From Candidatus Kuenenia stuttgartensis (lineage in GTDB: Bacteria > Planctomycetota > Planctomycetia > Planctomycetales > Planctomycetaceae): a DNA stretch of 32,609 bases. Each line of letters starts with the position of its first letter. Positions within the stretch are counted from its first letter, which is position 1. A program made the translations under genes and the position numbers. Shown here one piece after another: positions 1-32,609 of the stretch. Under the pieces are notes generated by a model that was not told where the DNA came from, did no database searches, and was given only the letters and a program-made list of their open reading frames with translations. The stretch is from positions 1 through 32,609 of the forward strand of contig CAMDRI010000053.1 in assembly GCA_945906725.1 (NCBI GenBank). The letters are read 5' to 3'.

Positions 1-114
1 CTATGAAAAATTTGAGTCGACTGCGCGCGGCGGAAAATGCCCCCCGCCGCCAACCCCCAGGCCTGCGGCCTGATTCTCAGGAACTTGTTCCGTGTCAAAC
101 CATCAGTCCCACTC

Positions 115-699
115 TTAACCCAGCGCACGCAATCCTTGGGCAGGTCCAAGCAAATCGCCGTGTCGCACGTAATAAGCCAGTCCCTTCTGATCCGCCGCGC
201 CGTTCTGTGGCAGGTTGGGATGGAACTCCCGAAAGACTTGTTCACTCATTGCGTCATACGTGTTGTGGTTGCTGGTCGATTGATAGAGCGGCACGCCGGC
301 GTCCTTCAGCCAAGCCATCTCCGTATTCCACCAGTGCTCCCACTGTTTGCGCAGCGTCTCGGCGTCGGCGATGTAGCCCATCACCGCATCACCGGGAAAC
401 GCGATGAACTCCGGCCGCGGGCGAATCTGCGAGACGATCGCATTGACGGACGCGTGCGACTTTTCGTTCGACGCTCCGGGAACGCCAGAACAACAGTCCG
501 CATACAGAGCGAAGTGATGCCCCTTACCGACGCGCGGCAGAAACGCCGCAGGTTCGGGAGCGGTTGTCGGTGTCTGCGCAACGGCGTCGATACCCAATAC
601 GGCCAGACTCGCGGTCAACGGTCCCGCCACCTGTAGAAACTCGCGCCGAGTACTCGTGGCAGTTGTCGCGTGAGAACGAGCGTGGTCTGGCGTGAGCAT
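115..699 (-). pseudogene. Truncated Tat-exported metallophosphoesterase-like protein
   Basis: The reading frame starts with ATG at 699. Its N-terminus carries a twin-arginine motif (STRREFLQVAG, about residues 17-27) followed by a hydrophobic stretch, so the product was probably exported by Tat. The body holds phosphoesterase-like segments: FPGDAVMGY, and STSNHN in the position of the family's GNHD-type metal motif. Homologues continue well past the GDLL motif, usually with the rest of a two-layer metallo-fold. Here the similarity I can recognise stops at GDLL (about position 148), followed by ten unrelated residues and a stop at 115. I therefore call it a 3'-truncated remnant. It sits beside transposase debris, which suggests a rearrangement. 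The family call is moderate, because it rests on motifs remembered from planctomycete calcineurin-like proteins. A short but functional secreted protein is the alternative. Confidence 0.5.
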
Positions 700-795
700 G
701 ATGCGGCCTCTCGTTTAAGGAATAACCGTGGGATATACGGCCAGCTCGCCTACACTATCCAACTATGCGCGCTGGCCGTGGCGAGGCGGCCGCCT

Positions 796-815
796 AGCAG
801 CCTGTTGAAGAAGTC
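796..815. mobile_element. Possible insertion-sequence terminal repeat remnant
   Basis: The segment CAGCCTGTTGAAGAAGTCTG resembles the CTGTTGAA(A/G)AAGTC-type ends seen on many IS4/IS5/IS1182-like elements. No intact transposase is attached and no matching inverted end was found nearby. The 170 bases that follow hold no convincing gene. The call rests on motif resemblance only. Confidence 0.3.
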
Positions 816-982
816 TGGGTTTGTCGTTTGCGAGCGGCGTGATCAGGTTGCGAGTGCGGTTTGCGAGAATGTGATTTTGAAGTTCGGCAAAGCGGGTTGA
901 GAGTGGCTGGTGGGTTTCAGGGTCCGTAGGCTGGCCAGTCGCAACGTGCCAAGGCTCAAGACGAGCGTAAACGCTCGATCGC

Positions 983-1177
983 ATGATCCTCTTCGGCGAA
1001 GGCTCACTTCGAAACGCGCTCGCCGACTTTGGGGCTCACTATCACACAGAACGAAATTATCAGGGACTCGACAACGATCTGATCGATCCAAGTGGCGACA
1101 TCGTCAAGATAGCAGGCAGCATCGAATGTCGCGAACGACTCGGCGGCTTGCTGCGCTACTACCATCGAGCTACCTAA
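983..1177 (+). pseudogene. C-terminal remnant of an rve-type integrase/transposase
   Basis: This 64-codon frame encodes the end of a DDE integrase-core transposase. The segments HYHTERNYQGLDN and ECRERLGGLLRYYHR are typical of the rve_3-like tail of IS3/IS481-type integrases that are frequent in planctomycetes. The upstream catalytic core, including the first two acidic residues, is absent. The first ATG at 983 is incidental. The sequence upstream (about 796-980) is unrelated and resembles the end of another insertion sequence, so one element may have cut into or recombined with another. It cannot be active. Confidence 0.7.
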
Positions 1178-1538
1178 CCTCGCCGCGACACTGCGTCTGA
1201 CGGCTACCGGTCGCCGAGGCCCACGGTGCGGCCTGCGACATCCAAGATTCGTCATTCCAAAGCATCGCAAGTTCTATGCTCATCGCGGATTTTCGAACGG
1301 CTGAGTTTTTTGACCACACGGGGTCTCGCGATGCTCGACCGCAATCTACAAGCGACGGGGCGGCGAAGCGATTTCTCGCCGTGAGCTGAATCAGTTTCTG
1401 CCCTACAGAATTCCGTGGGGAGCGTCGCTGGGGAACAAACTACTTCACGCCGGAAAGAAATCGCGGTATCTTGCTACGCCATGTGTGAGCGTGTTGGAGG
1501 AATCCGCTCGCGTCGTCGTCGAGAAAACGAGGTCATAG
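1178..1538. other. Intergenic stretch upstream of the DXS-family gene
   Basis: No reading frame with recognisable family features was seen on either strand here. The stretch follows the transposase remnant and probably contains further eroded insertion sequence plus the promoter of the gene starting at 1539. A GAGG sequence about eight bases before that ATG is a plausible ribosome binding site. No clear -35/-10 pair was identified by eye. Confidence 0.4.
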
Positions 1539-3434
1539 ATGACATTCGATCTGCTTTCGGGTCTTGAGTCTCCGCGGGATGTGCGGGGATTTTCGGAAGA
1601 GCAGCTTCGCCAATTGGCCGCGGAAATCCGCGAATCTCTCTGTTCGGTCTGTGCCGACCGCACCGCTCACTTCGCCAGCAACCTGGGCGTGGTCGAGTTG
1701 TGCATCGCGTTGCACTCGGTCTTCGATTTCTCGAAGGACCGGCTGATTTGGGACACTGGGCATCAAATCTATCCGCACAAGCTGATCACCGGCCGCTTCG
1801 CCGAGTTTGAAACGATCCGCCGCAAGGGCGGGTTGATGGGTTATCCCAATCCGGCCGAGAGCGACTACGACCTGTTCATGACCGGCCACGCGGGGGCGAG
1901 CGTCTCGACGATGCTCGGACTGAAAGTGGCCGACGATTTGCTGCACGCCGACGGTCGCAAGGCGGTTGCGGTGGTCGGCGACGGAGCCTTGCCGTCGGGG
2001 ATCATTTTCGAAGCGTTCAACAATGCGGCCGGGTTGAAGAAAGATCTGCTGGTCATTCTCAACGACAACAAGATGGGCATCTGCCCGCGCGTTGGCGGCT
2101 TGGCCGAGACGCTCGATAAAGCTCGCGTCGCTCCGTTTTACAACGGGCTGAAACGTGATGTCGCCTGGCTGCTCAACAAATTACCGGTGGTCGGCGAAAC
2201 GATGGAGCATGCTCTCGCCCAATTCAAAGACGCGGTCAAAGGTTTCTTGCACGGCGGAATGCTGTTCGAGGAAATGGGCTTTCGCTACATCGGCCCGGTC
2301 GATGGACACGACCTCGTCGCGCTGCGGCGATACCTCGAAATGGTCAAGGACGTGCGTGGTCCGGTGCTGCTGCATGTCTTCACGGAAAAAGGGCACGGCT
2401 TCGAGCCGGCCTGCCAAGACCCGGTCAAGTTTCATTCGCCGTCGCCGTTCACGCGCACCGAGGACAACGAGATCGTTCCAGTCAAAGCCTCGTCCAGCCG
2501 CGCGTACACAAACGCGATGAGCGATGCGATTCACTCGGCGATGAAACGCGACACGCGGGCCTGTGTGCTGACCGCCGCGATGTGTGCCGGCAACGCGCTC
2601 AACAAGATTCGCCTGGAGATCCCCGATCGTTTCTTCGATACCGGCATTTGCGAAGGCCACGCGGTCGCCTTCGCCGCCGGCATGGCCAAAAGCGGGATGC
2701 GGCCGATCGTCGATATTTACAGTACGTTTTTGCAACGCGGCTTCGACCAAATCTTCCAAGAGGTCACGCTGCAAAACTTGCCCGTCGTGTTCTGCCTGGA
2801 TCGAGCCGGCCTCGTCGGCCCGGACGGACCGACGCATCACGGAGCGTTCGACAACTCGTACTTGCGCTGTTTCCCGAACATGGTGATGATGGCTCCCGGC
2901 GACGAAACCGACGTCGCCCCGATGCTCGATTTTGCGCTGAGCCACGACGGTCCGACCTCGATCCGATATCCAAAGGCCAACGCCGAGCGGATCGAACGCC
3001 CGACAACACCGGTTGAACTCGGCAAAGCCGAGATTTACGAATGGGGCAGAGACGGTATGTTTATCGCCTTCGGCGCACAGTTCGGCGATTGCGTTCGCGC
3101 CGCTGAGAAGCTGCGTGCCGAAGGATTCGATGTCGGCGTCATCAACGCTCGCTTCGTGAAGCCGCTCGACACCGACACGATTCTCAAGGCGGTCGAAGAG
3201 TGCGGTTTTGTCATCAGCGTCGAGGAAAGCACGCTCTGCGGCGGCTTCGGCAGCGCGGTCCTTGAAGCTGCCAACGATGCCGGTCTCCGCACTGAGCACA
3301 TCAAACGCCTCGGCCTCCCCGACTGTTTCATCGAGCACGGCGAACGCGCCGAGTTACTGGCGGATGTCGGTCTCGATGTCGAAGGTCTCGTGGCTGCGGC
3401 CCATGCGATGTCGAACGTCGAGTCGCAGCCTTGA
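1539..3434 (+). CDS. dxs: 1-deoxy-D-xylulose-5-phosphate synthase family protein
   Basis: This 631-residue, thiamine-diphosphate-dependent protein matches DXS in length and domain order. DXS condenses pyruvate and glyceraldehyde 3-phosphate in the first step of the MEP isoprenoid pathway, in the cytoplasm. The N-terminal half has HFASNLGVVEL with the catalytic-region His44, WDTGHQIYPHK, the ThDP/Mg motif GDGAL (about 147-151) with NDNKM downstream, and YIGPVDGHD. The pyrimidine-binding half has YSTFLQRGFDQ, DRAGLVGPDGPTHHGAFD and the SIRYPK segment. The activating glutamate lies in ICEGHAV (Glu372), where most DXS proteins have EQHAV. GHAGAS also replaces the usual GHSSTS. These changes suggest a planctomycete-specific DXS branch or paralogue. 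The start at ATG 1539 agrees with a GAGG about eight bases upstream. The gene stands alone and converges on the next gene. Confidence 0.85.
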   Translation: MTFDLLSGLESPRDVRGFSEEQLRQLAAEIRESLCSVCADRTAHFASNLGVVELCIALHSVFDFSKDRLIWDTGHQIYPHKLITGRFAEFETIRRKGGLMGYPNPAESDYDLFMTGHAGASVSTMLGLKVADDLLHADGRKAVAVVGDGALPSGIIFEAFNNAAGLKKDLLVILNDNKMGICPRVGGLAETLDKARVAPFYNGLKRDVAWLLNKLPVVGETMEHALAQFKDAVKGFLHGGMLFEEMGFRYIGPVDGHDLVALRRYLEMVKDVRGPVLLHVFTEKGHGFEPACQDPVKFHSPSPFTRTEDNEIVPVKASSSRAYTNAMSDAIHSAMKRDTRACVLTAAMCAGNALNKIRLEIPDRFFDTGICEGHAVAFAAGMAKSGMRPIVDIYSTFLQRGFDQIFQEVTLQNLPVVFCLDRAGLVGPDGPTHHGAFDNSYLRCFPNMVMMAPGDETDVAPMLDFALSHDGPTSIRYPKANAERIERPTTPVELGKAEIYEWGRDGMFIAFGAQFGDCVRAAEKLRAEGFDVGVINARFVKPLDTDTILKAVEECGFVISVEESTLCGGFGSAVLEAANDAGLRTEHIKRLGLPDCFIEHGERAELLADVGLDVEGLVAAAHAMSNVESQP

Positions 3435-3491
3435 CGGGCACTGCCGACTGGCACCGTCGGTTGTGGACTCGCTGGGCGTTCGACGAATGAG

Positions 3492-4232
3492 TTACTTCAG
3501 CCGGTACTCGAATAACGTCTCATAACTTTCGAGACAGCGATCGAACAAGGGAGTGAGCGAAATCGGGACTTGATCCGGCTTGGGGCGGTATCGGCGAAAG
3601 CCGGTTGTGGTCTCGACTTCTTTGTACCAGTGCTTGGCCCAAGCACCGTCCGTGGGTCGCAAGCCAGGTGCCCATGCCAGCATCGACTCTTGAAAGTCGA
3701 GATTCAACGCATCACACAACAGGCTCAATGTTCGGCGAGGCTCATTGAGGACTTCCACCGAATCAATCACGAGCGGTGTCGCGCCGCTGTTCTGGCGAAG
3801 CCAATTGAAGATTTCGAGTTGTTGAGGAAAGCCGGTGTCCTCATCGGTGGGGTTGGGGACGATCTTGATGTACGACGTGAGCACGTCCCGCGGATGGCGA
3901 ATCAAAAAGCAGTTGGTCACCTTCGCCAGCCAATCGCGGTCCATGTGCGGCAGCAAGTGATGCGTCATCTGCTTCTGATAAAAGAGCCGCTTATTGTCAG
4001 GAATGGGACCGGTCAGCCAGGCGACAACCTTTCGCCAGTCGGTCTCTCCGGCAGCGATGACCTCGTCCTTGCCAGGGTGATCCTTTTGCGTGGCGTGGAG
4101 GTAGTGCGAATAAAACGGCTCGTCGCAGACGACGCTGTCGTTGCGGTTGCCGAAGGAACGCATCATTGCTGTCGAAATATTGCGCGGCCCCGACCACATC
4201 GCGAGGCAGAGTGGATGATTTTCGGGAGGCAT
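3492..4232 (-). CDS. Sulfotransferase-family protein
   Basis: This 246-residue cytoplasmic protein resembles PAPS-dependent sulfotransferases. The N-terminal WSGPRNISTAMMRSF (about 13-27) fits the 5'-phosphosulfate-binding loop. LIRHPRDVLTSY (about 110-121) fits the 3'-phosphate-binding motif, with the conserved Arg and Ser. The family transfers sulfate from PAPS to hydroxyl or amine acceptors; the substrate here cannot be read from the sequence. There is no signal peptide or membrane segment. The ATG at 4232 shares its A with the TGA stop of the TauE/SafE-like gene upstream, so the two are probably translationally coupled. Pairing with a sulfur-oxyanion permease family is suggestive of linked sulfur chemistry, but this is inference. 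Confidence 0.75.
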   Translation of the reverse strand: MPPENHPLCLAMWSGPRNISTAMMRSFGNRNDSVVCDEPFYSHYLHATQKDHPGKDEVIAAGETDWRKVVAWLTGPIPDNKRLFYQKQMTHHLLPHMDRDWLAKVTNCFLIRHPRDVLTSYIKIVPNPTDEDTGFPQQLEIFNWLRQNSGATPLVIDSVEVLNEPRRTLSLLCDALNLDFQESMLAWAPGLRPTDGAWAKHWYKEVETTTGFRRYRPKPDQVPISLTPLFDRCLESYETLFEYRLK

Positions 4233-4657
4233 CAGGAATTCTCGTCTGCGGCGTTCGAGGGGAGCGTCGGCGGTTTTTGCGCGGACTTTGTTGTTGGCGT
4301 CACGAGCATCATCACGCCGAACAGGATAATCACGACCGCGAAGATGCGGGTGAGCGTCTCGTTCCGAAACAGCTTGACTGTGTCTGCGACAAAGTAGCTG
4401 GTGAGGGCCGCCGCGATGGCGGTGACGATCGCGATCCGCCAGTCGATCAGGTCGTTCTTCACATGCTGAGCCGTCGCCGCGATCGCCGTCGGGACGATGA
4501 CGGCCATCGACGTTGCGAGGGCGTGCTTTTGGTCAAGCCCCAGCAACATCCCGAACGCGGGAACCATGATGACTCCGCCGCCGACACCGCAGAGCGCGGC
4601 GAGCACTCCGGCGGTGATGCCGATGCCGATGCCAAGGGAAACAAGCATTAGATTCAT
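4232..4657 (-). CDS. Half-size TauE/SafE (TSUP) family permease
   Basis: The 141-residue product has about four membrane segments (roughly residues 4-24, 32-60, 75-92 and 103-121). It has the glycine signature CGVGGGVIMVPAFG near residues 23-36 that marks the first repeat of TSUP permeases. These proteins export or import small anions such as sulfite, sulfonates or sulfur compounds. Usual members are about 250 residues with two such repeats, so this is a half-size form likely to dimerise. ATG 4657 is chosen because a longer in-frame extension upstream runs across the divergent aldolase gene and is not membrane-like. Its stop overlaps the start of the sulfotransferase gene (TGATG). Confidence 0.8.
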   Translation of the reverse strand: MNLMLVSLGIGIGITAGVLAALCGVGGGVIMVPAFGMLLGLDQKHALATSMAVIVPTAIAATAQHVKNDLIDWRIAIVTAIAAALTSYFVADTVKLFRNETLTRIFAVVIILFGVMMLVTPTTKSAQKPPTLPSNAADENS

Positions 4658-4852
4658 GACGCGTCTCTCTGTTCCAAAAATAGGGGTGCACAATCTCGGA
4701 CAATGATCAATGACGTTAGCTGCCGGAATTATGAGGGGCAAGTTGCTGTCGGTGGCGGTTTCGTTGCGATAGTTTTCCGCCACCGAGCGGTCATCGTAAT
4801 GGCGCCGCGTATCGCTCTCGCTCAAGCGTCTGAGTTTTAGGAAGTCTTGCTC

Positions 4853-5620
4853 ATGACCATTCGTCCGAATCGAGTCAAACAGAAGCTGAAGGCTGGCGAG
4901 ACGGTGTGGTCCAGTTCGCTGCGTCTGCCGGAACCGGGGCTGTGCGAGGTGTTGGGCTACGCCGGTTGGGACTTCGTGCTGCTGGATGGCGAGCATGGAG
5001 CGTTGGATGCCACGACGCTCGATCGTCTGGTTCAGGGTTGCTTCGCCGGCGGCACGACGCCGATCGTGCGAGTGCTGCGGCCGAATGATCCGGAAGCGGT
5101 CATGCACGCGCTGGATCTCGGGGCGCAAGGAGTTTTGATTCCGCATTGCCGCACGGTGCAGGACGCTCAGCGTCTGATCTCTGCCGCGATGTATCCGCCG
5201 CGAGGCAATCGCGGGTTCGGTCCCGGTCGAAGCACACTGTGGGGGCGAATCAGCGGAACGGACTACGTCAAAACTGCGAACGACGAAGTGTTGTTGCTGG
5301 CGCTGATCGAAGACCCGGAAGGGGTTGAAAACGTCGAGGCGATCGCTGCCGGTGGTCTCGATGGATTATGGGTCGGAACCGGGGATTTGGCGCTGGGCTA
5401 CGGAGTCGATGCCGAGCGCGATCATCCTTTGGTCATGCAAGCGGCGGATCGAATTCTCGCCGCCTGCCAACGGAACAACATCGCTTGCGGATATCCGGCG
5501 CGGAGCGCCGAGGAAGCTCGCCGCGTGGCCCAGCAAGGCTATCGCCTGATCGGCTTCGGTGGTGCCGAACAGTATGTCATGTCCGAGTCGCGGCGGTTTC
5601 TGAACGAGGTCGCACCGTAG
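4853..5620 (+). CDS. HpcH/HpaI-type aldolase (2-oxo acid class II aldolase)
   Basis: The 255-residue protein belongs to the HpcH/HpaI aldolase/citrate lyase family. These are Mg/Mn-dependent enzymes that cleave or form 4-hydroxy-2-oxo acids (for example 2-keto-3-deoxy-glucarate or 4-hydroxy-2-oxoheptanedioate) to give pyruvate or oxaloacetate plus an aldehyde. Visible motifs are LLDGEHGALD with the catalytic His49, Arg73 in IVRV, MYPPRGNRGFGP (about 113-124), the metal-binding Glu in LIEDPEG (Glu153), and GTGDLALGYG with Asp178. These match the family barrel order. Start ATG 4853 is preferred over the in-frame TTG at 4847, because AGGAAG at 4839-4844 lies eight bases upstream of the ATG. It is divergent from the permease gene and followed by a 111-base gap. 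The substrate is unknown. Confidence 0.87.
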   Translation: MTIRPNRVKQKLKAGETVWSSSLRLPEPGLCEVLGYAGWDFVLLDGEHGALDATTLDRLVQGCFAGGTTPIVRVLRPNDPEAVMHALDLGAQGVLIPHCRTVQDAQRLISAAMYPPRGNRGFGPGRSTLWGRISGTDYVKTANDEVLLLALIEDPEGVENVEAIAAGGLDGLWVGTGDLALGYGVDAERDHPLVMQAADRILAACQRNNIACGYPARSAEEARRVAQQGYRLIGFGGAEQYVMSESRRFLNEVAP

Positions 5621-5731
5621 GGCAACCATTGAAGCCTTCAGGACTTGATCAATCGGTGGAGTTGCTTCGCCGAGTGGTGAGGGGTAAATAGCTCTGATGC
5701 GGTGGAGTGGCGTGAGGGGGTGTAAGCGGCG

Positions 5732-7444
5732 ATGGTTCCGATGCCGAAGATTCTTTTGTTTAGCCGACGGCGAGACAGTATGTCGGCGTTGGCCGAGCAG
5801 CTCGGCGGGAAGTTCGAGGTCGTCGTTTCCGATTCGGTCGAGTCGGGATTGCAACGACTTCAAGAAGGCGAAGTCACGGGAGTCTTCTTGTGCGGCGAGG
5901 AGACTTCGTCGGCGAGTGCGATGATTCAAGCCGGTGGATTGCTGGATCAACTTCCCGATGGCTATGCACTGCTCGACACGAATGAGCGTGTTGTCTGGTG
6001 CAATGCCTCGCTGCTGCGGTTGGCTGGTCGCGAAGTCGGTGGTGACGGGCTGCCCTTCTTTGACCTGTTTAACAATGCTCAATTGCAAGGCCCAGACTTG
6101 ACGCCGATCAACACGGCGTTGGCCACGAATCAATCAACGCAAGGCCTGATGCAGGTGGCTGGCTCACGCTGGCTGGATTTGCAAATCACGCCGGTGTTTG
6201 AAAAAGCCTCGGAAACTCTGGTCGGTTTGATCGCCTTCGTGCAGGATGTCACCACCGAAATCAATGAGCGAGATCGGATGAAGGCCATTCATCAGGCCGG
6301 CCTGGAGTTGGGCGACCTGACTCCGCAAGAAGTGCTGGAGATGGGCTGGGAGGAACGCAAGGAGTTGCTCAAGTCCAAGATCGTGTATTTCACGAAAGAC
6401 CTGCTGAAGTTCGAGACGGTTGAGATTCGCCTGCTCGGTCACGCGGACAAAAAAAGGCTGGTGCCATTGCTGGTCTACGGCATGGAACAAGCTGCCGTCG
6501 AACGCGAACTGTTCGCCGAGCCGACGGGCAACGGAGTGACCGGCTACGTCGCGGCGACCAGCAACAGCTATCTCTGCTTGGACACGGCAAATGATCCGCT
6601 CTATCTCGTTGGCAAATCGGACGCTCGCAGTTCGCTGACTGTGCCGCTCAAGCGGCATGACGGAATTCTGGGAACGTTCAACGTCGAAAGTTCGCAGGAG
6701 AATGCGTTCAACGAGAAGGATCAGGAGTTCCTGGAACTGTTCAGCCGCGAGGTGGCCGTCGCGCTCAACACTCTAGAGTTGCTGGTCGTGCAGCAGAGTG
6801 CCGCCGCGACCGAGAGCATGTCGCTGATTTTGAGTCGGGTCGCTCAACCGGCGGACGACATTTTGGTCGATGCGTCGCAGTTGCTGGAGCGGTTCATTGG
6901 TCTCGACCCGGAATCGACCACACGGCTGCAACAGATTCTGCAGCACACACGCCAGATCAAGCAGTTGATCCAAGAGGTCGGCAAAGAGATCGCTGTGCCG
7001 GGGGCGGTCCCCGACGTCGCCGCGGTCTCCGCCCACCCGCTGTTGCTCAACAAGCGGATTTTGGTGGTCGACAGCGATGCCTCGGTGCGCAGTGCCGCTC
7101 GCGAATTGCTCGGCCAATTCGGTTGCGAGGTTGAGGCGATTCACTGCGGCAAAGAGGCGTTCGCGCTGGTGCGTGCGACCCACTACGACCTCGCCATCAT
7201 CGACATCAACCTCTCGGACATGACCGGCTTCGAGTGCTTCCGCGACCTCAAGCAGATTCACGAGAACCTGCCGATCATCCTGATGACCGGCTTCGGTTAC
7301 GACCCCGGCCACTCGATCGTCAAGGCTCGGCAGATGGGTTTGAAGCACGCGCTTTACAAGCCGTTTCGACTCGACCTGTTGTTGACGTCAGTCGAAGGGG
7401 TGCTCGGTCCGCCGACGGAAACGAAGTTGCCGGTGACGTCGTGA
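5732..7444 (+). CDS. PAS-GAF-receiver signalling protein lacking a kinase ATPase domain
   Basis: The 570-residue cytoplasmic protein begins with a receiver-like but degenerate segment (about 1-60). A PAS domain follows (about 68-190, with DGYALLDTNERVVWCN), then a GAF domain (about 220-350, with TGYVAATSNSYLCLD and LTVPLKRHDGILGTFNVES). A helical region (about 355-425) looks like the dimerisation part of a histidine kinase, but no HATPase block (N, G1, F, G2 boxes) follows. A complete receiver domain ends the protein (about 441-560): acidic pair in VVDSDAS, phospho-acceptor Asp491 in IIDINL, Thr in LMTGFG, Lys in YKPF. It is therefore probably a response regulator with sensory modules, phosphorylated by a separate kinase. 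An alternative start is ATG 5741. The palindrome at 7448-7493 follows its stop. Confidence 0.8.
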   Translation: MVPMPKILLFSRRRDSMSALAEQLGGKFEVVVSDSVESGLQRLQEGEVTGVFLCGEETSSASAMIQAGGLLDQLPDGYALLDTNERVVWCNASLLRLAGREVGGDGLPFFDLFNNAQLQGPDLTPINTALATNQSTQGLMQVAGSRWLDLQITPVFEKASETLVGLIAFVQDVTTEINERDRMKAIHQAGLELGDLTPQEVLEMGWEERKELLKSKIVYFTKDLLKFETVEIRLLGHADKKRLVPLLVYGMEQAAVERELFAEPTGNGVTGYVAATSNSYLCLDTANDPLYLVGKSDARSSLTVPLKRHDGILGTFNVESSQENAFNEKDQEFLELFSREVAVALNTLELLVVQQSAAATESMSLILSRVAQPADDILVDASQLLERFIGLDPESTTRLQQILQHTRQIKQLIQEVGKEIAVPGAVPDVAAVSAHPLLLNKRILVVDSDASVRSAARELLGQFGCEVEAIHCGKEAFALVRATHYDLAIIDINLSDMTGFECFRDLKQIHENLPIILMTGFGYDPGHSIVKARQMGLKHALYKPFRLDLLLTSVEGVLGPPTETKLPVTS

Positions 7445-7447
7445 AAC

Positions 7448-7493
7448 GCCGAGTCACTCCGTGACTCGACTTCGAGTCACGGAGTGACTCGGC
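7448..7493. repeat. Nested perfect palindrome, possible terminator
   Basis: Two perfectly complementary 22-base arms (7448-7469 and 7472-7493) are separated by two bases. Each arm is itself palindromic (GAGTCAC, three bases, GTGACTC), so either one long or two short hairpins can form. It lies between a stop at 7444 and a start at 7507. No T-tract follows, so it may be a dispersed intergenic element that also acts as a transcription or mRNA-stability signal. Confidence 0.85.
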
Positions 7494-7506
7494 TACATTA
7501 GTCACA

Positions 7507-9807
7507 ATGCCGAACGAGCCGACCACAACTTTGAGCCTTGCCTTTGACCCGGTGTGGTCGCTGCCGGTTTCGCTGCTGACGGCCTTCGGGTTGATCGTGT
7601 TCGTGTTGCTGACGTATCCACGCCGAGTACGTCATCTGCCCGCTGTTTGGCGGTGCACGCTGGTCACGCTGCGAGTGTTGATCGCGCTGACACTCGCCTT
7701 TGCGATTCTGCGTCCGGAGTTGCAGTGGAGTAAAAAGAGCCGCAAGGCCGCGATGCTCGTCGTGCTCGGCGATAGCAGCCGTTCGATGCAGACCGCCGAC
7801 GGCCCAGCGAACGCGACTCGGCGAGCCGTGTTGGTCAAGACGCTGCAAGAGGCGGAGCCGATCTTCTTGAAACTGAAGAAAGAAATGGAAGTCCGCTACT
7901 CCGATTTCGATCGCGAGCCGCGTTCGGTCGAGAAGCCCGATGCCGCCGCGCCCGGCGAACAATCGGCGATCGGTTTTGCGTTGGAGTCAATTCTGCGAGA
8001 AGCTCAAGCCAATGGCCTGTCGGGAATCATCCTGCACAGCGACGGAGCACAACGGGCATTGCCGCCGCACGACGTCGATCCGCGAGCGGTCGCGCGGCGG
8101 CTCGGCGAATTGCAAATCCCGATCTTCCCGATCGCCTACGGCACCACGGGAACGACCGACACGTCGCTCGACTTAATCGTCGAAGACCTGCTGGTCGATC
8201 CGTATGCCTTCGTAAAAAAGACAGTGCCGCTGCGAGCCAAACTGCGAGTGCTCGGTGCGGCCGGAAAAAAGCTGACCGTGCGGTTGTTGGTCGAAGACCT
8301 GCGAACGCGCGAAGGATTGAAAAGTGGCGAGATGAAAGTCCCGCCCGCCACAAAGAACACGCAGCCGATCGTATCTCTGGAACCGACTCGCAACGTCGAT
8401 GTCATCCCGGTCGAGCTATCGTACATCCCCGATGTGCCGGGCGAATACAAGATTCGGGTCGAAGTCGTCGCGCTCGAAGGGGAGATCAAAACCGCGAACA
8501 ATTTCCGCGAGACGTTGTTGACCGTGCGTCGCGGTGGCATCAACGTCGCTTATTTCGACGCGGCGTGGGCTCCCGAACAGAAATGGCTGCGGCTGCTGAA
8601 TGCGACCGAACAAGTCCAGCTCGATTTCCAGCCGGTGCACGGCGGCCGGCAGCGCGAACTCAACGACATCGACCCGGAGATGTTTCAGCGGGGCCGCTAC
8701 GACGTGTACCTAATCGGCGATGTCCCCGCGAAGGTCTTCGGCCCGGAACTGCTCAAGCAACTCGCTGCGCGCGTGGAGGAAGGGGCTGGTCTGATGATGA
8801 TCGGAGGACATCACAGCTTCGGAGCGGGCGGCTATGCCGAAACCCCGCTCGCCGATCTGCTGCCAGTGGCGATGCGTGCCAGCGAAACGGTCTCCGGCGA
8901 CGACATCGATCCCACACTGCGTCACACCGATGAATTGCAGATGATTCCGACTCCGCGCGGCCTCAGCCACTACGTCATGCGAGTCGAGTCCGCCGACAAG
9001 AACCGCGCGACGTGGCTGTCACTCCCGCCGCTCGACGGCGCGAACAAACTGCGGCCGAAGAACGATTTCGTCGGAATCCTTGCGACATCGGACCAGGGCG
9101 TCCCGCTGTTGTTGGAGAGCGAAGCGGGCAAGGCGCGGGTTGTGGCCTTCGCGGGCAACACGACGTGGCGCTGGGCAACACACGGCTTTCGCAACGTGCA
9201 TCAACGCTTCTGGCGGCAGATGATTTTCTGGTTGGCTCGCAAAGAGGATGACCAAAGCCAGACAGTTTGGGTCCGCATTGATCCTCGGAATTATCTGCCG
9301 GGCGCGCCGGTCAAACTGGCATTCGGTGCTCGCTCGCCAGACGGCCTGGCCGTGACCGATGCGGATTTTGAAGTCACTGTGAGCAACCCGAAGAACGAAC
9401 GCCAAAAGCTGGCGGTCCTGCGAGTCGGCAACGAATACTCCGCCGATTTCCTGCAGAACGAACATGCAGGGGATTACTGGGTCAGTGTGACTGCTCGTTC
9501 CAAAGAGGGGCTGCCGATTGGCGACGCGACCTCGCGATTTCTGGTAGATGAACGCGATTTGGAACTCGACAATCCCGCCGCCGACCACGCGCTGCTCGCC
9601 GAAATCGCAAGTCTAACGGGCGGCAGCGTCATCACCCCCGAACAACACGGAGCGTTTCTGGAACGCCTGCTGAAAGAGGGACTCGTCCGCCGTGAGGAAA
9701 CCGAAGTGACTCGCAAACCCCTCTGGGACAACTGGCCGTTTCTGCTCGTCTTCGTCACGCTGCTCGCCACCGAATGGACGATTCGCAAGCTGCGCGGTTT
9801 GGTGTAG
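7507..9807 (+). CDS. VWA / glutamine-amidotransferase-like membrane protein
   Basis: This is a 766-residue membrane protein of a type common in planctomycetes. Two N-terminal membrane helices (about 17-36 and 48-68) are followed by a von Willebrand A-like domain (about 80-230) whose MIDAS motif reads DSSRS, an acceptable DxSxS. Ig-like segments follow (about 235-345), then a class I glutamine-amidotransferase-like fold (about 350-590) with MIGGHHSFGAGGYAETPLADLLPV. No clear catalytic cysteine was seen there, so it is probably non-enzymatic. After another beta-rich region, a single C-terminal helix (about 742-760) anchors the protein. Related proteins lie next to BatA-like and MoxR-like genes elsewhere, but neither neighbour is present here. 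The function is unknown; a role in periplasmic protein assembly is inference. Confidence 0.75.
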   Translation: MPNEPTTTLSLAFDPVWSLPVSLLTAFGLIVFVLLTYPRRVRHLPAVWRCTLVTLRVLIALTLAFAILRPELQWSKKSRKAAMLVVLGDSSRSMQTADGPANATRRAVLVKTLQEAEPIFLKLKKEMEVRYSDFDREPRSVEKPDAAAPGEQSAIGFALESILREAQANGLSGIILHSDGAQRALPPHDVDPRAVARRLGELQIPIFPIAYGTTGTTDTSLDLIVEDLLVDPYAFVKKTVPLRAKLRVLGAAGKKLTVRLLVEDLRTREGLKSGEMKVPPATKNTQPIVSLEPTRNVDVIPVELSYIPDVPGEYKIRVEVVALEGEIKTANNFRETLLTVRRGGINVAYFDAAWAPEQKWLRLLNATEQVQLDFQPVHGGRQRELNDIDPEMFQRGRYDVYLIGDVPAKVFGPELLKQLAARVEEGAGLMMIGGHHSFGAGGYAETPLADLLPVAMRASETVSGDDIDPTLRHTDELQMIPTPRGLSHYVMRVESADKNRATWLSLPPLDGANKLRPKNDFVGILATSDQGVPLLLESEAGKARVVAFAGNTTWRWATHGFRNVHQRFWRQMIFWLARKEDDQSQTVWVRIDPRNYLPGAPVKLAFGARSPDGLAVTDADFEVTVSNPKNERQKLAVLRVGNEYSADFLQNEHAGDYWVSVTARSKEGLPIGDATSRFLVDERDLELDNPAADHALLAEIASLTGGSVITPEQHGAFLERLLKEGLVRREETEVTRKPLWDNWPFLLVFVTLLATEWTIRKLRGLV

Positions 9808-9852
9808 CCGTGGTTTGAAAACGATCAAACGCATGGGAGGACGAGGCTCCCG

Positions 9853-11349
9853 TCACTCAGGTAGCGCGGAGTGCCGGTACATGTTTCGCACTTCCGAGTT
9901 GCACAACCCAACGACGTTGAAGGGCCGGATCGCCTCGACCATTTCCCGCTCGAATTGCTCGAGGCTGCACGCTTCGCGCAGCCGATCGGACATTTGCCGT
10001 ACAACGGCGAACCACTGCTTGTCATCGGCGAGCAGAAATGCCGATTGAAACTCGCCGACGCTAGCGAGCCGCGCTCGTTCGTAGCTGGTTGCCGCCGTGA
10101 AGTAGAGCATCGTTGCGGTCGCGAATCGCTGGAAGTCCCCCATCGCCGCGAAGCAGCCGCTGACCAGCAAGTCGATCATTTCGACCTCGGCTAGCACGCA
10201 ATGCTCGTACTCACGCAGTTGAGATTCCAATTCGTCGCGGCCGAGCGACCGAATCAGAATTCGCGCCAGTCGCTCGATTCCACACAGCGTGTGTGCAATT
10301 CCGGTGCTGTGTAGCGCGTCGATGAATCCCGCCGTGTTCGGCAGCATCGCCCACCAGCTTCCCACCGCGCGAGCCAACTTGCGTTGCAACCGCCCGGTGC
10401 TGCGAAGACCACCTTCCGGTCGGACGACTTTCGCGTTCGCGAATTGCTCGCCGACGGACGGGTAGCGACGCAGCCACGAATTCCACTCGTCAGTCGCCGA
10501 CAGATTCGGTCGCTCGCTGCGATTCAAATCCTGGACGAAGCCCGCGCTGACGGTTTCGTCGTTGAATCGCAGTTGCCACATCCAGCCCCCGGCAAAGACG
10601 TGATGCAACGCCGCGTGATCGCAGTCGAACGGATGCTCGGCCGTGTCGATGCCGTGTGATTCCTGATAGTGTTTCCAACGAGTCACGTTCGCGAAGTGAG
10701 CGAAGACCGTTCGCGAGTTCGTCCGCAACTCGTGCGTGCGGTCTTCGATTCCCATACGCTTCGCGAGGAATTGCCCCTCGCCACTGCCATCGACGACGAA
10801 TCGGGTTCTCAACTCGTGGGGCAGGTTTTTAACCTGCCCGTGCTGCAAGGGCAGGTTGAAAACCTGCCCCGCGGGTTCGATCTCCCCGACTTCGCATTGC
10901 TCAAAACAAACGGCTCCCACTGCACCGGCTTCGCGAAACAGGAACGCGTCGACGTCCTGCCGCAGCCAGTGCGTGTCCGAGTGCTGATCGCTGCTGCTGG
11001 CCGCAACGAGCAGTTCGGTCGAATGCTTAGCATCAGCGACGAACGGCTGACTGGCCTCGTGATGAAAGTACGAAAAGCCGCGCTTGATCCCAGACACGAT
11101 CTGCGGATGGCTCGCCTGCCAAGTTCCGTACTTTGCCAGCGGAGCGACGTTCGGCAAGTCATACTCGCGGCAGAGATCCTTCAGCACGAGATTGGCAATC
11201 GGCGTGGACGATTCACCGATCACGAATCGCGGCTGCCGGCTGCGGTCGATCAACGCAACTCGCAAGCCGGCGCGTCGCAGCACCAGCGCCAGCAAGCTGC
11301 CGCCGAAACCCCCTCCGACAATCGCGACGTCCACTTCGAGAGCACTCAT
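9853..11349 (-). CDS. FAD-dependent, tryptophan-halogenase-like oxidoreductase
   Basis: The 498-residue protein opens with an FAD-binding Rossmann motif (VAIVGGGFGGSLLA, about 8-21) and has GESSTP (about 45-50). This combination is typical of flavin-dependent halogenases and geranylgeranyl-reductase-like monooxygenases. GGWMWQLRF resembles the halogenase WxWxIP motif but lacks the Ile-Pro, so halogenation is not assured. About 17 residues (roughly 161-177, GQVFNLP...GQVKNLP) are encoded by a palindromic DNA repeat inserted in frame at 10819-10869. The ATG overlaps the stop of the radical SAM gene by four bases (ATGA), indicating translational coupling. It is the last gene of the minus-strand operon and converges on the VWA protein gene. 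The substrate is unknown. Confidence 0.75.
   Translation of the reverse strand: MSALEVDVAIVGGGFGGSLLALVLRRAGLRVALIDRSRQPRFVIGESSTPIANLVLKDLCREYDLPNVAPLAKYGTWQASHPQIVSGIKRGFSYFHHEASQPFVADAKHSTELLVAASSSDQHSDTHWLRQDVDAFLFREAGAVGAVCFEQCEVGEIEPAGQVFNLPLQHGQVKNLPHELRTRFVVDGSGEGQFLAKRMGIEDRTHELRTNSRTVFAHFANVTRWKHYQESHGIDTAEHPFDCDHAALHHVFAGGWMWQLRFNDETVSAGFVQDLNRSERPNLSATDEWNSWLRRYPSVGEQFANAKVVRPEGGLRSTGRLQRKLARAVGSWWAMLPNTAGFIDALHSTGIAHTLCGIERLARILIRSLGRDELESQLREYEHCVLAEVEMIDLLVSGCFAAMGDFQRFATATMLYFTAATSYERARLASVGEFQSAFLLADDKQWFAVVRQMSDRLREACSLEQFEREMVEAIRPFNVVGLCNSEVRNMYRHSALPE
10819..10869. repeat. Tandem pair of palindromes inside the halogenase-like gene
   Basis: Two copies of a palindrome, GGGCAGGTT-3 bases-AACCTGCCC, occupy 10819-10839 and 10849-10869 with a nine-base spacer. 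The element keeps the reading frame of the gene on the minus strand and adds a loop-like peptide. A related copy lies between genes at 18211-18273. Confidence 0.9.
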
Positions 11350-12302
11350 ACCTGGCGATCCTCATGGCTGCACTCACACATCACCTGCGGCAGAATCGTC
11401 TGCGACAGATTCATTTGACGCAATCGCTCAACCCGCTCCGCCGCGCAGCGTGAACAGTCAGCGAATCGAGTGACATCCCAGGTGTCCGCGAACACTCGGC
11501 CGCGCCCCGATTCGATGCCTGCCGCCAAGACCTGTTCCAACGACGACAGCTTCGGTGGCGTGAACCTGCCTTCGGACTGCAACCGCTCCATTGCGCCATT
11601 GCCGGCGCGAGTCGCGATTACCGAAACGCACGTCGCACCGTAATCAAACGCCAACTGGATCGACTTCAACGCCCACTCGATCACTTCGCCCTCGGACAAG
11701 AACGGCGGACGGAGCAGCACGAACGCACGCACGGCAATGTCGTGCTCGACCAGGAATCGCGATGCACGAGCAAAGTCTTCGAGCGTCATTCGCTTGTTCA
11801 TCTGCGAGAGAACTTCGGGATGAGCGGTCTCCAAACCCATCGCCACTTCGAGCGGTGTGCCCAGCTGTTCTCGGAACCGCAGCACGCGCTCGTCGGTCAA
11901 CAGCGGGTGATTCTCGACGATGACCCGCTCGAACCGACGTACTCGATCGGCGATCGCTGGCCAGTCGAGCGGCGGGATTGCGCCCGCGTCAAAGAAGTTA
12001 CCGCTGTTGTAGAGCTTCACGACGCTGGCCGGCGGCAGCCGTTCGAGAGCGATGGCGATCTGCCGAGGGATCGCACCGGCGGGCGTCGGTTCATCCAGCG
12101 TGTGTTGCCAGAGGTCGCAGTACACGCAGCGAAACGGGCACTCGGGATTTGCGAGGAAGATTGTGGCGACATCCAGGACTCGCCCATCGGCCTGCCGTTC
12201 CGGTTCGACAAATGCCCCGATCGGCTGCCACGGATCAACCGGCTCCTTCGGCCCGCGCGCGGCAAGGATTTCGCGATCGGTCAGTGTCGGGGGCAGAGGC
12301 AT
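11346..12302 (-). CDS. Radical SAM protein, COG1244/RaSEA-like
   Basis: The 318-residue protein has the radical SAM cluster motif CPFRCVYC (Cys55, Cys59, Cys62), which binds a 4Fe-4S cluster and S-adenosylmethionine. NSGNFFDAGAIP and ENHPLL follow in the barrel. A C-terminal cysteine group (CSRC, then CEC about 20 residues later) could bind zinc or a second cluster. This arrangement recalls the COG1244 group that includes the archaeosine enzyme RaSEA, though a bacterium is not expected to make archaeosine. The reaction is therefore unknown. Start ATG 12302 is preferred because the longer in-frame extension runs through the cyanophycinase gene, whose stop at 12305 lies two bases upstream. The stop overlaps the ATG of the halogenase-like gene. 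Confidence 0.8.
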   Translation of the reverse strand: MPLPPTLTDREILAARGPKEPVDPWQPIGAFVEPERQADGRVLDVATIFLANPECPFRCVYCDLWQHTLDEPTPAGAIPRQIAIALERLPPASVVKLYNSGNFFDAGAIPPLDWPAIADRVRRFERVIVENHPLLTDERVLRFREQLGTPLEVAMGLETAHPEVLSQMNKRMTLEDFARASRFLVEHDIAVRAFVLLRPPFLSEGEVIEWALKSIQLAFDYGATCVSVIATRAGNGAMERLQSEGRFTPPKLSSLEQVLAAGIESGRGRVFADTWDVTRFADCSRCAAERVERLRQMNLSQTILPQVMCECSHEDRQV

Positions 12303-12304
12303 CG

Positions 12305-13093
12305 TCACTCGTCGAATTGAAATGTCATGCCGGCTCGCAGGACGTGGATTTTGAGGTTGCGAGCGGCCGCGGGTTCGCCTTTGGACAGTTTCTCGCGGCT
12401 GGCTTTGCGGCCGTCGATGACGGTGACGTTGCTGTTGCCGATGACCTCGAACTCGCGGCCACGCACGATCACGGCGGTCTCTTCGTCGATGCCGACACCT
12501 ATCAAATCCGGATAGTCGATCACCGCCAAGGCCAGCCGATTGAAGCGACCTTTTTGCAAGAAGTGTTGATCGACGATCGCATCGGGCCACAAGCCGAGAC
12601 CGTTTTGGAGATACGGAGCAGTCCCCGCTTTCAAGCTGTCGAGGTCCGAGCGGCCACCGATCATCGTCTTGCCCATGACGGCCGCTCCCGCACTGGTGCC
12701 GCCGACGATCGCTCCCTCGCGGTAACGAGTCCGGATCGTCTCGGCGATGTCGCTGCCCCGGATGTTGTTCATGAAGACTCCCTGCAAGCCGCCAGGGAGC
12801 CAGATCAGGTTCGCCTCGCGAATCGTCTTCACAGCGGCGGCCGGTTGCTGCGGATTCACGAGCACGACGTTACTTGCCCCGTTCCGTTTCCACGACGCCA
12901 CCGAACTGGGCCCGTATTCGAGATTGGCCGCCGGCAGCACCGCGATCTTAGCCGACTTGCCTCCCGACAATTCGAGTGTGCGGTTTACCACCGCAGCGGG
13001 AGTCTCGCCGCCACCGATGACGACCAGCCGGCCTTTCAGAAGTTCGGCCTGCGGGTCTGCCAGCAGTGCGGCGGCGATCAGCCAGATGCCCAT
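12305..13093 (-). CDS. Cyanophycinase-like serine peptidase (family S51)
   Basis: The 262-residue protein matches cyanophycinases, which hydrolyse the beta-Asp-Arg polymer cyanophycin to dipeptides. The nucleophile elbow GGTSAGAAVM places the catalytic Ser at residue 134. WLPGGLQGVF (about 98-107) and DQHFLQKGRFNRL fit the substrate-binding and conserved His regions. A short hydrophobic N-terminus (about residues 1-16) suggests export, which occurs in extracellular cyanophycinases. It is the third gene of the minus-strand operon, 49 bases after the small membrane protein gene and two bases before the radical SAM gene. No cyanophycin synthetase gene is present, so the substrate may come from outside or may be another isoaspartyl peptide. 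Confidence 0.85.
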   Translation of the reverse strand: MGIWLIAAALLADPQAELLKGRLVVIGGGETPAAVVNRTLELSGGKSAKIAVLPAANLEYGPSSVASWKRNGASNVVLVNPQQPAAAVKTIREANLIWLPGGLQGVFMNNIRGSDIAETIRTRYREGAIVGGTSAGAAVMGKTMIGGRSDLDSLKAGTAPYLQNGLGLWPDAIVDQHFLQKGRFNRLALAVIDYPDLIGVGIDEETAVIVRGREFEVIGNSNVTVIDGRKASREKLSKGEPAAARNLKIHVLRAGMTFQFDE

Positions 13094-13142
13094 GAGTCAG
13101 TCCCTTTCCGAGAAGCGGTGAGTATGCCTTGTGAATTCGCAA

Positions 13143-13601
13143 TCATTGATGATCAGTGGTCGGTTCGCTCGATGACTCCGGCTTCGGCCGCAAGCGTTCG
13201 AGTTGTTCCATGAGTTCGATCTTGTGGACTTCAAGCCGGGCCAGGGTGGCTCGCGAATGCGCTCGAGTTGTGGCCAGATCGCCCAGCGCGAGAACCGCGA
13301 TCCAAATGCAGAGGCAGCCGATCAAGCACCACAGAATCGTTGGAGCGCGCGGGCCAAGATTCCAAACGACCGGCAAGTCGACCACAGGAATCAACATCCC
13401 GACGAGCACGATCAGTCCCGACGTTTGACGGCGACGTCGATAACGCGACTCGAAATGCCGAAGCTCCCGCTGGTCGCTGGCGAAGTCGATCTGTTCACGC
13501 TGCAAGACGGCTCGGTGAGACAGTTGCAGCATCACCCCCGCCAGCAGCACGCAGACGCCGAAGATCAGGGTTACGACGTCAGGTCGCAGATTGGGTGGCA
13601 T
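13143..13601 (-). CDS. Small three-helix membrane protein of unknown function
   Basis: The 152-residue product has three predicted membrane segments (about 8-26, 62-80 and 87-106). A basic loop lies between the first two (ESRYRRRR). The charged, helical C-terminal tail (about 112-140) has coiled-coil character. I recognise no family. The start at ATG 13601 is chosen because it leads straight into the first membrane helix; a longer frame upstream overlaps the ChW-repeat gene and is not membrane-like. Gaps of 49 bases on each side place it in the operon with the ChW protein and cyanophycinase. Confidence 0.7.
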   Translation of the reverse strand: MPPNLRPDVVTLIFGVCVLLAGVMLQLSHRAVLQREQIDFASDQRELRHFESRYRRRRQTSGLIVLVGMLIPVVDLPVVWNLGPRAPTILWCLIGCLCIWIAVLALGDLATTRAHSRATLARLEVHKIELMEQLERLRPKPESSSEPTTDHQ

Positions 13602-13650
13602 GGGAGTGAGATCAGATTCGAGTGTTGAAGTTTCTGGCTCGGCCGAAATC

Positions 13651-14361
13651 CTATGCACGCTTCGCCGCCAAAAAAACCTTGATCGCTTCGACCTGACGAT
13701 ACTCGCCGCGAGTGCCGCACATTTGGCCGTTTTTGAACCAGCCGGTCCAGCCGAAACGGCACAAGTGCGCCGAATAATAGACGTCAAACCGGTCGGCCCC
13801 CTCTGCCATTTCGACCCAGATCGCTTCGAGTCGTCGGTTCTGACCGCGAGTGCCGCAGTAATTCCCGTGATCGACCCAAGGTGTGTCCCCTTTGACCGAC
13901 AGATGAGCTTTGTACCGCAACGCGACACCTTCGACGGGTGGAGTCACTCGCAGCGTGAAACCTTCGAGTCGGCGACCGGTGCCGGCAGCACCGCACTCGG
14001 TGAGCTGCGGTCGCCACGACGTGTCGCCTCGATCTTGCACATGCACGAGCGCCTCAGCCTGTACGAGTTGGCTCGGTTCGGGCAGCATCGCGGATGATTG
14101 TCCAGCGAGGTCGCCACGCATGAAACCTTGCAGGTACGCCTCGACTTTTTCGCGGAGCATGCTGAGCCGCAACGCTCGATTCGCATCGCCACTGCTGGCT
14201 GTGGCGGCGGCAATCTCACCGAAGGCTCGAATCACTCGGACGAATTGCGGTCCGAGCGGCGTCCCATTGCCGGTGGCGGACTGGAAATACTCCTCACACC
14301 AACGGACCACCGCCTCGAACGAATCCGTCAATTTCGCCGACTGGTCCGTACTGTCTGCCAT
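13651..14361 (-). CDS. Protein with three ChW-type repeats
   Basis: The 236-residue protein has a helical N-terminal region (about 1-90) and three repeats of about 35 residues (about 104-139, 149-185 and 195-231). Each repeat carries an aromatic or charged start (VHVQDRG, YKAHLSVKG, YSAHLCRFG), a Trp, a central Gly, and the ending GTxGxxRRLEAI or a close variant (GTGRRLEGF, GTRGQNRRLEAI, GTRGEYRQVEAI). This matches the clostridial hydrophobic-with-conserved-W (ChW) repeat. In clostridia these repeats are on secreted proteins and are thought to bind proteins or glycans. Here there is no signal peptide, so a cytoplasmic scaffold role is possible. It appears to be the first gene of the five-gene minus-strand operon and is divergent from the gamma-glutamyltransferase gene. 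Confidence 0.75.
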   Translation of the reverse strand: MADSTDQSAKLTDSFEAVVRWCEEYFQSATGNGTPLGPQFVRVIRAFGEIAAATASSGDANRALRLSMLREKVEAYLQGFMRGDLAGQSSAMLPEPSQLVQAEALVHVQDRGDTSWRPQLTECGAAGTGRRLEGFTLRVTPPVEGVALRYKAHLSVKGDTPWVDHGNYCGTRGQNRRLEAIWVEMAEGADRFDVYYSAHLCRFGWTGWFKNGQMCGTRGEYRQVEAIKVFLAAKRA

Positions 14362-14450
14362 ACGTTGATCCTACTTGAGACTGGCTACCTGAGGGCCGGT
14401 CGGATTATGAGAGTGACCAGCGTCGGCGTACAGCAGGCCGGAGTCTGGAT

Positions 14451-14464
14451 GCAGAAGGCAGAAG
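14451..14464 (+). repeat. Two heptamers upstream of the gamma-glutamyltransferase start
   Basis: GCAGAAG occurs twice in tandem, ending six bases before ATG 14470. The AGAAGG it contains could serve as a weak ribosome binding site. The unit resembles the GGCAGTA heptamers at 31844-31940. Confidence 0.5.
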
Positions 14465-14469
14465 GCATT

Positions 14470-16182
14470 ATGTTTGCGAGTCGTGCTGGAAGAGTAGTGA
14501 CGGTCATCGCGCTGGTCTCTGGCTTGGCAATCCCGACGGATGCTGTGCGAAGTGAAGACGCCGTCTATCAACACGGTGCGGTCGCTGCCGATCATGCGCT
14601 GGCCAGCGAGGTCGGCGTCGAAATTCTCAAACAGGGCGGTAACGTCGTCGATGCGGCGGCGGCAGTCGGCTTCGCACTGTCGGTGCTCCGGCCGGCGAGT
14701 TCCGGCATCGGCGGCGGCGGATTCATGCTGATCTGGGACGCCAAGGAGCAACGCTGCATCGTGCTCGATTACCGAGAGCGAGCACCGCTGCGCGCGACTG
14801 CCGAGATGTTCGCCGTGGGGCATGTTTCCAACGTGCCCCACGCGAGTGTCTGCGGACCGTTGGCCGCCGCCGTTCCGGGACACGTTGCCGGATTGTGCCA
14901 CGCGATCGAGAAGTACGGTCGACTGCCGATCGCGAAGGTTGTTGCGCCGGCGATTCGATTGGCACGTGACGGAGTGCCGGCCGACGCGCATTTCGTCAAG
15001 ACGAGGAAGTCCGCCGTAGCAACATGGTCGAAGTGGCCGAAAGATTTTCGAGACCAGTTCATGGCCTTCCACAATTCGTACCTGTTGACCGGCAAGTCGA
15101 TCAAAGAGGGAGACACGGTGACGTCCCCACAGCTTCCGGCGCTGGAACAGATCGCCGCTCGCGGAGCTGCCGGGTTTTATTCCGGCCCTGTTGCCGAGTC
15201 GCTGTTCGAACTGAGCCGGAAGAACGGCGGGCTGTTCACAGCCGAGGACTTTCGCGACGTGCAACCGGTGCGGCGCGAACCGCTCAAGCTGAGCTATCAC
15301 GGTTACGACGTGCTGACGATGCCACCACCATCGAGCGGCGGAATCGCGATGGTCACGACGCTGCAAATTCTCGAAGAGTTGGACGCCAAGATGCCAAGTT
15401 CTTCGGAAGCGGAGTCCGCTCACCGATTAACCGAAGCCTTCAAGCACGCCTTCGCCGACCGAGCCGAATTCCTCGGCGATGCCGACTTCACCGAGGTGCC
15501 CGTATCAAAGCTCATCAGCCGCGAACACGCTCGTGAACTCGCATCGCGGATTGACCTCAAGCACACGCAGCCAACGAAATCCTACGGACGATTTGCGCCG
15601 GTCAACGATTCGGGGACGACGCACTTTTCAGTCATCGACGCGGACGGCAACGCGGTCGCTTGTACGGAAACCGTCAACACCGAATACGGCAGTTGGATCG
15701 TCGAGCCGAAATTCGGCATCCTGCTCAATAATGAGATGGACGACTTCGCCGCCGTCCCCGGCCAGCCGAATGCATTCGGCCTGATCCAGAGTTCGGCGAA
15801 TGCGATCGCTCCGCGCAAGAAGCCCTTGTCCAGTATGACGCCAACGATCGTGGTGAAGGACGGCAAAGCAGTGTTCGCTCTCGGTGCCGCTGGTGGGCCG
15901 CGAATCATCACGGCCACAACTCAAGTCTTGCTCAATCTGATCCACCGCAACCAGACGCCGGCCGCGGCCGTGCAGGCTCCGCGATTACACCATCAGTGGT
16001 TGCCCGATGTGCTCGATTTGGAACCGCGTCTGCACCGTGACTTGCGCGATCCGCTGACGGCGTTGGGGCACAAGGCGCAAGAACGAAGAGGTAATGCAGT
16101 CACGCAAGCGGTCTCGCGAACGACAGATGGTCTTCGAGCCGGCAGCGACGCACGCAAAGGGGGCCGGCCAGCGGGCTGGTAG
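14470..16182 (+). CDS. ggt: Gamma-glutamyltransferase / glutathione hydrolase
   Basis: The 570-residue protein belongs to the gamma-glutamyltranspeptidase N-terminal-nucleophile hydrolases, which cleave gamma-glutamyl bonds of glutathione and related peptides in the periplasm. A signal peptide is visible (about 1-24, GRVVTVIALVSGLAIP). The N-terminal chain has GGNVVDAAAAVGFAL and GIGGGGFMLIW. Autocleavage is expected before Thr383 in GTTHFSV, which becomes the nucleophile. CTETVNTEYGS and PLSSMTPTIV (oxyanion hole) follow, then GAAGGPRIITATTQ. About nine residues near 116-124 (VGHVSNVPH) are encoded by an in-frame palindrome. ATG 14470 is preferred because it gives a clean signal peptide; ATG 14407 is possible. 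The stop is directly followed by an ATG of the next gene. Confidence 0.9.
   Translation: MFASRAGRVVTVIALVSGLAIPTDAVRSEDAVYQHGAVAADHALASEVGVEILKQGGNVVDAAAAVGFALSVLRPASSGIGGGGFMLIWDAKEQRCIVLDYRERAPLRATAEMFAVGHVSNVPHASVCGPLAAAVPGHVAGLCHAIEKYGRLPIAKVVAPAIRLARDGVPADAHFVKTRKSAVATWSKWPKDFRDQFMAFHNSYLLTGKSIKEGDTVTSPQLPALEQIAARGAAGFYSGPVAESLFELSRKNGGLFTAEDFRDVQPVRREPLKLSYHGYDVLTMPPPSSGGIAMVTTLQILEELDAKMPSSSEAESAHRLTEAFKHAFADRAEFLGDADFTEVPVSKLISREHARELASRIDLKHTQPTKSYGRFAPVNDSGTTHFSVIDADGNAVACTETVNTEYGSWIVEPKFGILLNNEMDDFAAVPGQPNAFGLIQSSANAIAPRKKPLSSMTPTIVVKDGKAVFALGAAGGPRIITATTQVLLNLIHRNQTPAAAVQAPRLHHQWLPDVLDLEPRLHRDLRDPLTALGHKAQERRGNAVTQAVSRTTDGLRAGSDARKGGRPAGW
14815..14841. repeat. In-frame palindrome inside the gamma-glutamyltransferase gene
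   Basis: Twelve-base arms (14815-14826 and 14830-14841) surround three bases, with one G-T wobble. The coded peptide VGHVSNVPH replaces the usual surface loop before the LAAAVPG segment. It belongs to the same general class as 10819-10869 (GGGGCANGTT core). Confidence 0.85.
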
Positions 16183-17097
16183 ATGACGGTCAACGACGCG
16201 CGAAGATTTCAAGAGGAGTGCAAAGTGAAGAGCGCAAAGTGCAGAGTTCAAACTGTAGGCAGACTTGTGTTCTGCACTTTGCACTTTGCACTCTGCACTC
16301 TGCACTTTGCAGTGACTCCCCTGGTTGCTGATCAGCCTGTGCTCGCTGCGAAGTCCGCGGGCATTCCAACAAACCTAGATCCGAGTTGGCTCGAATCGAC
16401 AAAGCATCCGCAGACCGGTTTGCTATCTCGCAACGTTCGACCGGAAGAAGCCGTCGGCTACTTTGCAATTTTGAATCACGCTCGGCAGTTATCGCCGGCC
16501 GAACTCAAATCGGCCGCGATCAGGTTTCAGACGGAACGACTCGCCGCGATCCAGCGTGATCCAAATTTCCGATTCTATTTCCGAAAACCAGACGCCGACT
16601 TTCCGACGTTCGCGGACCTGCACCGCCATCCCGAGGCGTATCACGGACGGGTGGTCACGTTGCGTGGACATCTGCGTCGTCTGATTTCGTCGCCGGCCGG
16701 CGCGAACGCTCACGGCTTGCAACAACTGCATGAGGCGTGGCTGTACGTTGACGGCGCTCAGCAGAATCCGGTCGTCGTCGTCTGTACCGAGTTTCCGCCG
16801 AACATTCCGACCGGCAGTGATATTCTCGTCGACTTCGTGTCTGCGACCGGGTACTTCTTCAAGCGATACGGCTACGAGGATCGCTCCGGGCAGCCGCGAT
16901 TCGCGCCGCTGATTTTGGCTCAGCGGTTGGAGTGGTCTCCGCGACCGACGGGCTCGGACTGGGCGTCCAAAAGGACGATGTTTGGGCTCACGCTGGGAAC
17001 AGCCGCCGTGATTGCAGGCGGGTTGTGGCTGGCGTCGCGATCTCGTCGGGGGACCGGACGTGGGCGTCCGGTCTACGATTCTCAATCGGTCGAGTGA
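16183..17097 (+). CDS. Membrane-anchored protein of unknown function with repeat-encoded signal segment
   Basis: The product is 304 residues from ATG 16183, which directly follows the ggt stop. A GTG at 16225 may be the real start, because AAGAGGAG at 16211-16218 lies seven bases upstream. That start would give a normal signal peptide: a basic N-region (KSAKCR) and then the hydrophobic LVFCTLHFALCTLHFAVTPLVA. The hydrophobic part is encoded by the heptamer array at 16216-16311. The mature part has a globular domain (about 125-250) with YHGRVVTLRGHLRRL, VVVVCTEFPPNIPTG and GYFFKRYGYE, possibly an OB-like beta barrel. A C-terminal helix (about 268-287) is followed by Arg-rich residues. I recognise no named family. 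Confidence 0.65.
   Translation: MTVNDARRFQEECKVKSAKCRVQTVGRLVFCTLHFALCTLHFAVTPLVADQPVLAAKSAGIPTNLDPSWLESTKHPQTGLLSRNVRPEEAVGYFAILNHARQLSPAELKSAAIRFQTERLAAIQRDPNFRFYFRKPDADFPTFADLHRHPEAYHGRVVTLRGHLRRLISSPAGANAHGLQQLHEAWLYVDGAQQNPVVVVCTEFPPNIPTGSDILVDFVSATGYFFKRYGYEDRSGQPRFAPLILAQRLEWSPRPTGSDWASKRTMFGLTLGTAAVIAGGLWLASRSRRGTGRGRPVYDSQSVE
16216..16311. repeat. Inverted array of heptamers encoding a signal-peptide core
   Basis: Five degenerate heptamers of the RAGTGCA type (16216-16250) are followed by a 22-base spacer and five and a half heptamers of the complementary TGCACTY type (16273-16311). The two halves can pair, so the array is both tandem and palindromic. It lies at the start of the coding region of the 304-residue protein. 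Confidence 0.85.
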
Positions 17098-17139
17098 ATG
17101 TGACCCGCGCGACTGCTGCGAACGGCATGTGCTGAATGG

Positions 17140-17168
17140 CCGGCAAGGCTTCTCACAAGACTTGCCGG
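17140..17168 (+). terminator. Hairpin downstream of the 304-residue protein gene
   Basis: CCGGCAAG (17140-17147) and CTTGCCGG (17161-17168) form an eight-base stem with a 13-base loop, 43 bases after the stop at 17097. No T-run follows, so termination is possible but unproven. The remaining bases to 17320 hold no gene and probably contain the promoter of the next gene. Confidence 0.4.
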
Positions 17169-17320
17169 ATCGGTGGAAGGAGCCGTCGAAGTGCGGCGAT
17201 TCTGGCCGGTTCGAGCAAGTTTCTGTTGAATTCCGTGCGATGAGAGGCGATAAGGTTAATCGTCGCCGTCACGGTGCCTTCCCGTTCCGGCCCCATTGTC
17301 TCTCGTAAAGGAACAAGCAC

Positions 17321-18205
17321 ATGTTTTCTCGTTGGCGTCCCTGGGCTTTGGTTGGTGCGCTGGCGGTGAGCTTGGTGGCTCCCGGAATTTCAGCGGACTC
17401 GAAGAAGGAAACCAAACGGAAAGTCATTCCGGCACAAAAGGTTGACGAGTCGCTGGATCACCTCGACGTGTTCGAGGGGATCGAAAAGGGTGTGCTCGAC
17501 GTGAAGATGATTCCCAAGGATGCGATGGGCGGCAACATGCTCATCGAGAACAAAGGGGACAAGCCGCTCAACGTAGACTTCCCGGGGGCGTTCATCGGCA
17601 AGCAAGTGCTGAAGCAGTTCGGCGGCGGTGGCCAACAAGGGGGCGGTGGTGGCGGTCAGCAAGGTGGTGGTGGCGGTGGCCAGCAGCAAGGTGGCGGCGG
17701 CGGTGGTGGCCAGCAGGGTGGAGGTGGTGGCTTCGGTGGCGGTGGTCAACAAGGTGGCGGTGGCGGTGGCGGCGGATTCTTCTCCGTGCCTGCCGACAAA
17801 GTTGTACGCGTCACGTATCGTTCGGTCTGTCTCGAACATGGGAAGGCAGAGCCCACATCACGAATGACCTATCGCATCGCCAAAGTCGAGGAGTTCAGCA
17901 GCGACCCAGTCTTAACGGAAATTCTGGGGATGGTGTCCGATGGAAAACTCGATCCGCAAGCCGGTCAAGCCGCGACTTGGCATCTCACGGACAAGATGAG
18001 CTGGGAGCAACTCGAGGCGAAGTCGATTCCGCACATCGGGCGTCCCGCGTCGCCGTACTTCTCGGCCGAGACTCTGGCTCGTGCGAAGAATATCCACGTC
18101 ACGGCGGTGGCTCGTGTGAAAGAGCGTGAAGAGAATTCCGGCAAGTCGGCGGTCGCTTCGGCCAAGAACAGCCGTGCCACCTCCGCGACGGTGAAACGCG
18201 ACTAA
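17321..18205 (+). CDS. Secreted protein with Gly/Gln-rich low-complexity block
   Basis: The 294-residue protein has a signal peptide (about 1-25, WALVGALAVSLVAPGISA). Residues 26-99 form a conserved-looking domain (LDHLDVFEGIEKGVLDVKMIPKD). Residues 100-153 are almost only Gly and Gln, as runs of GG-QQ-GGGGGG. The C-terminal part (about 154-294) has YRSVCLEHGKAEPTSRMTYRI and a lysine/serine/alanine-rich tail. The layout suggests two globular parts joined by a flexible linker, outside the cytoplasm. AAAGGA at 17308-17313 is a good ribosome binding site for ATG 17321. I know of similar planctomycete hypothetical proteins but no function. Confidence 0.7.
   Translation: MFSRWRPWALVGALAVSLVAPGISADSKKETKRKVIPAQKVDESLDHLDVFEGIEKGVLDVKMIPKDAMGGNMLIENKGDKPLNVDFPGAFIGKQVLKQFGGGGQQGGGGGGQQGGGGGGQQQGGGGGGGQQGGGGGFGGGGQQGGGGGGGGFFSVPADKVVRVTYRSVCLEHGKAEPTSRMTYRIAKVEEFSSDPVLTEILGMVSDGKLDPQAGQAATWHLTDKMSWEQLEAKSIPHIGRPASPYFSAETLARAKNIHVTAVARVKEREENSGKSAVASAKNSRATSATVKRD
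17621..17780 (+). repeat. GGT/GGC-CAG/CAA simple-sequence block
   Basis: About 160 bases are dominated by GGT/GGC and CAA/CAG codons. The repeat unit is a multiple of three, so length changes would preserve the reading frame and vary the linker of the secreted protein. Confidence 0.85.
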
Positions 18206-18210
18206 TTCGT

Positions 18211-18273
18211 GGCGGGTTTGCACAACCTGCCCGGACGAAGGACAGTTCCAGACAGGCAGGTTGCAAACCTGCC
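18211..18273. repeat. Intergenic palindrome pair related to the halogenase insert
   Basis: Two hairpins, GGCGGGTT...AACCTGCC (18211-18231, one mismatch) and GGCAGGTT-3 bases-AACCTGCC (18255-18273), share the AACCTGCC core of 10819-10869. The outer parts also match as an inverted pair (CGTGG... and ...CCACG). The element follows a stop at 18205 and may act as a terminator. The remaining bases to 18425 hold no gene. Confidence 0.75.
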
Positions 18274-18425
18274 CCACGGCACTCGGCAAGGGACTCACAT
18301 TCGTGAGTCCCTTTGCATTTCACGAGCAGACTTTCGCCAGCCACCGCCTCTCGGCAGAATGTTGTCCGTTCCCGCCCCGCCTCCTCAGACGATCTCACCC
18401 CGACTGCTTCCCGGAGACCTGGTCC

Positions 18426-21400
18426 ATGACTCCGCGATTTCTGTTTCTCGCGACGATGGTTGTCGTGGCGACATCGTTCACGCTGGCCGCTGACAAACTG
18501 CCTCCGCCGGCTGACCGCAAGATCGACTTCGCGAAGGATGTCCGCCCGCTTTTGGAAAAACATTGCTGGGGCTGTCACGGCGTGAAGAAGCAAGAATCGG
18601 GATTGCGTTTGGATAGCCGCGATGCCCTGTTGCGTGGCGGCGATATCGGTCGGGTGATCGCGGCCGGTGACAGTGAACGGAGCCGTCTGATCGTGCTCGT
18701 TTCGGGGACGGACCCCCAAACGGTGATGCCGCCCGATGGTCCACAACTCAAACCGCATGAGGTCGGCATTCTCCGAGCATGGATTGACCAAGGCTGCGTC
18801 TGGCCGGCAGACGAGTCGCCAAAGTCGGAAGTCAAAAACACGCATTGGTCGTATCAACCGATTCGTGACGTCGCGCCCCCAGTCGTGAAGAAGGGTGACT
18901 GGGTGCGCAATCCGATTGATCAATTTGTGCTGGCCGAGTTGGAGAAACGCGGCATCGCGCCGTCTCCGGAAGCGGATCGTTACACACTGATCCGGCGATT
19001 GAATTTGGATCTGCTCGGCCTGTTGCCGACGATCGAAGAAGTCGATGGGTTCGTGAAAGACTCGCGGCCGAATGCCTACGAGATGCTGGTCGATCGGCTG
19101 CTCAAGTCACCGCACTTCGGAGAACGCTGGGGCCGGCATTGGCTGGACATGGCCCGCTACGCCGACAGCGATGGCTACGAAAAAGACAACCCGCGTCCCG
19201 ATGCCTATCGCTGGCGCGATTGGGTCATCGAGGCGATCAACAACGACCTGCCGTTCGATCAGTTCACGATTGAGCAAGTCGCCGGTGACTTGCTGCCGAA
19301 CTCGACGGCGATGCAAAGACTCGCGACTGCGTTTCATCGGCAGACGCTGACGAACACCGAAGGGGGCACGGACAAAGAGCAGTGGCGAGTCGAAGCCTGC
19401 TTCGACCGCACGGAAACGACTGGCGCGGTCTGGTTGGGGCTGACCGTCGGCTGTGCTCGCTGCCACTCACACAAATACGACGCGATCAGCCAGCGCGAGT
19501 ACTATCAGCTTTTCGCCGCGTTCAACAATGGCGACGAGGAGACGAGCATCGTCCCAAAGTCACCTGAAGAGGTCGCCGCGTATGCAAAAGCCAAGGCCGC
19601 GCACGATGCCGAGGTCGCTGACGTCACCGTCAAACTGCGAGCCGAACAAGCGAAGCTCGGCGAGGCGCTCGCGGCCTGGGAGGCCAAGGCGCAAGCGGCG
19701 CTTGCGGAATCGACCGCGAAGCCGTTGAAGCTGCACGCTCTGGACGATCTGAAAGTCGAAAGCGACGGCAATGTGACATTCGCTTCTCAAAAGGATGGCT
19801 CGTTCTTGGCGAGTGGTGCGAATCCGAACTCTGCGACCTACACGATCAGTGGCAAGACAACGGTTGCTGGAGTGACAGCGCTGCGTCTGGACGTGCTGCC
19901 GGATAACTCGCTGCCAGCGAAAGGGCCGGGCCGAGTCGCTCACGGCAACTTCGTGCTCAGTGAGATGATCGTCGAAGTCTCGCCGACCGCCGATTTCGCG
20001 AACGCCCGCAAGCTGGAGTTCGCCGGCGCGAAGGCGGACTTCGAGCAAGCCGACAAGCCGTGGCGAGCCGCCGACGTCATTGACGGCAAAGAGGACAGCG
20101 GCTGGGCCATCGCGCCGCAGTACGGCAAAGAACATTGGGCGATCTTCGGCCTGAATGAGCCGCTGGTGGTCGATGGCTCGGTGTTTGTCCGCGTGCAACT
20201 CCGCCAGTTGTACGGGAAGCAACACACGATCGGCCGGTTCAAGCTCTCGCTGCAAACGGGCATTGAGCCGTCGATCACGTTGCCGGAAAACATCCAGAAG
20301 CTGCTCGCGGTCAAATCCGCCCAGCGATCCGCCGAGCAGCAACAACAACTGCTCGACTACTACTCCAGCCTCGATGCGGCCACCAAAACTTTGTTCATGC
20401 AACTCGATGATCTCAAAAAGAAAGAGCCTCCGAAGCCGGAACTGACCGTGCGTGTCATCACTCAGCGAGTCAACGATCCGCGCCAAACGTTCGTACTCAA
20501 GCGAGGTGAATTCCTGGACCCGATCAAGGAACTGGAGGTCGTCCCGGCTGCGTTCTCCACCCTCCCGCCAATGAAAGCGCGTGACGAAAAATCGAAAGCT
20601 GACCGGCTCGATCTCGCCCGCTGGCTGGTCTCGCCCGACAACCCGCTGACTCCGCGAGTGACGGTCAATCACATTTGGCGGCAACTCTTCGGTCGCGGAC
20701 TCGTCGCCTCGGTCAACGACTTCGGAGTCAAAGGCGAGAAGCCGTCGCATCCGGAATTGCTCGATTGGTTGGCGAGTACGTTTCAAGAGGGGGAGAAGGG
20801 GAGAGGGGGAGAGGGGGAGAAAACTCCTTGGTCGCGCAAAGCACTCATCAAATTGATCGTCACGTCCGCGACGTATCGGCAAGCCTCGCGGCATCGCGCG
20901 GAGTTGCTCGAAGTCGATCCGCAGAACACGCTGCTCGCCAGACAGAATCGTTTGCGAGTCGAAGCCGAGATCGTCCGCGACCTCAGCCTCGATGTTGCCG
21001 GTTTACTGTCCAGAAAGATTGGCGGACCGAGCGTCTTCCCCGCGCTACCGGCCGGCATCACAGACCTCAGCTACGCCGGCAACTTCAAATGGACGAACAG
21101 CAGCGGTGAGGACCGAAACCGCCGCGGCATGTACACGTTCTTCAAGCGAACCGCTCCGCATCCGAACCTCACGACGTTTGATTGCCCCGACGCCAACCTG
21201 ACCTGCGTCGAACGCCGAGCCTCAAACACGCCGCTGCAAGCGCTCATCACGCTCAACAACGAAACTTTTTTGGAAGCTTCGCAAGCGTTCGTGAAACGGC
21301 TACAGGCTCAACCTGCGACCGATGACAACGCGCGGCTGACTCAAGCCGTCCGTCTTTGCCTCGCCCGATCACCGAGCGACCGCGAACTCCACCATTTGAC

Positions 21401-21566
21401 CCAACTGCTGACCGCGAATCGCGAGTTTTATCAAGCTCACCAGGACGACGCCAAAAAACTCAACGGCTCGGTCGAGATCAGTGGTGCTTCACCAGACGAG
21501 ACTGCGGCCTGGATCGCGACCGCTCGAATCCTTTTGAATCTCGACGAATTCATCACACGGGAGTAA
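18426..21566 (+). CDS. PSCyt1-DUF1549-DUF1553 planctomycete cytochrome-like protein
   Basis: The 1046-residue exported protein has a signal peptide (about 1-21). Its PSCyt1 cytochrome c-like domain carries the heme motif CWGCH (Cys47, Cys50, His51) and TVMPPDGP. The DUF1549 domain (about 160-390) has SPHFGERWGRHWLDMARYADSDGYE and a second CxxCH (CARCHSHKYD, about 342). A beta-rich insert (about 430-620) is followed by DUF1553 (about 700-1020) with RVTVNHIWRQLFGRGLV, VTSATYRQAS and TPLQALITLNNETFLEA. About twelve residues near 788-800 come from an octamer purine repeat. ATG 18426 has GGAG about ten bases upstream and opens the signal peptide. It is followed after five bases by the DUF1501 gene. 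Function is unproven; redox-linked polysaccharide breakdown has been proposed for the family. Confidence 0.9.
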   Translation: MTPRFLFLATMVVVATSFTLAADKLPPPADRKIDFAKDVRPLLEKHCWGCHGVKKQESGLRLDSRDALLRGGDIGRVIAAGDSERSRLIVLVSGTDPQTVMPPDGPQLKPHEVGILRAWIDQGCVWPADESPKSEVKNTHWSYQPIRDVAPPVVKKGDWVRNPIDQFVLAELEKRGIAPSPEADRYTLIRRLNLDLLGLLPTIEEVDGFVKDSRPNAYEMLVDRLLKSPHFGERWGRHWLDMARYADSDGYEKDNPRPDAYRWRDWVIEAINNDLPFDQFTIEQVAGDLLPNSTAMQRLATAFHRQTLTNTEGGTDKEQWRVEACFDRTETTGAVWLGLTVGCARCHSHKYDAISQREYYQLFAAFNNGDEETSIVPKSPEEVAAYAKAKAAHDAEVADVTVKLRAEQAKLGEALAAWEAKAQAALAESTAKPLKLHALDDLKVESDGNVTFASQKDGSFLASGANPNSATYTISGKTTVAGVTALRLDVLPDNSLPAKGPGRVAHGNFVLSEMIVEVSPTADFANARKLEFAGAKADFEQADKPWRAADVIDGKEDSGWAIAPQYGKEHWAIFGLNEPLVVDGSVFVRVQLRQLYGKQHTIGRFKLSLQTGIEPSITLPENIQKLLAVKSAQRSAEQQQQLLDYYSSLDAATKTLFMQLDDLKKKEPPKPELTVRVITQRVNDPRQTFVLKRGEFLDPIKELEVVPAAFSTLPPMKARDEKSKADRLDLARWLVSPDNPLTPRVTVNHIWRQLFGRGLVASVNDFGVKGEKPSHPELLDWLASTFQEGEKGRGGEGEKTPWSRKALIKLIVTSATYRQASRHRAELLEVDPQNTLLARQNRLRVEAEIVRDLSLDVAGLLSRKIGGPSVFPALPAGITDLSYAGNFKWTNSSGEDRNRRGMYTFFKRTAPHPNLTTFDCPDANLTCVERRASNTPLQALITLNNETFLEASQAFVKRLQAQPATDDNARLTQAVRLCLARSPSDRELHHLTQLLTANREFYQAHQDDAKKLNGSVEISGASPDETAAWIATARILLNLDEFITRE
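20787..20823 (+). repeat. Purine octamer repeat inside the DUF1553 domain
   Basis: Four tandem GARGGGGA octamers (20787-20818) are followed by GAAAA. They encode EGEKGRGGEGEK between the LLDWLAS and SRKALIKLIV segments, where most DUF1553 proteins have only a few residues. The frame is kept. Confidence 0.8.
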
Positions 21567-21571
21567 CTGGC

Positions 21572-23047
21572 ATGACTCCGTTTCTGGATCACATCGAACG
21601 CACTCGGCGCGATTTTCTGACCTCCTCCGCTTGTGGCCTGGGGGGGGCTGCGCTGAGTGCGATGCTCTCGAACGATGGCGTTCTAGCCGCTGACTCTGCC
21701 GCGAATCCGTTGGCGATCAAGCCGCCGGCGTTTGCTCCGAAGGCGAAAAACTGCATTTTCCTGTTTCAGGCGGCCGCTCCGTCGCATCTGGATTTGTACG
21801 ACCCGAAGCCGAAGCTCAACGAGTTGGACGGCAAGCCGTTGCCCGCCTCGATGCTGGAGAAAGTTCGATTCGCGTTCATCAAGAAAGAGGGTGCGGTGCT
21901 GATGGGCTCGCCGCGCAAGTGGACCAAGCACGGCGAGTGCGGCACGGAGTTCTCGGAATTCGTGCCGAACATCGCGACGTGCGCCGACGACATCCTGATG
22001 ATCCGCTCGATGTATTCCGAGCAGTTCAATCATCACCCCGGCCAACTGCTGCTGAGCTGCGGCCGAGCGACGTTCGGCTTGCCGAGCATCGGCTCCTGGC
22101 TGACCTATGGCTTGGGCAGCGAGTCGCAAAACCTACCTGGCTACGTCGTGCTGAATAGCGGCCGTGGCTCAAGTGGCGGAGCGTCGCTGTGGAACAACGG
22201 CTTCCTGCCGTCGTATTATGCGGGGGTGGTGTTCCGAAATCAGGGCGAGGCGGTCCTGAACTTGTCGAATCCCAGCGGCCTGCCAGCGGAGCTGCAACGA
22301 CGCGGACTCGACACGCTCAAGTCGCTCAACGAGAACCGACTCTCGGAGATTCACGATCCGGAAATCGCATCGCGCATCGCCAGCTACGAACTCGCGTTTC
22401 GGATGCAGTCCGCCGCGCCGGAGTTGATTGATCTCAATAGTGAATCGAAGCCGACTCTCGACGCTTACGGCATCGACCGCGCCCAGCATCCGCAAGCGAC
22501 CGGGCGCGGCAATGTGCTCGACGCACATCTCTCGTTCCCACGCAACTGTCTCCTCGCGCGGCGACTGGTCGAGCGCGGCGTCCGCTTTGTGAACATCATC
22601 TATGAGGCTTGGGACCAGCACAGCAATCTTGAAGGCGACCTGCGGTACAACTCCTGGGTGGTCGATCAGCCGATCGCCGCGCTCATCAAAGACCTCAAGC
22701 AGCGCGGCTTGTTCGACAGCACGCTGATCGTCTGGGGAGCCGAGTTCGGCCGCACGCCTCTTGGAGAGAATCGCGTGCCGGGAACGCCGCCATCGGGACG
22801 CGACCACCACCCATTCTCATTCACGCTGTGGATGGCCGGTGGCGGCATCAAGGGAGGCCAAGTCTACGGCGAATCCGACGAGATCGGCTGGGGCGTTGCC
22901 AAAGACCCTGTCCACGTCAACGACTTCCATGCCACGCTGCTGCACCTGTTCGGCCTCGACCACTTGAAACTGACGCACCGTTCTCAAGGCCGCGACTTCC
23001 GCCTGACCGACGTCGGCGGCAAGGTCATCGACCGTTGGTTGGCGTGA
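21572..23047 (+). CDS. DUF1501 family protein with Tat signal
   Basis: The 491-residue protein starts with a twin-arginine signal (RTRRDFLTSSACGLGGAAL, about 10-28), so it is exported folded. DUF1501 is a sulfatase-like/alkaline-phosphatase-superfamily group. Visible family segments are FLFQAAAPSHLDLYDPKP (about 67-84), MIRSMYSEQFNHHPGQ, LARRLVERGVRFVNI, VWGAEFGRTP and GRDHHPFSFTLWMAGGGIKGG. The GRDHHP histidines and EFGRTP region fit the metal-site part. It lies five bases downstream of the DUF1553 gene and almost always pairs with such genes in planctomycetes. The two proteins probably act together in the periplasm. Substrate is unknown. Confidence 0.9.
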   Translation: MTPFLDHIERTRRDFLTSSACGLGGAALSAMLSNDGVLAADSAANPLAIKPPAFAPKAKNCIFLFQAAAPSHLDLYDPKPKLNELDGKPLPASMLEKVRFAFIKKEGAVLMGSPRKWTKHGECGTEFSEFVPNIATCADDILMIRSMYSEQFNHHPGQLLLSCGRATFGLPSIGSWLTYGLGSESQNLPGYVVLNSGRGSSGGASLWNNGFLPSYYAGVVFRNQGEAVLNLSNPSGLPAELQRRGLDTLKSLNENRLSEIHDPEIASRIASYELAFRMQSAAPELIDLNSESKPTLDAYGIDRAQHPQATGRGNVLDAHLSFPRNCLLARRLVERGVRFVNIIYEAWDQHSNLEGDLRYNSWVVDQPIAALIKDLKQRGLFDSTLIVWGAEFGRTPLGENRVPGTPPSGRDHHPFSFTLWMAGGGIKGGQVYGESDEIGWGVAKDPVHVNDFHATLLHLFGLDHLKLTHRSQGRDFRLTDVGGKVIDRWLA

Positions 23048-23067
23048 CCGGTCCTAAGGAGGATGAG

Positions 23068-23661
23068 ATAGTCGACGACAGCATCTTTGGCCTGATGCTG
23101 ATCATTATCTCCGCCGTCTTTGGACCAATTGCGGTGACTTACCGTCTTCGGAGCTAGACGGATGAGAAACCCGACCGATGGCAAGAGGGCGTTTGGATTC
23201 TGTTTGGTCTCAGGCTGAGCGCGGTGCCCTGTGTCGTTAGCGGGGTCGTCTGGATGATCGACTCGCAACGAATAACCTGGTCGGCGATGCCGATTCCGGT
23301 TTGGCTGCGTTGGGCAAGCGTGGCGATTGCGGGATGCACCGGCCTTCTGGTGTGGTGGACCTTTCAAAACCTCGGCAAAAATCTGACAGACACCGTCGTC
23401 ACGAGACGCGATTCTTCGTTGTTCACCAGCAGCCCGCATCGCTTCGCCCGGCATCCGTTGTATCTCGCGTTCCTGCTCGGCCTCATCGGCGTCGGCTTGG
23501 CAACGGCCAATTGGTTCGTCCTGTTGGTGGGTTTAGTTCCGTTCGGGTTCATCGTCGCTCGCACCCGAATTGAAGAAGCGAAATTGGTTGAGCGGTTTGG
23601 CGTCGAGTACCAGGAATACATGCTCCGCGTGGGCCGATTGTTCCCACGAATCAGGTGGTGA
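23068..23661 (+). pseudogene. ICMT-like methyltransferase broken by an in-frame amber codon
   Basis: One frame encodes a membrane protein of the isoprenylcysteine carboxyl methyltransferase-like family across a single TAG at 23155-23157. Before it lies a membrane helix ending VTYRLRS. After it come TDEKPDRWQEG and further helices, then the family core: LGKNLTDTVVTR, HRFARHPLYLAFLLG and RIEEAKLVERFGVEYQEYM. Homologues as I remember them read through this point, so TAG may derive from CAG (Gln). The start is also in doubt. A strong AAGGAGG at 23056-23062 is followed five bases later by ATA (23068), perhaps a decayed ATG. ATG 23063 hits a stop after two codons, and GTG 23044 overlaps the previous stop. 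ATG 23224 could still yield a shortened 145-residue protein. Confidence 0.7.
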
Positions 23662-23691
23662 GCGATCGTCGCCCTCGATCGCCGAAGCTCG

Positions 23692-24246
23692 TCAGTCTCG
23701 CAGCAGAAACTCCTGCACACGCTCAAGCGGAAGATTCAGCCACAAGGCGATTTCTTCTGGTGCGAAGCCAGTTCTCATCAGTCGCTGAATCATGCCCCGC
23801 TCGTCCTCCGAAACGCGCCGCGTGCGATGTAACGGTGTGATCGTTTCACGCGCCGGGGGCGAATCTGCGGCCATCGTTTCGTGGGCGGTCTCCACCATCG
23901 GCTCGTGCGACCGGTCTTCCGTCGTGGGAAGTTCTGCCGCTCCGATCACCTGCGGGAAGTCTTGCAGCACCGCCTCCCATTCGGCGATGTCATCGTCGAG
24001 GTCGTCTCCCAAGGCATCGAGAATCTCCCGATAGGCTGCCGCGCGAGACTCCGGAGAGGTTGCAGGTGGAGCGGCGTTGCCGCGACGTGCTCCACTCGGA
24101 CTGTTGGCGTTGGCCGCACATGGCACGTCTCGCTCGACTTTGCCGCGCCGACTCAGCGTTACTCGCAGTTGCTCCGACAGAACGACCAGCAAGCCGGCGA
24201 TCAAGCTCGCACCAGCAATCGCTCCCGCAATGATGAATGGCGACAT
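23692..24246 (-). CDS. Membrane-anchored protein with C-terminal HTH-like segment
   Basis: The 184-residue product has one N-terminal membrane helix (about 4-24, IIAGAIAGASLIAGLLVVLS). A hydrophilic, acidic and proline-containing middle follows (about 40-140, with DALGDDLDDDIAEWEAVL). A C-terminal helical block (about 146-184) contains MIQRLMRTGFAPEEIALWLNLPLERVQEFLL. This last part resembles a helix-turn-helix of the sigma-region-4 or DUF6115 kind. It could bind DNA or another protein near the membrane. I recognise no named family. It is downstream of larC on the same strand, separated by the hairpin at 24277-24343. Confidence 0.6.
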   Translation of the reverse strand: MSPFIIAGAIAGASLIAGLLVVLSEQLRVTLSRRGKVERDVPCAANANSPSGARRGNAAPPATSPESRAAAYREILDALGDDLDDDIAEWEAVLQDFPQVIGAAELPTTEDRSHEPMVETAHETMAADSPPARETITPLHRTRRVSEDERGMIQRLMRTGFAPEEIALWLNLPLERVQEFLLRD

Positions 24247-24276
24247 CCCGTTGTCTCCCGTCCTTGGGCTTGGTTT

Positions 24277-24343
24277 GTAGGATGGGCACTCCTGCCCGTC
24301 CTATGTTTCGCGAAAAGAGGACGGGCAGGAGTGCCCATCCTAC
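24277..24343. repeat. Perfect 26-base inverted repeat hairpin
   Basis: Arms 24277-24302 and 24318-24343 are perfectly complementary over 26 bases. The 15-base loop contains its own palindrome, TTTCGCGAAA. It lies between the larC stop (24351) and the start of the membrane-anchored protein gene (24246). It may terminate larC transcription or be a dispersed element; the minus-strand phrase GWALLPVL encoded here is familiar from spurious planctomycete reading frames. Confidence 0.9.
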
Positions 24344-24350
24344 GACGCGA

Positions 24351-25727
24351 TCAATGTTTCTTCTTCTTTTTCTTCTTTTCGTGATCATGGTCATGGCTGT
24401 GATCATGGTCATGTCCGCCGTCGTGATCGTGTGAATGATCGTGGTCATGGCAGACATCATGGTCGTGGCTGCGGTCATCGTCATGCGAATGAGCGCGGTC
24501 GTGGTCGTGGCCATGGCCATGGTCATGGTCATGGTCATGCTGCTCAAATACGGCTTCGAGGTGCTTGGCATAAGCCTGCTCGGCTGTGCGATAAACCTCG
24601 CGAATCGGTATTCGGCGTTCGGCAGCGATCTTCGCGCAGGAGTCGAATTCTGGCGTAAACAGCGGCCGTTCGCCGTGACGCCAGCCGAGCTTGCCATGCA
24701 GTTGGCCGATCGGAGTTTCAATGACGCACGATTGCCGAGCACGCTTCGAGCGTTGCATCAACGAGCGACGGATGCCGAACGTCGCAGTCTCGGTGAAGAT
24801 AATGTCTTCCATCTGGTCCATGTCAGACGGTCGGCAGAGGACGCTCAGCAACACGCCGGGGCGATTCTTTTTCATTTGGATCGGTGTCGTGAAAACTTCA
24901 ACCGCTCCCGCCTCGAACAGTTTTTGTTTCGTGTATCCGATGACCTCCGGCGAAACATCGTCCAGGTTCGTTTCGAGTTGAATGACCTCGTCCGATTCCG
25001 GCAGCGTCGTGCTCTCGCCGACGAACAACCGCAGGAGGTTGGCTCGATCGGGGAAGTCGCGGCCACCCGCTCCGTAGCCGATCGCCTCGACGGTCATCGG
25101 CGGCAAGGCCGAATACCTCGTGACGAGGGCTTTCAGAATCGCGGCACCGGTCGGTGTGGTCAGTTCGGCTTCAATCGGCAGATCGACCAGTGGGATTCCT
25201 TTGAGCAACTCGGCCGTGCCGGGAGCTGGCACTGGGCAGATACCGTGAGCAATCTCAATCCGTCCGCGTCCCGTCGGGACCGGGCTGGAGATGACTTCGT
25301 CGACTCCGAGCAAATCAAATCCAATCGCCGCCCCGACGATGTCCACAATCGAGTCGATCGCGCCGACCTCGTGGAAATGAATCTTGTCGAGCGTCGTGCC
25401 ATGCACGCGGGCCTCAGCCTCGGCGATGTGCTGGAAGATTTTCAGAGCAAGTTTCTTTTGCGATTTGGTCAGCTCCTCGGCTCCCTCGATCAGTTTGGTG
25501 ATGTCGGCGAGGTGTCGGTGAGCGTGTTGTTCCGGGTGCTGGACTTCGATCTGCAACGCTCGGAAGCCCCCTTTGACGACCGTCTCGACATGCAGTTCGA
25601 CGTCCGGCAGACCCAGCGAATCAATCCCGCGCACGATCGTTTCGACGTCCGCTCCGGCGTCGATCAGCGCCGCCAAAGTCATGTCGCCGCTGATGCCGCA
25701 AATGCAGTCGAGATACGCAATCCGCAC
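24351..25727 (-). CDS. larC: Nickel-pincer cofactor biosynthesis protein LarC with His/Asp-rich tail
   Basis: The 458-residue protein matches LarC, the CTP-dependent cyclometallase that inserts nickel into the pyridinium-dithiocarboxylate mononucleotide cofactor of lactate racemase-type enzymes. Segments typical of the family are AYLDCICGISGDMTLAALID (about 4-23), KIHFHEVGAIDSIVDIVGA, TPTGAAILKAL, GYGAGGRDFPDRANLLRL and LETNLDDVSPEVIGY. The last 62 residues (about 397-458) are nearly all His and Asp, with more than 20 His, and end in a lysine run. Such tails bind nickel in HypB- and SlyD-type proteins. The start is GTG 25727, directly before the conserved AYLDC segment; frames extending further upstream cross the divergent folE gene. 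No larA, larB or larE is in the window. Confidence 0.9.
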   Translation of the reverse strand: MRIAYLDCICGISGDMTLAALIDAGADVETIVRGIDSLGLPDVELHVETVVKGGFRALQIEVQHPEQHAHRHLADITKLIEGAEELTKSQKKLALKIFQHIAEAEARVHGTTLDKIHFHEVGAIDSIVDIVGAAIGFDLLGVDEVISSPVPTGRGRIEIAHGICPVPAPGTAELLKGIPLVDLPIEAELTTPTGAAILKALVTRYSALPPMTVEAIGYGAGGRDFPDRANLLRLFVGESTTLPESDEVIQLETNLDDVSPEVIGYTKQKLFEAGAVEVFTTPIQMKKNRPGVLLSVLCRPSDMDQMEDIIFTETATFGIRRSLMQRSKRARQSCVIETPIGQLHGKLGWRHGERPLFTPEFDSCAKIAAERRIPIREVYRTAEQAYAKHLEAVFEQHDHDHDHGHGHDHDRAHSHDDDRSHDHDVCHDHDHSHDHDGGHDHDHSHDHDHEKKKKKKKH

Positions 25728-25780
25728 GGTGAAGTCCTTGAGTTTCGAGGGCTGATCATTGAGGCGGCGGATTCTAGTGG

Positions 25781-25798
25781 TGGTCGGAATGCCGACCA
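25781..25798. repeat. Short hairpin upstream of larC
   Basis: TGGTCGG (25781-25787) and CCGACCA (25792-25798) flank four bases. It lies 54 bases upstream of the larC GTG, in the region between divergent larC and folE, where it might be an operator. No other evidence supports a regulatory role. Confidence 0.4.
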
Positions 25799-25826
25799 AT
25801 GGCAATCGGTGGCAATCTCGACGACA

Positions 25827-25916
25827 CAAAAACGGTAACACGGCTGTCGGCGATCGGCTCACGGCGTTCGGCCGGCCGCCGAATGCCGACAGCCAATTGC
25901 CGTTGTACCGTTTTTG
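25827..25916. repeat. 90-base compound palindrome between larC and folE
   Basis: Outer arms CAAAAACGGTA/TACCGTTTTTG (25827-25837, 25906-25916) and middle arms GGCTGTCGGC/GCCGACAGCC (25842-25851, 25885-25894) are perfect. Inner arms GGCGTTCGGC/GCCGAATGCC (25863-25872, 25878-25887) have one mismatch and overlap the middle arm. The stretch 25728-26031 holds no gene; it must contain both divergent promoters. Confidence 0.8.
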
Positions 25917-26031
25917 AATTTGGCGTGTACGTGGATAGCCGCCAGGATCGCTTCTACAATCCGAGCGTCTTGTAGCGCCGCCGGAACGGAAGCCCGATCC
26001 GACGGCGTTTTGCTTCAACGAAAGCGAGATC

Positions 26032-26619
26032 GTGAGCGATACCTCAGCGAATCCGACAGCAGTGGACTTGCCGCGCATCGAGCGGGCGGTTCGTGAAATC
26101 TTAGCCGCGGTCGGTGAAGACCCGAACCGTGAAGGATTACTCGAGACGCCCGGCCGAGTCGCGCGGATGTACGCCGAGTTGTTCTCTGGCCTGCATTCCG
26201 AGCCGGCTCGGCACCTGCAAAAAGTCTTCACGGAAGATTACGACGAACTGGTGCTCGTGCGCGACATCACGTTCAACAGCATGTGCGAGCACCACCTGTT
26301 ACCGTTCATCGGCAAGGCTCACGTCGGCTACTTGCCCAATGGCAAGATCGCCGGGTTGAGCAAACTGGCTCGTGTCGTCGAAGAGGTCTCGCGCCGGCCG
26401 CAGGTGCAGGAGCGGATGACGCACACGATTGCCGATTTGCTGCACAAGGAACTCGACGCGAAAGGAGTCGTCGTTGTGCTGGAGGCGGAGCACTCCTGCA
26501 TGTCGATTCGCGGCGTGAAGAAGCCCGGCAGCATTACGATTACCAGCGCGGTGCGCGGCCTGTTTCTCACGAATCAATCCAGCCGCGCCGAAGTCATGTC
26601 GCTGATCAATCAGAGGTAG
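26032..26619 (+). CDS. folE: GTP cyclohydrolase I
   Basis: The 195-residue protein matches FolE type I, which converts GTP to 7,8-dihydroneopterin triphosphate, the first step of folate and tetrahydrobiopterin synthesis. The zinc ligands are visible: Cys85 and His88 in MCEHHLLPF, and Cys156 in [17 protein letters not shown] (about 40-48), [18 protein letters not shown] and RPQVQERMT are also conserved. Length is normal for the family (about 190-220). The start is GTG 26032, supported by the AAAGCGAGAT stretch just upstream, although no strong Shine-Dalgarno is seen. It is divergent from larC and followed after eight bases by the membrane protein gene, which suggests co-transcription. Confidence 0.95.
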
Positions 26620-26627
26620 CTGACGAC

Positions 26628-27509
26628 ATGATTGCTCAGTTTGCATTGCGTCTGATCTGCGGCATGAGCCTGATGTGGGCACTGATGCCGCGTCGCCAAG
26701 TGACCTCTGGATTCTTCCGAATTCAGATGCTGGTGGTCATGGGGTTAGGGGTGCTCGCGTCGCTGAGTGCATCGATGCAGGCGCAGTCGGCAATTCGTGA
26801 GGCGGGATCATCGGAATTGGCTGCGGTTCTCCCGTCGCCATTCTTGGCGAGTTTGCCGGAGGGACTCATCGCGGCCATGGGATTTGTCGGTTCCGTTTTT
26901 TGGACGCTGGAACGGCGAAGAGCTGGGGCACTTATCGGATTTGTCGTGCTGGGTCTTTCCGCCGAATTGATTGCGGCTCCAATTGCGAACGCTGGTTCCG
27001 ACTTTTATGGCATCGGATTTCGCGACACGATTTTGAAATTCGGTGCCCCGACGGTGTCATCCGCATGTCATCCGCTGCTGGCGGTTGCGTCGGAATTCGT
27101 TGGTGCGGCGGTCTTGGGAAGCACGGTCGTGGGGATGTTGCTGGGGCACTGGTACTTGACGACACCAACGATGTCGATTGATCCGTTGAAGCGGCTCAAT
27201 CTGTTTCTGGGCATCGCGGGTGTGCTGCGGTTCGTGGTCTCTGCTGTGATCGTGCTCATGTTTATGGGCGGGGCGATCGATGCGAACGATCGAATCACCA
27301 GTTTGTCGGCGGCACCGAGTACTTGGATTGGACTCCGGTGGCTGGCGGGGGTCATCGGGCCGCTTGTCGTCAGCCTGATGGTTTGGCGAATCTTGAAGTA
27401 CCGCAACACGCAGGCGGCAACCGGCGTGTTGTTTGTCGGTGTGATCTTGGCATTCATCGGAGACATGACGGCGGCGTTGCTGCTCAGCGAGACGAAGTTG
27501 CCGTTGTGA
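26628..27509 (+). CDS. Polytopic membrane protein of unknown function
   Basis: The 293-residue protein has about seven or eight hydrophobic helices (for example around 5-20, 33-50, 80-93, 100-120, 148-170, 190-212, 235-250 and 265-288). GHWYLTTPTMSIDPLKRLN near the middle is a distinctive hydrophilic motif. There is no clear signal peptide or catalytic signature. I do not recognise the family, though similar proteins occur in planctomycetes. ATG 26628 is eight bases after the folE stop. A longer frame extending back into folE is a shadow of that gene. Confidence 0.7.
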   Translation: MIAQFALRLICGMSLMWALMPRRQVTSGFFRIQMLVVMGLGVLASLSASMQAQSAIREAGSSELAAVLPSPFLASLPEGLIAAMGFVGSVFWTLERRRAGALIGFVVLGLSAELIAAPIANAGSDFYGIGFRDTILKFGAPTVSSACHPLLAVASEFVGAAVLGSTVVGMLLGHWYLTTPTMSIDPLKRLNLFLGIAGVLRFVVSAVIVLMFMGGAIDANDRITSLSAAPSTWIGLRWLAGVIGPLVVSLMVWRILKYRNTQAATGVLFVGVILAFIGDMTAALLLSETKLPL

Positions 27510-27515
27510 ACCGCC

Positions 27516-27543
27516 AATCAAAAATCAAAAATCGAAAATTTTC
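27516..27543 (+). repeat. AT-rich heptamer run before the zinc-ribbon gene
   Basis: Three heptamers, AATCAAA, AATCAAA, AATCGAA, and a degenerate AATTTTC end directly at ATG 27544. The run occupies the place of the ribosome binding site; no Shine-Dalgarno sequence is visible. Confidence 0.6.
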
Positions 27544-28041
27544 ATGTGGATCGTCTTTGAATGTCCGTCGTGTCATGGCCAGAACGTCACCGAAGTCGGC
27601 GGCGAAACGATCGCATTGCGCTGCTCGGCATGCGAGTGGGAGCGACCGGTGGCCGAGGAACATCGTGCGGCGAGCGAGCCGGCGGATTGTGTCGTCTGCG
27701 GCTGCGGAGACTTGTGGCGACAGAAGGATTTTCCGCAGCGTCTGGGAATCCTGATGGTCGGCACCGGAGCGTTGGTGAGTACGATTTTCTGGTGGTACAT
27801 GATGCCGGCTTGGGCGATCGGCGTGTTGCTGCTGTTCGCGTTGCTGGATGGGGTGCTCTACACTTTGATGCCTGATGTGTTGGTGTGTTATCGGTGCCAT
27901 GCTCGGCACCGCCACACGCCGCTCAACGGACGGCACGAACGGTTCAGTCTCGAAACGCACGAGCGTTACCGGCAGGAGGAGATTAGGCTGGAAGAGATGG
28001 GACGGAAGCCTGAAATTCGAAACTCAAACTCCGAAGTTTGA
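27544..28041 (+). CDS. Zinc-ribbon membrane protein of unknown function
   Basis: The 165-residue protein has an N-terminal zinc-ribbon-like segment with pairs CPSC (Cys7, Cys10) and CSAC (about 27-30). A further CVVCGCG group (about 49-55) follows. Two membrane helices come next (about 68-85 and 88-107, MVGTGALVSTIFWWYMMP and IGVLLLFALLDGVLYTLM), then CYRCHARHRH (about 114-123). The fold suggests a metal-binding, membrane-attached protein, but the function is unknown. Its last codons (PEIRNSNSEV) are encoded by the left arm of the inverted heptamer array at 28012-28077. The TGA stop falls in that array. Confidence 0.65.
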   Translation: MWIVFECPSCHGQNVTEVGGETIALRCSACEWERPVAEEHRAASEPADCVVCGCGDLWRQKDFPQRLGILMVGTGALVSTIFWWYMMPAWAIGVLLLFALLDGVLYTLMPDVLVCYRCHARHRHTPLNGRHERFSLETHERYRQEEIRLEEMGRKPEIRNSNSEV

Positions 28042-28077
28042 ACAAGCTCCTCTTCGGATTTCGAGTTTTGGAATTCC
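28012..28077. repeat. Inverted, degenerate heptamer array at a gene junction
   Basis: Left units GAAATTC, GAAACTC, AAACTCC, GAAGTTT (28012-28039) and right units TTCGGAT, TTCGAGT, TTTGGAA, TTCC (28053-28077) keep a seven-base period. About 21 of 26 positions of the two arms can pair. The array covers the stop codon of the zinc-ribbon gene and reaches the Shine-Dalgarno of the FAD/Fe-S dehydrogenase gene. Confidence 0.7.
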
Positions 28078-28091
28078 TGGAGGGATCACTT

Positions 28092-31000
28092 TTGGACGAC
28101 CAGCGGCAGCGCATCGTCGAGGACTTGTCGGGCGTGTTCGCGGGTGAGATCGCCTGCGATGCGCTCACGGTCGCGATGTTTGCCAGCGATGCGAGTTGGT
28201 ATCAGATTGAACCGCTGGGAGTCGCGTTTCCGTCCAGTCGCGACGATGTCATCACGCTCGCCAAGTACGCGGCCGAGAAAAAGATTCCGCTGATTCCGCG
28301 CGGATCTGGTTCCAGTGTGACGGGTGGTGCTCTCGGACTCGGATTGATCGTCGATTGTTCGCGGCATCTGACGAAGATCGAGCCGCTCGGCCCCGACACC
28401 GTGCGTGTCGAGGCGGGTGTGGTGCTCGACGATCTGAATCGCGTGCTGCGTGAACAGGGCCGCTACTTTCCACCGGACCCGTCGAACCCCGCAGTCACGA
28501 CGATAGGCAGCATGTTGGCAACGGATGCGGCGGGGTCTCGCTCGATGCGTGTTGGTTCGACGCGCGACCATGTTCGGTCCATTGAAGTTGTTCTGCCCGG
28601 CGGCCAGTGTGTCGAACTCGGCAACGAACCGCTCGAAGGAACTGCCTCCTCCAAGGAAACTGGCAAACCGGCGGTCGAGTCTTTGCTGAGCGATCCGTTG
28701 GGAGCGGTGACGGACAGCGTCACGGCACTGGCCGCCTCGTTGCTGAGAGGCAGCGGCGCCGGCCTGAAGGCGACCGAGGCTGAGGTTCGACAAGGGCTCG
28801 TCAGCCGCTTGGCACGCATCTTGTCCGAAGGCGAGAACCTCATTCGTGAGAAGCAACCGCCAATTCCCCGGAATTGTTCCGGATACTTTTTGCGCGGCGT
28901 GTTGTCGCGGACGCATTTGCATGCCGCGCGGTTGCTGGTCGGCTCCGAAGGAACGCTGGGCCTGTTCACGGCGGCGACGTTGCACACGGCACCGCTGCCA
29001 ACCGGTCGCGGAGTCGCATTGCTGGTGTTCACCAGCTTGGATGCGGCCGTCGATGCGGTTCACGCCTTGAGCGATCAGCTTCCCAGCGCGTGCGACTTGC
29101 TCGACCGGCGACTGCTGACGCTTGCACGCGAGGCCGATGCTTTTTTCACGCACATCATCCCACCGACCGCCGAGGCGGCGTTAATCATCGAGCAGACGGG
29201 CTTCAGCGAGACTCAAGCTCGTGACCGAATTCGCTTCGCGGTTGAGACGGCGAAACGCTTCGACGGTCACTTGGCGGCGGACGCCTACGACTACGACTCT
29301 GCCGAAATGCTGTGGTCTTTGCCGCGCAAAGTCGTGCCGCATCTCAATCGCGTGCAGGGAGCGATCCGTCCGCAGCCGTTCGTCGAAGCATTCGCGGTAC
29401 CGCCGGAGAAGCTGCGTGAGTTTCTCGGCCGGATGCAGCGAGTCCTGCAAAAGCACGAGGTGATCGCGTCGTTGTACTCGCATGCGGCGGCGGGGCAGAT
29501 TCACTTGCGGCCGTTTCTTCCCAATCCGACTCCGGCCAACGGCCCGCGAATCGAGGCACTTGCGCGCGACTTGTACCAATCCGTCTTCGAGGTCGGCGGC
29601 ACGATCAGCGGCGAGCACGGCGACGGCCTGTCACGCACCAGCTTTCTTCGTTCCCAGTACGGTTCGCTGTATCGAGTCTTTCAGCAGGTCAAGGACATCT
29701 TCGATCCGCTGCACTTGATGAACCCCGGAAAAATCGTCAGCGACGATCCACACTTGACGATCAAGAACCTTCGTCCGGCGGCTGGGCCGGGAGACCCGCG
29801 CCAAGTGCTCGGCGCGGGTCTCCCGGCCCCGCCGCTGATCGAGCTGAATTTGAAATGGACGCCAGACGAACTGCTGACGGAAGCAGCAACCTGCAACGGC
29901 TGCGGCATGTGCCGCACGCAAGCCCCCGAGTTGCGGATGTGCCCGTTCTTTCATGTCGATCCGACCGAGGAGGCTTCTCCGCGCGCGAAAGCGAACATCG
30001 TCCGTAATTTCTTGGCCGGCCATTTGTCGCCGCAGGAATTCGCCTCGGCGGAAATGAAGCGAATTGCCGATCTTTGCTTCAACTGCAAGCAATGCGAGTT
30101 GGAATGCCCCGCGAACGTCAACATCCCGCAAATGATGATCGAGGCGAAAGCCGCGAACGTTGCGGAACATGGCCTCGATCGGGCCCACTGGATTCTGTCC
30201 CGAGCGTACTCGTTCGGTGCGATCGGCTGCCTGTTGAGTTGGTTCGTGAATTGGAGCTTGAACAACCCGGCCTCGCGGTGGCTGCTGGAGCGGTTTGTCG
30301 GTATTCATCGGCAACGCAAGCTTCCGACGTTCGCTCGCAAGCCGCTGCTGGACTCGATCCCACGCGAGCTGACGGAAGTCCCCCACGATTTTGGCAAGGA
30401 TCGGCCCGTCGTCTATTTCGTCGATCACTTCGCAAACTACCACGACCCGGAACTCGGCCGAGCGTTCCTGGCGATCCTCGATCACAATGGCGTTCGCGTG
30501 CATGTCCCGGAAGATCAAACGATCTCCGGTATGGCGATGATCTCGGCCGGCGACATCGGTGCCGCTCGCAAAGTGGCTGAGAAAAACATCCGCGAGTTGT
30601 CCGAACTCGCGCGCGAGGGAATCCCGATCATCTGCACCGAACCTGCTGCCGCTCTCTGTTTGAAGTACGAATACCCACGACTGTTCGACCACCCTGACGT
30701 GCAAGTCGTGGCCGATCAAGTTGTCGAGGCAACTGACTTCCTCGCAGGGTTGCTCGCCAAAAAACAACTCCGAACGGACTTCGGCCCGCTGAAATTGACC
30801 GCGGCCTACCACACTCCGTGCCATCTGAAGGCCTTGCATCACGGCAGCCCGGTGCTCAAGCTGCTGGAGCAGATTCCCGAATTGGAAGTTTTCGCCATCG
30901 AGAAAGGTTGCTCCGGCATGGCCGGCGCGTTTGGCCTGACTCGCGAGAACTTCGACACGTCGCTGCGCATCGGCCACGACCTGATCCAGCACATGCGAGA

Positions 31001-31172
31001 AACCGACGTCAACATCGGCCTCACCGAGTGCAGTAGTTGCAAGATGCAGATGGAGCAAGGCACAAACATTCCCACTCTGCATCCGTTGAAATTGCTCGCG
31101 ATGTCCTACGGACTGATGCCAGAAATTCACCAACGCCTCCAGCGAGCCACCAAGAAACTCGTCGTCACATGA
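28092..31172 (+). CDS. Fused FAD-linked dehydrogenase and Fe-S (CCG) protein
   Basis: The 1026-residue protein joins a GlcD/D-lactate dehydrogenase-like flavoprotein with a GlcF-like iron-sulfur part. The N-terminal FAD_binding_4 domain (about 40-210) has PLIPRGSGSSVTGGALG and GSMLATDAAGSRS. The FAD-oxidase C-terminal domain (about 300-550) has GTISGEHGDG. A ferredoxin-like region has CNGCGMC (Cys601 on) and CFNCKQCELECP (about 662-673). Two cysteine-rich (CCG-like) modules follow (HTPCHLKALHHG, KGCSGMAGAFG, ECSSCKMQM). Such proteins oxidise D-2-hydroxy acids and pass electrons to the quinone pool. The start is TTG 28092, with GGAGGGA at 28077-28083 upstream and the conserved MDDQRQRI opening; an upstream TTG (28038) lies in the repeat. 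It overlaps moaD by four bases (ATGA). The exact substrate is unknown. Confidence 0.85.
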   Translation: MDDQRQRIVEDLSGVFAGEIACDALTVAMFASDASWYQIEPLGVAFPSSRDDVITLAKYAAEKKIPLIPRGSGSSVTGGALGLGLIVDCSRHLTKIEPLGPDTVRVEAGVVLDDLNRVLREQGRYFPPDPSNPAVTTIGSMLATDAAGSRSMRVGSTRDHVRSIEVVLPGGQCVELGNEPLEGTASSKETGKPAVESLLSDPLGAVTDSVTALAASLLRGSGAGLKATEAEVRQGLVSRLARILSEGENLIREKQPPIPRNCSGYFLRGVLSRTHLHAARLLVGSEGTLGLFTAATLHTAPLPTGRGVALLVFTSLDAAVDAVHALSDQLPSACDLLDRRLLTLAREADAFFTHIIPPTAEAALIIEQTGFSETQARDRIRFAVETAKRFDGHLAADAYDYDSAEMLWSLPRKVVPHLNRVQGAIRPQPFVEAFAVPPEKLREFLGRMQRVLQKHEVIASLYSHAAAGQIHLRPFLPNPTPANGPRIEALARDLYQSVFEVGGTISGEHGDGLSRTSFLRSQYGSLYRVFQQVKDIFDPLHLMNPGKIVSDDPHLTIKNLRPAAGPGDPRQVLGAGLPAPPLIELNLKWTPDELLTEAATCNGCGMCRTQAPELRMCPFFHVDPTEEASPRAKANIVRNFLAGHLSPQEFASAEMKRIADLCFNCKQCELECPANVNIPQMMIEAKAANVAEHGLDRAHWILSRAYSFGAIGCLLSWFVNWSLNNPASRWLLERFVGIHRQRKLPTFARKPLLDSIPRELTEVPHDFGKDRPVVYFVDHFANYHDPELGRAFLAILDHNGVRVHVPEDQTISGMAMISAGDIGAARKVAEKNIRELSELAREGIPIICTEPAAALCLKYEYPRLFDHPDVQVVADQVVEATDFLAGLLAKKQLRTDFGPLKLTAAYHTPCHLKALHHGSPVLKLLEQIPELEVFAIEKGCSGMAGAFGLTRENFDTSLRIGHDLIQHMRETDVNIGLTECSSCKMQMEQGTNIPTLHPLKLLAMSYGLMPEIHQRLQRATKKLVVT
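29784..29829. repeat. In-frame perfect palindrome in the FAD/Fe-S dehydrogenase gene
   Basis: Arms 29784-29802 and 29811-29829 are perfectly complementary over 19 bases, with an 8-base loop. They encode the linker peptide GPGDPRQVLGAGLPAP between the flavin and ferredoxin parts (about residues 565-580). Confidence 0.9.
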
Positions 31173-31413
31173 AAACGGCTGTCAAATTTTTCGCTCGGGC
31201 CCGTGATCTCGCGGGAACGATGTTGCTCGAACTCGACCTTTCGGAATCCGCAACCGCCGCCGACCTGCGAGCAGTTTTGGGTGTGCAAGTCCCCGCGCTG
31301 CAGCCAATCCTGCCGAGCCTGCTCATTGCGGTCGGCAACGATTACGCTGCTCCCACCACACGAGTCGCCGGCCGCACGGACCTCGCTGTTTTCCCACCCG
31401 TCAGCGGCGGCTG

Positions 31414-31414
<1 letters not shown>
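31169..31414 (+). CDS. moaD: Molybdopterin synthase small subunit MoaD
   Basis: The 81-residue ubiquitin-like protein ends in the double glycine (PPVSGG) that is adenylated and thiocarboxylated to carry sulfur for molybdopterin. VKFFARARDLAG (about 5-16) and FPPVSGG are typical. Partner is MoaE in the cytoplasmic synthase complex. ATG 31169 overlaps the stop of the FAD/Fe-S dehydrogenase, and its TGA overlaps the moaE ATG by one base, so all three genes look translationally coupled. Confidence 0.93.
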
Positions 31415-31940
<526 letters not shown>

Positions 31941-31954
31941 AAAGCGATCGAGTC

Positions 31955-32609
31955 ATGTCGTCTCAACTGGTCGATTCGTTCGGCCGCGAACATACGAACC
32001 TGCGCATCAGCGTCACCGATCGCTGCAACATCCGTTGTTTCTACTGCATGCCCGCCGAGAATGTGCAGTTCATGGATCGCAAGGACTTGCTGACCTTCGA
32101 GGAAATGGAACGCTTCACGCGGATCTGTGTGGGACTGGGTGTCAACAAAGTGCGGCTGACCGGAGGCGAACCGCTCGTGCGCCGCGACCTACACAAGCTG
32201 GTGGCGATGATCGCGGCAATTGACGGCGTTCACGATATCGGCATCACGACCAACGGCATCTTACTGGCCGATCAAGCTCAGCAGTTGTGGGACGCCGGCC
32301 TGCGGCGGATCAACGTCTCGCTCGATGCGCTTGATCCGGTGAAGTTCAAAGAGATCACGCGCCGCGAGGGCTACGAGCAGGTCATCGAAGGCATTCAAGC
32401 CGCTCAACGAGTCGGTTTCGATCCAGTCAAAATCAACGCAGTGTCCGTGCGGGGGATGACCGAGGACGAGATCGTGCCCTTCGGGAAGTTCGCCCGCGAA
32501 ACAGGCGTCGAACTGCGGTTCATCGAGTTCATGCCGCTCGACGCCGACAACGCTTGGGAACGTGACAAAGTTCTGTTCGCTCACGAAATCATCGAGCGGC
32601 TGTCGGCCG
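31955..32609 (+). CDS. moaA: GTP 3',8-cyclase MoaA (partial, runs off the window)
   Basis: The first 218 codons encode a radical SAM enzyme of the MoaA family, which converts GTP to 3',8-cyclo-GTP, the first step of molybdenum cofactor synthesis. The cluster motif CNIRCFYC places the ligands at Cys24, Cys28 and Cys31. [26 protein letters not shown] and NVSLDALDP are diagnostic. The C-terminal cluster-binding cysteines and GG end lie beyond the window. ATG 31955 follows the repeat by 14 bases; a weak AGAAAG at the repeat edge could serve as ribosome binding site. It is downstream of moaD and moaE, forming a molybdopterin gene group. Confidence 0.95.

Follow-up and report, generated by a model that had tools for sequence, protein, structure and literature searches.

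A dispersed heptamer inverted repeat as the predicted signal peptide of a probably exported protein in Candidatus Kuenenia stuttgartensis

In a stretch of 32,609 nucleotides from Candidatus Kuenenia stuttgartensis, analyzed here as a whole (the window), one copy of a dispersed heptamer inverted repeat at 16216-16311 has in all likelihood become the predicted Sec-type signal peptide of the gene at 16183-17097. According to the model that we propose, the left arm of the element would provide the positive n-region, the right arm the hydrophobic core and the host sequence TPLVA|DQ the cleavage region. Since such elements are stop-free, frame-independent and basic-then-hydrophobic from either strand, a copy arriving at the start of an exported gene, whether by landing there or by being copied in, would often be tolerated or useful as a signal. 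In the case of genes that carry the hydrophobic arm and do not look exported, the start codon would lie after this arm. In the window gene the element would have replaced an older, ordinary signal, and later point mutations could raise hydrophobicity and erase the repeat, as may have happened in one relative (G003). The repeat, its frame, its dispersal, the differences among orthologues and a site empty in one genome and occupied in another, in a second family, are directly observed; export, cleavage, movement of the element, the ancestral state and the start codon we infer. A wider reading, for which we see even chances, is that certain 7-nt units, when arranged as inverted arrays, serve as interchangeable signal-peptide cassettes, any copy at a gene start being able to supply a secretion signal. 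Within the genus these cassettes would have been repeatedly inserted, converted between heptamer types and eroded, with export signals turning over much faster than the mature proteins.

Results

The heptamer element

The window is contig C53 of a genome (G000) of 5.45 Mb in 268 contigs. The heptamer array lies at 16216-16311, where the initial annotation had placed it, and is an inverted repeat composed of a purine-rich RAGTGCA-type arm, a spacer and a TGCACTY arm. TRF reports 16216-16252 with a period of 14 (2.6 copies) and 16273-16311 with a period of 7 (5.6 copies, 93% matches), and 16219-16258 pairs with 16272-16311 over 40 nt (83% complementary, 13 nt between the arms). Based on repeat detection, arm pairing and translation, the left arm (16216-16258, plus strand) consists of imperfect RAGTGCA-type heptamers encoding the basic n-region KVKSAKCRVQ. 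It is separated by the spacer (16259-16271) from the right arm (16272-16311), 5.6 copies of TGCACTY encoding most of the hydrophobic core, CTLHFALCTLHFA. In the frame of the open reading frame (ORF) 16183-17097 the right arm reads FCTLHFALCTLHFA(V) and the complete core is LVFCTLHFALCTLHFAV. The earlier assignment of hydrophobic residues to TGCACTY and basic ones to RAGTGCA thus holds in this frame, with the left arm imperfect. The idea that the repeat alone would make up a working signal agrees with the sequence as regards the n-region and the core and has to be corrected for the putative cleavage region, TPLVA|DQ, which falls outside the repeat.

The feature that exceeds chance is the array and not the single unit. 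A lone TGCACTY occurs 12 times in the whole window against 7.8 expected, a count reached by 10 of 100 shuffles and therefore no significant enrichment. The 18-mer TGCACTYTGCACTYTGCA has 35 matches in G000 (22 + 13) and its reversed-pattern control none, and 811 kb of this genome contain 22 tandem arrays of period 7 compared to only 0-5 for every other period from 4 to 15. The array shares its tandem 7-nt unit with STRR-like heptamer repeats, and its many copies and inverted-repeat structure with dispersed palindromes of the RPE or MITE kind. With the family dispersed and many of its loci intergenic or in front of a gene, the suggested origin in noncoding repeat DNA gains support.

The window contains other repeats. 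A perfect AGGCAGT array of 13.9 copies at 31844-31940, intergenic by the gene calls, belongs to a different heptamer family and has a stop codon in all frames of that strand. A degenerate 18/54-nt tandem repeat at 24381-24539 lies inside the overlapping ORFs 24351-26231 (minus strand) and 24435-25838 (plus strand).

Coding properties of heptamer arrays

Because 7 and 3 share no factor, a heptamer array reads the same cycle in every frame. (TGCACTT)n gives CTLHFAL in all frames and the opposite arm KCKVQSA, both strands are stop-free, and GTG occurs in every frame of TGCACTY. The purine arm comes first from either strand: in all three G000 loci in which the strict pattern detects both arms, the minus-strand match precedes the plus-strand match. 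The encoded peptide is therefore basic-then-hydrophobic in either orientation. TGCACTT is only moderately special in this respect, ranking 209th in hydropathy among 1180 stop-free heptamer classes, and about a tenth of all classes (220 of 2344) pass a similar two-faced test. This amounts to a predisposition rather than a unique code.

The host gene and its start codon

The host gene directly follows a gamma-glutamyltranspeptidase gene (14098-16182, plus strand; ORF and Pfam scan). The stop codon TAG of the latter (16180-16182) abuts a candidate start ATG (16183-16185) that is present in G000, G007, G006 and the decayed orthologue of G003. From this ATG, the ORF (16183-17097, plus strand) encodes 304 amino acids beginning with MTVNDARRFQEECKVKSAKCRVQTVGRLVFCTLHFALCTLHFAVTPLVADQ; translation and structure model point to a probably exported protein with a repeat-encoded signal, an OB-fold-like domain and a C-terminal helix. 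A candidate GTG start (16225-16227) within the left arm and the ribosome-binding-like AAGAGGAG (16211-16218) are present as the initial annotation described them. The GTG is preceded by GGAG at a distance of 6 nt, and both the GTG and the GGAG core are retained in all four TGCACTY-bearing orthologues. A predicted hairpin stem encloses GTG 16225 and part of its ribosome-binding site, which favors coupled initiation at ATG 16183. Either start yields a basic n-region followed by the same core.

The n-region has a positive net charge before the core (+4 in G000, +6 in G007, +2 in G006 and +2 in G003), as in a signal peptide. The best 12-residue mean hydropathy (1.95, 1.95, 2.01 and 2.65, respectively) also lies in the signal range, at its low end in three of the four. 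The c-region VTPLVA (16312-16329) is located outside the repeat and would be cleaved after Ala49 (LVA|DQ); small residues at -3/-1, in LVA|DQ and LFA|DQ, were read by inspection only.

Relatives of the protein were found in 53 of the 59 genomes searched. A Pfam scan assigned no family to it, and a sequence search of solved structures returned best matches of only E 0.43-0.45. The structure model (mean pLDDT 67.8) comprises an N-terminal helix, a five-stranded part (residues 157-251; 16651-16935) and a C-terminal helix (residues 257-289; 16951-17049), whose sequence suggests a membrane anchor. A fold search with the model retrieved OB folds of the SSB and AspRS (aspartyl-tRNA synthetase) types at E ~1e-3 (best 5.5e-4), the best match having a low TM-score (0.20 of the query, 0.44 of the target). 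The modeled strands thus weakly resemble the OB folds of these proteins. Judging from the N-termini of the orthologues and the C-terminal helix, the protein is probably exported and membrane-anchored. The adjoining ORF 17321-18205 has a hydrophobic N-terminus, contains a long low-complexity stretch rich in Gly and Gln, and matched no Pfam family.

Orthologues of the host gene

Eleven of the 12 genus genomes, including G000, carry a close orthologue, and G009 has a distant relative only. The TGCACTY array is found in G000, G007 and G006, and the same segment with a decayed array (VKNAECRTQHERRLVICALHIALCALHGAMAPLFADQ) in G003. The orthologues of G008 and G004, from a sister clade, carry another heptamer, TTGCAWT (MQIANWGAAIILQFAFCILHFAIPHSANAQ in G008), with an ATG and a ribosome-binding-like site at the first bases of the array. 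Ordinary and mutually similar signals occur in G005, G011, G002 and G010 (e.g., MSLADILRVACVLSIFVFVLADVSSAQ in G005, or MSQVAKLLRLICLLSLVVVSDNSSVQ), and another hydrophobic, repeat-free N-terminus in G001. The outcome that would have contradicted the initial annotation, repeat-free homologues with the same signal, is not seen: the five repeat-free homologues carry other N-termini, and the signal of G008 and G004 is made of a different heptamer. All genomes are metagenome assemblies, and separate assemblies agree on the array.

Trees place G000, G003, G005, G006, G007 and G011 apart from G002, G004, G008 and G010, and the ordinary signal is found in both groups. The simplest reading is that the ordinary signal came first and that different heptamers took its place on at least two occasions; as regards the order within each group, the trees are compatible with one gain with losses, several gains or recombination. 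The upstream stop and the conserved domain are 189 nt, only 63 codons, apart in the four TGCACTY genomes, 140 nt in G005 and 134 nt in G011. The window gene thus appears to record the replacement of a signal and not a clean insertion. By hydropathy the raw array is a weak signal, with best 12-residue means of 1.95-2.01 versus 2.25-3.17 in seven ordinary orthologues and with two histidines in the core.

Peptide, RNA hairpin or untranslated leader

The array might be an untranslated 5' leader, open only because such arrays are stop-free, with the true start at GTG 16312 or GTG 16339. Many copies in the genus do lie ahead of an evident gene start (by eye, in 18 of the 41 groups), a codon-usage gene caller put the start at 16339, and TGCACTY-type arrays are open in all frames by arithmetic. 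Nevertheless, we consider this reading highly improbable. No hydrophobic segment remains if translation begins after the repeat (best 12-residue means of 0.88 and 0.55 versus 1.95 with the repeat), and the protein would lack a signal-like segment whereas the five repeat-free genus orthologues begin with one. Moreover, the frame is stop-free also in G003 despite the decayed array, and the ATG of G008 and G004 sits with its ribosome-binding-like site at the very beginning of theirs. If, instead, the element acted mainly by tuning translation through an RNA hairpin at the start site, in coupling to the upstream gene and with the peptide being incidental, this would account for the strong predicted folds in G007 (z -8.1), G006 (z -7.1) and G000 (z -3.2, more stable than 200 of 200 shuffles), the latter covering GTG 16225 and part of AAGAGGAG. 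Yet the hairpin is unexceptional in G003 (z -1.5; 15 of 200 shuffles fold equally well) and absent from the ordinary orthologues of G005 (z +0.9) and G011 (z -0.5), while all three have a hydrophobic N-terminus, so that little likelihood is left for this role as the main one.

Two further readings accept the peptide. The repeat-encoded helix might remain as an uncleaved signal anchor, giving a protein with two membrane helices. The C-terminal helix of the model and the long, only moderately hydrophobic core of the array agree with such an arrangement; it is nevertheless unlikely, though with some chance, as LVA|DQ or LFA|DQ follows the core in G000, G007, G006 and G003 and an SSAQ-like site is seen in G005 and G011, all by inspection. 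The array might also form a contingency locus, in which gain or loss of one 7-nt unit, by shifting the frame, would switch export off and on. A 7-nt unit shifts the frame in principle, and in the DUF4159 gene of G000 the ATG at the position used by G007 is out of frame with the mature part (read by eye), an upstream ATG being in frame. However, the length from stop to domain is an identical 189 nt in all four TGCACTY orthologues, each sampled by one genome per species, and we give this possibility slim prospects. We retain the signal peptide encoded by the repeat as the preferred reading.

The decayed segment of G003 bears on what may be under selection. It keeps an open frame and a charge of +2, and its core is more hydrophobic than that of the raw array (2.65 versus 1.95). 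Simulated mutation of the G007 segment with 23 substitutions gave a stop-free segment as hydrophobic as that of G003 in 0.9% of cases, and of the G006 segment with 25 substitutions in 1.0%. With a 21-residue average the value for G003 is 2.0%, and the lineages of G006 (15%) and G000 (13%) are unremarkable. Within the element amino-acid-changing substitutions outnumber silent ones in six of six pairs, and after the element silent ones prevail in five of six. Since substitutions in the element are mostly amino-acid changing, any constraint would act on its character, not on its sequence. On the strength of this one lineage, the pattern is suggestive of selection for the character of the signal.

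Exchange of signals between orthologues

Six families were compared across the genus. The mature part of the family labeled 'terp' is, relative to G008, 93-97% identical in eight other genomes, 82% in G001 and 81% in G009. Its signal, with repeat units read by eye, consists of TGCACTY in G008, G010, G000 and G007, of CAAATTT units in G002 and G004 (partially in G005), of TTGGTCA units in G006 and of TATTGGC units in G003, and is ordinary in G001 and G009. DUF4159 genes have signals of TGCACTY, TTGCAAW, CAAATTT or a AACCCGAAGCG-type palindrome; none of the 11 orthologues is fully repeat-free, G003 and G005 keeping remnants. A non-heptamer palindrome of the AACCCGAAGCGTCAGCGAGGGC type forms the n-region of the DUF4159 signal in G006, G011 and G009 (L178, L179 and L182; by eye). 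For a cytochrome gene, five genomes have TGCACTY and G011 a different inverted repeat, the signal being ordinary in G001, G002, G004, G008 and G010. A protease gene has TGCACTY or TTGCAWT types, ordinary cores in G001 and G009 and, in G011, the left arm only followed by an ordinary core. In several families the element makes up the n-region and the front of the core, and the signal continues as host sequence in its second half; for the window gene and the protease, the core is the array itself.

An empty site is visible in the family of locus L092. G000 has a signal of 29 residues (MTRHQSQLSVFNGLLSLFLLLLAPATLCA), whereas in G007 the flanks TTTTCAA and GGCCTCC are parted by a TGCACTY element of 105 nt, or 35 codons in frame; G005 has a 21-nt form. 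The G000 site may never have been occupied, or it may have lost the element cleanly. No target-site duplication is visible at the insertion in G007, the one clean site, and the element is therefore not filed as a MITE.

Distribution of the repeats

Of the 12 genus genomes, 8 carry TGCACTY arrays, G000 among them; across the phylum, 4 of 294 sampled genomes do, the window's own being one of these. An outside match, G201 (L246), has a signal-like N-terminus of mixed heptamers and no Pfam family, and inspection of the neighborhoods of L247, L248 and L251 was not convincing. For TTGCAWT, 10 of 40 relatives have arrays, and all ten belong to the genus.

A script run over 124 loci, some overlapping, retained right arms of at least three units that are open, in frame, into a coding-like ORF (73 rows, 41 groups). 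An arm was called coding, by eye, if the stretch from arm to domain contains no likely gene start, an internal Met of the signal aside. This is the case in 18 groups (F0, 1, 2, 3, 4, 5, 7, 9, 14, 16, 17, 19, 26, 27, 28, 30, 38 and 40; within F4, the gene L103 may have an ATG farther downstream), all 18 of which have an export-like or membrane N-terminus as judged by eye. In another 18 groups the start lies after the arm (F6, 12, 15, 18, 20, 21, 22, 23, 24, 25, 29, 31, 32, 33, 34, 36, 37 and 39); six of them (F6, 12, 20, 21, 22 and 36) look exported or membrane-bound and 12 do not. Antisense-like (F8, F11 and F13) and ambiguous groups (F10 and F35) were left out of the test. The split of 18/18 versus 6/18 gives p = 1.5e-5 (one-sided Fisher test) and TGCACTY alone (12/0 versus 5/5) p 0.0096, the 36 groups being classified by eye and 'exported' partly judged from the same N-terminus. 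A Pfam scan of ten of these genes found cytochrome c554-type, Trypsin_2 with PDZ, PPC domain, DUF4159, GH32 and Band_7, and nothing above the curated cut-off in the remaining four.

A scan of inverted repeats in 811 kb of G000 gave no clear excess at export-like N-terminal zones (9 in 30.0 kb versus 13 in 62.2 kb elsewhere). Per 100 kb there are 30.0 at export-like N-termini, 20.9 in other N-terminal zones, 46.5 in intergenic regions and 1.4 inside genes, the N-terminal zones spanning up to 105 nt upstream and thereby mixing coding and leader copies. Our claim accordingly rests on the orthologue sets and the split by coding arm.

The hydrophilic arm also occurs by itself. It begins, without a hydrophobic arm, the open frame of one gene in three genomes (group 5; L023, L108 and L132) that we guess to be cytosolic, and lies inside long coding frames at L096 and L115. 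The contigs of L096 (G008) and L115 (G006) have identical element coordinates, printed translation and scores, possibly owing to cross-binning of assemblies or a very recent shared stretch. At L322, L341 and L325 hydrophilic arms (ANCKLQIAN) are found inside long coding-like frames, like Rickettsia palindromic elements. A lipoprotein-like gene of G000 (C12:16030-16872, also L287) has a signal of TTCGTCA heptamers (..SSFVIRHSSFCLSILALLIPLTCTGC), seen as well on a similar lipoprotein of G006 (L285).

Discussion

Short repeats at gene starts are not new. Cyanobacterial STRR are abundant 7-nt tandem repeats often situated just upstream of start codons. The TAACTGA heptamers of Beggiatoaceae are likewise abundant and often just upstream of start codons, where they are candidates for regulation (PMC4679880); they have stops in all three forward frames, whereas the unit described here has no stops on either strand and is apparently translated. 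Rickettsia palindromic elements, palindromes of ~100-150 bp, are inserted in frame in many unrelated genes (PMC10969869, PMC2229807). In the portions of these reports consulted they are placed in metabolic and other proteins, as neutral or slightly harmful, and not described as signal-making, unlike the hydrophobic arm here, which in every classified group where it is coding sits at an N-terminus of the export or membrane type. PARCEL elements are palindromic repeat DNA co-opted in membrane-targeted proteins, yet with 75-nt units that code for amphipathic domains of 25 residues and not for signal peptides (PMC2996958). In yeast, de novo membrane proteins are reported to have arisen from thymine-rich noncoding DNA giving hydrophobic peptides (PMC7005711); that case concerns de novo genes, whereas here repeat arms would come to serve old genes as signals.

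The closest precedent is an enterobacterial MITE, RU-2 (YAPL), from which part of the signal predicted for Yersinia YPO1552 is formed; homologues of YPO1552 have unrelated signals (Delihas; PMC2759123, PMC2229807). Predicted signals or membrane helices are reported in other fusions too. RU-2 is a MITE of ~168 bp in a few putative proteins, compared to heptamer arrays in 18 gene families (by eye) here, and in contrast to it, several kinds of heptamer swap between orthologues and all frames are equivalent. Published reports of heptamer-encoded signals in planctomycetes were not found, in a literature lying mainly outside subscription papers. Within this scope, three features look new: such signals recur, orthologous signals exchange one kind of heptamer for another, and the coding depends on neither frame nor strand.

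The origin and replacement of signal peptides are hard to watch in nature. In the orthologue series described here, ordinary signals can be set beside repeat-made ones, decayed repeats and an empty site, which makes the origin of an export signal from repeat DNA directly traceable and testable. They also offer a simple rule as to why gene starts may tolerate inverted repeats of 7-nt units, and a warning to annotators neither to trim nor to blindly extend N-termini that bear such repeats. Taken at the level of sequence, the comparison suggests that export signals can be made from repeat DNA.
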